From an uncultured Dehalococcoidia bacterium (GTDB lineage Bacteria > Chloroflexota > Dehalococcoidia > Lucifugimonadales > GCA-2712585), in contig OX638324.1 in the NCBI GenBank assembly GCA_951812825.1, forward strand, positions 1,921,141-1,985,140: a stretch of DNA of 64,000 nucleotides. Reading direction: 5' to 3'. The position numbers and the translations under genes were made by a program. How positions within the stretch are numbered: the stretch's first letter is position 1; every line of letters starts with the position of its first letter. Under the pieces are notes generated by a model, which was not told the origin of the DNA, did no database searches, and saw only the letters and a program-made list of their open reading frames with translations. Shown here in pieces: positions 1 to 64,000 of the stretch.

Positions 1-1173
1 GTGCTGACGACGGCGGGGTCTAACGTGCTACGGGACTTTGTGCCGGAAGAAGACGCTGCGGTGGTGTGGAGGCTGAAGGAGGCGGGGGCGGTTATCATCG
101 GGAAGACGAACCTTACGGAGTTTGCGATTACGACGAACCACTACTATCCCTACGGGATGATGTACAACCCGTGGAGTATGGGACATTTCGCCGGGTCCTC
201 CAGTGGGGGTTCGGCTTCGGCGACGGCGGCGTTCATGTGCGCAACGTCGCTGGGGGAGGATACGGGAGGATCGGTGCGGGGGCCGGCGGCGGCGTGTGGG
301 CTGGCGGGATTCCGAAGCACCTACGGGCTGGTGAGCCGGTACGGGCTTCTGGGGGCGTGCTGGTCGAAGGATGTAATCGGCCCGATATCGAGGACGGTGG
401 CGGACTGCGCGATTACGTTGCAGGCGATAGCGGGGTACGATCCGAAGGACAGGTACACCAGCAGGGAACCGGTGGAGGATTTCACGGCGGCGTTGGAGGG
501 GGACATTCGGGGTTTGAAGGTGGGCGTGGTGGTGGAGCGGGTGCACACGGATGACGTGATGCCGGAGATTCGGGAGGCGACGCTGAAGGGGATTGAGGTG
601 CTGCGGGAACTGGGGGCTGAGGTGACGGAGATTTCGCTGCCGCTGATTCCGGAGACGGCGGCGTTCTCGCTGGTGGGGGAACTGGTTGAGGCGGCGTCGA
701 TTCACCACAAGTGGATACGTGAGCGGCTTGACGACTACCAGAACGAGCTGCGGTTGACGCTGCTGATGGCGAGCCTGATACCGGCGCAGACGTACTACAA
801 GGCGAACCAGCTTCGGGCTTACTGGCGGGAGGAGATGCTGGCGGCGTTCGATGACGTGGACCTGATGGTGTATCCGACGGCGCCATCAGTGGCTCCGACG
901 GTGCCGCCACCGTCGGGTCTGGCCAGCCCGGAGGACATGAAGGTGAACTTCTTTGGCCGTCGGAGCTTCACGCATCCGGCGAGCCTGGTGGGGTGTCCGG
1001 CGCTATCGGTGAATTGCGGGTTTACGGAGGCGGGGCTTCCGATGGGGATGCAGATAATTGGGCGTCCCTTCGAGGACGGGATGGTGCTGCGGGCGGGGCA
1101 CCTGTACGAGCAGGCGACGCCGTGGCATAAGATGTCGCCGCCGGGGTTCGGGCCGGGGGAGGGCGAGGACTAG
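1..1173 (+). CDS. Amidase, amidase-signature family (5' end cut by window)
   Basis: This is the C-terminal 390 residues of an amidase-signature hydrolase, which hydrolyses amide bonds with a Ser-cisSer-Lys triad. The glycine/serine-rich core GSSSGGSAS is at about residues 65-73, and the nucleophile-region motif DTGGSVRGP follows at about 88. The catalytic lysine segment lies upstream of the window: the paralogue at 8834-10255 has GIPFASKDQWW immediately before the point where this frame begins. The GTG at base 1 is therefore just an internal codon. The two amidases are strongly alike over their shared length (for example ATAAFMCATSLGEDTGGS), so they are paralogues. It converges on the M24 gene, with a dispersed repeat between them. 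The substrate cannot be told from sequence; GatA is unlikely because no gatB or gatC is nearby. Confidence 0.93.
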   Translation: MLTTAGSNVLRDFVPEEDAAVVWRLKEAGAVIIGKTNLTEFAITTNHYYPYGMMYNPWSMGHFAGSSSGGSASATAAFMCATSLGEDTGGSVRGPAAACGLAGFRSTYGLVSRYGLLGACWSKDVIGPISRTVADCAITLQAIAGYDPKDRYTSREPVEDFTAALEGDIRGLKVGVVVERVHTDDVMPEIREATLKGIEVLRELGAEVTEISLPLIPETAAFSLVGELVEAASIHHKWIRERLDDYQNELRLTLLMASLIPAQTYYKANQLRAYWREEMLAAFDDVDLMVYPTAPSVAPTVPPPSGLASPEDMKVNFFGRRSFTHPASLVGCPALSVNCGFTEAGLPMGMQIIGRPFEDGMVLRAGHLYEQATPWHKMSPPGFGPGEGED

Positions 1174-1190
1174 GGGGAGAGTGGAGTCGA

Positions 1191-1230
1191 GATTCTTCGA
1201 CTTCGCTTCGCTGCGCTCAGAATGAAATTG
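1191..1230. repeat. Dispersed intergenic repeat, family A (tcttcgacttcg..ctcagaatga type)
   Basis: This copy sits in the convergent gap between the amidase and the M24 gene. It shares the pattern gattcttc ... cttcg ... cagaatga with copies near 13804, 21606, 26102 and 39902, and its ends match the copies near 13678, 21468, 34747 and 46614. The arms can fold back (TTCG/CGCTCAGAA-like), so it may act as a transcription end or a REP-like element. I infer this from similarity by eye. Confidence 0.6.
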
Positions 1231-1273
1231 GGTGGAGGGGGAAGGGTGAGGAGGAGAGGGGGAGTTTCGGTGC

Positions 1274-2392
1274 TTAGGGGTTTATGGGTAGCTGGAAGGG
1301 GATGTTGCAATGTGTTAAGGGTTGGGGCTGGCCGTTGGTGAGGAGGAAGGTGTCTTCGATGCGGACACCTCCAATGCCGGGGACGGAAAGAACGGAGTGG
1401 CCAACGGTGAGGGTCATGCCGTCGACGAGCTTGAAGCTGAAGTCGGCGGGGTGGATGGTGGGACGGGGTTTTTCTTCGAAGTCCAAGCCGATGCTGTGGC
1501 TGATGCCGGGGATGTAGAATTCGCCGTAGCCGGCATCTGTGAAGACCTTGCGGGCTGCTGCGTCGATGTCGCCGTTTCTTGCGCCGGGCCTGACGGCTGC
1601 GATTCCCGCGGATTGGGCGCGGCGGTAAACGTCGAAGAGTTCCTGCTGTTGAGGGGTTGGGGGGCCGACGACGAAGGTGCGGGATAGGTTGGCGCAGTAG
1701 CCCTGGTAGCGTGGGACCACGTCGACAACGACGAGATCGCCTTCTTCGACGAGTTTGTCGGATGCGGTGCCGTGGAGCCAGCCGGAGCGGATGCCGGAGT
1801 TGACGAAGACGGGGGTGGCTACGCCGTGCCCGCCGGCCTTTCGCATGGCGTATTCTATTTCTGCGCCGACTTCGTTTTCGGAGATGCCGGGTCGCAGCCA
1901 AGCGGCGGCGGTGTTCATGCCGACGGCTGCGATGCGGGCGGCTTCCTGGATCAGGCGGACTTCTTCCTCGTCCTTCACCAGACGGAGTTCGTCCATGACG
2001 GGGGCGATGTCGACGACCTTGATCTTGGGGTTGGCGCGCTGGAAGAGGTTGAGGAGGAAGGCGGGGGTGTTGAACCACATCTGGACGCCGACGGTCATTG
2101 ATCCGTTGTTGCCGGCCATTTCGCGCATTGTCCCGACGACGTCCTTAATCTGCTGGCCGACGGTGCCGAAGATTTTCACGTCGTCGACGCCGATGGACTC
2201 TCTGACCTCAGCCTCTTCGCCCTGGAAGGTGACGACGATGGGAGGGCCGTTGGCGGGGATGACGGCGCGGGGCTGGAAGCGGTCCTCGCCGAAGAAGTAG
2301 ATATAGTCGTCGTGGGTGAGGATGAGGTAGGCGTCGATGTTTCTTTCCCTCATGCGGGACTGCGCCTTCTGTAGGCGATCTCTGTTAAGCAA
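1274..2392 (-). CDS. M24-family (creatinase/prolidase, pita-bread) hydrolase with altered metal ligands
   Basis: The 372-residue protein has the creatinase N-terminal domain (about 1-135) followed by the pita-bread catalytic domain (about 140-360). The TTG start is supported by AAGGAG six bases upstream. In metal-dependent M24 enzymes five ligands are expected. Here Asp224 (VVVDVV), His299 (GISHSIG) and Glu346 (GGVRIED) are present. The second Asp is Asn235 (YCANLSRT), and the first Glu (normally in tiEPG) is replaced at Gly331 (LTVGHSV). That pattern resembles creatinase-type members that work without metal, more than a true Xaa-Pro dipeptidase. It lies 29 bases downstream of the M20 gene on the same strand, probably in one operon of amide and peptide hydrolases. 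Family assignment is firm; activity is uncertain. Confidence 0.9.
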   Translation of the reverse strand: MLNRDRLQKAQSRMRERNIDAYLILTHDDYIYFFGEDRFQPRAVIPANGPPIVVTFQGEEAEVRESIGVDDVKIFGTVGQQIKDVVGTMREMAGNNGSMTVGVQMWFNTPAFLLNLFQRANPKIKVVDIAPVMDELRLVKDEEEVRLIQEAARIAAVGMNTAAAWLRPGISENEVGAEIEYAMRKAGGHGVATPVFVNSGIRSGWLHGTASDKLVEEGDLVVVDVVPRYQGYCANLSRTFVVGPPTPQQQELFDVYRRAQSAGIAAVRPGARNGDIDAAARKVFTDAGYGEFYIPGISHSIGLDFEEKPRPTIHPADFSFKLVDGMTLTVGHSVLSVPGIGGVRIEDTFLLTNGQPQPLTHCNIPFQLPINP

Positions 2393-2421
2393 TTTTGCTC
2401 CTTATCGACAAGTGCGAGGGT

Positions 2422-3999
2422 TCAGGCTATGGGGGTGGGGAGCCACCATTCGCGGCCGCGGGGGGTGTCGACGTATTCGGGCCAGCGGAGGTCGATGGGT
2501 GGGGGGAAGTCCTTTGGGAGTAGGGGCGCGACCCATTTGTCGCCGCCGATGCCGCCGCCGGTGCGGATTCGGAATTCTTCCTGGGCTTTGGCGAGCAGAT
2601 CGGGTTGGGTGAGGAGATCGACGAGGGTTGTGGCGATGGTTTTGGCAGCGACGAACATGCCGGGGTCGATGCAGCTTGAGACGCCGCCGAGGGCGTTTCG
2701 CACCCAGGCGGGATAGAGGTAGCCGGGGGTTGGGGGCTTGAGGGAGGGGCGGGCGGTGTGGAGGCGGACGGTGGGGGCGTGCCAGGTGTAGTCGACATAA
2801 TCGTCGGAGGTGTAGTTGGCCTGCCAGGGCGGGAGTTGTTGGCGGACCTGGGCTTCAAAGTCGGTGGGGGAGATCAGCTGCTGGCATTCGTCGGTGAAAG
2901 GGTTTTCCATCTGGTCCAGGCCGAGGTTTTGCTGGACGGCGCGTCCGAAGTCGCGGGCGTCTTCGTCGAGGACGGGCGGGCCGACGAGGGCGAGATTGTC
3001 GTAAGTCAGCTGGGCCATGGCGTGGTTGGGGAGGCCGACGCGGGTTTTCGTCACCCACCGGATGGAGACTTCGCAGCCGGTGGCCTCGGCGGCGCTGCGG
3101 GCGTTGTTTTCGAGGACGTTGTAGATGCGCTGCTGGATGTCGAGGTTGGGGGAGCGCCAGGCGTACTGGATCTGGCTGAAGCGGGGAGGGAGGTTGTCGG
3201 AGGTGCACTGTCCGCCGGCCATGATGAACTCGTTGAGGGTCCAGGCGCCGGTGTGGGGATGCATGGCCTCCTTGGTGTATTTAGTGGTGGTGTACATGAG
3301 GCAGAGGGCGTCGAGGGCGCCGGGGCAACGGGGGGCGGAGTGGGGATGGTTGGGGCCTGAGAGGAGTTCGGGATCGACCCAGGCCTCGGGGTCGTGGCAT
3401 TCGAAGGTGAAGACGGCGCTCCAGTAGGAGCCGCAGTGGGTGTCCCAGATGGTGGTGTTGGTGGGGTGGGGATGGTAGGCGATGAAAGCGTCGAAGTCGT
3501 CGTAGTAGCCCTTGGCGGCGTGGACGGGCTTGGAGCCGCAGACTTTTTCGGCGGGTTCGCCGAAGATGGCGATGGCGCCTTTGAGGTTGTGGCGGTCGAT
3601 GGCGGACTTGGCGGCGAGGATGCCGGCGAGGGCGGCGACGCCAAGGGAGGAGTGGGGGTCGGTGTGGCCGGCGGCCCAGGGGTGGAGGCCGTCGCGGGGG
3701 GCCTGGTAGGGGACGGGCTGCTGGGAGTTGTCGGGGACAGCGTCGTACTCGGCGTAGGTGCCGAGGACGGGGCCGCCGGAGCCGTAGGTGGCGAGGAATG
3801 CGGTGGGCATTTGGCCGGAGCCGCGCTCGACGTGGAAGCCCTCGGACTCGAGGATGTCGCAGAAGGCGGCGGCGGAGCGGTATTCGCGCCAGGCGGGCTC
3901 GGCGTGGCGCCAGATCTGGCGGTGGAAGTCGGAGAGGGATTGTTGGTTGTCGTCGACCCATTGGAGGGCGTGGGATTTTTCGGGGGAGGGGTTGGGCAT
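2422..3999 (-). CDS. M20-family amidohydrolase, AbgB-like
   Basis: This 525-residue zinc amidohydrolase resembles subunit B of p-aminobenzoyl-glutamate hydrolase and related M20 amide hydrolases. Visible motifs are TYAEYDAVPDNSQ (acidic metal-binding region), HTDPHSSLGVAAL (metal-binding His region), FGEPAEKVCGSK, and an inserted dimerisation domain in the middle. The frame stays open further upstream to 4155, but I chose the ATG at 3999 because AAGGAG lies seven bases before it, and because the extra upstream residues would run into the IS end. The IS begins only 38 bases upstream of this start, so the native promoter has probably been displaced. The M24 gene follows 29 bases downstream. The physiological substrate is unknown. 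Confidence 0.9.
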   Translation of the reverse strand: MPNPSPEKSHALQWVDDNQQSLSDFHRQIWRHAEPAWREYRSAAAFCDILESEGFHVERGSGQMPTAFLATYGSGGPVLGTYAEYDAVPDNSQQPVPYQAPRDGLHPWAAGHTDPHSSLGVAALAGILAAKSAIDRHNLKGAIAIFGEPAEKVCGSKPVHAAKGYYDDFDAFIAYHPHPTNTTIWDTHCGSYWSAVFTFECHDPEAWVDPELLSGPNHPHSAPRCPGALDALCLMYTTTKYTKEAMHPHTGAWTLNEFIMAGGQCTSDNLPPRFSQIQYAWRSPNLDIQQRIYNVLENNARSAAEATGCEVSIRWVTKTRVGLPNHAMAQLTYDNLALVGPPVLDEDARDFGRAVQQNLGLDQMENPFTDECQQLISPTDFEAQVRQQLPPWQANYTSDDYVDYTWHAPTVRLHTARPSLKPPTPGYLYPAWVRNALGGVSSCIDPGMFVAAKTIATTLVDLLTQPDLLAKAQEEFRIRTGGGIGGDKWVAPLLPKDFPPPIDLRWPEYVDTPRGREWWLPTPIA

Positions 4000-4030
4000 G
4001 GGGGGGCTCCTTTGGGGGGGGGGGTGGGGG
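4000..4030 (+). other. G-run tract, potential G-quadruplex, in the M20 leader
   Basis: Between the M20 start codon and the IS end the plus strand reads as runs of 7, 11 and 5 G, broken only by a short ctccttt stretch and a single T. The M20 Shine-Dalgarno is embedded in the break. This satisfies the usual G-quadruplex pattern, on the template strand of the M20 gene, and is prone to slippage in replication or sequencing. No function is shown. Confidence 0.55.
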
Positions 4031-4037
4031 ACTAGTA

Positions 4038-4050
4038 TGATCTCGTTCAG
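4038..4050. repeat. Left terminal inverted repeat of the IS
   Basis: TGATCTCGTTCAG, matching the complement of 5158-5170 at 11 of 13 positions. It is preceded directly by TAGTA, which recurs after the right end. Confidence 0.75.
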
Positions 4051-4085
4051 ATAGATATGAGACGGATGGAGTTGTAAGGGAAATA

Positions 4086-4132
4086 GAAAGGGACCATCCT
4101 TTGGGTGAGATAGACCGAAGGAGGTCCCTTTC
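4086..4132 (+). promoter_or_regulatory. Hairpin over the transposase ribosome-binding site
   Basis: GAAAGGGACC at 4086-4095 is perfectly complementary to GGTCCCTTTC at 4123-4132, giving a 10-bp stem with a 27-base loop that ends exactly at the transposase ATG. The Shine-Dalgarno AAGGAGG (4118-4124) enters the stem. Transcripts reading in from outside would fold this and hide the start. Transcripts starting inside the loop would not. Such read-through protection is known in IS10 and IS50; for this element it is inferred from the sequence. Confidence 0.6.
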
Positions 4133-5161
4133 ATGAGGGTAGTAGGACTACCCAAATCATTCTATCAGCTTTCGAAGAGGACACCAGCACAGCTGACGTT
4201 GAAAGCGCAAGATCGGATGAGGTGGGTGAGTGGCTGGAATAGGTTGAGGCAACGGGGAGTGACGGCATCGGAAGCAGCAGAGGCACTGGGACTGTCACGC
4301 TGTAGCCTGTACCGGTGGGACAAAGCCCTCAGGGAGGAAGGGCCGGCGGGCTTAGTAGACAAGAGTCGGCGACCCAAGAGGGTGAGGCGGCCTACGTGGA
4401 CTGTTGAGTTAGCTAGGGCAGTGCTAAAGCTGAGGGAAGAGTATCCTAGATGGGGGAAGGACAAGCTGGCGCCGTTGCTCAGGGATAAGGGCTGGGAGGT
4501 GTCCACGTCCATGGTGGGCCGCATTCTGACTCGCCTGAAGGCCCGTGGGGTGTTGAAAGAGCCGCCCCGTGACGGTATATCGGCCCGTAGGCGCACGCGT
4601 CCGCGTCCCTATGGGGTACGGAAGCCGAGGGAGTATCAGGTCATAGAACCGGGGGACATCGTGCAGGTGGACACTTTGGACGTGCGCCCTCTGCCTGGCA
4701 TGGTGCTCAAACACTTCACCGCTCGGGACATGGTCTCCAGGTGGGACGTGCTGGAGGTGCACACAAGGGCCACGTCCACACTGGCGGCCCGGTTCCTTGA
4801 GTCCATGCGGCGACGGTTTCCCTTCCCCATCAAGGCAGTTCAGGTGGATGGAGGCTCCGAGTTCATGGCGGACTTCGAGACCGCTTGCCAGAAGTTCGAT
4901 ATCAAACTCTTCATACTGCCGCCGCGCTCTCCCAAGCTCAACGGCCATGTGGAGCGGGCCCAGCGTACTCATACCGAAGAGTTCTACGAGCTCTATGATG
5001 GCGAACTGGATGTCTCTACCCTCAACCGGGCTCTGCTCAAATGGGAGCAAATCTACGACACCTTCCGACCTCATCACTCCCTGGACGGACTAACCCCTTT
5101 GCAGTATCTTCTCCAGTGCCACCCATCCTTGGTCCCTTCTAATCTGTCTCACATGTACTGA
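4133..5161 (+). CDS. IS481-family transposase (HTH plus DDE integrase core)
   Basis: The 342-residue protein catalyses cut-and-paste or copy-type movement of the surrounding IS. An N-terminal helix-turn-helix (about 30-80, ASEAAEALGLSRCSLYRW) is followed by a second winged-helix-like segment. The rve-type catalytic core comes last. The acidic triad is visible as Asp in VQVDTLD, Asp in VDGGSEF and Glu in NGHVERAQRT, so the enzyme looks complete. The C-terminal RPHHSLDGLTPLQYL motif is typical of the family. AAGGAGG lies eight bases before the ATG and is partly buried in a hairpin. The stop codon lies inside the right terminal repeat region, as is usual for compact IS elements. Confidence 0.92.
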   Translation: MRVVGLPKSFYQLSKRTPAQLTLKAQDRMRWVSGWNRLRQRGVTASEAAEALGLSRCSLYRWDKALREEGPAGLVDKSRRPKRVRRPTWTVELARAVLKLREEYPRWGKDKLAPLLRDKGWEVSTSMVGRILTRLKARGVLKEPPRDGISARRRTRPRPYGVRKPREYQVIEPGDIVQVDTLDVRPLPGMVLKHFTARDMVSRWDVLEVHTRATSTLAARFLESMRRRFPFPIKAVQVDGGSEFMADFETACQKFDIKLFILPPRSPKLNGHVERAQRTHTEEFYELYDGELDVSTLNRALLKWEQIYDTFRPHHSLDGLTPLQYLLQCHPSLVPSNLSHMY

Positions 5162-5170
5162 ACGAGTACA
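5158..5170. repeat. Right terminal inverted repeat of the IS
   Basis: CTGAACGAGTACA, the inverted partner of 4038-4050. It overlaps the transposase stop region and is followed by TAGTA (5171-5175), identical to the bases before the left end. Confidence 0.75.
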
Positions 5171-5329
5171 TAGTAGAGACATTTGAGCCGATGCTATAGT
5201 ACACTGCGTAATGGTGTCTAGTTGACAGGATTGAGCCGTGAAATCTCCGATGACTGCGCCGTCTGCCAGAGGCGTCTTACAAAAGGTGCGTGTCTACACA
5301 ATAATCGCTGGCGACGTCACCCAAGATAG

Positions 5330-6997
5330 ATGAAATCAACCGAACGTACAGGTGTAAGTGTTTTGGCGGGAATGGTTGCGACCATCGCCATGCCAGCCGA
5401 AGGCCAAAGCCCATTGGGGTACGCCGAAGCCCTTGGAGAAGCCTATCTGTCGTTCTCCGGGCACAACCATAGAAAGAATGGCGGTCACTATCTGACACCT
5501 GGCACTGTAGCAAGGTTCATGGCCGGGTACTCTTCCTATTCGGAGCCGCATATGCGCGTCCTAGACCCTGGAAGTGGCACGGGTATCCTGGCCGCTGCCG
5601 TCTGCGAAGCGGCTAGCCGCAGTGGAACCGTGCAGAGGTTGCACATTGATGCCTACGAGATAGACCAATCGCTAGCCGATCTTAGCCGCCTCGTTCTGGC
5701 CTTCGCGCAGGAATGGTTAGACCAGCGTAGCGTGAGGCTGACATTTAGCGTCACTCACGGAGACTTTATATTGACGCATGCGGACACGCTCAGAGCCAAG
5801 TCGGAGAACAGGCTGTGGGGAAGAGTAGGAGGACCCGACGCCGAGTACGACCTGGTGATCTCCAACCCGCCATACTTCAAGATTGCGAAGGACGATCCGA
5901 GGGCAGTGGCATGGGCCTCCGTAGTATACGGACAGCCTAATATCTACGCCATCTTCATGGCCATCTCCGCCGAGCTCCTCTCAATTGATGGCAGACTGGT
6001 ATATATCGTGCCACGGAGCTTTGCTTCCGGACCGTACTTTAGGAAGTTCCGGGATGTATTCTTCCGGAAAGTTGCCCCTACTGCGATTCATCTCTTCGAG
6101 TCCAGGAAGGATGTATTTGGGAAACAGACAGTGCTCCAAGAGAGCTTAGTATTAGGGGCCCGGCTGCGTATTGAAGGCGAGCCCTTTGATGAGGGCCAAG
6201 TGCTCGTGTCTCACAGTAAAGCGGCACACGACCTCTCTGAACGCCAAAGCCTTCATGTCAACATTGACTCCGTACTTGACTTGGCGAGTCAGAACAAAGA
6301 ACTTTCTATTCCCCTTTGCGTGGAGGACTTGGAGCTGGTGAAGGCCATGCGAGCTTGGCCCAACACTCTCCATTCTCTTGGCTTGGAAGTATCCACAGGC
6401 CCTGTGGTTCCGTTCAGAGCTACTCAATTCTTGACCCATAGGCAACTTGGGAGTCGCACTGCTCCTTTGCTGTGGATGCAGCACGTCCACCCTATGCAAA
6501 CCGACTGGCCCTCGCCGATAGCAGAGAAACCTCAATGGATCAAGGTGTTGCCGGAGTCGATGAAGCTGTTGGTGCCAGATGCTACCTATGTCCTTGTCCG
6601 TCGCTTCAGCGCGAAGGAGGAGAAGCGACGGCTGGTGGCAGCTCCCTTGAGTCGGGGTGTTCTGAAGGAAGAATTGATAGGACTAGAAAACCACCTGAAC
6701 TATGTTCGTGGCGTGTTGAGAGAGTTAGATGAAGAGTTGGCCTATGGGCTATCGGCCCTCCTTAATTCGACATTCTTGGACCGGTTCTTCCGAATTTCAA
6801 ATGGCAATACACAGGTCAGCGCAACGGAATTACGAGCCATGCCGCTTCCGGCTGAACGGGACATTCGTGCAATCGGTAAGGAAGCATTGAGACGATTCGT
6901 CTCGGCGGATGATCTCTCCGCTCTCGATGTTCTCGTCGCTAGGACTCTGAATCTCTCCCCTGAACTTTCTATGAGGCCAGAGTTGGCGGCGAGATGA
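5330..6997 (+). CDS. Type II DNA N6-adenine methyltransferase, BsuBI/PstI type
   Basis: The 555-residue protein is the protective methylase of a restriction-modification pair. The S-adenosylmethionine motif VLDPGSGTG (residues 77-85) and the catalytic NPPY (179-182) are both visible, in the order motif I then IV typical of gamma-class N6-adenine enzymes. A TPGTVARFM segment precedes motif I. The stop codon overlaps the endonuclease start by four bases (ATGA), so the two are translationally coupled, methylase first. The start is not certain: no clear ribosome site precedes 5330, and Met21 is an alternative. G+C is visibly lower than in the flanking hydrolase genes (about 50% on a hand-counted line at 6241), which suggests transfer. 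Expected target is CTGCAG by family analogy only. Confidence 0.9.
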   Translation: MKSTERTGVSVLAGMVATIAMPAEGQSPLGYAEALGEAYLSFSGHNHRKNGGHYLTPGTVARFMAGYSSYSEPHMRVLDPGSGTGILAAAVCEAASRSGTVQRLHIDAYEIDQSLADLSRLVLAFAQEWLDQRSVRLTFSVTHGDFILTHADTLRAKSENRLWGRVGGPDAEYDLVISNPPYFKIAKDDPRAVAWASVVYGQPNIYAIFMAISAELLSIDGRLVYIVPRSFASGPYFRKFRDVFFRKVAPTAIHLFESRKDVFGKQTVLQESLVLGARLRIEGEPFDEGQVLVSHSKAAHDLSERQSLHVNIDSVLDLASQNKELSIPLCVEDLELVKAMRAWPNTLHSLGLEVSTGPVVPFRATQFLTHRQLGSRTAPLLWMQHVHPMQTDWPSPIAEKPQWIKVLPESMKLLVPDATYVLVRRFSAKEEKRRLVAAPLSRGVLKEELIGLENHLNYVRGVLRELDEELAYGLSALLNSTFLDRFFRISNGNTQVSATELRAMPLPAERDIRAIGKEALRRFVSADDLSALDVLVARTLNLSPELSMRPELAAR

Positions 6998-7938
6998 GTA
7001 AGATTGATGAGGCGCGGGACATACTGGAGCAACTAGGGTTGCCACCGACTCAGCGCAATGACATGTCCTGCCTAACCCTGCTAGCTCTTACTGGCCTATC
7101 CGAAAATGACGCTTGGAACCAAGCCGCTAAGCCGTCCCGCACGATCCACGAAATCCTCGGCTTTATGAGGGATGCGTATGGTAAGGACTATGCTGAGAAC
7201 ACACGGGAAACGGTAAGGCGTCGAGTCATTCATCAATTTGTGCAAGCGCGGATAGTTGATCGGAATCCCGATGCCCCTGACCTGCCCACCAACAGTCCAA
7301 GGACGCATTATGGACTCACTGACCATGCGTTGACTCTGCTCCGACTCTACCAGAGCAGCAGTTGGGCATCCAAGTTGAGCAGTTTTCGTGCCAGTCATGG
7401 AGTTCTGCTAGAGATATATCAGCGCCGCCGCCGGATGCGGGAGATACCCATTCGCACCTCGACAGGTGAGGAAATTCGCTTGTCTCCGGGGATGCACAAC
7501 GAATTGCAGGTCTCGGTAGTGAACAACTTTGGACCGAAATTCGCACCAGGGGCGATGCTGTTATATCTCGGAGACGCCGCTGACAAGCTCTTGCATTTGG
7601 AGAATGATATGCTGGCCCGGCTTGGCGTTCCAATTTCCGAACATGACAAACTCCCAGACATTGTGCTCTATGACGAGGAGAGGAATTGGCTGTTCCTCAT
7701 TGAGGCCGTCACGTCTCATGGCCCGGTGAATCCCAAGCGGTTTCAGGAACTGGAAGCTACCCTGGAGGACTGCACGGCTACTCGTGTTTACGTCAGCGCC
7801 TTCCCTGACTTCCGGCAATTCAAGCGGCACGCAGATGACATCGCTTGGGAGACTGAGGTTTGGATTGCAGAGATTCCAGACCACCTCATACACTTCAATG
7901 GGGACAGGTTCCTAGGACCTAATGTTAATGATGATTAG
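6994..7938 (+). CDS. BsuBI/PstI-family type II restriction endonuclease
   Basis: This 314-residue protein matches the BsuBI/PstI endonuclease family. An N-terminal helical domain (about 1-140) is followed by the nuclease domain, with LPDIVLYDE at about 220-228 and LFLIEAVTSHGPVNPKR at about 233-249, a variant PD-(D/E)xK site characteristic of the family. BsuBI and PstI cut CTGCAG. Target identity here is an inference, since specificity can drift. It overlaps the methylase by four bases and the following AbiTii-like gene by 17, so all three are probably co-transcribed. Confidence 0.9.
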   Translation: MSKIDEARDILEQLGLPPTQRNDMSCLTLLALTGLSENDAWNQAAKPSRTIHEILGFMRDAYGKDYAENTRETVRRRVIHQFVQARIVDRNPDAPDLPTNSPRTHYGLTDHALTLLRLYQSSSWASKLSSFRASHGVLLEIYQRRRRMREIPIRTSTGEEIRLSPGMHNELQVSVVNNFGPKFAPGAMLLYLGDAADKLLHLENDMLARLGVPISEHDKLPDIVLYDEERNWLFLIEAVTSHGPVNPKRFQELEATLEDCTATRVYVSAFPDFRQFKRHADDIAWETEVWIAEIPDHLIHFNGDRFLGPNVNDD

Positions 7939-8821
7939 CTCAGAATCCACTGGACCCACGATTCCCGTCACTGCCCAAGTCTTAGAGGAAGCGAAAACCT
8001 TGTCCGGTGACATCATCAAGGACATTGAGTTGAGTCGGTCACCCCTGTCCGCCATTGAGTTGAAGGCTCTACGCTTGGCTCTAATCCTAAACGACTCTCG
8101 GGTTGAGCAGACCCTCGTGCGATACAGTGCTGGCAGCGGATCGACGAAATCCACAGAAAATCTAGAGAACGCCGTAGATAAGGGGAAAGCTGTATTCCAT
8201 TCCGGGCTTGAATTGCCAGGCCATTACGAAGGGAAATGGGCTCTACAAGACATGGAGAGTGCCATCAGGGTCCTGGCCTCTCGACGCACTTTCATCTACG
8301 ACTATGCCATTCGCAAGCACTATGAGATTAGGTTCTCTAGCCTCGCCGAGGATGTGTTCACCCGGATTCGTTCGCGTGTTGATTCGTCAATCGGCCTTGC
8401 AATACCCGACACGGTAAAGAAGCTGACGGCGGCCTATGAAAACCTTCGATCGGACAACCCTGAAGATTGGGCTAATGCGGTACATAGCTGCCGGAGAGTC
8501 CTCCAGGATCTAGCAGATGTTGTCTTTCCCGCACAGAAAGAGGCGCGTACTCGGAATGTTAATGGCAGAGAGGTTGAAGTTAAGCTTGGAGCCGATCGAT
8601 ACATCAACAGACTTATGGCATACATCGAAGATTCGTCTGAATCCCGCCGCTTTAAGGAAATAACAGGGTCACACCTGGACTATATTGGTAATCGGCTGGA
8701 CGCAATTTTCGCAGCAACTCAGAAGGGGTCGCACGCAAGTGTGACAAAGGAAGAAGCTGACCGATACGTCATTTACACCTATATGATCGTAGGGGATATC
8801 CTCTCACTCAGGTCAGCGTAA
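7922..8821 (+). CDS. AbiTii-domain protein, predicted accessory defence gene
   Basis: Residues about 15-60 (VLEEAKTLSGDIIKDIELS, then a KALRLALILND segment) resemble the AbiTii domain found in abortive-infection-linked proteins. The remaining 200 residues are mostly helical with a W-A-x-A-V-x-S-C-R-R-x-L segment near 160-175, similar to the C-terminal domains joined to AbiTii. I recognise no catalytic motif with confidence. The ATG at 7922 lies inside the endonuclease gene (17-base overlap), implying coupled expression. The next two in-frame Met codons (7928, 7931) are alternative starts. Lower G+C matches the restriction-modification pair. It ends 12 bases before the convergent amidase stop, so the right boundary of the island is very tight. 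Confidence 0.65.
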   Translation: MLMMISSESTGPTIPVTAQVLEEAKTLSGDIIKDIELSRSPLSAIELKALRLALILNDSRVEQTLVRYSAGSGSTKSTENLENAVDKGKAVFHSGLELPGHYEGKWALQDMESAIRVLASRRTFIYDYAIRKHYEIRFSSLAEDVFTRIRSRVDSSIGLAIPDTVKKLTAAYENLRSDNPEDWANAVHSCRRVLQDLADVVFPAQKEARTRNVNGREVEVKLGADRYINRLMAYIEDSSESRRFKEITGSHLDYIGNRLDAIFAATQKGSHASVTKEEADRYVIYTYMIVGDILSLRSA

Positions 8822-8833
8822 ACCTACATCAAC

Positions 8834-10255
8834 CTAGGCAATCGGTGGGTGGTGGGTGTGGTGGGTGGTGTCTTGCTGGTAGGCGTGGCCGGCGCGGAAG
8901 ACGAGGTCTTCTTCCATGGGACGTCCGAGGATCTGGAGGCCGAGGGGTAGGCCGTCTTTGAAGCCGCAGGGGACTGACATGGCGGGGGCGCCGACGACGT
9001 TGGAGAGGGAGGTGAGGGTGCGCCGGGGGGAGAACATCTCGGACATGAACTCTTCTTTGGTGCCGAGGCCGGGTTTGTCCGTGAGGGGAGGGGCGACGTC
9101 GGCGGCGGTGGGGAAGAGGAGGAGGTCGACGTTGGTCATCAATTCGAGGAAGTCGTTACGCATCATTTCCCGGAGTCGCTGGGCCTTGTAGTAGGTCTGG
9201 GCGGGAATGAGGCTGCCGAGGAGGAGGGTTATGCGCATGTTGTGGTCGTATTGGTGAAGTTCCGGGCCGCGGATGCGTGCGTGGTGGACGGTTGCACCTT
9301 CCAGGTAGGTTATGGGGCTGGAGATGGCGCGTCCGTTGAGAACGCCGGGTAGGGAGACTTCCTGCACGGAAGCGCCCCTTTCCTTGAGGATATCGCCCGC
9401 CTGTAGGACGGCGTCGCGCAATTCGGGGATGACGTGGTCGCTGAAGACTTTTTCTCTGAGGATGCCGACGCGGATGCCTGAGACGTCGCCGTCGAGGAGG
9501 CTGGCGTAGTTGGGGACGGGGGTCTGCCAGGTGTAGGGGTCCTTGGGGTCGTGGCCGGCGATGGCCTGCATGGTCATGGCGCAGTCGCGGACGGTGCGGG
9601 ACATGGGGCCGATGGTGTCCATGGACCAGCAGGAGCCGAGGAGGCCGTAGCGGCTGACGCGTCCCTGGCTGGGGCGGAGTCCGGCTAGGCCGCAGTAGGC
9701 GGCGGGGCCGCGGATGGAGCCGCCGGTGTCTTCGCCGAGGGAGGTCGCGCACATGAAGGCGGCGGTGGCGGAGCCGGAACCGGCGCTGGAGCCGCCGGGC
9801 ATTCGGGTCTGGTCCCACGGGTTGGTTGGGGTGCCGTAGGGGTAGTGGTATGTATAAGCCATGGCGTATTCGGTGAGGTTGGTGGTGCCGAGGAGGATGG
9901 CCCCCGCCTCTTTCAGGCGCGTCTGGACGGTGGCGTCTTCGTCGGGGACGAAGTCGCGGAGGATATTTGAGCCGGCGGTGGTGAGGACGCCTTTGGTCCA
10001 CCACTGGTCCTTGGAGGCGAAGGGGATGCCGTGCAAGGGGCCGCGATAGAGGCCGCGGGCGATTTGGCGTTCGGCATCCTCGGCGTCGGCGCGGGCTTCG
10101 TCGGCGCAGACGGTGATGTAGGAGTTGAGGACGGGATTGAGAGTTTCGATCCTGTCGAGATAGGCCTCCACCACGTCTACGGGAGAGACTTCGCGGGATG
10201 CTATTTTTTCTGAGAGTTGGGCGACGGTGAGGAAGGGAAGGTTCTTGAGGTCCAT
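8834..10255 (-). CDS. Amidase, amidase-signature family (full length)
   Basis: The 473-residue protein is a complete amidase-signature enzyme. The catalytic Lys is in GIPFASKDQWW (about residue 82), the cis-Ser in PGGSSAGSGSATAAF (about 155-165) and the nucleophile Ser in DTGGSIRGP (about 180). Length is normal for the family. It closely resembles the truncated amidase at 1-1173. The start is one base after the stop of the upstream alpha/beta hydrolase (TAG-C-ATG on the minus strand), so translation is coupled. That neighbour carries an AtzG/GatC-like tail. This suggests an AtzE-like amidase acting with a small tail partner, rather than the tRNA-dependent GatA. Substrate unknown. Confidence 0.93.
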   Translation of the reverse strand: MDLKNLPFLTVAQLSEKIASREVSPVDVVEAYLDRIETLNPVLNSYITVCADEARADAEDAERQIARGLYRGPLHGIPFASKDQWWTKGVLTTAGSNILRDFVPDEDATVQTRLKEAGAILLGTTNLTEYAMAYTYHYPYGTPTNPWDQTRMPGGSSAGSGSATAAFMCATSLGEDTGGSIRGPAAYCGLAGLRPSQGRVSRYGLLGSCWSMDTIGPMSRTVRDCAMTMQAIAGHDPKDPYTWQTPVPNYASLLDGDVSGIRVGILREKVFSDHVIPELRDAVLQAGDILKERGASVQEVSLPGVLNGRAISSPITYLEGATVHHARIRGPELHQYDHNMRITLLLGSLIPAQTYYKAQRLREMMRNDFLELMTNVDLLLFPTAADVAPPLTDKPGLGTKEEFMSEMFSPRRTLTSLSNVVGAPAMSVPCGFKDGLPLGLQILGRPMEEDLVFRAGHAYQQDTTHHTHHPPIA

Positions 10256-10256
10256 G

Positions 10257-11315
10257 CTAGCCCTCCTTGGTTGGAAGCAGAATGGGCAGGGGTTCTACGG
10301 ACTCGATGCCCGGGGGATTGATGACGTCGATGGACTCAATGATGGCGTTGAGGACGTGGGTGACTTCCGCCAAGTCCGCATCGCTGATGTCGAGGCCGAC
10401 GGCTTTGCCCATGGCGCGAACGTCGTCGGTGGTGAGGTCGTTGGGGGAAGGTTCGGGAGTCGCTTCCCCCTCCTCGGCGGCGAGGCCGAGGAATGCGGCT
10501 GTGGCGTCGATGAACGCCTGGGGCTTGTCGACGGTTACGACGTGGCCTGCGTCTTCAACGTCGACGGAGGTGAAGAGGTCGCTTGCCTGCTTCATACGTT
10601 CGATAATGTCGTCGGAGAGGAGGATGCTCTCCTTGCCGCGGACCTCGAGGACGGGGCAGGGAAGGTTGCGGTGAATGCGCCAGTAGTTGTCGATATAGGC
10701 CGGGTCCTGGTTGTCGGGGAGGGTGTTGTCGAAGAGGGCGGGGTCTGCTTTCCACTCCCACATGCCGGTGTACTTCTGGACCATCTTGTTGGCGATGTCC
10801 TTGCGTAGTCGGGTCTCGTCGGCCCAGGGATTGCCCGCGCGGTGCCACTGGTAAGCTTCCTCAAAGTTGTAGAAGAATGTGGGGGTGGGGGAACGGGTGA
10901 GCTGGGCGCGGAGGGCTTCCTGGCTGCGCTCGGGGCCGATGTCGACGATGACGACGCGGTCGACCATTTCGGGGTGGGCGTCGGCATAGAGGAGGGCGTT
11001 CCAGCCGCCCATGGAGAGGCCGGCGAGGACGCATTTGGTGATGCCGTGGGCTTCGATGAAGGCGGCGAGGTCTTCGACGAAGCGCTGGCGGGCGTAGCCG
11101 TCGACGGCCCAGCCGCTGCCGCCGTGGCCGCGCTGGTCGAGGGCGTAGACGTGGAAGTGGGAGGACATGGCTTCGGCGAATTCGTCCCAGATGTGGGCCT
11201 GGCCGGCGTGGCCGTGCATGCAGATGAGGGGGGTTTTGCCTTCGGCGCCCCAATCGAGGTAGCGGAGTCGGACGCCGTTTAGGGTGATGAATTTTTCCTG
11301 GTAGGCGACGGTCAT
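10257..11315 (-). CDS. Alpha/beta hydrolase fused to an AtzG/GatC-like C-terminal domain
   Basis: Residues 1-280 form a standard alpha/beta hydrolase fold: oxyanion region CMHGHAG (32-38), nucleophile Ser101 in GLSMGG, and His258 in EDAGHVV. After an acidic/proline linker (about 281-293), residues about 294-352 do not belong to that fold. The pattern VGLDISDADLAEVTHVLN followed by PLPILLP resembles the small AtzG (DUF4089)/GatC partners of amidases. The neighbouring, translationally coupled gene is an amidase, which fits a hydrolase-amidase complex held by this tail. The ATG has a plausible GGGGAAAAG site upstream. Hydrolase call is firm; the tail assignment is by pattern and needs a profile search. 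Confidence 0.88.
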   Translation of the reverse strand: MTVAYQEKFITLNGVRLRYLDWGAEGKTPLICMHGHAGQAHIWDEFAEAMSSHFHVYALDQRGHGGSGWAVDGYARQRFVEDLAAFIEAHGITKCVLAGLSMGGWNALLYADAHPEMVDRVVIVDIGPERSQEALRAQLTRSPTPTFFYNFEEAYQWHRAGNPWADETRLRKDIANKMVQKYTGMWEWKADPALFDNTLPDNQDPAYIDNYWRIHRNLPCPVLEVRGKESILLSDDIIERMKQASDLFTSVDVEDAGHVVTVDKPQAFIDATAAFLGLAAEEGEATPEPSPNDLTTDDVRAMGKAVGLDISDADLAEVTHVLNAIIESIDVINPPGIESVEPLPILLPTKEG

Positions 11316-11525
11316 TTCTTTTCCCCTTGAGGTGTAGGTGATGGGGATATTGTAGCGTCAAACGGGGAGGTGCGCTATAAGGGGGGAGAGGCCCACGTCG
11401 GATGGGTCAGATATGAATCCCGGTTTCATTTGGATTGCCCGTTATTGGATGTCACCACAGAATGAATATGCAGGAGATCCGAGGGGCGAGGCCCGTAATT
11501 CGCTTGGCGAAGATTAGAAGAAGAG

Positions 11526-11741
11526 ATGGGAACGCCGAAAGAGGTTGTCTTTGAAGTGACGGAGGCGGTAGAGGGAGGATTTGACGCTCGATCGCGAGGG
11601 CACGGAATATTCACGCAGGGGGATGATTGGGCCCATCTCAAGGCGATGGTTAAGGATGCCGTGCTCTGCCACTTTGGAGAGGAATTCGCGCCGAAGGTAG
11701 TCCGTCTGCGTTTCGTAAAGGACGAAGCTCTGGCGATGTGA
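11526..11741 (+). CDS. HicB-like antitoxin, small single-domain form
   Basis: This 71-residue protein has the partial RNase-H-like fold sequence of short HicB antitoxins: VFEVTEAVEGGFDARSRGHG, then IFTQGDDWAHLKAMVKDAV and a conserved HFGEE. No DNA-binding domain is present, which is common in this short form. The stop overlaps the start of the HicA-like gene by four bases (GTGA), the usual layout for a coupled toxin-antitoxin pair in the order antitoxin-toxin. An AGAAGAAG stretch lies before the ATG. Databases often mislabel such proteins as 2-oxoisovalerate dehydrogenase subunits. Confidence 0.8.
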   Translation: MGTPKEVVFEVTEAVEGGFDARSRGHGIFTQGDDWAHLKAMVKDAVLCHFGEEFAPKVVRLRFVKDEALAM

Positions 11742-11920
11742 GACTGCCTAGAGATATCTCGGGCGATTATCTGGCGACGCTGTTGCGTCGTCGGTTTGGA
11801 TGCAGGGTTGTGCGGCAGAGGGGCGGCCATGTGACATTGGTCGTAATCGTAGGCGGAGCAACCTATAGCGTTACGGTGCCACGCCATCGCTTTATTAGAG
11901 TCGGGACTCTTGGAGGATAG
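11738..11920 (+). CDS. HicA-like mRNA interferase toxin, possibly C-terminally shortened
   Basis: The 60-residue protein shows the HicA double-stranded RNA-binding-like fold: an N-terminal LPRDISGDYLATLLRR helix, the active-site region RQRGGHVTL with its histidine, and VPRHRFIRVGTL near the end. HicA proteins normally continue with a short helix after VGTL (sxIL-type), but here the frame stops two codons later (GG-stop). Loss of about 10-15 residues by a frameshift or stop is possible, so the toxin may be weak or dead. The GTG start overlaps the antitoxin stop by four bases. Confidence 0.75.
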   Translation: MRLPRDISGDYLATLLRRRFGCRVVRQRGGHVTLVVIVGGATYSVTVPRHRFIRVGTLGG

Positions 11921-12037
11921 TTTCTCTGGTGGCCACGCATCAGGGAATATCGTCACATGAAGTCCGCAACGAACTTTTTGGTAGGTGAGCGGCAGGAAAT
12001 GGCGGGGGAAGGAGTTCGCAAGCCAGGACGGAAGAGG

Positions 12038-12511
12038 CTATGTAGAGTCTTGGACGATGCAGCCGTGGAGGTCGATGGTGAGGTGTCTGTCGTTGACGCC
12101 TTTGACCTTGCCTTTCAGCATATAGAATTCATTATTGTCTTCCAGCGGGCCTCGGAGCTTGGCCATCTCCTCATCGGAAAGGTAGCAGCGGACGCCCCAG
12201 GCTGCGTCTCTATCTAAGTGCAAGTAATTGAACTCATGAACCAGAAATGCCCTGCCCCTAACGATGCCGACGCTGCCATTGTAGGTGGCGACGGCGGATT
12301 GTTCGTCGGTCTTGTAGGTCTGCACAAGTTGTTTGTCGGTCATGTTGAAGGAGGGCGGGATATCTCGAATCTCGTTGGCGATGGAGGCTTCGGAGGCGTT
12401 GCGAGAGCAGTCACGGAACACACCAAGAGCTAGAAACAGCCCGGCGACGGCGAAGAAGGCCGCAAAGAGGGAAAGGAATCTAACTAGGTTACCCATTTGT
12501 TGTTGCACCAA
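12038..12511 (-). CDS. Membrane-anchored tRNA_anti-like (OB-fold) protein
   Basis: The 157-residue protein has one N-terminal transmembrane segment (about 10-30, LSLFAAFFAVAGLFLALGVF), then a soluble domain with the pattern of the tRNA_anti-like OB-fold family: YKTDEQSAVATYNG, VRCYLSDEE and a final strand LKGKVKGVNDRHLTIDLHGC. Members are thought to bind nucleic acid or act as small secreted domains; function is not established. The frame starts with TTG at 12511, and ATG at 12496 is an equally good start. I prefer this strand over the opposite open frames because of the hydrophobic anchor and the domain match. Confidence 0.7.
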   Translation of the reverse strand: MVQQQMGNLVRFLSLFAAFFAVAGLFLALGVFRDCSRNASEASIANEIRDIPPSFNMTDKQLVQTYKTDEQSAVATYNGSVGIVRGRAFLVHEFNYLHLDRDAAWGVRCYLSDEEMAKLRGPLEDNNEFYMLKGKVKGVNDRHLTIDLHGCIVQDST

Positions 12512-12547
12512 TGAAGGGCTTTGACGGATCTATTGTATATCCTGATG

Positions 12548-13582
12548 TCATGGTTGAGTGAATTCAAGGACTACGCGGCCTACGTGGCGGCGTTGTTGTA
12601 TTAGTTGGAGGGCGGATTTCCATTGGGTCCAGGGGAGGGTGTAGGAGATTGTCGGGACGATTTTGCCTTGGGCGACTAGCTGGGCGGCTTGCTCGACGTG
12701 ATGGCGGGTGGCGCCGACGGAGCCGGAAATTTGGAGCTCGCGGAAGATGATTTCCGGTAGGGGGAGTTCTGCTTTGGCGCGGGCGACTTCGCCGAGGAGG
12801 ATGAGGCGGCCGTTGGGAGCGATTGCACGGAGGGTTTGGGGGAAGAGGGGGGAGCCGACGGTGTCGAGGGCGACGTTAGCGCCGCGGTCTTCGGTGAGGG
12901 CGAGAACGATTTCGGAGAAGTGGAGCTCGCCGGTGGGGATGACGTCGGAGGCGCCGAGGGCTTCTAGGGCGGGGGTCTTGGATTCGTCGGAGGTGACAGC
13001 GAGGACGCGGGCGCTGCGGAGGCTGGCGAGTTGGATGAGGTGGGCACCGAGGCCGCCGGAAGCGCCGGTGACGAGGACGGTTTCGTCCTGCTGGATTTGG
13101 GCGTTTTCGACGGCCTTGATGGCGACGCCGATGGGGCAGGCGAGGAGGGATGCTTGGGGCCAGGGGATTTCTTTGGGGATTTTGACGAGGGTGTTTTCTC
13201 GGACGGCCAGGAGTTGGGCCATGCCGCCTTTCATGCCGTGGCCGATGGCCTGTCCCTGGGGGCAGAGTCGTTCGAGATTCCGGGCACAGAAGTGGCAGCG
13301 TCCGCAGGCGTCGGTTAGGAGGGGGACGACGTGGTCGCCGGGGCGGAGGGTGGTGACGTTGGGGCCGACAGCTATGACGACGCCGGCGACTTCGTGGCCG
13401 GGGATGAGGGGTATCTGCACGCCGCGTCGGAGGGCGCCGTTCATGACGAGGAGGTCGTGGTGGCAGAGGCCGCAGGCTTTGACTTGGACAAGGGCGTCGG
13501 AGTCGCCCAAAGAGGGGATGGGGAGGTCTGCGACGGTTAGGCGGGGGAAGGGGGATGGTTGTTGGAGGATGAGGGCTTTCAT
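12548..13582 (-). CDS. Zinc-dependent alcohol dehydrogenase-like MDR oxidoreductase
   Basis: This 344-residue medium-chain dehydrogenase/reductase binds NAD(P)H and two zinc ions. Motifs are CGLCHHDL and GHEVAGVV (catalytic zinc region), four clustered cysteines in CGRCHFCARNLERLC (structural zinc loop), and VTGASGGLGAHLIQLA (Rossmann dinucleotide fold, about 170). I chose the ATG at 13582 (MKALILQQ), since this is the canonical N-terminus and the longer frame adds an unlike basic stretch. It stands alone on the minus strand, with repeat-rich DNA upstream. Substrate unknown; related enzymes act on alcohols, acryloyl-CoA or quinones. Confidence 0.9.
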   Translation of the reverse strand: MKALILQQPSPFPRLTVADLPIPSLGDSDALVQVKACGLCHHDLLVMNGALRRGVQIPLIPGHEVAGVVIAVGPNVTTLRPGDHVVPLLTDACGRCHFCARNLERLCPQGQAIGHGMKGGMAQLLAVRENTLVKIPKEIPWPQASLLACPIGVAIKAVENAQIQQDETVLVTGASGGLGAHLIQLASLRSARVLAVTSDESKTPALEALGASDVIPTGELHFSEIVLALTEDRGANVALDTVGSPLFPQTLRAIAPNGRLILLGEVARAKAELPLPEIIFRELQISGSVGATRHHVEQAAQLVAQGKIVPTISYTLPWTQWKSALQLIQQRRHVGRVVLEFTQP

Positions 13583-13626
13583 GGGGCGGTTATGGGTGGG
13601 GCCGAAGACGGGGATGGGTTTCTGTA

Positions 13627-13640
13627 CCCGCCTCCGCGGG
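13627..13640. repeat. Small palindrome, family D (cccgc-ctcc-gcggg)
   Basis: CCCGC and GCGGG pair around CTCC. The surrounding TACCC...GGGCAC also appears at about 42319-42334, so it is a dispersed element of the 'tcgcggg' hairpin family. Confidence 0.55.
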
Positions 13641-13677
13641 CACAAGAGGAGAGAGGGAAGGGACCCCGCCGCCGCCA

Positions 13678-13703
13678 GATTCTTCGCCGCGGGGCCTCCT
13701 CAG
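13678..13703. repeat. Dispersed repeat, family B (cgccgcggggcctcctcag)
   Basis: Near-identical copies of the core CGCGGGGCCTCCTCAG lie at 34747-34783 and 46614-46653, with a close variant at 21468-21493. All four are intergenic. Confidence 0.65.
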
Positions 13704-13803
13704 AAAAAAGAAGGGGACGGGGCGGGTTGCGGGGATTGGATGGGTTGGTTGATAATTGCTCAAGAGGGACTCTCAGGGGTTTAGGGTAATCTTAGCAGAA
13801 TTG

Positions 13804-13829
13804 GATTCTTCACTTCGTTCAGAATGACA
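13804..13829. repeat. Dispersed repeat, family A (ttcttcacttcgttcagaatg)
   Basis: The core TTCAC..TTCGTTCAGAATGAC is shared with 39902-39935. It lies about 80 bases upstream of endonuclease IV. Confidence 0.6.
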
Positions 13830-13906
13830 AGAAAGTGTTCAGGATGAGGGAAAATCGTTCGGGGTGAGGGAATGGAGTTAGGAATGACGGGAAAAGGAGA
13901 GGTCAG

Positions 13907-14764
13907 ATGAAGCTTGGCGCGCACGTATCCACCTCCGGCGGGATCGACACTTCCATAGACAGGGGGGTGGACATCGGCTGTGAGGCCATTCAGATATTCG
14001 GGTCGGCGCCTCAGAGGTGGTCGTTCAAGATGCCGCCGGAGGAGAATATGGCGGCCTTCAAGGAGAAGCGGGAAGGTTCCGGGATCGACTCGGTGTTCTT
14101 CCATTGCATATACCTGATAAACCTGGGCAGCCCCAAGACCCGCAACGTGAAGATGGGGATAAAGTCGCTGAAGAACTACATGGACCTGGCCCACGACATC
14201 GGCGCGGACGGAATCATATTTCATCCAGGGAGTCACATGGGGAGGGGCTACGACGCGATTCTGAAGCAGACGGTGGAAAGCATAATCGACGTGCTGGAGG
14301 ACTCGCCGGAGGGGCCGTGGCTGACTATCGAGAATACGGCGGGGATGGGGCGGCACATCGGGTCGAAGTTCGAGGAGATTGGGCAGATAATTCAGACGGT
14401 GGGGAGTCCACGAGTGAAGGTGTGCCTGGACACGCAGCACAGTTTTGCCGCGGGATACGACTTTTCGACGAAGGAGGGGTTGGAGGCGGCGATGGACGAG
14501 TTCGACAGGGAGATTGGATTGGACCGGCTGGCGGCGGTGCACGCCAACGATTCGAAGCAGCCGCTTGGATCGGGGGTCGACAGGCACGAGAACATCGGGC
14601 AGGGACACATCGGGGTTGAGGGGTTCGAGAACATCATGCGGCACCCCGCGTTCAGGGACGTGCCGTTTTTCCTGGAGGTGCCGGGGATAAACCGGAGCGG
14701 GCCGGACAAAGAGAATCTGGACATTCTGAAGGATATTCGGTCGCGACTGGGCATTGATCCGTGA
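13907..14764 (+). CDS. nfo: Endonuclease IV (deoxyribonuclease IV)
   Basis: This 285-residue AP endonuclease of base excision repair cuts 5' to abasic sites with a trinuclear zinc centre. Visible signatures are MKLGAHVSTSGGI at the N-terminus, HPGSHMGRG, ENTAGMG, CLDTQHSFAAGYDF and HANDSKQPLGSGVDRHENIG, which supply the His, Glu and Asp ligands. Length is normal for the family. AAGGAGAGG precedes the ATG. The stop overlaps the next gene by four bases (GTGA), so a small zincin is translated with it. Confidence 0.97.
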   Translation: MKLGAHVSTSGGIDTSIDRGVDIGCEAIQIFGSAPQRWSFKMPPEENMAAFKEKREGSGIDSVFFHCIYLINLGSPKTRNVKMGIKSLKNYMDLAHDIGADGIIFHPGSHMGRGYDAILKQTVESIIDVLEDSPEGPWLTIENTAGMGRHIGSKFEEIGQIIQTVGSPRVKVCLDTQHSFAAGYDFSTKEGLEAAMDEFDREIGLDRLAAVHANDSKQPLGSGVDRHENIGQGHIGVEGFENIMRHPAFRDVPFFLEVPGINRSGPDKENLDILKDIRSRLGIDP

Positions 14765-15135
14765 TCCGGTTGAGCGAGGATGAGTTCGAGGAGATGGTGG
14801 TCCGCTGTTATGAGGGGCTGCCGGAGGCGTTGTTAGGATACCTTCAGAATTTGGACATTGTGGTGGAGGAGTGGCCCAGCGAAGAGGTGCTGGCGGATAC
14901 GGGGACGGGGAGGGCCGACGGACTGCTGGGGTTATACATGGGGGTTCCGCGGCTGGAGCGGGGGGATGATCTGCCTTTTTTGCCGGACAAGATTACGCTG
15001 TACCAGCGTCCAATTGAGGGGATTTGCGGAACGAGGGAGGAGGTGGCGGAGGAGGTGAGGAAGACGCTGCTGCACGAGGTGGGGCACTACCTTGGGATGG
15101 ACGAGGAGCATTTGGACCGGCTGGGGTATTCCTAG
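14761..15135 (+). CDS. Small zincin-like metallopeptidase (Zincin_1/DUF1025 family)
   Basis: The 124-residue protein has the short zincin domain with the zinc motif HEVGHYLGMDEEHL near the C-terminus (about 102-115), preceded by a region ITLYQRPI typical of the family. It begins with GTG overlapping the endonuclease IV stop, so it is translationally coupled. Its cellular substrate is unknown. It converges on the cobalamin regulator gene with only 39 bases between stops. Confidence 0.88.
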   Translation: MIRLSEDEFEEMVVRCYEGLPEALLGYLQNLDIVVEEWPSEEVLADTGTGRADGLLGLYMGVPRLERGDDLPFLPDKITLYQRPIEGICGTREEVAEEVRKTLLHEVGHYLGMDEEHLDRLGYS

Positions 15136-15174
15136 GGCCTGAGGGGTTGGAAGATTGTCGGCAGCTGGGAAGGG

Positions 15175-16062
15175 TCAGGAAGTAGCCGACAAGAGGTGGT
15201 CAATGGGCACGTCCAGGGCGATTGAGATTTTCAGGACTGCGCCGATGGTGAGGTTCTGACGCCCGTGTTCTATGGAGCTGATGTAGGTGCGGTCGAGGCC
15301 CGATAGGTCGCCCAATTCCTGCTGAGTAATCTTCTGGGACGTTCGGATGGCTTTGATGCGGCGGCCCAGGAAGTCCAGGTGTTGCTGGAGTGACAGCTTT
15401 CTGGCGGAGAGTCCGACCAGGCGGCGGGCGTGCTGAACGGCATTGAAGACGGAGATAGCGAGAGCATCACATCCGATGGAGTCAGCATTGGGCATTGCCA
15501 GGAGAAGGGACCTACCGCCGAGGATTATCTTTGGGCCAGGGGAGCCAAAGGCGCGGATGGATTCGACGGCGGCCTTGGCATTGGGGAGAAATTCGGGCAA
15601 GGTGGAGGAGAGGAGGACCACGTCCCCGCTGCGGAAGGCAACATATTCGCCGAGGTCCCTGGCCGGGGTGGCGTTCCCGAGGAAGTCGACATCCCAACCA
15701 TCCATAATGAGGAAATCGGCCACGAACCGGGCACCGATGGAGTGTTGATCGCCCTCGAGGGGAGTGACGATAGCCCGCAATCCCAGAGGTGCGGGGGGTT
15801 GGACCTTTTGTCGGAGCAGGGCCATGGCCTCCAGGGTGATGGAGGTTGCGACATGCTCCTGGGCGATGTTGATGACGCCATTCACCCATTGTTCGCCGAT
15901 GCGAATCTGGGAGGGCTGGAGAATGTTCAGGTAGATGTCCGACAGGCTTGCGCCGCGACTGAGGGCCTGGTCAATAATGGAGTGGGCCTGAGCGGATTGA
16001 CCAAAGACAGCGGCCTCGAAGAATTTCTTGCGGGCTTCAGACAGGCGGAAGCCGATATCCAT
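15175..16062 (-). CDS. CarH-like adenosylcobalamin-binding light sensor with a C-terminal XRE-type HTH
   Basis: The 295-residue protein joins three parts. Residues about 10-85 are the helical B12 cap domain with the CarH signature W-x9-EH exactly preserved (Trp59 to Glu69-His70). Residues about 95-215 are a B12-binding Rossmann domain with His107 in GDQHSIGARF at the place of the lower-axial histidine of CarH, plus FLGNATP and LLSSTLPE. Residues about 228-293 are an XRE/Cro helix-turn-helix (ITQQELGDLSGLDRTYISSIEHG). Known CarH/LitR proteins have an N-terminal MerR-type domain instead, so the DNA-binding part is of a different family and on the other end. A light- or cobalamin-responsive repressor is inferred. 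AAGGAGG precedes the ATG. It is divergent from the DUF378 gene. Confidence 0.88.
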   Translation of the reverse strand: MDIGFRLSEARKKFFEAAVFGQSAQAHSIIDQALSRGASLSDIYLNILQPSQIRIGEQWVNGVINIAQEHVATSITLEAMALLRQKVQPPAPLGLRAIVTPLEGDQHSIGARFVADFLIMDGWDVDFLGNATPARDLGEYVAFRSGDVVLLSSTLPEFLPNAKAAVESIRAFGSPGPKIILGGRSLLLAMPNADSIGCDALAISVFNAVQHARRLVGLSARKLSLQQHLDFLGRRIKAIRTSQKITQQELGDLSGLDRTYISSIEHGRQNLTIGAVLKISIALDVPIDHLLSATS

Positions 16063-16105
16063 GGGTGGGGACCTCCTTAACGTGGAGTGCAGATGTAGAT
16101 GATAT

Positions 16106-16118
16106 TAGACATATTCTA
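16106..16118. promoter_or_regulatory. Candidate operator 1 (TAGA-N5-TCTA)
   Basis: TAGACATATTCTA has four-base inverted arms around five bases. It lies in the 107-base divergent spacer between the cobalamin regulator and the DUF378 gene, 43 bases upstream of the regulator start. A second palindrome with the same spacing follows at 16138-16152. Confidence 0.45.
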
Positions 16119-16137
16119 TCAAGGATATTAAATTACG

Positions 16138-16152
16138 TCTATACCAAATAGA
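16138..16152. promoter_or_regulatory. Candidate operator 2 (TCTAT-N5-ATAGA)
   Basis: TCTAT and ATAGA are perfect five-base inverted arms around ACCAA. It ends just before the AAGGAGG ribosome site of the DUF378 gene. XRE-family repressors commonly bind such short dyads, so autoregulation and control of the neighbour are plausible. Confidence 0.5.
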
Positions 16153-16169
16153 TTAAGGAGGAGTGGACT

Positions 16170-16376
16170 GTGGAGATAATTCAGATTATAGCGATTGTTC
16201 TTGCGGCTGTGGGGGCGGTGAATTGGGGTCTGGCGGCCTTGTTCAAGCTAGACCTGGTGGCTTTGGTGTGCGGCGGGATGAAGTTTGGAGAGGTGAATGG
16301 GCTGTCTAGGATTGTGTACGTACTGGTGGCGGTAGCGGGAATAATTGCCCTGACGGCGATTGGAGAGATAGCCTAG
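16170..16376 (+). CDS. DUF378 small membrane protein
   Basis: This 68-residue protein has two predicted membrane helices (about 4-26 and 46-66) with the DUF378 hallmarks GAVNWGLAALFKLDLVALV and LSRIVYVLVAVAG. The family has no established function. It begins with GTG preceded by a strong AAGGAGG eight bases upstream, so the start is well supported. It is divergent from the cobalamin-sensing regulator and the spacer contains two dyads, which makes it the most likely regulated target of that protein. Confidence 0.88.
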   Translation: MEIIQIIAIVLAAVGAVNWGLAALFKLDLVALVCGGMKFGEVNGLSRIVYVLVAVAGIIALTAIGEIA

Positions 16377-16516
16377 TTGTAATTTGAGTACGGTCCGCAT
16401 GGGTCCCAGATGTCGTGAGTCAAAGGCGCGTGTGCTCAGGACGGAGTCTGCTCAGAGGAGGCGCCTGCTCTTTTGAGCCTGGTAGGTGGGCAGAAGAAGG
16501 GGAGTGGGTCGAGCCG

Positions 16517-17584
16517 TTATGGTTGACGGGCTTTTTGGAGACGGGCTTCGGCGAGGAGGTCGGCGGCCTGGGCGGTGGTGATGTCATCGTCGGCAGCCAT
16601 TCGTAGAACTCGCTGGATGGTGTTGTAGATTCCCTCGGTCTTTTGGCGGGCGAGGGCTTCGTCGTAGGCCATGCCGACCTCGCAGGAAGCGTTGATTATG
16701 CCGCCGGCGTTGATGACGTAGTCGGGGGCGTAGAGGATGCCGCGCCGGGCGAGGGTCTTCGCGTCTTCCGGTGAGCTCAGCTGGTTGTTGGCGCCACCGG
16801 CGATGATGGGGCACCTGAGGCGGGGTATGGTGTGGGGATTGATGACGCCGCCGAGGGCGTTGGGGGAGAACATGTCGCAGTCGACGTCGTAGATGTCGTC
16901 GGGGGCGACGGTGCGGGCGCCGAGGGCTTCGGCGCGTTGGAGGGCGTCGGGGAAGATGTCGGTGACGACCAGGTTGGCGCCCTCGGCGATGAGGTAGGGG
17001 GCGAGGTTTTCGGCGACGTGGCCGTAGCCCTGGATGGCGATTGTTTTTCCGTTGAGGGAGTCGTTGCCCCACTTTTCCTGGGCGCAGGCTTTCATGCCAA
17101 GGTAGACGCCAAGGCCGGTCATGATGGAGGTCTCGCCGCTGCCGCCGTGCTCGAGGGGCAAGCCGACGACGTGGTCGGTCTCCTTGGCGACGTGGACCAT
17201 GTCTTCCGGAGTGGCGCCGACGTCCTCAGCGACGATGAACTTTCCACCGAGGGTGTCTATGGAGCGTCCGAAGCTGCGAAAGAGGGCTTCGGTCTTGTCG
17301 ACGCGAGGATCAGCGATGATCAGGGCTTTGCCGCCGCCGAGGTCTAGCCCGGCGAGGGCGGACTTGTAGGTCATGGCCCTGGAGAGGCGGAGGACGTCTT
17401 CGAGGGCGGCTTCTTCGGTCGGGTGGGGCCAGATTCGACATCCGCCACAGGCGGGGCCGAGGGTGGTGTCGTGGATGGCGATGAAGGCCTTGAGGCCCAC
17501 GGCGGGGTCGGTGCAGACGAGGAGCTGCTCGTGGCCTTCTTTTGTCATGAAGTCGAGGATTTGCAAGGGGCTATCCTTCCGCAT
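16517..17584 (-). CDS. Leucine dehydrogenase-like amino acid dehydrogenase
   Basis: This 355-residue Glu/Leu/Phe/Val dehydrogenase oxidatively deaminates an amino acid with NAD+. The catalytic region is visible as GPACGGCRIWPHPTEEAALEDVLRLSRAMTYKSA (read in pieces: GGCR, then MTYKSA with its Lys) and LDLGGGKALI with the second Lys. The NAD fold is KTIAIQGYGHVAENLAPYL (about 185-203). Length matches leucine and phenylalanine dehydrogenases, not the longer glutamate enzymes. I chose ATG 17584 (MRKDSPLQ); the frame upstream reads into the divergent SbcD-like gene and is not coding. Substrate preference among branched and aromatic amino acids is unresolved. Confidence 0.92.
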   Translation of the reverse strand: MRKDSPLQILDFMTKEGHEQLLVCTDPAVGLKAFIAIHDTTLGPACGGCRIWPHPTEEAALEDVLRLSRAMTYKSALAGLDLGGGKALIIADPRVDKTEALFRSFGRSIDTLGGKFIVAEDVGATPEDMVHVAKETDHVVGLPLEHGGSGETSIMTGLGVYLGMKACAQEKWGNDSLNGKTIAIQGYGHVAENLAPYLIAEGANLVVTDIFPDALQRAEALGARTVAPDDIYDVDCDMFSPNALGGVINPHTIPRLRCPIIAGGANNQLSSPEDAKTLARRGILYAPDYVINAGGIINASCEVGMAYDEALARQKTEGIYNTIQRVLRMAADDDITTAQAADLLAEARLQKARQP

Positions 17585-17671
17585 TGGATGCGAATTTAGT
17601 GGGGGTGGTGGAGTTGTTGGTGGGGGTTGGAAAGGAGTGGCAATGAAGGTAAAAGTGACTATAATCATAAC

Positions 17672-18808
17672 ATGGTGAAGTTTCTGCATACGGCTGACTG
17701 GCAGCTTGGGATGACGCGGCATTTCCTGAAAGGGGAGGCGCAGGCGCGATTCAATGACGCCCGGTTGAATGCCATTGAGCAGATAGGGAGCATCGCGATT
17801 AACGAGGGGTGCCAGTTTGTGGTGGTGTGCGGGGACGTTTTCGAGTCGAACCAGGTGGAGCGGCAGGTATTGACGCGGGCTTTGGAGCGGATGGGGGCGG
17901 TTTCCGGAGTCACGTTTTACCTGCTGCCGGGCAATCATGACCCGCTTGATGCTGCGTCGATATATAGGTCTCCGACCTTTACCAAGCACCGACCTGACAA
18001 CGTGGTGGTGTTGGACGGGTCGGGGACGGTCCAGCCGGTTCCGGGGGTGGAGTTGATCGCGGCGCCGTGGCGGAACAAGCATCCGACTACGGACCTGGTG
18101 GCGGAGGCCTGCCGGGGGTTGGGGGCAACGCACGCTATCCGCATTGTAGTGGGACATGGGGTGGTGGACTCCATGTCTCCAAACCCGGATGATCCGAGGC
18201 TTATCAGTCTCGCAAGACTGGAGGAGAAGGTTGAAGCGGGCTTAATTCAGTTCGTGGCTCTTGGGGATCGGCACTCCAAGACCGACGTGGGTTCGACGGG
18301 GCGGGTGTGGTATGCAGGGGCGCCGGAGCCGACGGACTATGATGAGGTTGATCCGGGGCACGTGCTGGTGGCGGAGTTGGACGCCTACGGCGCCAACGTT
18401 GGTGCGCGACAGGTGGGGACTTGGCGGTTCGTCCGCCGCGAATGGCAGTTGAGCGAGGATGATGACTTGCACGCGCTGGAGGATTGGCTAAAGTCGCAGC
18501 CTAACAAAGAGCGATGCATCGTAAAGCTGGGGCTGGTGGGGACGGTATCGCTGGCGCAGAAGGCGCGGCTAGACGGGATTCTAGAGGATATGGCAGACCG
18601 ATTCGCGGCACTGGACGCGTGGGAAAGTCGCAGCGATCTGGCGGTCATGCCCAATAACGTGGATGTTGAGGAGATCGGGCTGTCGGGGTTTGCACGGGAG
18701 GCGCTGGAGGAACTTAGCGAGAAGGCTACCGCGGAGTCTGGGGAGGAATCGTTGGTGGCCCGGGACGCGTTGGCGCTGCTGTACCGGCTGGCGGGGGCGC
18801 GAGAATGA
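17672..18808 (+). CDS. SbcD/Mre11/YhaO-like DNA repair metallophosphoesterase
   Basis: This 378-residue calcineurin-type phosphoesterase is predicted to be the nuclease half of an SMC-like repair complex. Metal-binding motifs appear in family order: HTADWQLG (about 6), GDVFE (about 54), LPGNHDP (about 86), GHGVVDS and LGDRHSK (about 195). The C-terminal third is the capping/partner-binding part. I chose ATG 17672 (MVKFLHTADW) because the metal motif must lie at the very N-terminus. The stop overlaps the ATPase gene by four bases (ATGA), so the two subunits are coupled. Confidence 0.9.
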   Translation: MVKFLHTADWQLGMTRHFLKGEAQARFNDARLNAIEQIGSIAINEGCQFVVVCGDVFESNQVERQVLTRALERMGAVSGVTFYLLPGNHDPLDAASIYRSPTFTKHRPDNVVVLDGSGTVQPVPGVELIAAPWRNKHPTTDLVAEACRGLGATHAIRIVVGHGVVDSMSPNPDDPRLISLARLEEKVEAGLIQFVALGDRHSKTDVGSTGRVWYAGAPEPTDYDEVDPGHVLVAELDAYGANVGARQVGTWRFVRREWQLSEDDDLHALEDWLKSQPNKERCIVKLGLVGTVSLAQKARLDGILEDMADRFAALDAWESRSDLAVMPNNVDVEEIGLSGFAREALEELSEKATAESGEESLVARDALALLYRLAGARE

Positions 18809-21438
18809 AGTTGCATCGGATACGGCTGCGGAACTTCCGCGGGGTGCGGGACAGGGAGGTCGAGTTCGCCGAGAGCGGGGTGACGATTGTGGAGGGGCCG
18901 AACGAGGTGGGGAAGAGTTCCATAGCTGAGGCGCTGGAGCTGGCAATCGAATACCCGGATTCGTCCAGACACAGGAAGATCCAGAGCGCAAAGCCGGAAG
19001 ATCGGGACGAAGGGCCGGAAGTCGAGATCGAAATGTCGACGGGGCCTTACGTATTGACGTACCAGAAGCGGTGGATTCGCAGGCCGACCACGACTCTGAA
19101 TGTCACGGCGCCGCAGAGCGAAAATCACACGGGGCGGGCCGCGCACGACAGGCTTGAAGCGATACTGAGGGAAACGTTGGACGATGATTTGCGCCTCGCG
19201 CTTCAGATTGAGCAGGGAACGGAGTTGAAGCTGCCCAGCTTTTCTATTCCTTCAATGAGGAGGGCGTTGGAGAACGCAACGGACGGGGATGCATCCGATG
19301 CCGAAGATGAGGATCTGGTGGAGCGGATAGGGGTGGAATTCGAAAGGTACTGGACGGCGACGGGGAGGGTGACAGGGAAGCGCATTGCGGCTGCGAAAGA
19401 GGTGGAAGAGGCACGGGAGAGGGTCCAAGGCCTGAAGGAGCAGATGGACAAAATCGAGGGAGACGCGGCGGAGATGGTGCGGCTGGCGGAGGAAGCCAGA
19501 GGAATCGCCCAGACGCTCCAGGAGCTTGCGGAGAGTGAGCGTAAGCTGACCGAGGAATGGGCCGCCATCGACCGGCTGCAGACGGACCTGGAGCGGATAG
19601 ACGCTGTCCACGTGGCCGCTTCGTCGAAGCGTCAGCAGGCTTTGGGGGAGCATCAGCATCGGGAAGAGATGAAGGACGACCTGGAAGACGGTGCAAAGGC
19701 GCTGACCGACCTGGAGGCGGAGGCGGAACTGGCGGCCCCCGCCCTGTTTGCTGCCACAGGACAGAGCGAAGAGGCTGCGGTGAGCCTGAAGGCGGCCGCA
19801 GATGCGCTGCGCCGTGCCAGGGAGGGACAGGACAGGGCATTCGGGGACAGGAACTTTCTTCAGGACGAAATCGACGAAGAGCTAATCTCCGAGCGTTACG
19901 AACGTTACAAGGACGCAAGGCAGCTACTCAGGGATTCCGAGGAATTTTTGGAATCGGCCAAGGTGAACGAGGAAGTTCTGGCGGACATAGAACGCGCCTA
20001 CAACGAAGACATGAAGGCCCAGGCGGCGGTGGAGAGCGCCGCCGCGAAGGTGGAGGCCACGGCGCTTTCGGACATCGCACTCAGACTTGACGACGAAGAG
20101 TTTGAGCTGGAGACAGATGAGAGGCGTGAGATTCTCGTTGAAGATCGGGTGGAGTTGTCTGTGCCCGGCGTGGTCCGATTCAGGGTCAGCGCCGCGCCTG
20201 AGGCGCGGGTTCTGGCGCAGCAGCGTCGCGGTGTTCACGAAGAGTATCTGCGCCTATGCGCCAGGGTTGGAGTCTCCGACTTTGAGGATGCGAGGAGGGC
20301 GGAACAAGCGCGAAGGGACGCGATTCGAAACCGGGATGACGCACGGGCGGCAATGAGGCGCGAACTGAGGGACTGGACGGCGGAATTCATGGCAAGCAGG
20401 ATTGCGAGTCTCAAGGCAAACGTAGTCTCGTATCCGCAGCAGCGGGCTGAGGGCCCGCCTATGCCGGTGAACCTGGACGAAGCACTTCGAATTGCAAGGG
20501 AGTCGTCGGGGAAGGTGGAGGACTGCGAAAGGGAATTGCAGGTGCGGGAGACGGTGTGGAAGGAAAGGGAAGAGTATCTCAACAAGGTGAGGCTTCAACA
20601 AGCGGAGCTGGCGGCGAGGGTCGACGTGGCGCGGGGACGGCAGAAGGAAGCGTCGGAGCGATTGGCGGCGGCGAGAGAGAGTGTAAGCGACGAGGACATT
20701 TTGGTCGCCCTGAACATGGCGAAGCAGGTGTTTGAAGTCTCGATAAAGTCGTTGGAAGAGGCCAAGGGGAGGCTGAAGGCGGCAGACCCGGATTCCTTGA
20801 GGGCGAGGCTCGACAACGTGTCCGACGCGAAGGGCCGCCTCGAGACGCAGCTGCGGACAAATGAGGGCCGCCAACACGAGATTCGGGCCAGCCTGGAGTT
20901 GCGAGGAGAGATGGGCCTGCACGGCAGCTACGAAGGAGCCGTGAGTCGATTTGAGCAGGCACAGCGGGAGCATGAGGGAGAGGAGAGCCGGGCAAGGGCC
21001 GCGAAGCTGTTGAAGGAGACGTTTGACAAGCACCGCCGGCTGGCGAACCAGCGCAACATCAAACCGCTGAAGGAGCGGATTGACTGGCTGGGCGGCTTGG
21101 TGTTCGGGCCGACGTTTGAGGTGAAGCTGGACGATGAAGAGTTGCGGGTGGTGGGTCGGACGCTTGACGGGGTGACGTTGGAGGTGGACCAGTTGAGCAC
21201 GGGGGCGAGGGAGCAGCTGGGGGTGTTGAGCCGGTTGGCGTGCGCGGCCATTGTCAGCCCGGAGGACGGCGGGGCGCCGGTGATGATAGACGACGCCTTG
21301 GGGTGGAGCGACCCGCAGCGGCTGCAGAGCATGGGAGCGGCGATTGCCGTGGCGGGGAAGCAGTGTCAGATTGTGATTCTGACGTGTTTTCCGGGGAGGT
21401 ATGCCCACGTGGGGAACGCTGAGGTGGTGAGGTTGTAG
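18805..21438 (+). CDS. SbcC/Rad50/YhaN-like AAA ATPase, SMC-type
   Basis: The 877-residue protein is the ATPase partner of the preceding nuclease. Walker A is GPNEVGKSS at about 32-40. Long coiled-coil arms follow (about 190-790). The C-terminal half-site has LSTGAREQLGVLSRL (ABC signature) and PVMIDDALGWSDPQR (Walker B and D-loop). I found no CxxC zinc hook in the middle of the coiled coil, although Rad50 and SbcC normally have one. This points to the hookless YhaN-like branch. Homologues act in DNA double-strand-break or replication-fork processing; the exact role here is inferred. Confidence 0.9.
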   Translation: MKLHRIRLRNFRGVRDREVEFAESGVTIVEGPNEVGKSSIAEALELAIEYPDSSRHRKIQSAKPEDRDEGPEVEIEMSTGPYVLTYQKRWIRRPTTTLNVTAPQSENHTGRAAHDRLEAILRETLDDDLRLALQIEQGTELKLPSFSIPSMRRALENATDGDASDAEDEDLVERIGVEFERYWTATGRVTGKRIAAAKEVEEARERVQGLKEQMDKIEGDAAEMVRLAEEARGIAQTLQELAESERKLTEEWAAIDRLQTDLERIDAVHVAASSKRQQALGEHQHREEMKDDLEDGAKALTDLEAEAELAAPALFAATGQSEEAAVSLKAAADALRRAREGQDRAFGDRNFLQDEIDEELISERYERYKDARQLLRDSEEFLESAKVNEEVLADIERAYNEDMKAQAAVESAAAKVEATALSDIALRLDDEEFELETDERREILVEDRVELSVPGVVRFRVSAAPEARVLAQQRRGVHEEYLRLCARVGVSDFEDARRAEQARRDAIRNRDDARAAMRRELRDWTAEFMASRIASLKANVVSYPQQRAEGPPMPVNLDEALRIARESSGKVEDCERELQVRETVWKEREEYLNKVRLQQAELAARVDVARGRQKEASERLAAARESVSDEDILVALNMAKQVFEVSIKSLEEAKGRLKAADPDSLRARLDNVSDAKGRLETQLRTNEGRQHEIRASLELRGEMGLHGSYEGAVSRFEQAQREHEGEESRARAAKLLKETFDKHRRLANQRNIKPLKERIDWLGGLVFGPTFEVKLDDEELRVVGRTLDGVTLEVDQLSTGAREQLGVLSRLACAAIVSPEDGGAPVMIDDALGWSDPQRLQSMGAAIAVAGKQCQIVILTCFPGRYAHVGNAEVVRL

Positions 21439-21467
21439 GGGGAGGGGATAGCGTCCCCCCGCCACCA

Positions 21468-21493
21468 GATTCTTCGTCGCGGGGCCTTCTCAG
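21468..21493. repeat. Dispersed repeat, family B variant
   Basis: gattcttcgtcgcggggcc followed by ttctcag, a one-base variant of the copies at 13678, 34747 and 46614. It follows the SbcC-like stop. Confidence 0.62.
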
Positions 21494-21507
21494 ATAAAAG
21501 AGGGGGA

Positions 21508-21534
21508 GGGCGGTTCGCGAACCGCCCCTACGGG
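21508..21534. repeat. Dispersed palindrome, family C (GGCGGTTCG/CGAACCGCC)
   Basis: GGCGGTTCGCGAACCGCC (21509-21526) is a perfect 18-base palindrome followed by CCTACGGG. The same unit with one changed base lies at 43924-43950. It stands in the convergent gap between the SbcC-like gene and selB, a fitting place for a bidirectional terminator. Confidence 0.68.
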
Positions 21535-21605
21535 TGAGGGACGTGGGTTGTGCCAGGCTACCACAAGAGCCGCTCTTGCGTCGGAGCGGGATGGTTCCTG
21601 CAACG

Positions 21606-21648
21606 AGACCCTTCGACTTCGCTGCGCTGCGCTCAGGGTGACATGTGG
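21606..21648. repeat. Dispersed repeat, family A
   Basis: gacccttcgacttcgctgcg followed by ctgcgctcagggtgacatgtgg. It matches 1191-1230 at its left and the tails of 34747-34783 and 46614-46653 (atgacatgtggg) at its right. Confidence 0.6.
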
Positions 21649-21670
21649 GGGTGAGGGGGAACAGGGGGGG

Positions 21671-23533
21671 TTAGCGGAGGGTGCGGGTATCGCCGGTGCG
21701 GCGGGTTATTCGCTGCTGGTCGAGGTATTCGAGGAGGGGGAGGACGTATTTCCGGCTGGAGTTCAGGAGGGTGCGGGCTTCGGCGACGGTGATACTGCCG
21801 GTGTCCTGGATGTGCTTGGTGACGGCATCTACCATTTTACCGTAGGCGTCTGCGCTGAAGATTACGGAGCCGTTGACTTTGACTACCTGCTTGCGGTCGA
21901 TGAGGAGGGCTAGAAGCTCGGGGCTGACGTCGGCGTCGGTGGGTGGAGAGAAGGGGTTCGCGTGGAGCTGGGCGACATAGGCCTGGGCGGCGCGTTCCTG
22001 GTTGGGGGTCATGGTTGCCTGATAGCCGGGGGTGCGTACTACGGCGCCGTCTTCGTCGACGAGTTGGTCGTCGACGAGACGGGAGAGAAGCTGAGGGAAG
22101 GCGGTGGAGGGGACGCCGAGGCGATTTCTGAATTCCTCCTTGGGGATGCCGCTGCGGAGGGGATGGAGAGTGTGGTAGTCCCTGAGGGTCCTGGCGATCT
22201 GGCGAACGAGGCGCTGCCAGCCACGGTGGGAGTAGACTTCTGAGTTTGGGCCGGGGTGAGTTCCTCCGAGGAGGGTAACGCTGCCGGAATTGGCGAGGTC
22301 TTCGATGGCGGGCTGGACGTCTGCGAGGGTGAGGTTGCTACGCTGGGCGAGGGTGGTGAGGTTGCAGGGGCCCCACTGCTCGACGGCGCCGAGGATGAGC
22401 TCTTCCAGGGTTCCCTCATCCATGGCCTGGAGGCTGTTAAGCACGGATTTTGTGAAGGGGCGGTGACGGCGGGGGAAGGGGTCGACGACCTTGCCGCCGC
22501 CGATGGTGGTCTCGGTGTCGCGGACTACGAAGAAGTCGCCCTTGACGAGGGGGAGGGCCTCCGTAAGGTGGATCTGTGCCCAGGCTTCGTTGCCGGGCTG
22601 AAGCTGGCGGGAGTCGAGGAGGCGGATTCGGGCGCTGGACTCGCTGACGTGGGAGTGGAAGGAGACGCGGGCGTTGTGCTTCATGGGGCGGGGAGCGTCG
22701 GCAAGCAGCTTGACCTTGGCGTCGAGCATGGTGGTGGGCTGAAGCCAGCCGGGGATGGTGACGGTCTCGCCGCGCTGGGCGTGGTCGTAGGAGACGCCGG
22801 AGATGTTGACGGCTAGGCGGCGGCCGGGGTCTGCTTCGGTGAGCTTCTGGCGGTGGCTCTGGAGGCCGCGGATGCGCCCGCGGAGTTGGGATGGGACTAG
22901 TTCGATGTCCTGGCCGACGGTTAGGGTGCCGTCGATGAGGGTTCCTGTAACGACGGTGCCGAAGCCGGAGACGGTGAAGGAGCGGTCTACGGCGAGGCGG
23001 GGACGGCCGAGGTCGGCACGGGGGGTGGTTTCGGCGAGGATGGCGTCCATTTGGCGGAGGAGTTGGTCGAGGCCCTGACCGGTGGTGGCGGAGAGGGTGA
23101 GGATGGCGGCGTCTTCGAGGACGGTGCCTTCCAGGGCTTCGACGGTCTCCATTTGGGCGAGTTCGAGGAGGTCATCGTCGACGAGGTCGGATTTGGTGAG
23201 GGCGACGAGGCCCCTTTTGACGTTGAGGAGGTCCAGGATGGCGAGGTGCTCGCGGGTCTGGGGCATGACGCCTTCGTCGGCGGCGACAACGAGGAGGGCC
23301 ATGTCGATGCCGCCGACGCCGGCGAGCATGTTGCGGACAAATCGTTCGTGACCGGGGACGTCGATAATGGAGACTTCCTGGCCGGAGGGAAGGGTTAGCC
23401 AGGCGAAGCCAAGGTCGATGGTCATGCCCCGTTCCTGCTCCTGGGGGAGCCTGTCCGGGTTTATGCCCGTGAGGGCCTGTATGAGGGTGGACTTGCCGTG
23501 GTCCACGTGGCCCGCGGTGCCGACGACGTACAT
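21671..23533 (-). CDS. selB: Selenocysteine-specific elongation factor SelB
   Basis: This 620-residue GTPase delivers selenocysteinyl-tRNA to the ribosome at UGA codons carrying a SECIS element. G-domain motifs are GHVDHGKST (G1), DVPGHERFV (G3) and TKSD (G4). These are followed by EF-Tu-like domains and four C-terminal winged helices, ending with the SECIS-binding type segment TVAEARTLLNSSRKYVLPLL. Length is that of bacterial SelB. No selA, selD or tRNA-Sec was seen in this window, so the rest of the machinery must lie elsewhere. It converges on the SbcC-like gene across a repeat-rich gap. Confidence 0.95.
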   Translation of the reverse strand: MYVVGTAGHVDHGKSTLIQALTGINPDRLPQEQERGMTIDLGFAWLTLPSGQEVSIIDVPGHERFVRNMLAGVGGIDMALLVVAADEGVMPQTREHLAILDLLNVKRGLVALTKSDLVDDDLLELAQMETVEALEGTVLEDAAILTLSATTGQGLDQLLRQMDAILAETTPRADLGRPRLAVDRSFTVSGFGTVVTGTLIDGTLTVGQDIELVPSQLRGRIRGLQSHRQKLTEADPGRRLAVNISGVSYDHAQRGETVTIPGWLQPTTMLDAKVKLLADAPRPMKHNARVSFHSHVSESSARIRLLDSRQLQPGNEAWAQIHLTEALPLVKGDFFVVRDTETTIGGGKVVDPFPRRHRPFTKSVLNSLQAMDEGTLEELILGAVEQWGPCNLTTLAQRSNLTLADVQPAIEDLANSGSVTLLGGTHPGPNSEVYSHRGWQRLVRQIARTLRDYHTLHPLRSGIPKEEFRNRLGVPSTAFPQLLSRLVDDQLVDEDGAVVRTPGYQATMTPNQERAAQAYVAQLHANPFSPPTDADVSPELLALLIDRKQVVKVNGSVIFSADAYGKMVDAVTKHIQDTGSITVAEARTLLNSSRKYVLPLLEYLDQQRITRRTGDTRTLR

Positions 23534-23605
23534 GTTTGCTTCCAGAGGTTGAGGTGGTTCAAGGATATCAGGATGGGGGGTTTGGGGGGAAGAGTGGGGG
23601 TAGGG

Positions 23606-24661
23606 TTAGACGTTGAAGAGGAAGGTGATGACGTCGCCATCCTGGACGGGGTAGCGGCGGCCTTCGGAGCGAAGGAGGCCCTGGCGGCGGGCTTCGGCGA
23701 TGGTTTCGCAGGCGATCATGTCGTCGAAGGAGACGACTTCGGCGCGGATGAAGCCGCGTTCCATGTCGGAGTGGATTGTGCCGGCGGCGGTGGCGGAGTC
23801 GGAGCCATCCATGACGGTCCATGCCCGGACTTCTTCGGAGACGTGGGTGAAGAAGGTGACCCTATTGAGGAGGGTGAGGGTTTTGGCGAGGAGGAGGTCT
23901 TTGCCGGACTGCTGGACGCCCATGGACTCGCGGAATTCATGCTCGTCCTCGGGGGAGAGCTGGGCAAATTCCCACTCGAGGCCGGCGCAGATGGTGATGG
24001 GGTAGGCGTCGGGTTGGGTCTGAGACGCGGCGTTTTCGCCGATGTTGTAGACGGTCATCACGGGCTTGTGGCCGAGGAGGTTGTAGTTGGCGAGGATGCC
24101 GGACTCCTCGGTGGTGAGGGGTTGGGAAGCGAGGGGTTGGCCCACTTCCATTTCGTCACTGACGCGTTTGAGGAGGGCGCTTTCTCTGATGAGGAGGTCG
24201 CGTTCCCGGCCGCGGGCGCCTTTCATGTTGTCGTCGACGCGTTGGGCGCGCCGTTCGAGGATAGCGAGGTCGGCGAGGATAAGTTCGTCGGACATGGCGG
24301 TGGCGTCGGACTCCGGGGTAGGGGGGCCGGCGGCCTCGGGGACGGTGGGGTCCAGGAAGGCGCGGACGACGCGGATGAAGGCGTCGGCGCCCTGGAGGGC
24401 GTTGAGGGACTGTCCTTGGAAGTAGCCGAAGCCCTGGTCGGACGAAGGCGGAGGCGGCAGGTCCCAGAAGGTGATTTCGGCGGGGGTTATCTTGGTGGGG
24501 TTGAAGAGGCGGGCGAGGTCGTCGAGGCGGGAGTCGGGGACTTTGCTTATGGCTTTGACCACTCTTTCCTGGGCGTTGGGGCGGCTTTGAGCGCCGCCGG
24601 TGAGGACGTTGAAGAGGGTGGTTTTGCCGCTGCTGCGTAGGCCGATGAGGGCGACTTCCAT
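23606..24661 (-). CDS. ychF: YchF/Ola1-type P-loop ATPase
   Basis: This 351-residue member of the Obg-related YchF family is a ribosome-associated ATP hydrolase. The P-loop GLRSSGKTTLF (7-17) starts the protein. The switch II region FWDLPPPP is unusual, as most YchF have a D-x-x-G here, and helical hairpin residues about 130-170 follow. The C-terminal TGS-like DUF933 domain ends in GRRYPVQDGDVITFLFNV. AlF-type nucleotide motif YNIGE lies near 210. The overall match is to a divergent YchF branch. It stands alone on the minus strand. Confidence 0.85.
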   Translation of the reverse strand: MEVALIGLRSSGKTTLFNVLTGGAQSRPNAQERVVKAISKVPDSRLDDLARLFNPTKITPAEITFWDLPPPPSSDQGFGYFQGQSLNALQGADAFIRVVRAFLDPTVPEAAGPPTPESDATAMSDELILADLAILERRAQRVDDNMKGARGRERDLLIRESALLKRVSDEMEVGQPLASQPLTTEESGILANYNLLGHKPVMTVYNIGENAASQTQPDAYPITICAGLEWEFAQLSPEDEHEFRESMGVQQSGKDLLLAKTLTLLNRVTFFTHVSEEVRAWTVMDGSDSATAAGTIHSDMERGFIRAEVVSFDDMIACETIAEARRQGLLRSEGRRYPVQDGDVITFLFNV

Positions 24662-25050
24662 GGTAGGTGCAGGATAACCCTCAGCGGAGGGATTTGCCAG
24701 AGGGGGTGGGTTGAATCCAATAGTGAGACTTAGTATGTAATGCGAACCTATTCGTTTAAGAAAACGACAGACGTGCTTGGGATTCGATTTTATATTCGAC
24801 TAAGTATCAAAACGTGCCTGAGCCGATTCGTTTCAGGCGTGGGGAGTCGTTTCCTGCAAGAATCGAGGAATCTAACCGGTGTTGGCGATATAGCGTATTC
24901 CTTTATGTCTGGGCATGAATTCATGGTGCAATGATATCGGATAAGGAAGCATCTGGGCAACGGGAAGGTGTCACAAGAGAGGCGCTGTCGCTAAGGGGAG
25001 TCTTTTGGGTTAAGATTTCCGCAACGTTTGGTTATGGGGGAGATGTTTAG
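24662..25050. other. Intergenic region, lower G+C, no gene supported
   Basis: This 389-base divergent spacer lies between ychF and holA. Its middle (24740-24930) is more A+T-rich than its flanks. It contains one short open frame of 64 codons without ribosome site or recognisable sequence, which I reject. GGGGGAG before 25051 is the holA ribosome site. No clear promoter or palindrome was identified. Confidence 0.5.
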
Positions 25051-26046
25051 TTGGCGGTAATTGTGCTGCATGGGGACTCTTTTCTGGTGGCGGAGTCGCT
25101 GGCCGAGATTCGACGGGGGCTGGGGCCGGAGGACCTGCTGGAGAGCAACACGCACAAGCTAAACGGCAATTCGGTGTCGCTGGCCGAGATTCAGGCCGTG
25201 AGCAACGCGATGCCTTTCCTGTCGGACCACCGGCTGGTGGTGGTGGAAGGGCTGCTGGGGTCCTTCGAAGCGCGGGGACCGCGTGGCAGGGGTGGAGGCA
25301 CTTCGAGGAACCGGTTGGCCCGATGGGAAGGACTGGGAGAGTATGCGGAGGAGGTGCCTTCGACGACATGCCTCATCTTCGCGGATGAGATGCTGCGGGC
25401 GAACAACCCCTTGTTGCGGGGGCTTACGGGGAGCGCCGAGGTGAGGCGGCTGCCGGTGCCGCGGGGGGAGGAGCTGGCTCGGTGGATTCGTAACAGGGCG
25501 AAGGCCAAGGGGGCCAGCATTTCGCCAGCGGCGCTACGCCTGCTGAACCAGTTTGTGGGGCCGAATCTGCGTCTGTTGGACTCGGAGTTGGAGAAGCTGT
25601 CGTTGTACGCAGGGGAGAAGCAGATAGACGAGGGGCACGTGCGTCGGATGGTGGCGCAGGTGCGGGAGGCGAGTATATTCGCAGCGGTGGACGCAATCGT
25701 CCAGGGGAATCCATCTCTGGCGCTGCGGTTGCTGCGGAAGCTGCGGGACGACGGGGCGGCGTTGCCGTACATTCAGGCGATGATTGCGCGGCAACTGCGG
25801 TTGGTGACGGTGGCGAAGGAGCTGGTGGAGACGGGGGTTCCGCGGGGGGAGATGGGGGCGCGGCTGGAGCTGCGGGCGGATTTTGCGGTGAGGAAGACGC
25901 TGGAGCAGTCGAGGAGGTTTTCGTGGCCTCGGTTGAAGGGGTTGTATGCTTGTCTGCTGGAGATGGATTTGGCCATCAAGCAGGGCCGGCAGGATGAGGA
26001 CCTGGCGTTGGAGCTGCTGGTGGCGCGGGCGGCGGTGTTGCGGTAG
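25051..26046 (+). CDS. holA: DNA polymerase III delta subunit
   Basis: This 331-residue clamp-loader subunit opens the beta sliding clamp. The N-terminal domain (VIVLHGDSFLVAESLAEI) and the SDHRLVVVEGLLG and CLIFADEMLRANNPL segments match the AAA+-like, non-hydrolysing delta fold. The C-terminal collar (SIFAAVDAIVQGNPSLALRLLRKL, ending in the LELLVARAAVL helix) is characteristic. The TTG start at 25051 has GGGGGAG upstream. Length is normal for the family. Confidence 0.9.
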   Translation: MAVIVLHGDSFLVAESLAEIRRGLGPEDLLESNTHKLNGNSVSLAEIQAVSNAMPFLSDHRLVVVEGLLGSFEARGPRGRGGGTSRNRLARWEGLGEYAEEVPSTTCLIFADEMLRANNPLLRGLTGSAEVRRLPVPRGEELARWIRNRAKAKGASISPAALRLLNQFVGPNLRLLDSELEKLSLYAGEKQIDEGHVRRMVAQVREASIFAAVDAIVQGNPSLALRLLRKLRDDGAALPYIQAMIARQLRLVTVAKELVETGVPRGEMGARLELRADFAVRKTLEQSRRFSWPRLKGLYACLLEMDLAIKQGRQDEDLALELLVARAAVLR

Positions 26047-26101
26047 GTTTTTCTTCCCCTGCCAGGGTGGGAAGTTTGGGAATTGGCGCTCGATGAATGG
26101 G

Positions 26102-26143
26102 AGATTTTCCACTCCGCTTCGCTGTGTTCAGGATGAGATGTGG
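26102..26143. repeat. Dispersed repeat, family A (degenerate)
   Basis: agattttccactccgcttcg followed by ctgtgttcaggatgagatgtgg, a decayed relative of 21606-21648. It lies between the convergent holA and PHP genes. Confidence 0.5.
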
Positions 26144-26176
26144 GGTGCAAGGGGGAGGGGTGAAGAAGGGAGGGGG

Positions 26177-26875
26177 TTACAGCGGGGGGAATTCCCAGAA
26201 TCGCTTGCGGAGACGCCGGGAAGACGGACTGGGTTGGGAGGCTTTTTCGGGGACGGTGGGGGTGCACTGGCCGGAGCGCAGGGCGGAAACGAGATCGTCG
26301 AGGTCGTTGATTCTGGTCTTGAATTGGGTGGCGCACATGCCCAGGTCGCCGGGGGAGTGGCTGTCGCTTCCGCCTACGCCGGGCAGGGACACGGCATGGG
26401 CGAGCTTAATTGAGAAGGCGTTTTCGACCCTGGAGCCTCGGCCATTGAGGGTCTCCATGGCGTGACAGTAACGGAAGGTCTTTTCCTTCGCCGTCTGCCG
26501 GAGGATGGACGTCTGGCTGGCGGATGCGAGTTGGCCGACGCCTCGCCTACGGTAGGGGTGGGCGGCTACAAGAGCGCCGCCGGCGGATTCCACCTGCTCA
26601 TAGAGGAAGGGGAGCTTGTGCATACCGAAGGCGTATTCGTTCAGGCCGAAGACGAGGAAGTGGCCATCTTCCGTGTTCACCTCGCAGCCGGGGAGGAGGA
26701 GAATGCCGTATCGACGTCCGAGGCGGGACAAGTCGTCGGGGTCCCAGAAGGCATCGTGCTCCGTGATGCAGATGCCGTCCAGTCCAAGGCCCTTGGCCTC
26801 CAGGGCGAGTTCTTCCGGCGACTGAATGGAGTCGTAGGAGTGGGCGGCGGTGTGGGTGTGCAAGTCTATGAACAT
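26177..26875 (-). CDS. PHP-domain metal-dependent phosphoesterase
   Basis: This 232-residue protein belongs to the PHP superfamily, whose members hydrolyse phosphoesters (for example histidinol phosphate or 3',5'-nucleotides) with three metal ions. Motifs are MFIDLHTHTAAHSYDS at the N-terminus, ICITEHDAF, LLPGCEVNTEDGHFLVFG, AAHPYRRRG and GGSDSHSPGDLG, giving the full metal set. It is a stand-alone PHP form, not a DNA polymerase domain. Substrate unknown. It is alone on the minus strand and lies next to the low-G+C island. Confidence 0.9.
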   Translation of the reverse strand: MFIDLHTHTAAHSYDSIQSPEELALEAKGLGLDGICITEHDAFWDPDDLSRLGRRYGILLLPGCEVNTEDGHFLVFGLNEYAFGMHKLPFLYEQVESAGGALVAAHPYRRRGVGQLASASQTSILRQTAKEKTFRYCHAMETLNGRGSRVENAFSIKLAHAVSLPGVGGSDSHSPGDLGMCATQFKTRINDLDDLVSALRSGQCTPTVPEKASQPSPSSRRLRKRFWEFPPL

Positions 26876-27043
26876 TTTCGGAAGTGGATTAGAGGTCGTG
26901 GCAAGCTTGGTGGACAGTTTAGCCCTTTCAGTATATCTCCACTGGGTAGTTCAATTACAATACCTATCTTCCCATATCGATAGCAGATTGGTAACATTAG
27001 CGTCCCACCGTGAGTATCTTCTGCATGCTTTCGCAATAACGTG

Positions 27044-27059
27044 TTATCCATATGGGTAA
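27044..27059. promoter_or_regulatory. 16-bp near-palindrome upstream of the ParB-like island
   Basis: TTATCCATATGGGTAA reads the same on both strands except one base pair, with core CCATATGG. It ends 33 bases before the TTG start of the first island gene, next to its ribosome site. It could be an operator or a binding site for the ParB-like protein encoded downstream. Confidence 0.45.
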
Positions 27060-27092
27060 CCAATGAGTTAATCCCAAAGAGGAGTATTTTAA

Positions 27093-27842
27093 TTGCCTCC
27101 AGCCATTCGAACGCAGCGCGCAAATCTCATGATCGGCCTATATCTAGCGCGCGGGCGTTTCGGTGCAACGTTAGATGACATTTTGCAGGTGCGCTTAGGA
27201 TATACTCCAGGTGGGCGCTTTCCCAGAGAACAATACGAGAAACTGTTTAGGAATGCCCAGCGAGCTGGGAGAGAAGCATTTCGCAAAAGGACTCCAGGTT
27301 ACTTCACCTTCAACGCCATGCCTTTTGGAAACCGTTACATATATAAGGCAACATGGTATGTATGGATAAATCCTCAATCGGGGCAACCACAGACAGTTCC
27401 ATTGCTCGCTGGTGACTTAGCCTCAATGGTAAGAACCAGAAGTAGGGACGTAGACACTCGCGAATCTACGACCAGAAGTGTCCGAACTGCCGACAACATC
27501 AATGAGCAGCGACAGGCGATTCAAGGGCAAGATTGGTCTGCATTGCAGGATCTTCAAGCAAGGATGATTGAGGATGGGAGCCTCGGGGAGATTCTGTCTG
27601 GTTTTCATGGTCTTCAATATGCCGAAATTCAAAAGATTATTCCAGTGCTCCCGAATCGTCCTATGCGATTTCAGTTTCAGAGGGACGCCCAGAATATCCA
27701 ACAGCTGAGTAGAAGGCTACGGCAAGCACAGGACTCGTTGGGCCGACAGTTAACCTCTTGGGTGATGCTGCAAACTGGAGTACCAAATAACGCACCTCAA
27801 TTGGCTTTGCAACAAGCACAACAAAGATTGGCTAATCTGTAG
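27093..27842 (+). CDS. Unrecognised protein in low-G+C island
   Basis: The 249-residue protein is not one I recognise. It has a basic N-terminal half (RTQRANLMIGLYLARGRFG, FPREQYEKLFRNAQRAGREAF), an aromatic patch NRYIYKATWYVW, and a glutamine-rich helical C-terminal third (about 180-249) likely to form a coiled coil. No signal peptide or membrane segment is visible. The TTG start is supported by AGAGGAG eight bases upstream. G+C is low (48% on a hand-counted line at 27361 against 65% at 29161), suggesting foreign origin. The ParB-family gene follows after 19 bases, so the pair is probably one operon. A DNA-binding or partner role is speculation. Confidence 0.6.
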   Translation: MPPAIRTQRANLMIGLYLARGRFGATLDDILQVRLGYTPGGRFPREQYEKLFRNAQRAGREAFRKRTPGYFTFNAMPFGNRYIYKATWYVWINPQSGQPQTVPLLAGDLASMVRTRSRDVDTRESTTRSVRTADNINEQRQAIQGQDWSALQDLQARMIEDGSLGEILSGFHGLQYAEIQKIIPVLPNRPMRFQFQRDAQNIQQLSRRLRQAQDSLGRQLTSWVMLQTGVPNNAPQLALQQAQQRLANL

Positions 27843-27861
27843 AATGGACGGAGGATGAATT

Positions 27862-28893
27862 GTGAGAATCGACGATTTGGAAGCCCTCGTTCTACGCCCC
27901 TTGCAAGAGTGGTATGGCTCTATTTTGCACGTACCATGTGAATTGATAAAGCCGGACCCCGAAAACCTTAGACAGGAGTTTGATGATGCCGACCTTATCG
28001 ACTTGGGGAGGAACATGGTTGAGGTGGGACAGCTAGATGAGATTACGGTATTCCCGATCCTTATTAACGATACTTCGTGGGCGGGGTTTTTTGACCTGCA
28101 TGATGGTGAACGTAGATGGCGCGCCGCTCAACTGACGAATCAGCCGACCCTGCGAGCTAAGATTGTTCCAAGACCATCTCCGGAAGAACTGACATTTAAG
28201 AAGGTAAGTCGAGTCCTGCAAACGAGATCTCTCGACCCAGAGACTAAGTTGACTGCTTTGAAGAAGTCATTTGTCGATTTGGGTATACTTGAATTGCCGG
28301 ATAAATGGGATTCATTTAGAGACAAGCTTGGTGGTGGACCGGATTGGCCCCAGCTTGTAAGGGTGTTGAAGTTGCATCCGCGAGTTCAGGGCATGTTTGA
28401 AAAGGGTCAAATTAACTTCACTATTGCTCATTCAGTGGGCCGTCTACCACAAAAGAACCAAGCTCAAGTGGCTGAGTATGCCGTAGTTAACAAGATCAGC
28501 GGTAGATTTCTGTCTACTCAGATGGTGCCCTATCTGGTAAAGAATCCAGATGCGAGCCCTGCACAAGCCTTTGAGCACGTTCGCGTCGGAGGATGGCGTC
28601 AGTATACCAAGAGTCCCTATGCCAAGGGTTCAGCCCCACCCACACAAGAGCAAGTCGAGAGATTTCTTGAAGCGTGTGTTGCATGGGAACGAGCGTGGGA
28701 GACTGTGGTAATAAATGGGTTAGTTCACCATGTCGGGGACAATCCTCATTATGTCCATAGACTGAAGGATGCCAGTATAAGGATACAAGAGAGAGCTTTG
28801 GCGTTGGCGGAGCGAATGAGATCGTCGCAACAGGAAAAGGCAGTTGATGGCAAGGTTCCGCATTCGATTCCTGAAGTTATTGCCAGCGATTAG
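27862..28893 (+). CDS. Orphan ParB/Spo0J-family protein
   Basis: The 343-residue protein has the ParB N-terminal fold: IKPDPENLRQEF and VEVGQLDEITV, then the nucleotide-binding box DGERRWRA (81-88). A central helix-turn-helix-like region (about 180-225, INFTIAHSVGRLPQKNQAQVAEY) corresponds to the parS-binding domain. The C-terminal third is unlike classic ParB dimer domains. No ParA-type ATPase is adjacent, so chromosome or plasmid segregation is not obvious. A regulatory, phage-derived or defence-linked role is possible. It begins with GTG 19 bases after an unknown gene of the same low G+C. The nuo promoter lies just downstream. Confidence 0.8.
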   Translation: MRIDDLEALVLRPLQEWYGSILHVPCELIKPDPENLRQEFDDADLIDLGRNMVEVGQLDEITVFPILINDTSWAGFFDLHDGERRWRAAQLTNQPTLRAKIVPRPSPEELTFKKVSRVLQTRSLDPETKLTALKKSFVDLGILELPDKWDSFRDKLGGGPDWPQLVRVLKLHPRVQGMFEKGQINFTIAHSVGRLPQKNQAQVAEYAVVNKISGRFLSTQMVPYLVKNPDASPAQAFEHVRVGGWRQYTKSPYAKGSAPPTQEQVERFLEACVAWERAWETVVINGLVHHVGDNPHYVHRLKDASIRIQERALALAERMRSSQQEKAVDGKVPHSIPEVIASD

Positions 28894-28985
28894 AGGGCGT
28901 ACCGTTAACAATTCTTGCTTCTAACCGCCTGCGCTTCGGAGGGCGAATGCTGACTAGCAAAGCCTTCTGTAAGCTATGGATTTTG

Positions 28986-29014
28986 TTGATATGGGGGATT
29001 GCGTGTGCTATATT
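28986..29014 (+). promoter_or_regulatory. Sigma70-type promoter of the nuo operon
   Basis: TTGATA at 28986-28991 and TATATT at 29009-29014 are separated by exactly 17 bases. Transcription would begin near 29021, leaving a leader of about 23 bases before the GTG of nuoA at 29044. This also argues against the longer nuoA frame that begins at 28999. Confidence 0.65.
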
Positions 29015-29043
29015 GCGGTATCCCCCTTTCAGGTGGGCAATCT

Positions 29044-29427
29044 GTGCTTGAAGATTATTTCCGCCAGTACGGCCTGATAGCCATCTTTGTCGTGGTGGCG
29101 TTCATTGTTCCAACCAGCATGCTGGTGCTTTCCTTCATGCTTTACCGGCTGGGGATTCGGCCACAGAAGCCGACGGCGGTGAAGCAGGACATCTACGAGT
29201 GCGGGATGCGGACGATTGGGGGGCGCTGGACGCAGTTCAATTTTCGCTACTATATGTACGCGCTGCTGTTCGTCATCTTCGACGTGGCGGTGATTTTCAT
29301 CTACCCGTGGGCGGTGCGGATGGGGAAGCTGGGGCTGTTTGCGCTCATAGAGATGGCGGCGTTCATCACCATACTTGGTTTTGGGTGGATATACGCGTGG
29401 CGGAAGCGCGATTTGGAGTGGAGTTAG
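29044..29427 (+). CDS. nuoA: NADH-quinone oxidoreductase subunit A
   Basis: This 127-residue membrane subunit of complex I has three transmembrane helices (about 8-30, 65-85, 95-115). Conserved family signatures are [17 protein letters not shown] and [23 protein letters not shown] chose the GTG at 29044 (reading LEDYFRQYG) because AGGTGGG lies upstream and the longer TTG-started frame would begin ahead of the promoter -10. It opens the 11-gene nuo cluster and is followed by nuoB four bases later. Confidence 0.93.
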
Positions 29428-29431
29428 GGTA

Positions 29432-30040
29432 ATGGAATCGGAAAACGGTCTTTCACTGGAGGCGCTGACGCGGAAGCTGGACTTTGAGGAAGGGGCCGTC
29501 ATCGAGGAGATGCGGCATACCCACCAGAGGCCCTACCCCGAGCCGCTGATTCAGGTGCCGGACGACCTCCAGCGCAACCTGATGGTAACGTCGGTGGACG
29601 CGCTGTTGAACTGGGGGCGGAAGTCGGCGTTGTGGCCGGTGGCATTCGGGCTGGCGTGCTGCGCCTTCGAGATGATGGCGACGGCGATGTCGAGGTTCGA
29701 CATAGCGCGCTTCGGGATGGAGGCGTTCCGGGCTACGCCACGGCAAGCGGACCTGATGATTGTGGCAGGGACGGTGACGTGGAAGATGGCGCCGGCGATT
29801 CGTCGCATCTACGACCAGATGGGGGAGCCTAAGTGGGTTATCTCCATGGGGGTCTGCGCCACGAGCGGCGGGCCGTACTATTCCTGCTACAGCGTGGTGC
29901 CGGGGGTGAATCACATTGTGCCGGTGGACGTGTACGTGCCGGGATGTCCGCCCCGTCCGGACGCGCTGTTGTACGGGATTATGCAGTTGCACGAGAAGAT
30001 CAAGCGGTACAGCCTGAAGGGAAGGCCCGCGGGGCAGTAA
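29432..30040 (+). CDS. nuoB: NADH-quinone oxidoreductase subunit B
   Basis: This 202-residue peripheral-arm subunit carries the terminal N2 [4Fe-4S] cluster, which passes electrons to quinone. Ligand cysteines are visible as Cys76-Cys77 (GLACCAFE), Cys142 (GVCATSGG) and Cys172 (PGCPPRPD). ATG 29432 (MESENGLSL) starts directly after nuoA; the longer frame overlaps nuoA and is unlikely. The N-terminal about 50 residues are a modest extension. Its stop overlaps the nuoC ATG by one base. Confidence 0.96.
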
Positions 30041-30495
30041 TGACGAGGGCGGTTCAGGGCGAGGAGCTGGCGGGATACGTGCGGCAGAAGTTTCCTGACG
30101 CCGTGTGCCAGTGGAAGGGCGAGTCTCTGTGGATTGAGCCTTCGGACTTGCGGGAGGTGGCGGAGTTTCTGAGGGATGAACCTGACCTGGACTTCAAGTT
30201 TCTGAATTCGGTATCCGCAGTGGACTACGTTCAATATTTTGAGGTCGTGTACCATCTGACGTCGCTTGAACACAATCACAGCGCGGTAGTGAAGACGCGG
30301 TTGTATTCGCGGGAGGCTCCGACCGCGCAATCGGTGGTTGCGGTGTGGCCGGGGGCGGACTTCCAGGAGCGGGAGATCTATGACCTGATGGGGGTGTCCT
30401 TCGAGGGGCATCCGAACCTGAAGAGGATAATGCTGTGGGAGGGATTTCCCGGACATCCCCAGCGCAGGGACTTTGAAGACGTGGTGACGTACTGA
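30040..30495 (+). CDS. nuoC: NADH-quinone oxidoreductase subunit C
   Basis: This 151-residue 30-kDa-type subunit of the hydrophilic arm has the family motif WPGADFQEREIYDLMGVSFEGHPNLKRI and ends GHPQRRDFE; both are shown here in part only and are diagnostic. It is separate from nuoD, unlike the fused NuoCD of enterobacteria. The ATG overlaps the nuoB stop (TAATG). Confidence 0.94.
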   Translation: MTRAVQGEELAGYVRQKFPDAVCQWKGESLWIEPSDLREVAEFLRDEPDLDFKFLNSVSAVDYVQYFEVVYHLTSLEHNHSAVVKTRLYSREAPTAQSVVAVWPGADFQEREIYDLMGVSFEGHPNLKRIMLWEGFPGHPQRRDFEDVVTY

Positions 30496-30502
30496 GGCAT
30501 CG

Positions 30503-31693
30503 ATGGCCATTCGCACCGAACCGGTAACGATAAACATTGGGCCGCAGCATCCGAGCACCCACGGAGTGCTGCGGCTGCGGGTGACCTTCGACGGCGAGGT
30601 GATTGTGGACGTGGAGCCGGTCTTCGGCTACCTGCACAGGGGGTCGGAGAAGCTAGCGGAGGAGCGGAACTACGTGCAGGTGCTGACGCTGACGGACCGG
30701 CTGGACTATGTAGCTTCGATGACGAACAATCAGGCCTACTGCATTGCGGTGGAGAAGATGCTGGGAGTGGAGGCGCCGTTGCGGGGACAGTACCTGAGGG
30801 TGCTGGCGGCGGAGCTGCAGAGGGCGGCGAGCCACTTGGTGGCGACAGGGTTCCTGCTTCAGGACCTGGGGGCGCTGGCGACGCCGCTGATGTACTGCTT
30901 CCGATTCCGGGAGAAGATTCTGGACCTGTTCGAGATGCTGTGCGGGGCGCGGATTACGGTCAGCTACATGAGGCCGGGCGGGGTGTTCAGCGACGCGCCG
31001 CCGGACTTCTGGCCCGCATTGGACGACCTGATGCAGGAGGCGCCGCACCTGATTCAGGAATTGGAGCAGCTTCTGATGAAAAACGAGATTGTGCTGGTGC
31101 GGACGAAGAACGTGGGAGTGCTTTCGGCGGAGTCTGCGATTGCGAGTTCGGTAAGCGGGCCGGTGCTGCGGGCGAGCGGAGTGGCGTGGGACTGGCGAAA
31201 GATGGACCCGTATGACATTTACGACCGGTTGGAGTTCGACGTGCCAGTGGGTGAACGGGGGGACAACTACGACCGGTTCCGGGTGCGGATCGAGGAGGTG
31301 AAGCAGAGTCTCCGGATTGTGGAGCAGTGCCGCGATGAGATACATCCCGGGCCGGTGAGGGCGGATGTCGACGCGGAGGCAATAGACCTGGTTCTTGAGC
31401 GGAGGGGCGAGGCGGAGAAGCCGCTGGCGGAGGGGCCGGTTCGGGCGGAGCTGCCTTTCGTGCTGCGTCCACCGGCAGGGGCGGAGGCTTACGGACGGGT
31501 GGAGGCGCCCAAAGGAGAGCTGGCCTTCTATCTGGTGAGCGACGGAAGCATAGCGCCGTACCGGTGCAAGATACGGTCGCCTTCGCTGATAAACCTGACG
31601 GTGCTGCGGGAGCTGCTGGTGGGGTGGAAGCTGGCGGACATGATTGTGACGCTGGGCAGCATTGACATAAACATGGGAGAGGTTGATCGCTAA
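30503..31693 (+). CDS. nuoD: NADH-quinone oxidoreductase subunit D
   Basis: This 396-residue 49-kDa-type subunit forms the quinone-binding site with NuoB. Signatures are INIGPQHPSTHGVLRL at the N-terminus, GYLHRGSEKLAEERNY (family histidines and arginine), MRPGGVF and a C-terminal LGSIDINMGEVDR. Length is typical. Its stop overlaps the nuoH start by one base (TAATG). Confidence 0.96.
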   Translation: MAIRTEPVTINIGPQHPSTHGVLRLRVTFDGEVIVDVEPVFGYLHRGSEKLAEERNYVQVLTLTDRLDYVASMTNNQAYCIAVEKMLGVEAPLRGQYLRVLAAELQRAASHLVATGFLLQDLGALATPLMYCFRFREKILDLFEMLCGARITVSYMRPGGVFSDAPPDFWPALDDLMQEAPHLIQELEQLLMKNEIVLVRTKNVGVLSAESAIASSVSGPVLRASGVAWDWRKMDPYDIYDRLEFDVPVGERGDNYDRFRVRIEEVKQSLRIVEQCRDEIHPGPVRADVDAEAIDLVLERRGEAEKPLAEGPVRAELPFVLRPPAGAEAYGRVEAPKGELAFYLVSDGSIAPYRCKIRSPSLINLTVLRELLVGWKLADMIVTLGSIDINMGEVDR

Positions 31694-32955
31694 TGACGCC
31701 TTTCCTTCAGGAAAACGTGGTGTTCCGGGAGGTCTACTGCTTCCTGGGCGGCAACGAGGGAAACGCAAGCTGGTGCGGCGGGGACGGGCTGCTGCCGGGG
31801 GGATTTGAGTGGGCGGCGTACTTTGCGGCGGGATTCGTCATCATGTTCATTCTGGTCAATGCAGCGCTGCTGGGGGCGGCGGTGTTCGTGTGGTCGGAGC
31901 GTCGATTGCTGGCGCGGTTCCAGGCGCGTCGGGGGCCGAACCGGTGGGGACCGTGGGGGATTTTCCAGCCCATCGCGGACCTGTTGAAGCTGATAATCAA
32001 GGAGGACATCGTTCCTAACGCCGCGGACAGGCTGGCCTTCACGCTGGTGCCGATTATCATGCTGATGGCGCTGCTGTTGAGCCTGGCGGTGATGCCATTC
32101 GCGCGGAATACGTACCTGGTGAACCTGAACGTGGGGATTCTGTACATCATCGCGGTGAGCTCCATGAGCACGATTGCGATTTTCATGGCGGGGTGGTCGT
32201 CGGCGAACAAGTACGCGATGTTCGGGGCGATGCGGGGGGTGGCGATGCTTATCAGTTACGAGATTCCGCTGGTGCTGTCGCTGGTGGGGGTGGTGTTGAT
32301 AGTGGGATCGATGTCGCTGGTGTCGGTGGTGGAGGCGCAGACGGTGCCGTTTCTGCTGGTGCAGCCGCTGGGGGCGCTGGTGTTCATGCTGGGGATTTCG
32401 GCGGAGCTCAACCGGACGCCCTTCGACATACTGGAGGCGGAGTCGGAGATAATCGCGGGGTATCACACGGAGTACAGCGGGATTAAGTTTGCGCTGATTC
32501 AGGCGGCGGAGATGGCGGGGGTGCTGGCCGCGTCCGGGTTCCTGGCGACGATATTCATGGGGGGATGGTCGGGGCCGTTCTGGTCGGGCCAGCTGGGGGC
32601 GTTCTGGTTCCTGGTGAAGCTGGCAGGGTTTGTGATGCTGTTCATATGGATTCGGGCGACGTTCCCGCGACTGCGGATAGACCAGATAATGGCGTTTGCG
32701 TGGAAGTTCCTGCTGCCGCTGGCGCTGATAAACTTCCTTGTGACGGCGGTACAGGTGTATTTCTTCGGGTTCTACCAAGGCGACGTGCCCGGGGAGTTGA
32801 CCCGAAACGAATTGTGGATAATGGCGGCGATAAACATACCGGTGGCGCTGATTGCGATAGGGATATTCGGACGTTTCAGCCGGGAGAAGGTGCGAGTGCC
32901 GGAGCCGGTGTTCCAGAACATCGCGCCTTCGCCACGGACCATGGAGGTGGACTAG
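31693..32955 (+). CDS. nuoH: NADH-quinone oxidoreductase subunit H
   Basis: The 420-residue membrane subunit links the quinone site to the proton-pumping arm. It has eight or more transmembrane helices and the conserved WSERRLLARFQARRGPNRWG loop (begins about 63), plus AELNRTPFDILEAESEI (quinone-cavity loop, about 237). The N-terminus before residue 40 is longer than in many homologues and includes a cysteine-containing non-membrane stretch (REVYCFLGGNEG). Stop and nuoI ATG are adjacent. Confidence 0.95.
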   Translation: MTPFLQENVVFREVYCFLGGNEGNASWCGGDGLLPGGFEWAAYFAAGFVIMFILVNAALLGAAVFVWSERRLLARFQARRGPNRWGPWGIFQPIADLLKLIIKEDIVPNAADRLAFTLVPIIMLMALLLSLAVMPFARNTYLVNLNVGILYIIAVSSMSTIAIFMAGWSSANKYAMFGAMRGVAMLISYEIPLVLSLVGVVLIVGSMSLVSVVEAQTVPFLLVQPLGALVFMLGISAELNRTPFDILEAESEIIAGYHTEYSGIKFALIQAAEMAGVLAASGFLATIFMGGWSGPFWSGQLGAFWFLVKLAGFVMLFIWIRATFPRLRIDQIMAFAWKFLLPLALINFLVTAVQVYFFGFYQGDVPGELTRNELWIMAAINIPVALIAIGIFGRFSREKVRVPEPVFQNIAPSPRTMEVD

Positions 32956-33561
32956 ATGTATGGCTTTGGACTGGCAAAGGGCCTGATGGTGACGCTTAAG
33001 AATTTCATACGACCGCCGTTTACTATCCAGTATCCGGAGGAGCGTATTCCTCAGCATCCGCGGTTTCGGGGGGAGGAGTTCGCCTGGTATGAGGAGCGGT
33101 GTACGGGGTGCGCTTCCTGCGCCAAGTATTGTCCGCTGGGGATCATCAAGATTGTGACGAGCGAGGGCGGCAGGTCTCCCCAAGAGGGAGGGCACTACGA
33201 CATCGACGTTTTCGACATCGACATTGGACGGTGCATGTTCTGCGGGCTGTGCGTGGAGGCGTGTCCTTACGACGCGCTGTTCATGGGGAGCGGGTTCGAG
33301 CGGGGTCGGTATGAGCGTCAGGACCTGGTGATTACGGTGGACGAGCTTCGGGAGGCGGTGAAGAAGCCGAGCACGTGGTTCCGTCCTCAGCTTGAGGATT
33401 CCGGGTACGACCCTCACAAGGACAGTGCGTTGGACTGGCGCGCGGTGGGGCGGGAGAAGTGGGAGTGGCACCAGCGAGAGAAGGCGGGGGCGCGGATTAA
33501 GTTCCGTCCTGCCCGGGTAGGGGACAAGACCCAAGAGGGCGACGGGGAGGCGAGGAGCTAG
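32956..33561 (+). CDS. nuoI: NADH-quinone oxidoreductase subunit I
   Basis: This 201-residue ferredoxin-like subunit carries two [4Fe-4S] clusters (N6a and N6b). The ligands are Cys49, 52, 55, 59 and Cys93, 96, 99, 103, the standard CxxCxxCxxxCP pair. A longer insertion between the clusters (about 66-90) and a charged C-terminal tail (about 140-201) are family-variable. It follows nuoH directly and precedes nuoJ by three bases. Confidence 0.95.
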   Translation: MYGFGLAKGLMVTLKNFIRPPFTIQYPEERIPQHPRFRGEEFAWYEERCTGCASCAKYCPLGIIKIVTSEGGRSPQEGGHYDIDVFDIDIGRCMFCGLCVEACPYDALFMGSGFERGRYERQDLVITVDELREAVKKPSTWFRPQLEDSGYDPHKDSALDWRAVGREKWEWHQREKAGARIKFRPARVGDKTQEGDGEARS

Positions 33562-33564
33562 TAG

Positions 33565-34083
33565 ATGCTGTTCCAGGACCTGATATTCTGGGCGCTGGCG
33601 GCGGTCGCGGTGGTGGGGGCGCTGGGGGTGGTGCTGCTGCGGGACGTGTTTCGCTCGGCGCTGCTGCTGGTGCTGGTGTTTCTGACGGTGGCGGGGCTGT
33701 TTTTCTTCTTGGCGGCGGAGTTCTTGGGAATAGTGCAGGTGCTGATTTACGCCGGAGCCATCAGCATTCTGATTATCTTTGCGATTATGCTGACGCAGAA
33801 TGTGCAGGAAGGAAATCTGCCCAACGGGCTTCAGTTCGCAGCAGTGTTGCTTCCGGCGCTGCTGTTGGTGGCGCTGGCGTTTGTGGCTTTCGACACGGAC
33901 TGGAGGCTGATTGCGGACTTGCCGGCGGTGGGTGGGACGGCAGTGGAGGACGCAGCGTTCCGGGACAACACGTTCACGCTTTCGAAGCTGCTTCTGGAGA
34001 ACTACGCGCTTGCGTTCGGCGCTGCGGGAACGCTGCTGCTGGCGTCGATAATTGGGGCGTTATCGCTGGTGAGGGAGAGGTAG
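33565..34083 (+). CDS. nuoJ: NADH-quinone oxidoreductase subunit J
   Basis: This 172-residue membrane subunit has five predicted transmembrane helices. The segment FLGIVQVLIYAGAISILIIFAIM (about 52-74) contains the characteristic pi-bulge helix region of the family. It lies in operon order between nuoI and nuoK, with a one-base gap to nuoK. Confidence 0.93.
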   Translation: MLFQDLIFWALAAVAVVGALGVVLLRDVFRSALLLVLVFLTVAGLFFFLAAEFLGIVQVLIYAGAISILIIFAIMLTQNVQEGNLPNGLQFAAVLLPALLLVALAFVAFDTDWRLIADLPAVGGTAVEDAAFRDNTFTLSKLLLENYALAFGAAGTLLLASIIGALSLVRER

Positions 34084-34084
34084 G

Positions 34085-34438
34085 GTGGACCTGGAGAAGT
34101 TTCTGGTGCTCTCGGCGATAATCTTTGCCATCGGGCTGTATGGGGCGCTGGCGCGTCGGAACGTTATCACGGTGTTGATGTCGCTGGAGTTGATGTTCAC
34201 GGCGGTGATTCTGGCGGCGGTGACGATGTCGCGGTACGTGGCGAGCCGGGAAGCGTTGGCCCAGACGGGGGTGGCGACGGAGAGCGTGCTGCAGACGCTG
34301 CTGACGGGACAGGTTTTTGCGCTGTTCATCATTGTGGTGGCAGCGGCGGAGATTGCTCTGGGGCTGGGCATAGTCATAGCGTTCTACCGTAGCCGGGAGA
34401 CGGTGGACATAAGCCAAGCAAATCTGATGAACCGGTAG
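34085..34438 (+). CDS. nuoK: NADH-quinone oxidoreductase subunit K
   Basis: This 117-residue antiporter-related membrane subunit has three helices. Signatures are ALARRNVITVLMSLELMF (conserved Glu in the second helix) and the final helix LFIIVVAAAEIALGLGIVIAFYR with its conserved Glu. The start is GTG at 34085, directly after the nuoJ stop. Confidence 0.94.
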   Translation: MDLEKFLVLSAIIFAIGLYGALARRNVITVLMSLELMFTAVILAAVTMSRYVASREALAQTGVATESVLQTLLTGQVFALFIIVVAAAEIALGLGIVIAFYRSRETVDISQANLMNR

Positions 34439-34444
34439 GCGAAT

Positions 34445-34639
34445 ATGTGGGTGGACTTTATGAAGGCGCCAAACCTGACGGTGGCTGAGATGTGGAAAGA
34501 GGTGATCGAGGCTGAGGGGCTGCCGGTGAGGCTGCTGCCGGAGGGAGATATTCTGGACTGGCAGGAGAGGGTGGTGTTTCGGGTGATGGTGCCGCGGGGT
34601 CGGGAGCACGTGGCCGAGGAGATTTTGAGGAAGCTGTAG
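34445..34639 (+). CDS. Small DUF2007-like protein inside the nuo operon
   Basis: The 64-residue soluble protein has the pattern AEMWKEVIEAEGLPVRLLPEG, then a strand VVFRVMVPRGREHVAEEIL. This resembles the small DUF2007-type domains (predicted signal-transducing or regulatory). It lies six bases after nuoK on the same strand. The Met at 34445 is preceded by no clear ribosome site, so coupling to nuoK is likely. Function is unknown. The G+C and codon pattern match the neighbours and the two-strand/helix pattern favours a real gene. Confidence 0.65.
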   Translation: MWVDFMKAPNLTVAEMWKEVIEAEGLPVRLLPEGDILDWQERVVFRVMVPRGREHVAEEILRKL

Positions 34640-34671
34640 GATGGCTGGGTTGATTGAGTACGGTGAAGGGG

Positions 34672-34713
34672 GATTCACCCCCATCCAAACCTTCCCCCAT
34701 CGAGGGGGAAGGG
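34672..34713. repeat. Dispersed hairpin, family E (ccttccccc-atcga-gggggaagg)
   Basis: CCTTCCCCC (34690-34698) pairs with GGGGGAAGG (34704-34712) around ATCGA. The preceding gattcacccccatccaaa is also conserved. The only other copy seen is at 39952-39992, after nuoN. In this spacer between nuoK/ORF64 and nuoL it is followed by a family B repeat. Confidence 0.68.
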
Positions 34714-34746
34714 TGAAGATGGAACGGTACTCGGTTTCGGGGGCGA

Positions 34747-34783
34747 GATTCTTCGTCGCGGGGCCTCCTCAGAATGACATGTG
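34747..34783. repeat. Dispersed repeat, family B
   Basis: gattcttcgtcgcggggcc followed by tcctcagaatgacatgtggg. It is the best-preserved family B copy together with 46614-46653. It lies 34 bases upstream of the nuoL start. Confidence 0.66.
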
Positions 34784-34816
34784 GGTGGAGAGGGAACATG
34801 AGAGGGGGGTGGTGAG

Positions 34817-36820
34817 GTGATTTCGGAAGGGGCGGTTTGGGCGATTTTCCTCCTGCCAGTAGGGGCGTTGGCGGTCAACGCGCTTGTAGTGAGGCTCTTC
34901 CTGAACGACCGGCCCAGTCTAGCTATGTTTACGATTGTTGCGGCGCTGGGTGCGGCGGTTGTGCTTTCGGTGTGGACTTTGGCCTCGGTTATCGAGAACG
35001 GGACGCATATCTTCGACGAGTATACGTGGTTGACGGTAGGGGGGGTGGAGCTTCGGTTCGGGTTGATGGTGGACTCGTTGACGGCGATCATGCTGGTGGT
35101 AGTGACGTCCGTGAGCCTGATGGTGCAGGTGTACTCCCACGGATACATGAAGGGCGACCCCGGATACGTGCGGTACTTCGCGTTCATGTCGCTATTCTCG
35201 GCGGCGATGATCGGGCTGGTGATGGCGGGGAATATCATCCAGCTATTCGTGATGTGGGAGCTGGTGGGGTTGGGTTCGTACCTGCTGATAGGGTTCTGGA
35301 CGCACCGTCCGGCGGCGGCAGCGGCGGCGAAGAAGGCGTTTCTGGTGACGCGCATCGGGGATTTTGGATTTCTGCTGGCGATTTTGTATCTGTTCTTCAA
35401 CCGGGCGGCGTTCATGGAGCAGGGGCTTGACCCGTTGAGCATCGCCGATATTCAGGCGGCGGCGCCGTTGATAACGTCGGGGGCGATGGCGGCGCTGGGC
35501 GGGCTGGGGCTGACGTGGGTTGCGGTGGGGATATTTGCGGGCGCGGCAGGGAAGTCGGCGCAGTTCCCGCTTCACGTGTGGCTGCCGGACGCGATGGAGG
35601 GTCCGACGCCAGTGAGCGCGCTGATTCACGCTGCGACGATGGTTGCGGCGGGGGTGTTCCTGGTGGCTCGGTTCTTCCCGGTTTTCGAGGCGTCGACGGA
35701 GGCGATGGCGGCGGTGGCGCTGGTGGGGGCGTTTACGGCGCTGTTCGCGGCCAGCATGGGGCTGGTGATGAAGGACATCAAGCGGGTGCTGGCCTATTCG
35801 ACGATAAGCCAGTTGGGGTACATGATGGCGGCGTTGGGGATCGGGGCGTACGGGGCGGCAATATTTCATCTGTTCACGCACGCATTCTTCAAGGCGCTGC
35901 TGTTCCTGGGGGCGGGGAGCGTCAACCACGCCACGGGGACATTCGACATGCGGTACATGGGCGGGCTGCGGAGGATAATGCCGTGGACGTATGCGCTGAT
36001 GATGATAGGGTCGTTGAGCCTGGTGGGGATATTCCCGCTGGCGGGGTTCTGGAGCAAGGACGAGATTCTGGGATACGCGTGGAAGGGCGGTTCCGTTGTG
36101 GAGATGGCGGTGTTTTTGATGCTGGCGGTGAGCGTGGCGGCGACGGCTTTCTATACGTTCCGGATGATGTACATGACGTTCCACGGGCAGTTCCGGGGGG
36201 GAGTAGAAGCGGAGGAGAAGGAGCAGGGGATACCCGCAGAGGACTCGCATGGAGGAAAGGTGCATCTGGCGGAGTCGCCGTGGGTGATGGTTGCGCCGAT
36301 GGCGATTTTGGGGGTGGGGGCCGTGGCTGGGGGGTATCTGGTCAACCCGCAGTCGGGTCTATTGGGGATTCCTGTCCACTGGTTCAGCGAGTTTGTGGTC
36401 CCGCCGGTGGTGGAGCACGGCAAGGCGCTGCCTTTGAATTCGATGCTGGCGGCGGTGACGACAATCGTGGCACTTGGGTTCATAGGGCTCGCGACGGCGA
36501 TGTACGTGAAGGGTAAGAGGGTAGACCCGGGTGTAGAGAAGGCCGTGGAGCCGGTTCGCCGGACGGTGGAGGCGAAGTATTATTTCGACGAGTTGTACGA
36601 GGACAAGCTGGTGGTGAAGGGGTTCTACGGCAAGCTGGGAGGGTTCCTGGAGTGGTTCGACCAGCAGGTTGTGGACAGCGTGGTGGATGCGGCGGGGTGG
36701 TTCTCCCGCAACCTGGGCTGGGCCTTCGGGCGGCTGCAGAGCGGGCAGGCGCAGTTCTACGGGGTGGGGATAACTTCGGGAATCGTAGTGATTCTGGTGG
36801 CGTATCTTGTTTGGGGTTAG
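34817..36820 (+). CDS. nuoL: NADH-quinone oxidoreductase subunit L
   Basis: This 667-residue antiporter-like proton-pumping subunit has about 16 transmembrane helices. Signatures are the family loop MKGDPGYVRYFAFMSLFS, MWELVGLGSYLLIGFW with its conserved Glu, GKSAQFPLHVWLPDAMEGPTP (read in two parts; conserved Lys and His), and the long C-terminal amphipathic helix region ending LVAYLVWG. It starts with GTG. A 177-base, repeat-filled gap separates it from the rest of the nuo operon, so nuoLMN may have separate transcription or processing. Confidence 0.95.
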   Translation: MISEGAVWAIFLLPVGALAVNALVVRLFLNDRPSLAMFTIVAALGAAVVLSVWTLASVIENGTHIFDEYTWLTVGGVELRFGLMVDSLTAIMLVVVTSVSLMVQVYSHGYMKGDPGYVRYFAFMSLFSAAMIGLVMAGNIIQLFVMWELVGLGSYLLIGFWTHRPAAAAAAKKAFLVTRIGDFGFLLAILYLFFNRAAFMEQGLDPLSIADIQAAAPLITSGAMAALGGLGLTWVAVGIFAGAAGKSAQFPLHVWLPDAMEGPTPVSALIHAATMVAAGVFLVARFFPVFEASTEAMAAVALVGAFTALFAASMGLVMKDIKRVLAYSTISQLGYMMAALGIGAYGAAIFHLFTHAFFKALLFLGAGSVNHATGTFDMRYMGGLRRIMPWTYALMMIGSLSLVGIFPLAGFWSKDEILGYAWKGGSVVEMAVFLMLAVSVAATAFYTFRMMYMTFHGQFRGGVEAEEKEQGIPAEDSHGGKVHLAESPWVMVAPMAILGVGAVAGGYLVNPQSGLLGIPVHWFSEFVVPPVVEHGKALPLNSMLAAVTTIVALGFIGLATAMYVKGKRVDPGVEKAVEPVRRTVEAKYYFDELYEDKLVVKGFYGKLGGFLEWFDQQVVDSVVDAAGWFSRNLGWAFGRLQSGQAQFYGVGITSGIVVILVAYLVWG

Positions 36821-36826
36821 GTAGGT

Positions 36827-38335
36827 TTGAGCACGTTTGACGGAATGTTGACGGCGGTGGTTTTTTTGCCCCTTGTGGGGGCGATACTGCTGCTGGCATT
36901 GGCGCGGACGGACCGGCGGGTGCGGCTGACAGCGCTTGCGGTGGTGGTGGCGGACTTTGTGCTGGCGGCCCTTGTGTTTATTCGCTACGACGCCGACGGG
37001 GGATCGAGGTTCCAGCTGCTGGACCGGTTCGAGTGGATATCGACGGAGGTGTTCACGGCGCAGTACCAGTTGGGGGTGGACGGCATAAGCGCGCCGTTGG
37101 TGTTGTTGACGGGGCTGCTGGGGTTGTGCGCCGTTCTCGCGTCGTGGAGCATCAAGATGCGGGTGAAGGAATACTTCGTCTGGCTTCTGGTGCTGCAGAC
37201 GGCGGTGATGGGGGTGTTCGTATCGCTGGACTTCCTGCTGTTCTTCCTGTTCTGGGAGCTGGAGCTAATTCCGATGTACTTCCTGATTTCGATATGGGGG
37301 TCGGGACGGAAGGAATACTCGGCGATGAAGTTCCTGGTGTTCACGTTCCTGGGGAGCGCGTTCATGCTGGTGAGCATACTGGCACTGTTCCTGGCAGACG
37401 GGGGCGCGCAGCTGGACATGATAGGGTGGGCGGAGAGCGGAGCGGACCTGGCTCGGACGGTGATACCGATTTCGGTGGTGTTCTGGTTCTTCTTCGTAGC
37501 GTTTGCGGTGAAGCTGCCGTTGCTGCCGGTGCATACGTGGCTGCCGGACGCGCACACGGACGCGCCTACGGCGGTGAGCATGATGCTGGCGGGGGTGCTG
37601 CTGAAGATGGGGGGCTACGGGCTGTTGAGGATAACGGTGGGGATGTTCCCGGACATGACTGTGGATCATGCGTTGATTCTGACGGTATTGGCGGTGGTGA
37701 CGATACTCTATGCCGCCGTGGTGACGCTGCGTCAGACGGACTTGAAGAGGCTGATTGCGTACAGCAGCGTGAGTCACATGGGGCTGGTGGTGCTGGGCAT
37801 TGGGGCTGTGGGGGTTATGGGTGGGACGTACAACAAACTGGGGCTGACGGGGGCGGCGATGCAGCTGTTCACCCACGGGACGATAACGGGGCTTCTGTTC
37901 CTGTGCGTGGGGGTGCTGTACGAGCGGACGCACACCCGGTACATCCCGGACCTGGGCGGGTTGGCGCAGCGGATGCCGTTCCTGGCGGTGGCCTTCGTGA
38001 TTGGGGGGCTGGCGTCGTTGGGTCTGCCGGGGCTGAGCGGGTTCGTGTCGGAGATTCTGGTGTTCCTGGGGGCGTTCAAGGCGTTTCCGTGGCTGACGGC
38101 TCTTGGGGCATTCGGAATTGTGATTGCGGCGGGATATATTCTGTGGATGCTGCAGAGGGCTCTGTTCGGGCCGGCGAGGGAGAGGTTTGCACACGTGGGG
38201 CCGAGCAATCTGATGGAGCGCATTCCTATGGCGCTGCTGGTTATCAGCATTGTGGTGGTGGGAGTTTTTCCTTCCCTTCTCACTGATGTATTTGACGCGG
38301 GGTTAGGCCCGATAACAGCGGTGTTGGGCGGATAG
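36827..38335 (+). CDS. nuoM: NADH-quinone oxidoreductase subunit M
   Basis: This 502-residue antiporter-like subunit has about 14 transmembrane helices. It shows FLLFFLFWELELIPMYFLI (conserved Glu), VKLPLLPVHTWLPDAHTDAP and HMGLVVLGIGAVG, all typical of NuoM. The TTG start follows the nuoL stop by six bases. Confidence 0.94.
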   Translation: MSTFDGMLTAVVFLPLVGAILLLALARTDRRVRLTALAVVVADFVLAALVFIRYDADGGSRFQLLDRFEWISTEVFTAQYQLGVDGISAPLVLLTGLLGLCAVLASWSIKMRVKEYFVWLLVLQTAVMGVFVSLDFLLFFLFWELELIPMYFLISIWGSGRKEYSAMKFLVFTFLGSAFMLVSILALFLADGGAQLDMIGWAESGADLARTVIPISVVFWFFFVAFAVKLPLLPVHTWLPDAHTDAPTAVSMMLAGVLLKMGGYGLLRITVGMFPDMTVDHALILTVLAVVTILYAAVVTLRQTDLKRLIAYSSVSHMGLVVLGIGAVGVMGGTYNKLGLTGAAMQLFTHGTITGLLFLCVGVLYERTHTRYIPDLGGLAQRMPFLAVAFVIGGLASLGLPGLSGFVSEILVFLGAFKAFPWLTALGAFGIVIAAGYILWMLQRALFGPARERFAHVGPSNLMERIPMALLVISIVVVGVFPSLLTDVFDAGLGPITAVLGG

Positions 38336-38339
38336 GGCG

Positions 38340-39827
38340 ATGACAGGTCACGACGTATATCTGCTTTCTCCCGAGATCAGCCTTGTGGGGCTGGCGTTGC
38401 TGGTGATGGGGCTGGACCTGGTGGTGCGTCGGAAGGGTTTGCTGACGCTGGTTGCGGTGGCGGGGCTGGCGCTGCCCTTGGCGTTGAGCATTGTGCTGTG
38501 GGTGGATGTGTCGTCGGAGGCGGACGGGAGGTTGGTTGGGGTGATGGGGGCGCTTTCGATTGACAAGTTCGCGCTGTTCTTCAAGTTTCTGATTGTGGGA
38601 GTGATGGGGCTGCTGCTGGCAGCTTCTGTGGACTATACACGTCGGATGCCGGGGCTGCGTGGAGAGTTCATCGGGCTGATACTGCTTTCGGCGACGGGGA
38701 TGATGCTGCTGGCGGCGGCGACGGAGCTGATAACGCTGTACGTGGCGTTGGAGCTTTCGGCGCTGCCGATGATAGCGCTGACGACGTTCCGGATGACTTC
38801 GCGTTCGGGCGAGGCGGGGCTGAAGTTCCTGGTTTTGAGCGGGGTGAGTTCGGCGCTGCTGCTGTACGGGATGGTGGTGGTGTACGGGGTGACTGGGACG
38901 ACGTATTTGGCGGAGATTGGCGCGGCGTTGGCGACGCCCATGGATGCCTCTATTCCCTTCGGGAGCATCGCGCTGCTGGTGGGGGTGATTCTGATAGTGG
39001 CGGGGTTTGGGTTCAAGATTTCGGCGGCACCCTTCCACATGTGGGCGCCGGACGTGTACCAGGGCGGGCCGACGCCGGTGGTGGCTTTTCTTTCGGTGGC
39101 GAGCAAGGCGGCGGGGTTTGCGATTCTGATGAGGGTATTCTATACGGCGTTTCCGTCGGTGGACCTGGACTGGTCGATGCTGTTTGCGGTGCTGGCCGTG
39201 GTGTCGATGACGCTGGGGAACCTGATGGCGATGGTGCAGAGCAACATCAAGCGGTTGCTGGCGTACAGCACGGTGGCCCACGCGGGTTATATGCTGGTGG
39301 GACTGGCGGCGGTGGCGTCGAGGATAGATGGGGACGGCATAGCCGCAGGGCCGGGGAGCCTGCTTTTCTACCTGGGGGCGTACGCTGTTACGAATCTGAC
39401 GGCGTTCTTTGTGGTGATGGTGGTGGCGAACAAGCTGGAGACGCGGGAAATTGACGACTACAGCGGGCTGTCGCGTCGGTCGCCGTTCCTGGCGTTTGCG
39501 CTGGCGTTTGCGCTGGTGTCCTTGATCGGGATTCCGCCGACGGGGTTGTTCATCGGCAAGATATTCCTGTTCACGTCGGCGGTGCAGAGCGGGCTGGCGT
39601 GGCTGGCGATAGCTGGGGTGGTCAACAGCGTGATTTCGGCCTACTACTATTTGCGGATTGTGCGGTTGATGTATATGGGGGAGCCGAGCGACGGGAAGAA
39701 GCTGGGGGTTTCTGTGGCGTTTGGGCTGGCACTGGCGGTGAGTGCAGTGTCGGTGCTGGCATTGGGGGTTGCGCCGAGGTTGATTACGTGGATTACGGAC
39801 GGGGCGGCGCGGGTGCTTATGGGTTAG
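38340..39827 (+). CDS. nuoN: NADH-quinone oxidoreductase subunit N
   Basis: This 495-residue antiporter-like subunit has about 14 transmembrane helices. Motifs are LITLYVALELSALPMIAL (conserved Glu), GFKISAAPFHMWAPDVYQG (Lys and His) and IGIPPTGLFIGKIFLF. It ends the nuo cluster, four bases after nuoM. No nuoE, nuoF or nuoG precedes or follows, so the complex lacks its NADH-oxidising module in this locus. Confidence 0.95.
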   Translation: MTGHDVYLLSPEISLVGLALLVMGLDLVVRRKGLLTLVAVAGLALPLALSIVLWVDVSSEADGRLVGVMGALSIDKFALFFKFLIVGVMGLLLAASVDYTRRMPGLRGEFIGLILLSATGMMLLAAATELITLYVALELSALPMIALTTFRMTSRSGEAGLKFLVLSGVSSALLLYGMVVVYGVTGTTYLAEIGAALATPMDASIPFGSIALLVGVILIVAGFGFKISAAPFHMWAPDVYQGGPTPVVAFLSVASKAAGFAILMRVFYTAFPSVDLDWSMLFAVLAVVSMTLGNLMAMVQSNIKRLLAYSTVAHAGYMLVGLAAVASRIDGDGIAAGPGSLLFYLGAYAVTNLTAFFVVMVVANKLETREIDDYSGLSRRSPFLAFALAFALVSLIGIPPTGLFIGKIFLFTSAVQSGLAWLAIAGVVNSVISAYYYLRIVRLMYMGEPSDGKKLGVSVAFGLALAVSAVSVLALGVAPRLITWITDGAARVLMG

Positions 39828-39901
39828 GGGCAGTGGGTTGGGGGTGAAGAGTGGGTCCCCGCATCCGCGAGGGCAGGAGAGGGGTGGATTGCTAGGGATG
39901 C

Positions 39902-39935
39902 GAGATTCTTCACTGCGCTTCGTTCAGAATGACAG
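39902..39935. repeat. Dispersed repeat, family A
   Basis: gagattcttcactgcgcttc followed by gttcagaatgacag, close to 13804-13829. It is just after the nuo cluster and is followed at once by the family E hairpin. Confidence 0.62.
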
Positions 39936-39951
39936 ATCAGGGAGAGTGGGA

Positions 39952-39992
39952 GATTCACCCCCATCCAAACCTTTCCCCGTCGAGGGGGAAGG
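39952..39992. repeat. Dispersed hairpin, family E (second copy)
   Basis: gattcacccccatccaaacc, then a stem like that of 34672-34713 with one G-T pair (CCTTTCCCC/GGGGGAAGG around gtcga). With the copy before nuoL it brackets nuoLMN at a distance of 5.28 kb, both in the same orientation. Confidence 0.66.
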
Positions 39993-39995
39993 GGT

Positions 39996-40604
39996 TTATG
40001 AGGGGTGGGGGTGGTTCTTGAGGGCGGATTGGTAGTCTTCGGGGGTGTTGAGGTCGAGGAGGACTTGGTTGGTGTCCATTTCTACGAGGGTGATTTCTTT
40101 GGCGTGGGTGCGAATGACGGCTTTGAGGCCCTGGCGCGCTTCGGTGACGGCCATGAGTTCAGCCATAAGCTTGAGGGAGACAACGACGGGGTGGCCGCGT
40201 TTGCGGTTGTAGGTGGGGATGGTGATGAGGGAGGCGTTGCGTTGGTGGTGGTTGATGATGGATTCTATGGTTTCCTGAGAGCGGGGCTGGTCGACGTTGA
40301 GGATGAGGGCTGAGTCGGCCTTGTTGGGGTCTATTCCCCTGAGGCCGGTCTTGAGGGAGGTTGTTTTTCCCTTTCGATAGAAGGGGTTGAGGAGCATGGA
40401 GGCCCCGTACTCGTTGTCGACGTGGGGGCTGATATCGGCGGCGCGATGGCCGAGGACGACTGCTATGGGTCTCAGGCCGGCGCGTCGGAGCGTCCTTATC
40501 TGGTAGGTGACCAGGGGGAGGCCCTGCCACGGCAAGAGGGCCTTGGGGCGGCCCATGCGCTGTCCGAGGCCGGCGGCTAGGAGGACGGCGCCGACGCTGG
40601 CCAC
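39996..40604 (-). CDS. MobA/MocA-like nucleotidyltransferase
   Basis: This 202-residue NTP transferase resembles the cytidylyl- or guanylyltransferases that complete the molybdenum cofactor. It has the N-terminal GAVLLAAGLGQRMGRPKALLPW signature (nucleotide-binding loop and Lys), VVLGHRA, and ILNVDQPRSQETI (metal-binding Asp). Its start lies inside the xdhC gene (28-base overlap), so the two are coupled, which supports a role in molybdenum hydroxylase maturation. Which nucleotide it adds is not resolved. Confidence 0.88.
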   Translation of the reverse strand: MASVGAVLLAAGLGQRMGRPKALLPWQGLPLVTYQIRTLRRAGLRPIAVVLGHRAADISPHVDNEYGASMLLNPFYRKGKTTSLKTGLRGIDPNKADSALILNVDQPRSQETIESIINHHQRNASLITIPTYNRKRGHPVVVSLKLMAELMAVTEARQGLKAVIRTHAKEITLVEMDTNQVLLDLNTPEDYQSALKNHPHPS

Positions 40605-41719
40605 GGGGAGGCCTTAGCTTGCTCCAGGGCACGGTTGAAGTAGCGGTCTTCCATCTGCATTTTGCCGCCCTGACCGCCACGACGAACCATGATTATCTCC
40701 GACATGATGCTGACGGCTATCTCTTCGGGGGTGAGGGCACCGATGTCGAGGCCCATGGGGGAGCGGACGCTTCGCAGGACTGCGGGGTCGTGGCCCTTCT
40801 CAAGCAGATCTTTGTAGATGAGGAGGGTCTTACGCTTGGAGCCGAGGAGGCCGACGTAGGTGGCGGGGGTGCCGATGGCTGCTTCGAGGGCGTAGTCGTC
40901 CTGGCGATGGCCGCGGGTGGCGACGACGATGTATGTGTTGGCGTTGATGGGGACCTGGGCGAGGCCCTCGGAGTAGGGGGCTATGACGGCGCCGGCTGCC
41001 TCGGGGAATCGTTCGGCGTTGGCGAACTCGGGGCGGTCGTCGACGACGTAGATGCGGAAGCCGAGGGTGGCGGCTAGGGTGGAGGTGGCTTTGCCGATGT
41101 GACCGCCGCCCATGATGACGAGGGTTGGCGGGGTGGTGAAGCCCTCGACGAAGAGCTCGGTGCCGTCGGAGGTTAGGACGGTGTCGTTCTTACCGAGGCT
41201 GGAGACCTGATGTATGGCGGCGAGGGCGAGCTTTTCGAGTTCGGGATCGCCGAGGGCGCCCTGGGTCGATCCGTCCTCACGGACCATGAAGCGGGCGCCG
41301 AGGAGGTCTGCGTTTGGGGAGCGTACGACGGTGGCGATGCCGAGGACGGGGCCGCCGTCGTAGGCTTGGAGGGCTTCCTTGGCGAAGGGGAGGAAGTCGG
41401 TGTCGTTCCAGAGGGGGTCGAGGAAGAAGTACATGGAGCCACCGCAGACGAGTCCGTCGCGGGCTGCGATTTCTTCGTTGAGGAAATAGTCCTTGAACTC
41501 GGGGCCGCCCTTGAAGCGCATGATTTCCTTGGCGGCGAACCAGATATCGCCTTCGACGCAGCCGCCGCCGAGGGTGCCGACGCCTGAGCCGTCCTTTCGG
41601 ACGAGGAGCTTGGCGCCGGCCTTCTGGGGGGTGGAGCCGCGGGTGCGGACGACGGTGGCGAGGACGCAGTGCTCCCCTTTTTCGAGGAGGTTGATGGCTT
41701 CCTGGATGACTTCTTTCAT
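40577..41719 (-). CDS. xdhC: XdhC/CoxI-family molybdoenzyme maturation factor
   Basis: This 380-residue protein is expected to sulfurate or insert the molybdenum cofactor into xanthine-dehydrogenase-type hydroxylases. The N-terminal XdhC domain contains VVRTRGSTPQKAGAKLLV and GTLGGGCVEGD. The C-terminal Rossmann domain (from about 205) begins LVIMGGGHIGKATSTLAATL and has YVVDDRPEF. The family's double-domain architecture is intact. No molybdenum hydroxylase gene is in this window. Confidence 0.9.
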   Translation of the reverse strand: MKEVIQEAINLLEKGEHCVLATVVRTRGSTPQKAGAKLLVRKDGSGVGTLGGGCVEGDIWFAAKEIMRFKGGPEFKDYFLNEEIAARDGLVCGGSMYFFLDPLWNDTDFLPFAKEALQAYDGGPVLGIATVVRSPNADLLGARFMVREDGSTQGALGDPELEKLALAAIHQVSSLGKNDTVLTSDGTELFVEGFTTPPTLVIMGGGHIGKATSTLAATLGFRIYVVDDRPEFANAERFPEAAGAVIAPYSEGLAQVPINANTYIVVATRGHRQDDYALEAAIGTPATYVGLLGSKRKTLLIYKDLLEKGHDPAVLRSVRSPMGLDIGALTPEEIAVSIMSEIIMVRRGGQGGKMQMEDRYFNRALEQAKASPWPASAPSS

Positions 41720-41786
41720 GGCTGTTCCTGGACGGGGGGCATTTTCCTTAGACTAGCACGGCGGGCGGGTTTGGGCAATTGGGGGA

Positions 41787-42185
41787 TTAAGTTCGGACGA
41801 CGTCTTCTTCGGAGATTTGGCCGTTCTGGATGCGGAAGGCGCGGACTACGGGGTTGTCTCTATCCTGGAGGGAGACGATGACGTAGTAGGCTTCGGGCCA
41901 GCCGGCGAGGCGGACGTCGGTGTCGGAGGGGTAGGCGGGGCTGTGGGTGTGGGAGTGATAGACGGCGCGGTGCTCCCAGTCGTTGTCCTCCATCTCGCGC
42001 CAGACGAGGAAGAGTTCCTTGTGGTCCCAGCTGAAGCGGTAGGGGCTGGCGTCGACGTTGGTCATGGGGAAGCGCTTGAGGAATTTGTCCCTGGAGCCGG
42101 CGAGGACGCCGCAGCATTCGTTGGGGAATTCTTCGTTGGCGTGGGAGATAATTTCCTGGACGTAGGATTCGGGGATGGTGACCAC
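41787..42185 (-). CDS. JAMM/MPN (M67) metallopeptidase
   Basis: The 132-residue protein has the full JAMM zinc motif: Glu23 in NECCGVLAG, and H-x-H-x7-S-x2-D as His77, His79, Ser87, Asp90 (HSHTHSPAYPSDTD). Bacterial members cleave C-terminal extensions from ubiquitin-like sulfur carriers or cysteine adducts from them. No ThiS/MoaD-type carrier lies beside it; the nearest sulfur-related genes are the suf operon 4.5 kb away. The GTG start gives a compact full-length domain. Confidence 0.88.
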   Translation of the reverse strand: MVTIPESYVQEIISHANEEFPNECCGVLAGSRDKFLKRFPMTNVDASPYRFSWDHKELFLVWREMEDNDWEHRAVYHSHTHSPAYPSDTDVRLAGWPEAYYVIVSLQDRDNPVVRAFRIQNGQISEEDVVRT

Positions 42186-42279
42186 GAGGCGCGCTCCTTG
42201 GGGGGATGTGGGTATCTAGGCTAAGGGTTTGGCGGGTTGTTTGGCAATGGGGAGGGGGAGAGAGGGGGAAGGGAAAGAT

Positions 42280-42316
42280 GGATTCCCGCCTGCGCGGGAA
42301 TGACGGTTATGCAAAG
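42280..42316. repeat. Dispersed hairpin, family D (ttcccgc-ctgc-gcgggaa)
   Basis: TTCCCGC and GCGGGAA pair around CTGC, followed by tgacggttatgcaaag. The same unit, with changes that keep the stem, occurs at 43838-43862 and 46671-46708, and the stem alone at 46561-46580. A further decayed half lies at 42317-42350. Confidence 0.66.
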
Positions 42317-42407
42317 GGTACCCTCCGCGGGCACGGGCCTTCGTTCGCAGGAACAAGAAGGGGGTGGTGAAGCCTTTGGCGGCGATGTTTCGTATACTAG
42401 TAGGGAA

Positions 42408-43778
42408 ATGGGAAGATTGATGGATATCTACGGAAAGGGCACTGTTTTGATAAGTCTGCGGCGGTTGGCAGTCGTCGTCATTGTGCTGGCGCTGCTGATG
42501 GGGAGCGTGGTGTTTGTCGTGGAGGGGGCCGGGGGAGGGCCGGAGGTGCTTTCGCAGGAGGCGCGAGTACGCTTTTCCCAGGGGGTGACGTTCAGCGTGG
42601 AAGTGGAGTCGGAGGCGCCAATAGTTGAAGTGAGGTTGAACTTCCGGAACGCCAACGACGGGCCGTGGAATTACGTGTACCTGGACCTGGAGCCGAGCAC
42701 GAGGATTGAGGCGGAGCATCTGCTTGAGACGGATGGGGCGACGTACATTCCACCGCTGGCCTCGCTGGAGTATTTCTACACGGTGAAGGACGCGGCGGGC
42801 AACGTTTCCGAAACGCCGTTGCAGAGCCTGCTGTACGAGGACACTCGGTTCAGCTGGGAGTCTGTGACGGCCGGGCCTCTGGTGCTGCTGTACCATGATT
42901 TACCCAGGAGCCGGGTGGAGAGGTTTGCGGGGACACTTGAGGGATCGCTGGCAAGGGTGGAGGAAGTGTTGGGGGACGGGCCGGAGAAGCCGATGCTGGG
43001 GGTGATCTATAACCACGAGAGAGAGGTGCGGGGAGCATTTCCGCGGCTGAGCAGGACCATCGACGAAGAGCAGATATTTCACGGGTTCGCGTTTTCGGAC
43101 TGGAACCTGTTCGCGGGCATCGGGCTGAAGGAGGGGTTGATAGTTCACGAGGCGGCGCATCTGATGCTAGACGCGGCGATGCACGATCCATCGCCGCCGA
43201 TTCCAGCGTGGCTGAACGAGGGGTTCGCCAGCTATTCGGAACCGGGGTCGAGGGCATCGTCTGCGCGGTCTCTGGAGGGACGGGGGCAGGGGCGGATTCC
43301 TTTGCGGGGGATGCAGGCGATGCCAGGGAGTGTGTCGGAGATCGGCTACTTCTACCGGAAGTCGGAGAGCGTGGTGACGCATCTGATTGAGGAGCACGGG
43401 GCTGAGAAGTTCAGGGAATTGCTATGGGAATTCGGGCATGGTCTGTCCATGGACGATGCGCTGATGGAGACGTATGGGTTCGACCAGGACGGGCTGGAGC
43501 GGGAGTGGATGGGGGCTTCCGGGTATGTGCCGCCAGATGAGCCTTCGGTTGAGGGGGAGGCGAGGGACGTTGCGCAGGATGACAGTCGACCGCAGGGTGA
43601 CGGCGGGGGCAGCCGGGAAGGTGGAGGGGATATGCTTTTCGTGCAGCTCGAGAGCGTGTTCCTGGGCGCGGCGGTGCTGCTGGTGGCAGCGGTGTTGGGG
43701 GCGAGGTTCCTGTACGGGTGGCTTTCGCCACGGCGGTCTGGTCGCGGGGACGGGGATGACTGGAGTTGGGAGGGTTAG
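42408..43778 (+). CDS. Membrane-anchored gluzincin peptidase (peptidase MA-like)
   Basis: The 456-residue protein has an N-terminal signal anchor (about 15-40), a beta-rich domain (50-150) and a gluzincin zinc site HEAAH at 247-251. The third ligand region is LNEGFASY with Glu271. A disordered acidic stretch (about 365-410) and a second transmembrane helix (about 418-438) complete it. The catalytic part therefore lies outside the membrane, held at both ends. I chose ATG 42408; ATG 42420, with GGAAG before it, is an alternative. TATACT at 42393-42398 could be a -10 element, giving a very short leader. Substrate unknown. Confidence 0.85.
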   Translation: MGRLMDIYGKGTVLISLRRLAVVVIVLALLMGSVVFVVEGAGGGPEVLSQEARVRFSQGVTFSVEVESEAPIVEVRLNFRNANDGPWNYVYLDLEPSTRIEAEHLLETDGATYIPPLASLEYFYTVKDAAGNVSETPLQSLLYEDTRFSWESVTAGPLVLLYHDLPRSRVERFAGTLEGSLARVEEVLGDGPEKPMLGVIYNHEREVRGAFPRLSRTIDEEQIFHGFAFSDWNLFAGIGLKEGLIVHEAAHLMLDAAMHDPSPPIPAWLNEGFASYSEPGSRASSARSLEGRGQGRIPLRGMQAMPGSVSEIGYFYRKSESVVTHLIEEHGAEKFRELLWEFGHGLSMDDALMETYGFDQDGLEREWMGASGYVPPDEPSVEGEARDVAQDDSRPQGDGGGSREGGGDMLFVQLESVFLGAAVLLVAAVLGARFLYGWLSPRRSGRGDGDDWSWEG

Positions 43779-43837
43779 GGAGACACCCACATCCCTTGGA
43801 CAAGCTCAGGGCAAAAGAAGGAGAGGGGGCGAAGGTG

Positions 43838-43862
43838 GATTCCCGCCTTCGCGAGGATGACG
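43838..43862. repeat. Dispersed hairpin, family D
   Basis: gattcccgccttcgcgagga, then tgacg: a slightly decayed copy of the unit at 42280-42316, with CTTC loop. Confidence 0.58.
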
Positions 43863-43923
43863 TTTGGGATTGGGCGATGCGATTGGGTAGGGGTTGAGTA
43901 TTGGTTACCGGCTTCGCGGGGGC

Positions 43924-43950
43924 GGGCGGTTCGCGAATCGCCCCTACGGG
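43924..43950. repeat. Dispersed palindrome, family C (second copy)
   Basis: GGCGGTTCGCGAATCGCC followed by CCTACGGG: identical to 21508-21534 except one base in the right arm. It lies in the convergent gap between the gluzincin gene and tatD. Confidence 0.66.
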
Positions 43951-43962
43951 TGTTGGAGGGGG

Positions 43963-44763
43963 TTAGGGGGTTTCGTTGGGTTCGAGGACGGTGGGGTCCA
44001 GGTTGAGGATGTGGAGGAGGTTGTTGGTGGTGGTTTCGACGACCTCGTCTACGGAGAGATTCTTGAGTTCGGCTAGCTTTTCGGAGATGTCGACTAAGTG
44101 GCGGGGTTCTGTCCAGTTGCGGCGGTACTTCTTGAAGGGCTGGGGAGCGGAGTCGGTCTCCAGTACGATGTGCTCCAGGGGGAGGGACTTGGCGACCTGC
44201 TGCAGTTCGGGGAGACGGAGGAGGGGCTTGGCGAGGGAGATGCGAAAGCCGAGGTGGATGGCCTCGCGGGCCGTGGCTTCGTCACCCTGGAAGTAGTGCA
44301 TGATGCCGCCGACGGCGTCGGCGCCCTCTTCGCGGAGGGTCTGCAGGACTTCGGGGTGGGATTCGCGAGAGTGGAAGACGATGGGTTTTTTAAGTTCAAG
44401 GGCGAGGCGTATCTGGGCGCGGAAGGCCTGGAGTTGGATTTCCCTGTCGGGGGATGTGGGGAGAAAGTCGAGGCCGATTTCGCTGACGCAGACCACCTTG
44501 GGGTTGTTCTCGGCGAGGGATTTGAATTCGTCGTAGATTGCGTTGGTAATGGGGCCCTGCAGGTCGGCGGGATGGAAGCCCACGCCGGCGTAGATGGGGC
44601 GGTATTCGTTGGCGAGGGCCACGGAGTTGCGGGTGGAAATGAGGGTGGTGCCGGCGCAGACCATGAGTCGAACGTCGGCCTCGGCGGCGCGCTCGAGGAT
44701 GCCGGGGATTTCGGCGGGTTCGTAGTGGTCGAGGTGGGTGTGGGAGTCGACTAGTGGCGGCAT
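43963..44763 (-). CDS. tatD: TatD-family metal-dependent DNase
   Basis: This 266-residue TIM-barrel hydrolase is predicted to have 3'-5' exonuclease activity. Motifs are LVDSHTHLDHYE at the N-terminus, VCVSEIGLDF (catalytic Glu), PIVFHSRESHPEVL, GGIMHYFQGD and VLETDSAPQPF (final Asp). I chose ATG 44763, with GGAAGG upstream, since the longer frame adds a non-conserved leader. The protein has the usual TatD length. It is alone on the minus strand, opposite the binding-lipoprotein gene. Confidence 0.92.
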   Translation of the reverse strand: MPPLVDSHTHLDHYEPAEIPGILERAAEADVRLMVCAGTTLISTRNSVALANEYRPIYAGVGFHPADLQGPITNAIYDEFKSLAENNPKVVCVSEIGLDFLPTSPDREIQLQAFRAQIRLALELKKPIVFHSRESHPEVLQTLREEGADAVGGIMHYFQGDEATAREAIHLGFRISLAKPLLRLPELQQVAKSLPLEHIVLETDSAPQPFKKYRRNWTEPRHLVDISEKLAELKNLSVDEVVETTTNNLLHILNLDPTVLEPNETP

Positions 44764-44863
44764 TTGGCCTTCCTGCGGTGTAATATGCACCTTCAATTAT
44801 AGTATCTTTGGATTGCCCGCGGGTGTGGGGATTCTAGAAGGCAAGAGATGGTGATGACAGACG

Positions 44864-46522
44864 ATGATTGAGGCGAAACGGGGGATTTTGTGGCTGGGGG
44901 GTCTGTTGCTGCTGCTGGCGCCGGTTGTGGGATGTGGTTCATCGGATGAGTCAACGCCTCCTTTCACACCCAGTGAGACTGCTGCCGCAGTCGTTCCGAC
45001 GGCTACGGCTGCGCCTGTGGTCTCCCGGCCATCGTCGACGCTTCCGGCGGGGGAACACGGAGGGCATATTGTGGCTCTGGCGCGGGCGGACGTAAAGCAT
45101 TTGGACGTTCACCAGGACGTTTCGCCGACGCTTGCGGCGCGGGGGCCCGGGGTGGGGTACAGTCGGATGCTGCGTTTGAGGACGGGGGAGGAGATCGAGC
45201 AGCCGAGCCTGCTGCTGGAGTGCGACTTGTGCGAAAGCTGGCGGCTGGACGAGGAGCTTGTCTACGAGTTCAGGCTGCGGGACGGCGTGAACTGGCAGGA
45301 CTTGGCGCCAGTGAACGGGCGGAAGCTTTCCGCCCAGGACGTGGTGTTCAGCTATAACCGGCAGAGAACTTCGGGATGGCCCAACAGCCCGCTGCTGCAG
45401 GGAGTGGAGAGCGTGGAGGCCCCGGACGAGCTTACGGTGAGGGTGAAGCTGAGGTACTGGGACACGGACTTTCTGCTGGCGCTGGCGGACGGACGGAGCA
45501 AGGTGGTGGCCCCGGAGGTGGTGATAGCGTCGGGGTCGCTGGAACCGGGGCCGGTGGTGGGGACGGGGCCGTGGGTTTGGCTGCGGACGGTGGAGGGCGC
45601 TGGCAGCGAGTTTGAGGCCAACCCCGATTATTTCGAGGTGGGGCTGCCCTTCGCCGATCAGTTGACCTTCCGGGTGATCAAGGACCCCGAGGCCCGTCTG
45701 GCGGCTTTCGTGACGGGGGAGTTGGATGTCTATGACGCGGAGGCGAGGGAGTGGGAGCTCTTAGAGTCGAGGGGATTTCCCAGCAAGACCGTCGTGTCCA
45801 AGGAGGGAGGTTTGGGGTTGATGCTGGCGATGAATGCGGGAAGGACGCCCTTTGACGACAGAGAGGTGCGGAGGGCGGTGTTTGGTTCGCTGCGACCGGG
45901 GGACTACCTGGAAGGACCGTTGGCGGATGAGGATATTGCAGGAGTGGGGATGCCGGTGGTGGAGGGGTCCTGGCTTCTGGATGAAGAAACGGTGCAGGGT
46001 TACTTCGGGGGCGAATCCGGCGCCGATGTTCAGGGGAAGGCGATGGAGGTGGTGGTTGCGGATTTCGGGGATGAGCAGGTTGCGTTGGGCAGAAGGGTGC
46101 AGGCGGCGCTAATGGAGACGGGTTTCGTATCGTCGCTGGCGGTGTTGAACCCGGTGGAGTATTCGGAGCGGGTGTGGCGCAAGAAGGACTACCAGATGTT
46201 TCTGGGACCGTCACTTCCTTCTTCGGGGCCGAATGGGTACCTGTTTTCCGCTCTGCACAGCGGGGGTCAGTGGAATGTTTTGGGGCATAACGATGGGGAA
46301 TTGGACAGGCTAATCGAGGCGCAGCAGGAGTTGGGGTTCGAGAGCGCGGAGCGGGGGGAGGTAGTCCGAGAGATACAGCGTCGGCTGCTGGGGGAGGCGT
46401 ATATGGTGACCCTGGGCGGCGGGAGTACGCTTTGGGTGATGCAGGACGCGGTCAGCGGGTTTTACCCTAACACGGCGGCGGCGGAGTATATTTTCTGGGC
46501 GAAGACGTGGGTGGGGAGATAG
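44864..46522 (+). CDS. Oligopeptide-type ABC transporter substrate-binding lipoprotein
   Basis: The 552-residue exported lipoprotein has a signal peptide ending in a lipobox APVVGC (Cys24), then a Ser/Thr/Pro/Ala-rich linker and the family 5 solute-binding domain (SBP_bac_5). Recognisable parts are YEFRLRDGVNWQD, KLSAQDVVFSYNRQR and LAMNAGRTPFDDREVRRAV. Family members bind peptides, nickel complexes or other solutes. No permease or ATPase genes flank it, so its transporter is elsewhere. It is preceded by a divergent tatD and followed by repeats. Confidence 0.9.
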   Translation: MIEAKRGILWLGGLLLLLAPVVGCGSSDESTPPFTPSETAAAVVPTATAAPVVSRPSSTLPAGEHGGHIVALARADVKHLDVHQDVSPTLAARGPGVGYSRMLRLRTGEEIEQPSLLLECDLCESWRLDEELVYEFRLRDGVNWQDLAPVNGRKLSAQDVVFSYNRQRTSGWPNSPLLQGVESVEAPDELTVRVKLRYWDTDFLLALADGRSKVVAPEVVIASGSLEPGPVVGTGPWVWLRTVEGAGSEFEANPDYFEVGLPFADQLTFRVIKDPEARLAAFVTGELDVYDAEAREWELLESRGFPSKTVVSKEGGLGLMLAMNAGRTPFDDREVRRAVFGSLRPGDYLEGPLADEDIAGVGMPVVEGSWLLDEETVQGYFGGESGADVQGKAMEVVVADFGDEQVALGRRVQAALMETGFVSSLAVLNPVEYSERVWRKKDYQMFLGPSLPSSGPNGYLFSALHSGGQWNVLGHNDGELDRLIEAQQELGFESAERGEVVREIQRRLLGEAYMVTLGGGSTLWVMQDAVSGFYPNTAAAEYIFWAKTWVGR

Positions 46523-46560
46523 GAGCATCTATGGTGGAACGGGCTTGGGCTGAGCAGTGG

Positions 46561-46580
46561 GTTCCTGCCTTCGCAGGAAC
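46561..46580. repeat. Perfect hairpin, family D stem (gttcctgc-cttc-gcaggaac)
   Basis: GTTCCTGC and GCAGGAAC pair perfectly around CTTC. The shape matches the family D hairpins, although the stem bases differ, which is what selection on structure would give. Confidence 0.6.
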
Positions 46581-46613
46581 CAGGAGGTGGATGGGGGACT
46601 GCTTTGGAGGCGA

Positions 46614-46653
46614 GATCCTTCGTCGCGGGGCCTCCTCAGGATGACATGTGGGT
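46614..46653. repeat. Dispersed repeat, family B
   Basis: gatccttcgtcgcggggcc followed by tcctcaggatgacatgtggg. It matches 34747-34783 at almost every base. Confidence 0.65.
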
Positions 46654-46670
46654 ATGGGGGTGGGGATTCT

Positions 46671-46708
46671 GGATTCCGGCTTTCGCCGGAATGAGGGTTA
46701 TTCAAAGA
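46671..46708. repeat. Dispersed hairpin, family D
   Basis: ggaTTCCGGC-tttc-GCCGGAAtga, followed by gggttattcaaag. Relative to 42280-42316 the stem bases have changed on both sides so that pairing is kept. It lies between the binding lipoprotein and sufU. Confidence 0.62.
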
Positions 46709-46742
46709 CCTCGCTTTGTGGGGACAAGAGCAAGGGAGGGGG

Positions 46743-47210
46743 TTAGGGGGAGATGTTGCTGCGGTAGTCGGCGATGCCGTCGTCCAAGGTGGCCCAGGGG
46801 AGGAGGGCGCACTTGACGCGGATGGGGAACTGGCGGACGCCCTGGAGGGCTTCCATGTCGCCGATTTGGTCCAGTTCGTCGTCGGAGAGTTCCTTGCCTC
46901 GGAGCAGTTCCCTCAATAGCTGGGAAAGGTCTTCGGCCTCGGGCAGGGACTTGTTCTTGACAAGGGTGGTGAGGATGGATGCCGAGGCCTGGCTGATGGA
47001 GCAACCCTGGCCGTGAAAGGCGACGGACTCAATTTTCTGGTTGGCGTCCAGGTTGAGGCCGAGGAAAACTTCGTCGCCGCAGAAGGGGTTGAAGCCACGG
47101 GAGGAGACGTGGGGGTTTGGGATTTCGCCGTGGTTTCTGGGGTTGCGGTAGTGGTCGAGGATGACCTCCTGGTAGAGGTCGTCGAGGTGGGCTGGGTGCA
47201 TCTCTTGCAT
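46743..47210 (-). CDS. sufU: SufU-type iron-sulfur scaffold / zinc sulfurtransferase
   Basis: This 155-residue SufU/IscU-like protein accepts persulfide sulfur from SufS. Zinc and sulfur-acceptor residues are visible: Cys44 and Asp46 (NPFCGDEV), Cys70 (GQGCSISQAS) and Cys134 (RVKCALLPW). The 18-20-residue insertion typical of SufU before the last cysteine is present (about 100-125). It ends the suf operon, 21 bases after sufS. Confidence 0.94.
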   Translation of the reverse strand: MQEMHPAHLDDLYQEVILDHYRNPRNHGEIPNPHVSSRGFNPFCGDEVFLGLNLDANQKIESVAFHGQGCSISQASASILTTLVKNKSLPEAEDLSQLLRELLRGKELSDDELDQIGDMEALQGVRQFPIRVKCALLPWATLDDGIADYRSNISP

Positions 47211-47231
47211 GGCTGGGGAGGGGCTTTTGGT

Positions 47232-48479
47232 CTAGGGGAGGGAGAGGCTCTTGCTGAAGTAGCGGAGGGCGTCCTTGAGGGTGGTGACGAGGAGGTCGAC
47301 TTCCTCGGTGGTGTTGTAGATATAGAAGCTTGCGCGGGCGGTGGCGGCGACGCCGAGGCGGTCGCGAACGAGGGGCATGGCGCAGTGGTGGCCGGCGCGG
47401 ATGGCGATGCCCGCCTGGTCTAGGATGGTGCCGAGGTCGTGGGGGTGGACGTGGGGGGAGGAGAAGGAGACGATGCCGCCGCGCCGGGCGGGATCGGTGG
47501 GGCCGTAGAAGGTGAACTCCTCGGCGAGTTCCTTGAGGGCCTGGAGGGCGTACTGGGTGATTTCGGTCTCGTGTTGGTGGACGTTTTCCATGCCGAGGGC
47601 TTCGAGGTAGTCGACGGCGGCTCCGAGGCCGATGGAGCCTGCGATGTTGGGGGTTCCGGCTTCGAAGCGCATGGGCAGGTCGTTCCAGGTCGCACCTTCG
47701 AAGGTGACTTCCTGGACCATTTCGCCGCCGGTGAGGAAGGGTTCCATCTGCTCGAGAGTATCGGACTTGACATAGAGGCCGCCGATGCCCGTGGGGCCGA
47801 GCATCTTATGGCTGGAGAAGGCGAGAAAGTCGCAGTCGAGGTGGGTGACGTCTACGGGCAGGTGGGGGACGCTCTGGGCGGCGTCGATGAGGACGTGGGC
47901 GCCGACGGCGTGGGCCTTGGCGGTGAGGTCCTTGACGGGGTTGATGGTGCCCAGGACGTTGGACATGTGAGTCATGGCGACGAGCTTGGTCCGGTGGTTG
48001 ATGAGGGAGTCTATGTTTGAAAGGTCTAGGGTACCTTCGTCGGTGACGGGGATGAAGCGGAGGGTGGCGTTTCTGGCCTTGGCTAGCTGCTGCCAGGGGA
48101 CGAGGTTGCTGTGGTGTTCCATTTCGGTGGTGAGAATTTCGTCGCCGTCGTTGACGTTGGCCCTGGCCCAGGTGTTGGCGACGAGGTTTATGCCCTCGGT
48201 GGTGTTGCGGACGTAGATGAGGTTTTCGGAGCCCGGTGAGCCGATGAAGCGGGCGATTTTCTCGCGGGCCTCCTCGTAGCGCTGGGTGGACTCCATGCTG
48301 AGGGCGTGGACGCCGCGGTGGACGTTGGAGTTGTATCCCTCGTAGTAGTCGACGAGGGTTTGGATTACGGAGGAGGGCTTCTGGGAGGTGGCAGCGTTGT
48401 CCAGGTAGACGAGGGGCTTGCCGTAGACAAGCTTCGCCAAGATGGGGAAGTCCTGTTTGATTTTCGCAGCGTCCAGCAT
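47232..48479 (-). CDS. sufS: Cysteine desulfurase SufS
   Basis: This 415-residue PLP enzyme removes sulfur from cysteine and passes it to SufU. The PLP lysine is Lys225 (SSHKMLGPTG), preceded by His224. The persulfide-forming residue is Cys366 in RAGHHCAMPLV, inside the short rigid loop of group II desulfurases (the SufS type). It lies nine bases after sufD in the operon. Confidence 0.96.
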   Translation of the reverse strand: MLDAAKIKQDFPILAKLVYGKPLVYLDNAATSQKPSSVIQTLVDYYEGYNSNVHRGVHALSMESTQRYEEAREKIARFIGSPGSENLIYVRNTTEGINLVANTWARANVNDGDEILTTEMEHHSNLVPWQQLAKARNATLRFIPVTDEGTLDLSNIDSLINHRTKLVAMTHMSNVLGTINPVKDLTAKAHAVGAHVLIDAAQSVPHLPVDVTHLDCDFLAFSSHKMLGPTGIGGLYVKSDTLEQMEPFLTGGEMVQEVTFEGATWNDLPMRFEAGTPNIAGSIGLGAAVDYLEALGMENVHQHETEITQYALQALKELAEEFTFYGPTDPARRGGIVSFSSPHVHPHDLGTILDQAGIAIRAGHHCAMPLVRDRLGVAATARASFYIYNTTEEVDLLVTTLKDALRYFSKSLSLP

Positions 48480-48488
48480 TCTTGCTTC

Positions 48489-49820
48489 CTACAGTTCCGT
48501 CAGCTTGGTTTTAACCAAGTTGTTGATGAGGGATTTCACGCTGGGGCAGCCGACGGTTTCAATGATTTCGTTGGCGAAGCCGCGCACGAGCAAACGGTGG
48601 GCCTGTTCATGGTCGATGCCGCGACTACGCAGATAGAAGAGGCTGTTTTCGTCAATCTGGCCGCTGGCGGCGCCGTGGCCGCACTTGACGTCGTCGGCGT
48701 ATATCCAGAAGGCGGGCTTCACGTTGACCTGGGCCTTGTCGGAGAGGAGGAGGTTCTTGTCTTCCTGCTTGGCGTCGACCTTCTGGGCGTTCTTGCGTAC
48801 GGTGATGCTGCCGTGGAAGGCGGCGCGGGCGCGACCGCCTAGGATGCCCTTGTATAGCTCGCGGCTGTTGGTGTGGGGTTTGGCGTGGTCGATAATGACC
48901 TGGTTGTCGATCTTCTGGGTTTCGCCAGCTAGATAGAGGCCGTTAAGGGTGCAGCTACTTTCCGGGGCATCGAGGAGGGCGTTGAGGTTGTTTCGCACGA
49001 GGGCGCCGCCGAGGTCGAGGGTTGTAGAAGAGAAGTGGGCGCCATCGCCGAGCACTGCCTGGGTGGTGCCGACGTGGTAGCCTTCGTCGCCGTGCTGCTG
49101 GAGTCGGTAGTAGTCGAGGGAGGCGTTTTCTTTGATTATGAGTTCAGAGATAGCGTTGGAGAGGTAGGGGGTGTCGTCGGGGCCGGCGTAGGTCTCGACG
49201 ATTGTCGCTTTGCTGCCGCGGCCGATGACGGCCAGGGTACGGGGCTGGGAGAGGGTGTGGGTTTCGGCAGCCGTGGTGAGATATATCAGATGGAGGGGGC
49301 GATCCAACGAGGTTTCGGGTGGCAGATGGAGGAAGGAGCCCTGGTGGAGGAAGGCGGTGTTGAGGGCGGTGAAGGCGTGGCTGGCATAAGGGGTGTGGCG
49401 GGCGAGGTGCTGCCGGATGAGGGGGGTGTGGGAGTCCAGGGAGTCGGCGAGGTTTGAGACGGTTGCGATATTGGGCAGGGAGGAGAGGTGGGGGGTGAAA
49501 CACCCGTCAATAAAGACGAGGCGATGCCAGTTGGGGTCGGTTAGGGAGTCTACGCGGTCGGCGAGAGATTCTTCGATGGACTCGGAATGGCAGGATTGGG
49601 TGGGGATGCGGAAGCTTGCGCGGGCGATGGGGCCGACATCGGTGTATTTCCACTCCTCGTTGCCGCGACGGGCGGTGGGGAAGCCGAGGGCGGTGAAGGC
49701 GTCCATGGCGTCACGCCGGAGGGCTTGGAGCCAATCCGGGTGCTGGCCGTAGCCGTTCTGTTCCAGGGACTCGAATGACCGGAGATAGGGGATCGCCTCT
49801 GGGGCGGCGATGGTGGTCAT
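48489..49820 (-). CDS. sufD: Fe-S assembly scaffold subunit SufD
   Basis: This 443-residue partner of SufB and SufC helps build and deliver Fe-S clusters. The SufBD core is recognised by VKCGHGAASGQIDENSLFYL and IDHEQAHRLLVRGFANEI near the C-terminus. The N-terminal part is the helical SufD-specific region. It overlaps the sufC stop by four bases, indicating translational coupling. Confidence 0.94.
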   Translation of the reverse strand: MTTIAAPEAIPYLRSFESLEQNGYGQHPDWLQALRRDAMDAFTALGFPTARRGNEEWKYTDVGPIARASFRIPTQSCHSESIEESLADRVDSLTDPNWHRLVFIDGCFTPHLSSLPNIATVSNLADSLDSHTPLIRQHLARHTPYASHAFTALNTAFLHQGSFLHLPPETSLDRPLHLIYLTTAAETHTLSQPRTLAVIGRGSKATIVETYAGPDDTPYLSNAISELIIKENASLDYYRLQQHGDEGYHVGTTQAVLGDGAHFSSTTLDLGGALVRNNLNALLDAPESSCTLNGLYLAGETQKIDNQVIIDHAKPHTNSRELYKGILGGRARAAFHGSITVRKNAQKVDAKQEDKNLLLSDKAQVNVKPAFWIYADDVKCGHGAASGQIDENSLFYLRSRGIDHEQAHRLLVRGFANEIIETVGCPSVKSLINNLVKTKLTEL

Positions 49821-50593
49821 GGGCTGGCGGGCTGAGCGAGGGTGGGGTTTGCAGCTTCTTCGTAGCCGTCGTAGCCGTTGGCTTCGATATCGAGGGCCAG
49901 GTCCTTGCCGCCGGACTTGACGATGCGACCGTTGACGAGGACGTGGACCCTGTCGGGTACTACGTAGTTGAGGATACGCTGGTAGTGGGTAACGAGGAGG
50001 AGGGCGTTTTCGGGGGTGCGCAGGTCGTTGATGCTCTGGGCAACGGAGCGGAGGGCGTCCACGTCGAGGCCGGAGTCGGGTTCATCGAGGATGGCGAGGG
50101 CGGGCTCGAGGACGGCCATCTGGAGGACTTCGTTGCGCTTCTTTTCGCCGCCGGAGAAGCCCTCGTTGACGGAGCGTCGGGTCATCTGCGGGTCTACGTT
50201 GACGGTCTTGACGCGTCGTCGGAGGAGGCGGTCGAACTTGAGGGGGTCGAGTTCTTCGAGGCCCCTGCTCTTGCTGACGGCGTTGAAACCGGCGCGGAGG
50301 AACTGGTCCAGGCGGACGCCGGGGACTTCCACGGGGTGTTGGAAGGAGAGGAAGAGGCCGGCGCGGGCCCTGTCTTCGGGCATCATCTCCAGCAGGTCCT
50401 GTCCCTGGTAGAGGGCGCTGCCGCTTGTGACTTCGTAGCCGGGTCTGCCGGCGAGGACGAAGGCGAGGGTGCTCTTGCCGGAGCCGTTGGGGCCCATGAC
50501 GGCGTGGACCTCGCCGGGTTGGATGGTGAGGTTGATGCCTCTCAGGATGGGGGTGTCGTTGACGGAGGCGTGGAGATTGCGAATTTCAAGCAT
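49817..50593 (-). CDS. sufC: Fe-S assembly ATPase SufC
   Basis: This 258-residue ABC-type ATPase powers the SufBCD complex. Walker A is GPNGSGKSTLA (about 35), the ABC signature is FSGGEKKRNE (about 147), and Walker B is LAILDEPDSGLDVDAL. There is no membrane domain, as expected. It follows sufB by six bases. Confidence 0.96.
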   Translation of the reverse strand: MLEIRNLHASVNDTPILRGINLTIQPGEVHAVMGPNGSGKSTLAFVLAGRPGYEVTSGSALYQGQDLLEMMPEDRARAGLFLSFQHPVEVPGVRLDQFLRAGFNAVSKSRGLEELDPLKFDRLLRRRVKTVNVDPQMTRRSVNEGFSGGEKKRNEVLQMAVLEPALAILDEPDSGLDVDALRSVAQSINDLRTPENALLLVTHYQRILNYVVPDRVHVLVNGRIVKSGGKDLALDIEANGYDGYEEAANPTLAQPASP

Positions 50594-50599
50594 ATATTT

Positions 50600-52057
<1,458 letters not shown>

Positions 52058-52162
52058 CTTCGCACTTTGGGGAGGGGGCGGGTCAGAATAGGTACAGGAA
52101 AGGCCGTAAAACGGTGATTGGGAGGGAAGGGCGGCTGCCCTGCATTCAGCTTGCGAACTGGC

Positions 52163-52189
52163 AATTGTCGACTCATTGACTAGACAATT
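52163..52189. promoter_or_regulatory. Inverted repeat upstream of sufB
   Basis: AATTGTC (52163-52169) and GACAATT (52183-52189) are perfect seven-base arms 13 bases apart, in the A+T-richer spacer between sufB and the epimerase stop. Fe-S cluster operons are often controlled by Rrf2- or SufR-type repressors binding such dyads. No regulator gene is adjacent, so this remains a candidate. Confidence 0.45.
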
Positions 52190-52225
52190 ATCTAAGCCAA
52201 ATGATTGCACATTTCTGGGATTGCG

Positions 52226-53224
52226 TCAAGGGGAAATGACAGCGGCGGTCTTTTGGCGCAAGAGCATATTGCTGGCGGCAAAAGCGGTGACGGCTTCGCG
52301 GGCGGTGTATCGGAACTTGTAGCCCGTTGCTTGCCTGAGCTTGCCGGTGGCCATGATTACGGGATAGCGGATGAAGTTCAGACCTATGGAGGAGGACTCT
52401 TTCTGGACGCCGGCGTTCCATGTGGCGTCGACGACGGGGTAGGCGAAGGACGAGGGGAGGGATATGAGGCGCTTGCCCATCATCTTTGCAACTTCGCTGT
52501 ATCTTACGACGTCCATGCCGGCCACGTTAAATATGCCGGGTTGGGGATTGATGCTTAGTATGACCAGGATGCGGGCGAGGTCGACGCTGTGGATGAATTG
52601 GAGGGGAGGGTCCGACCCTGTAATCTTCAGCAGCGCGGGCTTATCGAATCCCTGGGTGACGCGGCTGCCGCCTTCCGGCCCCATGACCATGCAGCATCGA
52701 AGAATGGTGACGACGACGTTGGGGTTTTCCTCGGCGAATTTCAGCAGAAGCTGCTCGCTGTGGAACTTGGTCTGGCCATACTGGAAGCCGGAGAGAGGAT
52801 TCGGACGACGCTCTTCCGTGATTGGGACGGGGTTGTCGGCGTGGGCGCCGTAGACGGTGTGACTGCTGAGATAGATGATCGCCTTGACTCTGGCTCGGAG
52901 CGACTCTCTGAGGAGGTTTTCCAGTCCGAGCAGATTGTTGCTCTGGATGGCTTCGGCTTCCGCAGGGGTGCGCCCCTCCTGAAGGTTGAAGGCGAGGTGC
53001 ACTACGGTGTCTACGGAGGCTCTTTGGAGTGCCTGGGCGAGGGGCTGGCTCACATCCAGCCGGTGGGAGTGGATGTTGTGCAGTGGTCTGGGGAGGGGTT
53101 TGCGGTCGATGGCCACGAGCTTGTCGAGGGTGTCCATGGATTCCAATTCCTGGAGGAAGCGGAAGCCGATGAAGCCGGAGGCTCCGGTGACGGCGACCAC
53201 GGAGACGGAGGAATCGGCGGTCAT
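52226..53224 (-). CDS. NAD-dependent epimerase/dehydratase (extended SDR)
   Basis: This 332-residue extended short-chain dehydrogenase acts on nucleotide sugars or similar substrates. The NAD motif VTGASGFIGFRFLQEL (about 13-28) and the catalytic S-H-T-VYG ... YGQTK (about 125-155; Tyr-x-x-x-Lys as YGQTK) are visible. It starts one base before the stop of the 120-residue unknown protein on the same strand, so the two are probably co-expressed. Substrate not known. Confidence 0.9.
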   Translation of the reverse strand: MTADSSVSVVAVTGASGFIGFRFLQELESMDTLDKLVAIDRKPLPRPLHNIHSHRLDVSQPLAQALQRASVDTVVHLAFNLQEGRTPAEAEAIQSNNLLGLENLLRESLRARVKAIIYLSSHTVYGAHADNPVPITEERRPNPLSGFQYGQTKFHSEQLLLKFAEENPNVVVTILRCCMVMGPEGGSRVTQGFDKPALLKITGSDPPLQFIHSVDLARILVILSINPQPGIFNVAGMDVVRYSEVAKMMGKRLISLPSSFAYPVVDATWNAGVQKESSSIGLNFIRYPVIMATGKLRQATGYKFRYTAREAVTAFAASNMLLRQKTAAVISP

Positions 53225-53225
53225 G

Positions 53226-53588
53226 CTAGACGGTGTCTACGAAGTCGAACTTGAGGACGCCGAAGCCGCCGACTTCGAAGGCCATGCCGATGGTGTGGGA
53301 GCCTTCGCTGAGGGTGATGTCTCGGGCGGAGATGAGGGTGGCTTTGTTGAGGGCCATGGCGAAGGGTTTTTCTTTGGATACTTCCTGAAATGATATTTTT
53401 TCCCCTTCCAAGTGAAAGGCGCAGTCTTCCAACGGTAGATCGTCGCCGTCGACGGTGAGGGGGAGGAGGCGGCGGGCCTGGCCGGAGCCGAGCTTGTTGA
53501 GGATCTGAAACTCGAAGCCGGAATCGGTGTTGCGGAGGCTGCCCTTAACGTAGAGGCGTCTGAGAATGAAGCCTGGAATAGACACCAT
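53226..53588 (-). CDS. Conserved-looking protein of unknown function, beta-rich
   Basis: The 120-residue protein starts MVSIPGFILRRLYVKGSLRN and is rich in alternating hydrophobic residues (FEFQILNKLG, HTIGMAFEVGGFGVLKF), which suggests a small beta-sandwich. No signal peptide, cysteine pair or catalytic motif is visible. I do not recognise the family. I chose ATG 53588; a GGAG stretch lies about ten bases upstream. Its stop is two bases from the start of the epimerase gene, so the pair is translationally coupled. The G+C and codon pattern match the neighbouring genes. Confidence 0.7.
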   Translation of the reverse strand: MVSIPGFILRRLYVKGSLRNTDSGFEFQILNKLGSGQARRLLPLTVDGDDLPLEDCAFHLEGEKISFQEVSKEKPFAMALNKATLISARDITLSEGSHTIGMAFEVGGFGVLKFDFVDTV

Positions 53589-53665
53589 CAGTTTTTTTCT
53601 CCGATACACCAGACCAGAGACTCGGTCGAACTAATGCGGCCATAATTTGTGATGCGAACCATTAA

Positions 53666-54340
53666 CTATTTATCCATGCTCTCGGCGGCTCTCTTCATGC
53701 GGTACAGCTCCTTTTCGAGTTCGACGGTTTCCTCTGGAAGGGGGTGGGCTGCGCCCAGTAGGGTAGTATACAGGAAAATCCGGGCGAGCCGCTCGACCAG
53801 GAGGCTGTTTTCGAGGGCTTCCCGGGGGGTGCGACCGACGGTAATGAGACCGTGGTTGCGGAGGAGGACGGCCATGCCATCGCCCAAGGAGGCGAGGGAC
53901 TTTTGGGCAAGCTCCTCGGAGCCTGGAAAGCCGTATTCCGCGACGGGGACGGGGCCGCCGATTTTGATGACGACCTCATCGATGAGGGGTGGGATTTCGC
54001 GTCCGGCGACGGCGGCGACGGTTGCGTAGATGGGGTGGGAGTGGATGACGCATCCGACGTCGGGTCTACCACGGTAGATACGGAGGTGGAGGGCGGACTC
54101 GGAGGAGGGAGGCAGTTCTTCTTCAACGGGTTCGCCGACCATGTCTATGATGGACAGACCGTGGGGGCCGAGGTCGTCGAGGTCTGCGCCTCTTGCGGTG
54201 ATGAGGACGAGGTCGTGGGGGTGGTTGCGCAGCCTGAGGCTGACGTTGCCGCTGGAGCCGGAAACGAGGCCCGTCCGGACGAGGGAACGGCAGACGTCCG
54301 TTATGGTCTCGCGCTGGGACTGCCAGCGTTGGGTAGTCAC
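53666..54340 (-). CDS. Class II aldolase/adducin-family protein
   Basis: This 224-residue zinc aldolase resembles fuculose-phosphate and ribulose-phosphate aldolases. Motifs are SGSSGNVSLRL (phosphate binding), the catalytic SESALHLRIYRGRPDVGCVIHSHP (read in parts; Glu then His-Ser-His) and LLRNHGLITVG with the third His. The start is GTG at 54340. Its neighbours upstream are an FGGY kinase and a D-2-hydroxyacid dehydrogenase, which together suggest a sugar or sugar-acid pathway. Confidence 0.9.
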   Translation of the reverse strand: MTTQRWQSQRETITDVCRSLVRTGLVSGSSGNVSLRLRNHPHDLVLITARGADLDDLGPHGLSIIDMVGEPVEEELPPSSESALHLRIYRGRPDVGCVIHSHPIYATVAAVAGREIPPLIDEVVIKIGGPVPVAEYGFPGSEELAQKSLASLGDGMAVLLRNHGLITVGRTPREALENSLLVERLARIFLYTTLLGAAHPLPEETVELEKELYRMKRAAESMDK

Positions 54341-54409
54341 GGTGTGGGACCCGGGGACGATGGGATGGCGCTCATGGTGGGCATACTGTTTTCTCCGGTC
54401 GGGTGAATC

Positions 54410-55903
54410 TCAGGAATGCTGGACTCTATGATATAGGAGTTTCCATTGTTGGTAGTAATCCTCGTATTCGAGGGCGTCTGAGGGGTCCGGTTCCGCGTCG
54501 ACCCATTGGGGGGCGAAGGCTTCGGCGGCATCGGCCAGGTTGGAGCGAAGTCCGGCGGCTACGGAGGCGGCAGCGACGGCACCCATGAGGCTGACGTGGG
54601 AGACGGGGCTGCGTCGGACTTTTCGGGCCAGGACGCTGGCGAGGATTTCGGCGAAAAGGCTGCTGCGGGCCATGCCGCCGCCGAGGTGGAGGACGGGGGA
54701 CGTCTGATTAGAGGCGCGTTCCAAGGTGGACAGGTTGGCCTTGATTGCGAAGGCGAGGGACTCCCAGAAGGAGCGCAGGGTGTCGGCGTGGGCGGGTTCG
54801 CGGTACTGCAAGGGGGTGGGGAAGAGGAGGCCGCCCCTGTTGAGACCCGCTTCCGGGGCGGTTAGAGGCGCGGGGCCGAGGTAGGCGAGGGAGCCGTTGC
54901 TGCCAACGGGGGCGGAGGTCGCGAGAGCGTCGGCTTCGCTGAAGGTGGCGTGGGGGCCGAGGAGCAGGTTTTTCAGCCAGCGGTGGGCGTTTCCGGCGTC
55001 GCCTAGATTCGCCTCGGATATCCAGCGATCAGGAATGGGAGAGGGGCTGAACCAGGCTTTGGCGTGGGGGTCGGGTTGTGGGGAATGGGTGAGGGTCTGG
55101 ATGGTGGCGCTCCAACCGGCGACGAGGCCGGATTGGCCGGGACGGGTGAGGCCCATGCCCACGAGGCCCGTGGAGGAATCGGCGCCGGCGAGGGTGACGG
55201 GGGAGCCGGGGGGGAGGCCGCACCGACGAGCGACGTTGGGGTTAACTTTTCCGACGACGGCGCCGGAGGTGTGGAGGGGCGGAAGAAGGGAGAGTGGGAT
55301 GCCCATCTTGGTAAGGGTGGGGTTGTCGCGGTTGACCGCAGGGACGTGGAGGAGGCCGACGCCGGAGGCGAGGGAGGGCTCACAGGCGGGGATTCCCGTG
55401 AGCTTGAGGGCGAGCCAGCCGGCGATGGTGAGGACGTGCTTCACCCGTTGGCGCTCGGCGGGCCGGTTGTTTTGCAGCCAGCGGAGTTTGGCGGGAGCGA
55501 GAAGCATGGCGGGGAACTGTCCCGCGGTTTGGTAGAGGGACTCGCCCAACTCTTCCTGAAGGACCGCACCCTCGAAGGCGGCGCGGAGGTCCACGTTGGG
55601 GCTGACGAATAGTTCGCGCCCGCTGTCGTCTATGGCCACGATTCCGTGGCGCTGGCCGGTTATGCCGACGGCTGTCACGTGGGAGGGGGCGACGTTGGCG
55701 CGGGAGAGGGTACGGGCGATGAGTCGGGTTGCTGCGTTTAGCTGCTCCTGGGGGTAGAATTCGCGGGTGAGTTCCGATTCGCCTTCGGGGGTGAAGTAGC
55801 GGATGGGGGTGTGGCAGTCGGCCAAGGGGCGGCCTTGGGAGTCGGCGACCATGCAGTGGAGAGCGCTGGTGCCGAAGTCGAGGGCGAGGAAGTTAGGAGA
55901 CAA
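54410..55903 (-). CDS. FGGY-family carbohydrate kinase, xylulokinase-like
   Basis: This 497-residue sugar kinase phosphorylates a pentulose or polyol with ATP. The actin-like ATPase fold is marked by FLALDFGTSALHCMVAD (phosphate 1), VGITGQRHGIVAID, LAGADSSTGLVGMG (catalytic Asp region) and VLHLGGGMARSSLFAEILA (adenosine motif). It starts with TTG and overlaps the dehydrogenase gene by 11 bases. Xylulokinase is the nearest recognised type; the true substrate is not established. Confidence 0.9.
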   Translation of the reverse strand: MSPNFLALDFGTSALHCMVADSQGRPLADCHTPIRYFTPEGESELTREFYPQEQLNAATRLIARTLSRANVAPSHVTAVGITGQRHGIVAIDDSGRELFVSPNVDLRAAFEGAVLQEELGESLYQTAGQFPAMLLAPAKLRWLQNNRPAERQRVKHVLTIAGWLALKLTGIPACEPSLASGVGLLHVPAVNRDNPTLTKMGIPLSLLPPLHTSGAVVGKVNPNVARRCGLPPGSPVTLAGADSSTGLVGMGLTRPGQSGLVAGWSATIQTLTHSPQPDPHAKAWFSPSPIPDRWISEANLGDAGNAHRWLKNLLLGPHATFSEADALATSAPVGSNGSLAYLGPAPLTAPEAGLNRGGLLFPTPLQYREPAHADTLRSFWESLAFAIKANLSTLERASNQTSPVLHLGGGMARSSLFAEILASVLARKVRRSPVSHVSLMGAVAAASVAAGLRSNLADAAEAFAPQWVDAEPDPSDALEYEDYYQQWKLLYHRVQHS

Positions 55904-56891
55904 GGGTCTGCCACGCCTTGGGGTTGGCGAGGTTCAGGGGTTTTTTGCCCTGCAGGTGACGCTGAATGTCCTGGAGTATCATTTGGGAATGACGCCGGAC
56001 GGTGCCCTCGGTGGCTCCGGCAACGTGGGGAGTGAGGATGACGTTGGGAAGATTGAGGAGGGGGCTGGCGGGAGAGATGGGGTGGGTCTCGTGAACGTCG
56101 AGGGCGGCGCCGGCAAGTTTGTCGGTGGCGAGGGCTTGGACGAGGGCGTCTTCGCGGACCATTTCGTAGAAGGCGGTGTTGATGAGGAAGGCGCCGGTCG
56201 GTAGGGCGGCAAGCTGGTCTGGGCCAATCATGCCGGTGGTCTCGGGGGTGGCGGGGGCGTGGAGGGAGAGGAAGTTTGATTGCTGGAGGAGCTGATCGAG
56301 GGGGACAAAAAGGGCATTGTCCCGGCGGTTACCTTCGGCTCCGGCGTAAGGATCGTAGGCCAGGACGTTCATGTCGAAGGCGTTGGCCAGCTTTGCGAGG
56401 ATTCGGCCCACGGCACCGAGGCCGATGATGCCGAGGGTGTGGCCTTCAAGCTCTGTGCCTCGGTGGTTGACGTAGCCTTCGACGGGGTCTTCCCAACGGC
56501 CGGACTTGAGGTAGCCGTCCAGGTAAGGGATGCGGCGGGCTAGGGCGAGCATGAGGCCGAGGGCGTGTTCCGCGACGGCGCGGGCGTTGCGTCCGGGGGT
56601 GTTGACGACGAGGACGCCGTGTTGGGTGGCGGCGTCGAGGTCGACGTGGTTAAGGGCGGCGCGGCAGACGCCGACGAAGCGGAGGTCGGTGGCGGACTGG
56701 AAGAGTTCCTCGAAGACGAAATCGGCTTCGATGATGAGGTGGGTGATTCTTTCCCTTTGAATACGGAGGCCGAGTTCCTCAGGGTGCTGGAGTTGGCGGG
56801 TTTCTGTCCAGCTTTCGTAGTCAACGGGCATGAGGTCTCGCAACGCCGCCAGGGTTGGAGGGTGGAAGGGGGCGAGAACGAGGGCCTTCAT
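55893..56891 (-). CDS. D-2-hydroxyacid dehydrogenase (phosphoglycerate dehydrogenase-like)
   Basis: This 332-residue NAD-dependent dehydrogenase has the Rossmann motif LGIIGLGAVGRILA (about 153-166). The catalytic triad region is seen as VGVCRAALNHVDLDA (Arg), NTAFYEMVREDALVQAL (where Arg is usual), ALDVHETHPI (Glu) and LTPHVAGATEGT (His). It lacks the C-terminal ACT regulatory domain. Its start codon overlaps the hpnE stop by four bases (ATGA), so it is expressed with the hopanoid genes. Confidence 0.9.
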   Translation of the reverse strand: MKALVLAPFHPPTLAALRDLMPVDYESWTETRQLQHPEELGLRIQRERITHLIIEADFVFEELFQSATDLRFVGVCRAALNHVDLDAATQHGVLVVNTPGRNARAVAEHALGLMLALARRIPYLDGYLKSGRWEDPVEGYVNHRGTELEGHTLGIIGLGAVGRILAKLANAFDMNVLAYDPYAGAEGNRRDNALFVPLDQLLQQSNFLSLHAPATPETTGMIGPDQLAALPTGAFLINTAFYEMVREDALVQALATDKLAGAALDVHETHPISPASPLLNLPNVILTPHVAGATEGTVRRHSQMILQDIQRHLQGKKPLNLANPKAWQTLVS

Positions 56892-58282
56892 TCTCGTTGT
56901 GCTTTCAGGACGGCCTGGGCGGCGAAAACTCCGCTGCGGACGGCGCCTTCCATGGTGGATGGCCAGCCGGTGTCGGTCCAGTCACCAGCGAGGAAGAGGT
57001 TGCCGATGGGGGTCCGGGGCTTGGGTCGAGAGCGGTGGGAGCCGGGAAGGCAGCGGAAGGTTGCCCTTTCTTGTTTGACCACCAGAGAATGTATCACACG
57101 AGCAAGTTTTGCTTTCGGGAAGGCTTCCTTCATGGCTTCCGTGCACATTTCTTGTACGGCCTGCTTGGGCTGGTTGACGTAATTGAAGGCGGCGCTGAGG
57201 GAAACGGTGACGTATTGTCCCGGGACTCCGTTATGGCCCATGATGGCGGTCTTGTTGAAGACCCACTGGAGGGGGGAATCGACGAGGGCGACGAAGTCCT
57301 GCTCCATGACGGGCCTGTCGTACCAGAGGTAGACGTTTACGATGGGGGCGGTTTCCAGCGCGGCGAGGGGGGCGAAGAAGGGGTTATCGGCCAGCCTGGA
57401 GGGCAGCAGGGGCAGGAGGTCGGCGAGAGGGAGGGCGCTTACGTAGGCGTCGGCCTGGAGGGTTTTGCCGTTGGAGAATTGGATTGCGGCGATGGGAGGA
57501 TCGTCGGCCTGGGAGTCTTCGTCAAGGTGGAGTGAGGTTGCGGTGTGGCCGGTGATGAGGGTTGCGCCATTGCTTTCGAGATAGGCTTTGGCGGCTTCGC
57601 CCATGAGGGTAGAAAGACCCTCGCGGGCGTAGCCGATGCGGGAGGAGCGGGGGCTTTTGAGGATGCCATCCTGGAAGATCATGATGCCCATGGTCGCTGA
57701 GACGTCTTCAACGCCGTCGTTGGCGCAGGGCTTGACGATGAGGTCCCAGAAGTTATCGATGGAGCGTTGGGTCTGGCGGTGGCGTCGGAGCCATTGGGCG
57801 AAGGTCTCCTGCTGGAGATGGGGATTGGCGCGGTCGGTGACGCTGAGGCGGAGGAGGCCGTAGACGGTGGTGAGCTTGTCCCAGAGGCCGAGGTGCCTGT
57901 AGGCAAGGAAGGAGGGGAGCATGTGGAGGGGCTTGGGGAGACGACCGGCGGCGATGGAGCTGGAGGGACCGCCGGGTTTGACGACCTCCACCATGGTGCG
58001 GTCCTGGAGATAGGCCCTATCCCAGGTGCCGATCTTCTTCAGGAAGTCGATGTAGTAGGTGCAGCAGCCGAGAAAGACGTGCTGGCCGTTATCGACAACC
58101 TGGCCGGATTCGCGGTCGGTGAAGGAGAAGACGCGTCCGCCGAGATATGGGCGTTTCTCAACCAAAGTGACCTGCCAGTCTTCGTCGAGGAGGTGGCATG
58201 CGGCGGCCATGCCGGCGAGACCGCCGCCAAGAATCACTGCTCGGGGTCTGGATGAGGAAGGGGGAGTAAGCTCTTTAGCCAT
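56888..58282 (-). CDS. hpnE: Hydroxysqualene dehydroxylase (HpnE)
   Basis: This 464-residue FAD-dependent amine-oxidase-fold enzyme makes squalene from hydroxysqualene. The FAD-binding motif AVILGGGLAGMAAACHLL (about 14-31) is followed by VEKRPYLGGRVFSF. The C-terminal NLFLAGDWTDTGWPSTMEGAVRSG matches phytoene-desaturase/HpnE enzymes (read in parts). Context with hpnC and hpnD decides in favour of HpnE over phytoene desaturase. Its first 49 bases lie inside the 3' end of hpnD. Confidence 0.94.
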   Translation of the reverse strand: MAKELTPPSSSRPRAVILGGGLAGMAAACHLLDEDWQVTLVEKRPYLGGRVFSFTDRESGQVVDNGQHVFLGCCTYYIDFLKKIGTWDRAYLQDRTMVEVVKPGGPSSSIAAGRLPKPLHMLPSFLAYRHLGLWDKLTTVYGLLRLSVTDRANPHLQQETFAQWLRRHRQTQRSIDNFWDLIVKPCANDGVEDVSATMGIMIFQDGILKSPRSSRIGYAREGLSTLMGEAAKAYLESNGATLITGHTATSLHLDEDSQADDPPIAAIQFSNGKTLQADAYVSALPLADLLPLLPSRLADNPFFAPLAALETAPIVNVYLWYDRPVMEQDFVALVDSPLQWVFNKTAIMGHNGVPGQYVTVSLSAAFNYVNQPKQAVQEMCTEAMKEAFPKAKLARVIHSLVVKQERATFRCLPGSHRSRPKPRTPIGNLFLAGDWTDTGWPSTMEGAVRSGVFAAQAVLKAQRE

Positions 58283-59112
58283 GTGGTCGTCATCACGAGG
58301 AGCTTTTCGGGGCCGCTCAGGCTGATTCTACCACCAAAGACGTTGTAGTCGTTAGACGAGATGCGGCGGAGGATGCGGGTGTAGATGGCGGCGAGGACGG
58401 CGGGGCAGGCGCGGCTGCGGGGTGAGAGATAGGGGAGGAGCTTTGCGCCGCTTTGGAAGAGGGATTGGGCGCGCTCCACCTGGAAGGCGATGAGGCGTCG
58501 TTGCGCGTTGTTGCGGACTTCGCATTTGAGTTCCTGCTCCGAGTAGCCGAAGCGTTGGAGTTCTTCCAGAGGAAGGTAGATGCGGTCGCGGGCGAGGTCT
58601 TCCTGGACGTCCCGCAGGATGTTGGTGAGCTGCATGGCGAGGCCGAGGTCGACGGCGTATTCCCTGGCTTTCGGGTGGCTGTAGCCGAATATCTGGAGAC
58701 AGATGAGACCGACGACGGAGGCGACCCGGTAGCAGTAGAGGCGGAGGTCTTCGAAGGTCCGGTAGCGGTTGTTGGCGAGGTCCATCTCGACGCCGCGGAT
58801 AAGGTCCTGGAAGTAGGACTGGGGGATTTCGTAGGTCTGGGCGGTGTGGGCGAGGGCGGTGAAGACGGGGCCGTCCGGCAGGCCACGGTAGGCCGCATCG
58901 AGGCGGGCGGTGAGTTGTTGGAGGGCGGCCTGCTTGTCGTCAAGGGAGGCGACTTCGTCGACAGCGTCGTCGCAGTGGCGACAGAAGGCGTAGGCGGCGT
59001 AGATGGCGCGGCGCTTGGCGGCGGGGAGGGTGAGGAAGGCGTAGTAGAAGTTCCTGGCCTCACGCCTGGTGATGAGGCGGCACTCTTTGTAGGCGTCGGT
59101 TAGGGTGACCAT
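58234..59112 (-). CDS. hpnD: Presqualene diphosphate synthase (HpnD)
   Basis: This 292-residue squalene/phytoene synthase-family enzyme joins two farnesyl diphosphates to presqualene diphosphate. The aspartate-rich motifs are CRHCDDAVDE (about 44-53) and TNILRDVQEDLARDR (about 165). The frame stays open far upstream into hpnC, but I chose ATG 59112 because the conserved N-terminus (CRLITRREARNFYYAF) follows it. The 49-base overlap with hpnE is unusually long, and implies tight coupling. Confidence 0.93.
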   Translation of the reverse strand: MVTLTDAYKECRLITRREARNFYYAFLTLPAAKRRAIYAAYAFCRHCDDAVDEVASLDDKQAALQQLTARLDAAYRGLPDGPVFTALAHTAQTYEIPQSYFQDLIRGVEMDLANNRYRTFEDLRLYCYRVASVVGLICLQIFGYSHPKAREYAVDLGLAMQLTNILRDVQEDLARDRIYLPLEELQRFGYSEQELKCEVRNNAQRRLIAFQVERAQSLFQSGAKLLPYLSPRSRACPAVLAAIYTRILRRISSNDYNVFGGRISLSGPEKLLVMTTTWLKSLLPLPHPDPEQ

Positions 59113-59144
59113 GGGGCTAGTCCGACAGGCTCCGGCGATGGGGG

Positions 59145-60038
59145 CTAGAACCGGGGGGTCCTGCCCAGCTTCATGGAGGTCCAGGTACCAAGGAGGAGCC
59201 AGGCCTTCTTGAAGCGGGAGAGGCTGGGGCGGCAGGCGAGGACGTTGTAGTCCTGTTTTTCGATGGCGTCCAGGACGGCCATGCCGCCGCGGGTGAAGAG
59301 GGCGACGTCGATCCTGGCGTGGCCTTCGAGGTGGTCCAGGAGTTGGGCGCCTCGGCGGAATATCTCGCGGGCGCGTTCGACCTGGAATGACATGAGGCGG
59401 CGGAAGTTGTCGTCGAAGGCGCGGTTGGCGATCTGCTCCTCGGAGACGCCATAGGCTTGCAGGTCTTCCATGGGGAGGTAGACGCGGCCCATTGCCCAGT
59501 CGCGATTCACGTCCTGCCAGAAGTTGGCTAGCTGGAGGGCGGTGCAGGTGTAGTCGGACAGACGCTGGCGTTCTTCGTCCCGGTAGTCGAAGACGTAGAG
59601 GAAGAGGCGGCCGCAGGGGTTGGCGGAGTGGTCGCAGTAGTGGAGGAGGTCTTCGAAGGTCTGGTAGCGGGAGACTTCCTGGTCCATGCGGTTGGCTTGG
59701 ATGAGCTTGAGGAAGGGTTCCCGGGGGATGCGGTAGCGCTGGATGGTGTGCTGGAGGGCGACCATGACAGGGTGTCTGGGGGCGCCGTCGTAGCAGCGTT
59801 CGAGATCCTCCAGCCATTGGCGGAGGAGGTCCAGGCGGTCGCCTTCAGCTTCGTCGCCGAGGTCGTCGACGGTGCGGGAGTAGGCGTAGAGATTGGAGAC
59901 GTGCTGGCGGACGGCTTTGGGCAGGAGGAGGGAGCCGACGGTGAAGTTTTCGTAGTGGGTCCTGGTGAGGTTGCGGCAGTAGGCGAGGGCCTCCTCAACG
60001 GTCCATGGGCGGGAATCGGAGAGGAGGAGGGAGGCCAC
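59145..60038 (-). CDS. hpnC: Hydroxysqualene synthase (HpnC)
   Basis: This 297-residue squalene/phytoene synthase-family enzyme converts presqualene diphosphate to hydroxysqualene. Motifs are SRTVDDLGDEAEGDR (first acid motif, about 54-68) and LANFWQDVNRDWAMGR (second, about 170-185), both of the HpnC type. It starts with GTG three bases after the squalene-hopene cyclase gene. Length is normal for the family. Confidence 0.94.
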   Translation of the reverse strand: MASLLLSDSRPWTVEEALAYCRNLTRTHYENFTVGSLLLPKAVRQHVSNLYAYSRTVDDLGDEAEGDRLDLLRQWLEDLERCYDGAPRHPVMVALQHTIQRYRIPREPFLKLIQANRMDQEVSRYQTFEDLLHYCDHSANPCGRLFLYVFDYRDEERQRLSDYTCTALQLANFWQDVNRDWAMGRVYLPMEDLQAYGVSEEQIANRAFDDNFRRLMSFQVERAREIFRRGAQLLDHLEGHARIDVALFTRGGMAVLDAIEKQDYNVLACRPSLSRFKKAWLLLGTWTSMKLGRTPRF

Positions 60039-60041
60039 GGT

Positions 60042-62036
60042 TCAGCCTTCGTTGAGGAAGCGGCCCAGGGCGGTGAGGGGCCAGTAGTTGCGGTATAGGT
60101 GGTAGTTGATCATGAAGCCGGCGCCCATGTCGAGGTCCTGATAGGAGGGATCGCCGGGGTCGGGGAGCTTTTTGGGGCGGTGGCCGATGCCGTAGCCGGG
60201 GAAGCCGGTGCCGGTGAAGTAGGGCTCGTCCCAGGAGCCGTCGGCCTGCTGGGTTTCGTGGAGATAGCGGACGCCGTTCAGGGCGGTTGGGGAGTGGGCT
60301 TCACCGGCGGCGATTAGGGCGAGGAGGGCCCATGCGGTCTGGGAGGCGGTGCTGGGGCCACGGCCTCGGAGTTCGGGGTCGACGTAGGAGCCGCAGCTTT
60401 CGCCCCAGCCGCCGTCAGGGTTCTGGTGTTGGATGAGCCAGGCGACGGCGTTGCGCACGTAGGGCTGGGACATATCCTCGCCGATGGACTGGAGAGCGGG
60501 GAGGACGGCGCCGGCGCCGTAGACGTAGTTAACGCCCCAGCGACCGAACCAGGGTCCGTCCGGTTCCTGTTCATCGCGGATGTAGTTGTAGGCCTTCCGG
60601 ATGGGCTCAAAGCTGCGGTCGTAGCCCAGTTTGCCGAGGGCTTCGATGACGTGGGCGGTGACGTCGACGCTGGGGGGGTCGAGGGATTCGCCGAAGTCGG
60701 CGAAGGGAATGTTGCTCAGATAGGTGCGATCGTTGTCCTTATCGAAGGCGGCCCAACCGCCGTTGGCGCTCTGGACGCCGAGGAGCCAGTCGACGCCGCG
60801 CTGGATGGCGGCGGTGCGACAACCGTCCTCTTCGCCTGGGAGCCTGGCCAGATTCAGGGCCATGAGGACTTCGGCTACGTCGTCAATGTCGGGGTAGTTA
60901 TTGTTGGCGAACTCAAAAGCCCAACCTCCGGGAGGAGTTTCCGGGGCCTTCACTTGCCAGTCGCCGCCGCGGAGAATCTGCTTGTCGATGAGCCAGCGGG
61001 CGGCGGCCTCCATGCCGAGGTTGTTGGCGGGGACGCCGGATTCGAGCATGGCGATGAGGGCGAGACCGGTGTCCCAAACAGGGGAGACGCAGGCCTGGAC
61101 GCGCCAGGTGTCGTCTTCCTCTATGGCGAAGCCTTCAAAGCCTTCAAGGCCTCTCTTCATGGCGGGATGGTCCAGGGGAAAGCCGAGATGCTTGAGGCAG
61201 ATGAGGGAGTAGACCCAGGGGGGTTGGATGCCGCCCCATGAGCCATCGGCTTCCTGGTGGGAGAGGATCCACCGGGCGGCGCGGCTCTTGGCCTTGTCGC
61301 GGCCGGGCTTTATGGGGATCCTTTCGTAGAGGCGGAGGACCTTGTCCGCGCCGTTGAAGAGGGTGCGCCAGCTGGCAATGGGGGCGGGCCGACCGTTGGA
61401 GGGCGGCGCGTGACCGTTGGAGGTGAAGAGTTCCGGGATGGAGGCGGACTGGGGGATGGGGACGGTGGGCTTTTCGGTGAGGATGATGGTCATGGGGACG
61501 ATGGTGGCGCGGGCCCAGCTTGAGAACTCGTAGATGTTGACGGGGAACCAGGTGGGCAGGAACATGACTTCCGGGGGCATGGCGGGCAGGTTCTTCCAGG
61601 GGTACTGGCCGAGCATGGCGAGCCATATTTTGGTGAACACGCGGGTGTTTTCCACGCCGCCCCTGGAGATGATGAATTCCCTAGCCTTTGTCATCTCGGG
61701 AGAGTTGGGGGGGATGCCGGCTATTTTCAGAGCCGTGTAGCATTCGACGCAGGTGCTGAGGTTGCCCGGAGCGCCGTAGTACTGGGCCCAGGAACCGTCT
61801 TCCTGCTGGCGGGCAAGGATGTAGTTGGCGATCTTTCGCCATCGTTCCGGGTTGGGCGCACCGAGGATATGGGTGAGCATGAGGTATTCGGCTTCCATGG
61901 TGGGGTTGGACTCGAGCTCACCCCACCAGTAGCCTTCCTTGTTCTGGATGCCGAGCATGTATTGCTGGGATCTTGCGACGGTTTTCGCCGCGGCCTCCCG
62001 AACGTGCTCGTCAATTCTTGAAGTCGCCTGCGTCAT
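60042..62036 (-). CDS. shc: Squalene-hopene cyclase
   Basis: This 664-residue membrane-associated cyclase converts squalene to hopene. The catalytic D-x-D-D is Asp383-Ile-Asp385-Asp386 (NYPDIDDVAEV). Several QW repeats are visible, for example QEADGSWGGIQPPW, QSANGGWAAFD and QNPDGGWGESCGS. N- and C-terminal repeats give the double alpha-barrel. Length matches bacterial enzymes. It lies between hpnA and hpnC in the hopanoid operon. Confidence 0.97.
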   Translation of the reverse strand: MTQATSRIDEHVREAAAKTVARSQQYMLGIQNKEGYWWGELESNPTMEAEYLMLTHILGAPNPERWRKIANYILARQQEDGSWAQYYGAPGNLSTCVECYTALKIAGIPPNSPEMTKAREFIISRGGVENTRVFTKIWLAMLGQYPWKNLPAMPPEVMFLPTWFPVNIYEFSSWARATIVPMTIILTEKPTVPIPQSASIPELFTSNGHAPPSNGRPAPIASWRTLFNGADKVLRLYERIPIKPGRDKAKSRAARWILSHQEADGSWGGIQPPWVYSLICLKHLGFPLDHPAMKRGLEGFEGFAIEEDDTWRVQACVSPVWDTGLALIAMLESGVPANNLGMEAAARWLIDKQILRGGDWQVKAPETPPGGWAFEFANNNYPDIDDVAEVLMALNLARLPGEEDGCRTAAIQRGVDWLLGVQSANGGWAAFDKDNDRTYLSNIPFADFGESLDPPSVDVTAHVIEALGKLGYDRSFEPIRKAYNYIRDEQEPDGPWFGRWGVNYVYGAGAVLPALQSIGEDMSQPYVRNAVAWLIQHQNPDGGWGESCGSYVDPELRGRGPSTASQTAWALLALIAAGEAHSPTALNGVRYLHETQQADGSWDEPYFTGTGFPGYGIGHRPKKLPDPGDPSYQDLDMGAGFMINYHLYRNYWPLTALGRFLNEG

Positions 62037-62050
62037 TCACGTCTCCTGTT

Positions 62051-63034
62051 TTACGTTATGCGGTGGTCCCGGAACCACCGGACGGCCTTTTCCAAGGCTT
62101 CTTCCACGGGGGTCTGGGGCAGTCCGAGTTGTTGGACTGCCTTGGCGCTGCTTACATACATGGGTTTTTTGGCGACCCGCATTCCTTCCAGGGGGATGCG
62201 GGGTCTTCGCCTGAGGAGTTTTCCTTCCACCAGGTAGTCGATCATGCCCATCAGGATTATGAGGTTGATGGGGAGTTTTACCCTTGGGGCTTTGACGCCG
62301 GTGAGGGCCTGGAGGGTGAGGAGGACTTCCAGGAGGGTCATGTTGCGGTTCCCAAGGATGTATCGCTGGCCGGGGACGCCCTTTTCCATGGCGAGGACGT
62401 GGCCGACAGCTACGTCTTCCACGTCGACGACGTTCATGCCTGTGCCGACGTAGAAGGGGAGGTTGCCGCGGAGGAAGTCCAGGACTATGCCGCCGGTGGG
62501 GGTGGGCTTGACGTCCCAGGGGCCGATGGGGGCGGCGGGGTTGACTACCACTACGGGCAGGCCGTTATTGGCGGCGGCGAGGGCTTGCTGCTCGCCAAGA
62601 AATTTTGATTTTTTGTAGTGGCCGACGAGGTCCCGGGGGCGGACTTCGGTATCTTCGGTGCCGAGGCCCTTCTTGGGGAGGCCGATGGTGGAGACGGTGC
62701 TGGTGTAGACGACCTTTTCCACGCCGGCGCGTTGGGCTTCTTCCAGGATGATTTTTGTGCCTTCCACGTTGACCTTGTAGACCTCTGCGGGGTCGCGGCT
62801 CCAGAAGGTGTAGATGGCGGCGCAGTGGAAGAGGCCGTGGCAGCCCTGGAGGGCGTGGGCCAGGGACTCCCTGTCTCGCAGGTCGCCGGGGGCCTGCTGC
62901 ACGTCGATGTCCTGGAGGGCAAGGGGATTGCTGTTCGGGCGCACGAGGACGCGTACGTCGTAGCCCCGGTCAACGAGGGTCCTGGCGAGGTTGCCACCGA
63001 TAAAGCCTGTCGCGCCTGTTACCAGGACTTTCAT
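62051..63034 (-). CDS. hpnA: Hopanoid-associated sugar epimerase (HpnA)
   Basis: This 327-residue extended SDR protein is of the dihydroflavonol-reductase type linked with hopanoid loci. The NAD(P) motif VLVTGATGFIGGNLARTL is at the N-terminus, with a catalytic YKKSKFLGEQ (Tyr-x-x-x-Lys) near 150. HpnA is associated with side-chain sugar modification; the reaction is not firmly known. It lies 14 bases after the hpnG-like gene on the same strand. Confidence 0.9.
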   Translation of the reverse strand: MKVLVTGATGFIGGNLARTLVDRGYDVRVLVRPNSNPLALQDIDVQQAPGDLRDRESLAHALQGCHGLFHCAAIYTFWSRDPAEVYKVNVEGTKIILEEAQRAGVEKVVYTSTVSTIGLPKKGLGTEDTEVRPRDLVGHYKKSKFLGEQQALAAANNGLPVVVVNPAAPIGPWDVKPTPTGGIVLDFLRGNLPFYVGTGMNVVDVEDVAVGHVLAMEKGVPGQRYILGNRNMTLLEVLLTLQALTGVKAPRVKLPINLIILMGMIDYLVEGKLLRRRPRIPLEGMRVAKKPMYVSSAKAVQQLGLPQTPVEEALEKAVRWFRDHRIT

Positions 63035-63046
63035 AACCAGTCCCCG

Positions 63047-63763
63047 CTAGGCGGGGTTTGGGACTCCCCTGTGGATTGCCTGGGTGACGAAGGTCTTGGC
63101 GAATTTTTCCAGGCTCTTTTGGGCCTTCTTGGCGGCGCCTGCCAGGGACATGAGCTTGGGTAAACGGCCGGGCTTGGCGAGGGAGCCGAGGATGACGCGC
63201 ATACCCTGGCGCGCTTCGCGCTGGAGCATTATCTCTTCGACGTAGGGGGGGAGCTCCTGGGCTGTGGTGTCGGAGATGGCGCGGACGGAGACGAAGGGGA
63301 CGCCGGCCTGAGCGGCGGCGCTGCATACCCAGTAGTCCTCCAGGCTGACGGCCTGGGCGTGAAACTCCTGGCCGAGGCGTTCCCGCTCGCTACGGATGCG
63401 GACGAGGCGGCCGGCGGTGAGGGTATCGCGGCGGACGTAGGGGATGGCGTTTTCCAGGATGGCGTCTTCGGCCTGCTGAAAGAGACGTCGGTTGACATCG
63501 AGGGGCGGGGAGCCGTCGGTCGAGAGGAGGCGGCGGGCGAGGACGAGGTCGCCGATGCTGAGTTCGTCGGACAGGGAGCCGGCGAAACCGATGGACAGCA
63601 CGATGGAGGGGCGGGGGCACTCTTCGAGGAGGGAGGCGATGGCAGCAAGGGCCTTCTCCTTGCCCACGCCGGTGACGGTGACGGAGGCCTGGCCATTGGA
63701 GGAACGCTTGAGGCTTCCGAGCCTGCGAACCTCGTCTTTCATTGCTGCTACTATTGCAATCAA
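63047..63763 (-). CDS. hpnG: Hopanoid-associated nucleosidase/phosphorylase (HpnG)
   Basis: This 238-residue member of the nucleoside phosphorylase superfamily is predicted to release adenine from adenosylhopane, giving ribosylhopane. Motifs are MIAIVAAMKDEVRRL (start), VLSIGFAGSLSDELSIGDLVLA and VSLEDYWVCSAAAQAGVPFVSVRAISD (read in parts; substrate loop with acidic residue). The 200-238 tail is an extra C-terminal helix seen in the HpnG branch. It is between hpnH and hpnA. Confidence 0.92.
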   Translation of the reverse strand: MIAIVAAMKDEVRRLGSLKRSSNGQASVTVTGVGKEKALAAIASLLEECPRPSIVLSIGFAGSLSDELSIGDLVLARRLLSTDGSPPLDVNRRLFQQAEDAILENAIPYVRRDTLTAGRLVRIRSERERLGQEFHAQAVSLEDYWVCSAAAQAGVPFVSVRAISDTTAQELPPYVEEIMLQREARQGMRVILGSLAKPGRLPKLMSLAGAAKKAQKSLEKFAKTFVTQAIHRGVPNPA

Positions 63764-63790
63764 GTTGTTCTACTTCCTGCAGGGGTCGGC

Positions 63791-64000
63791 CTAAGCGGCG
63801 GTAATGCCGCTCTTGCTTATGGCTCCGGAGCGGATGAGGGTGAACCAGTCCTTGGGTCTTGTGATGGCGTTGAAGATGGTGGCGGACTCGAAGCCGCAGT
63901 GCATCATGCAGTTGGCGCAACGGGGGTCCTTGCCGACGCCGTACTTGTCCCAGACCTCGGGCTGCATGACCTTGCTCATCTTGTCGACGTGCTCATCGGC
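63791..64000 (-). CDS. hpnH: HpnH, adenosylhopane-forming radical SAM enzyme (C-terminal end, cut by window)
   Basis: The last 69 residues of a protein are present. The frame is open to base 64000, so the N-terminus and the radical SAM CxxxCxxC motif are outside the window. The tail reads DEHVDKMSKVMQP, then VWDKYGVGKDPRCANCMMHC and FESATIFNAI. This matches the C-terminus of HpnH, which adds an adenosyl group to hopene. The CxxC...H cysteine pair is in the family tail. It starts the visible minus-strand hopanoid operon. Confidence 0.9.
   Translation of the reverse strand, partial: ADEHVDKMSKVMQPEVWDKYGVGKDPRCANCMMHCGFESATIFNAITRPKDWFTLIRSGAISKSGITAA

Follow-up and report, generated by a model that had tools for sequence, protein, structure and literature searches.

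A Predicted Cobalamin-Dependent, Probably Light-Responsive Repressor with a C-Terminal XRE Domain in an Uncultured Dehalococcoidia Bacterium

The 64-kb stretch of Dehalococcoidia DNA analyzed here (the window) encodes a protein in which a cobalamin-binding sensor resembling that of CarH is joined to a C-terminal XRE helix-turn-helix (Table 1). We consider it probable that this protein is a one-component repressor that depends on adenosylcobalamin (AdoCbl), most likely responds to light, and acts on its own gene and on the divergent gene for a DUF378 protein. A preliminary description of the locus had proposed a light- or B12-responsive repressor, and this is still the best-supported predicted function, given the light signature in the sensor, the linkage of relatives to photolyase and photo-oxidative genes, and a conserved operator-like motif at the promoters.

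Table 1. Positions in the window of the regulator, its parts, and its predicted target
Feature	Position	Strand	Basis or remark
Regulator CDS, 295 aa, ATG start	15175..16062	-	cobalamin-binding sensor + C-terminal XRE helix-turn-helix
Four-helix B12 cap, residues 12-83	15814..16029	-	Pfam B12-binding_2 and structure model
W59-x9-E69-H70 motif	15853..15888	-	sequence; W/E/H invariant in 25 homologues; Val60 replaces CarH His132
B12-binding Rossmann domain, residues 96-215	15418..15777	-	Pfam, model, and structural alignment
His107, predicted lower axial cobalt ligand in DxHxxG	15742..15744	-	aligned to axial His of CarH/CtMerR/photocobilins; invariant
C-terminal XRE helix-turn-helix, residues 225-291	15190..15390	-	HTH_3 E 2.4e-13; helices in model
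Predicted target, divergent gene for a 68-aa small membrane protein (DUF378)	16170..16376	+	Pfam DUF378 E 5.4e-16; near regulator in 12 loci
Predicted operator, palindrome TGTCTAATATCATCTACA (minus strand)	16094..16111	.	best site in 64-kb window; conserved in homologous loci
Promoter-like site for regulator gene	16113..16141	-	consensus match only
Promoter-like site for DUF378 gene, first hexamer overlaps operator	16106..16134	+	consensus match only

Pfam places B12-binding_2 at residues 12-83 of the window protein (E 1.3e-12), B12-binding at residues 96-198 (E 3e-11), and HTH_3 at residues 236-290 (E 2.4e-13, 50.3 bits against a cut-off of 23); all three matches exceed the curated cut-offs, in agreement with the cap, Rossmann, and helix-turn-helix assignments made earlier. 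Pfam finds no MerR domain in the protein, and the sole DNA-binding domain is of the XRE type and C-terminal, as had been proposed, whereas CarH and LitR carry MerR at the N terminus. The NCBIfam equivalog for CarH (NF052513) matches the sensor part only, with 55.7 bits, below its 400-bit cut-off. The closest solved structures to the helix-turn-helix (window 15190-15390) are those of the restriction-modification controller proteins C.BclI and C.AhdI, but these are small, stand-alone helix-turn-helix proteins without a sensor.

The sensor retains the residues characteristic of light-responsive cobalamin domains. The signature established for such domains with SignatureFinder, comprising GxxW, EH, GxxH, and GxxxP (PMC11796333), is complete in the window protein (G56xxW59, E69H70, G104xxH107, and G129xxxP133). 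CarH is defined by a W-x9-EH cap motif together with ExHx2G-x41-SxV/T-x22-27-GG (PMC8156234); the cap motif reported in the preliminary description is exact (W59-x9-E69-H70), and the B12 motif fits as DxH107xxG110-x41-S152xT-x27-G182G183, its first residue being D and not E (the family has D in 14 members and E in 11). The earlier choice of His107 as candidate axial ligand also holds, in that D105-Q-H107-S-I-G110 is exact and the histidine aligns with the axial His of CarH, of CtMerR from Chloracidobacterium, and of the photocobilins. W59, E69, H70, H107, G110, and P133 are invariant in all 25 aligned homologues, so that a chance match is excluded.

In sequence, the solved proteins that come closest are the photocobilins (8j2w, 8j2x, and 8j2y) and CtMerR (8jbs), which are experimentally light-responsive (PMC10979010, PMC11796333), followed by CarH of T. 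thermophilus, a further light-responsive relative of the sensor. The AlphaFold2 model, for which 25 family members were used (mean pLDDT 91.4, pTM 0.84), has four helices at residues 3-85, the Rossmann domain at 96-215, and the helix-turn-helix at 225-291, and so contains the expected four-helix cap and B12-binding domain. Aligned with VIA-align, the model matches SasPcob with a Z of 26.2 (2.0 A over 207 residues), CtMerR with 22.4, and TtCarH with 20.7 (over ~200 residues); corrinoid proteins and methionine synthase have the same fold, with Z up to 23, so that the fold alone is no proof of light sensing and the weight falls on the signature residues. The photocobilins SasPcob and AbDPcob are thus the closest solved relatives of the sensor by both sequence and fold, but photocobilins end in a globin-like bilin domain, to which AbDPcob adds a cyclase (PMC10979010), whereas residues 219-295 of the window protein are linker and helix-turn-helix in both Pfam and the model; membership in that group was rejected on this ground. 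CtMerR, although a close match in the sensor, has an N-terminal MerR DNA-binding domain.

The shared fold, with a weaker profile similarity to MtmC/MttC-type proteins, is also what would be seen if the window protein were an ordinary corrinoid methyl-transfer protein with an incidental helix-turn-helix. However, the signature W and EH, invariant in the XRE family, are unconserved in the aligned MttC-type protein, there is no methyltransferase partner gene next to the window regulator, and the conserved predicted operator and regulator-type gene linkage speak for a regulator. With the photoreceptor motifs present and the methyl-transfer context missing, we rejected this explanation as highly improbable.

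One residue sets the window member apart from CarH. The position after W59, which corresponds to CarH His132, is Val60 in the window protein, and 18 of 25 homologues have His there. In CarH the bis-His light state is formed through His132, and most tetramers of the H132A variant persist in light (PMC10442372), so the window member may have a different light-state chemistry. In our alignment CtMerR (Arg) and the photocobilins also have a residue other than His at this position, yet both respond to light, CtMerR by passing from tetramer to monomer (PMC11796333). Val60 could mean that the window member has kept the fold and lost the photo-switch, and is either a B12-independent repressor like CarA, which works without B12 (PMC8156234), or a light-insensitive one; a small apparent regulon and a genome without photolyase or fasciclin would suit such a protein. 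We find this improbable: CarA is without W-x9-EH (PMC8156234), whereas the window protein keeps every B12-contact signature residue, which suggests selection for AdoCbl binding. The genome to which the window belongs (G000) encodes the corrinoid adenosyltransferase CobO, CobT, and CobU and has one cobalamin riboswitch, so that AdoCbl is probably available, whether made or remodelled.

We identified ~25 full-length homologues in Chloroflexota; the 24 that were aligned with the window protein share 29-57% identity with it, and every one bears the C-terminal XRE domain. Of 60 relatives, 12 carry a full-length homologue; others lie on seven GTDB contigs and in further Chloroflexota families, and none was found in plasmid records; the contig scan of genomes covered close relatives. 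The distribution is patchy, both same-genus genomes (G001 and G002) being without the regulator gene. In a tree of sensor domains the XRE family lies on one side of a branch whose support is weak (53/50), so that a single origin of the family does not follow from it.

The upstream regions of most homologues have in common an 18-bp palindrome, TGT-N4-TATA-N4-ACA, which we predict to be the operator. Of 21 non-redundant loci, 16 have an exact TGT-N12-ACA no more than 130 bp upstream, against 0.9 in dinucleotide shuffles, and 10 have two copies spaced by 31-33 bp, against 0.025, a comparison that overstates significance because the motif was first spotted by eye. When the matrix was trained without the window site, the palindrome at 16094-16111, between the regulator and the divergent DUF378 gene, came first in the 64-kb window (18.9 versus 10.7 bits). 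This is the one good copy in the window, and many relatives have two, 31-32 bp apart. Since the site overlaps the first hexamer of the DUF378 promoter-like match and adjoins that of the regulator, a single bound protein could repress both promoters.

Five photolyase loci, kept out of motif training, served as a test set. At L077, on contig 44 of G020, whose regulator gene lies on contig 23, five sites precede a DICT-photolyase operon where 0.1 would be expected; the other four of these untrained loci, all in regulator-bearing genomes, had no convincing operator. Two strong sites belong to the fasciclin gene of L058, whose promoter is separate from the regulator's, and L063/L065 are without the motif. 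The DICT-domain protein and photolyase form a conserved pair (L077:795-3390, L058:9914-12519), with clustered operator-like palindromes ahead in both. Elsewhere, a single strong operator-like site (L074:6739-6756, in G033) lies just 3′ of a photolyase gene and ahead of a large membrane-protein-like ORF. A strict fixed-spacing paired-operator pattern, evidently too strict, gave zero matches in 17 genomes. A single-site pattern gave 8 matches in the window genome and 3 in the control, nearly all of the former inside ORFs, the exceptions being 16094-16111 and one before another gene; the G000 cob operon is without a strong operator. Since that genome has neither a photolyase nor a fasciclin gene, and nearly all the other strong matches are inside ORFs, no recognized photoprotection target is under the regulator's control there.

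DUF378 is the usual divergent neighbor in the window's own clade, and a further 11 loci have it close to the regulator. Among 400 Chloroflexota genomes sampled, it is present in 9 of 12 with a full-length regulator and in 16 of 388 without, although the genomes are related and these co-occurrences are not independent events. In eight of the nine, the two genes share a contig and are no more than about 2 kb apart; the ninth lies at a contig break that splits a fasciclin gene. G001 and G002 lack DUF378 as well as the regulator, and the two seem to be lost or gained as a pair even within the genus. A fasciclin-domain protein and DUF378 occur together near the regulator in L066, L067, L069, L070, L071, and L072, from two other Chloroflexota families. 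Elsewhere in the window, a metallophosphoesterase gene lies next to that of an AAA ATPase (17627-21438), resembling nuclease pairs of the SbcD/SbcC type, and Rfam finds no RNA families in the window.

The neighborhoods of several other homologues point toward light. L059/L060 have a divergent operon for SRPBCC-like, amine oxidase, DUF1365, SDR, SRPBCC, photolyase, and DUF2867 epimerase proteins; the L058 regulator is accompanied by DICT, photolyase, DUF2867, SDR, and fasciclin genes; and L063/L065 have CFA-synthase-like and amine-oxidase genes. Fasciclin genes lie by the regulator in two further Chloroflexota families, and in 7 of the 8 fasciclin-bearing genomes (22 genomes examined) the fasciclin gene is located at the regulator. 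These neighbors resemble two known regulons, that of class II LitR in Pseudomonas, with photolyase, SDR, FAD oxidoreductase, and UfaM (PMC9758184), and the one that RpoE governs in the singlet-oxygen response of R. sphaeroides, with photolyase, CfaS, a fasciclin protein, and an SDR (PMC7074977), a likeness that supports a role for the family in light stress. The case for light sensing is stronger in the family than in the window member, whose genome is without photolyase and fasciclin.

Other regulators in Dehalococcoidia have cob genes as neighbors, namely cobT, cobS, or cobU in L004, L006, and L005/L056. In L004 and L006, cobT is 3′ of the regulator and in the same direction, and a cobalamin riboswitch lies upstream of the L056 cob/regulator locus on the same strand. 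The adjacent genes span L004:5983-8277, L006:5983-9104, and L056:8310-12136. The main alternative to our reading, which we think unlikely, is that the protein senses the level of AdoCbl, repressing with it and releasing without it, so that any effect of light is incidental. The adjacency to cob genes, the missing photolyase of the window genome, and a light-state switch that Val60 may weaken are all compatible with such a sensor. Yet most of these genomes are already served by cobalamin riboswitches, no cob gene is adjacent to the window regulator, W-x9-EH is an element of the light signature absent from ordinary corrinoid proteins, and several relatives are tied to photolyase or photo-oxidative genes with operators.

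If the window protein is indeed a light-responsive repressor, we envisage that in the dark AdoCbl would lie between the four-helix cap (W59, E69, and H70) and the Rossmann domain, with H107 as lower ligand, and that the AdoCbl-bound protein would be held as a dimer or tetramer whose C-terminal XRE domains bind 18-bp TGT-N12-ACA palindromes. A protein bound at 16094-16111 would block two promoters, that of the regulator gene itself and that of the divergent DUF378 gene; light would break the Co-C bond and loosen the oligomer, and both genes would be derepressed. Palindromes 31-32 bp apart are separated by three helical turns and present one face of the DNA, an arrangement that would suit a dimer of dimers. 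It is about as likely as not that the Chloroflexota family consists of AdoCbl-dependent light repressors that bridge two palindromes three turns apart and control genes for photolyase, fatty-acid modification, fasciclin, and DUF378 proteins.

The family shares with CarH and LitR the four-helix cap with W-x9-EH, the B12 Rossmann domain with its axial His, and a predicted oligomer-based repression, and its DNA code would be different: the CarH operator consists of 11-bp direct repeats (PMC8156234) and that of class II LitR is TGTACA-N12-TGTACA (PMC9758184), in contrast to the predicted TGT-N12-ACA palindrome. The different output design claimed in the preliminary description stands as far as the C-terminal XRE fusion is concerned; its novelty is tempered, since light-responsive cobalamin domains with a helix-turn-helix attached at either end, the C terminus included, have been noted, with XRE unnamed and no target given (PMC11796333). 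None of the papers covered by our literature search describes an XRE-CarH fusion, its operator, or its regulon.

Should these predictions be correct, the B12 light sensor has been combined with another class of DNA-binding domain, unrelated to the first; its coupling to DNA would be unlike that of CarH, and its predicted operator is directly testable. DUF378 would become a possible light-stress protein, pointed to by its linkage to the regulator, and the natural XRE fusion might serve as a model for building a green-light switch that acts on a defined palindromic operator. Light kills cultured SAR202 strains, an effect as yet unexplained (PMC10444878). The XRE family is a candidate light regulator in Dehalococcoidia and, if the reading holds, would provide a light-response regulator in this class, SAR202-like lineages included.
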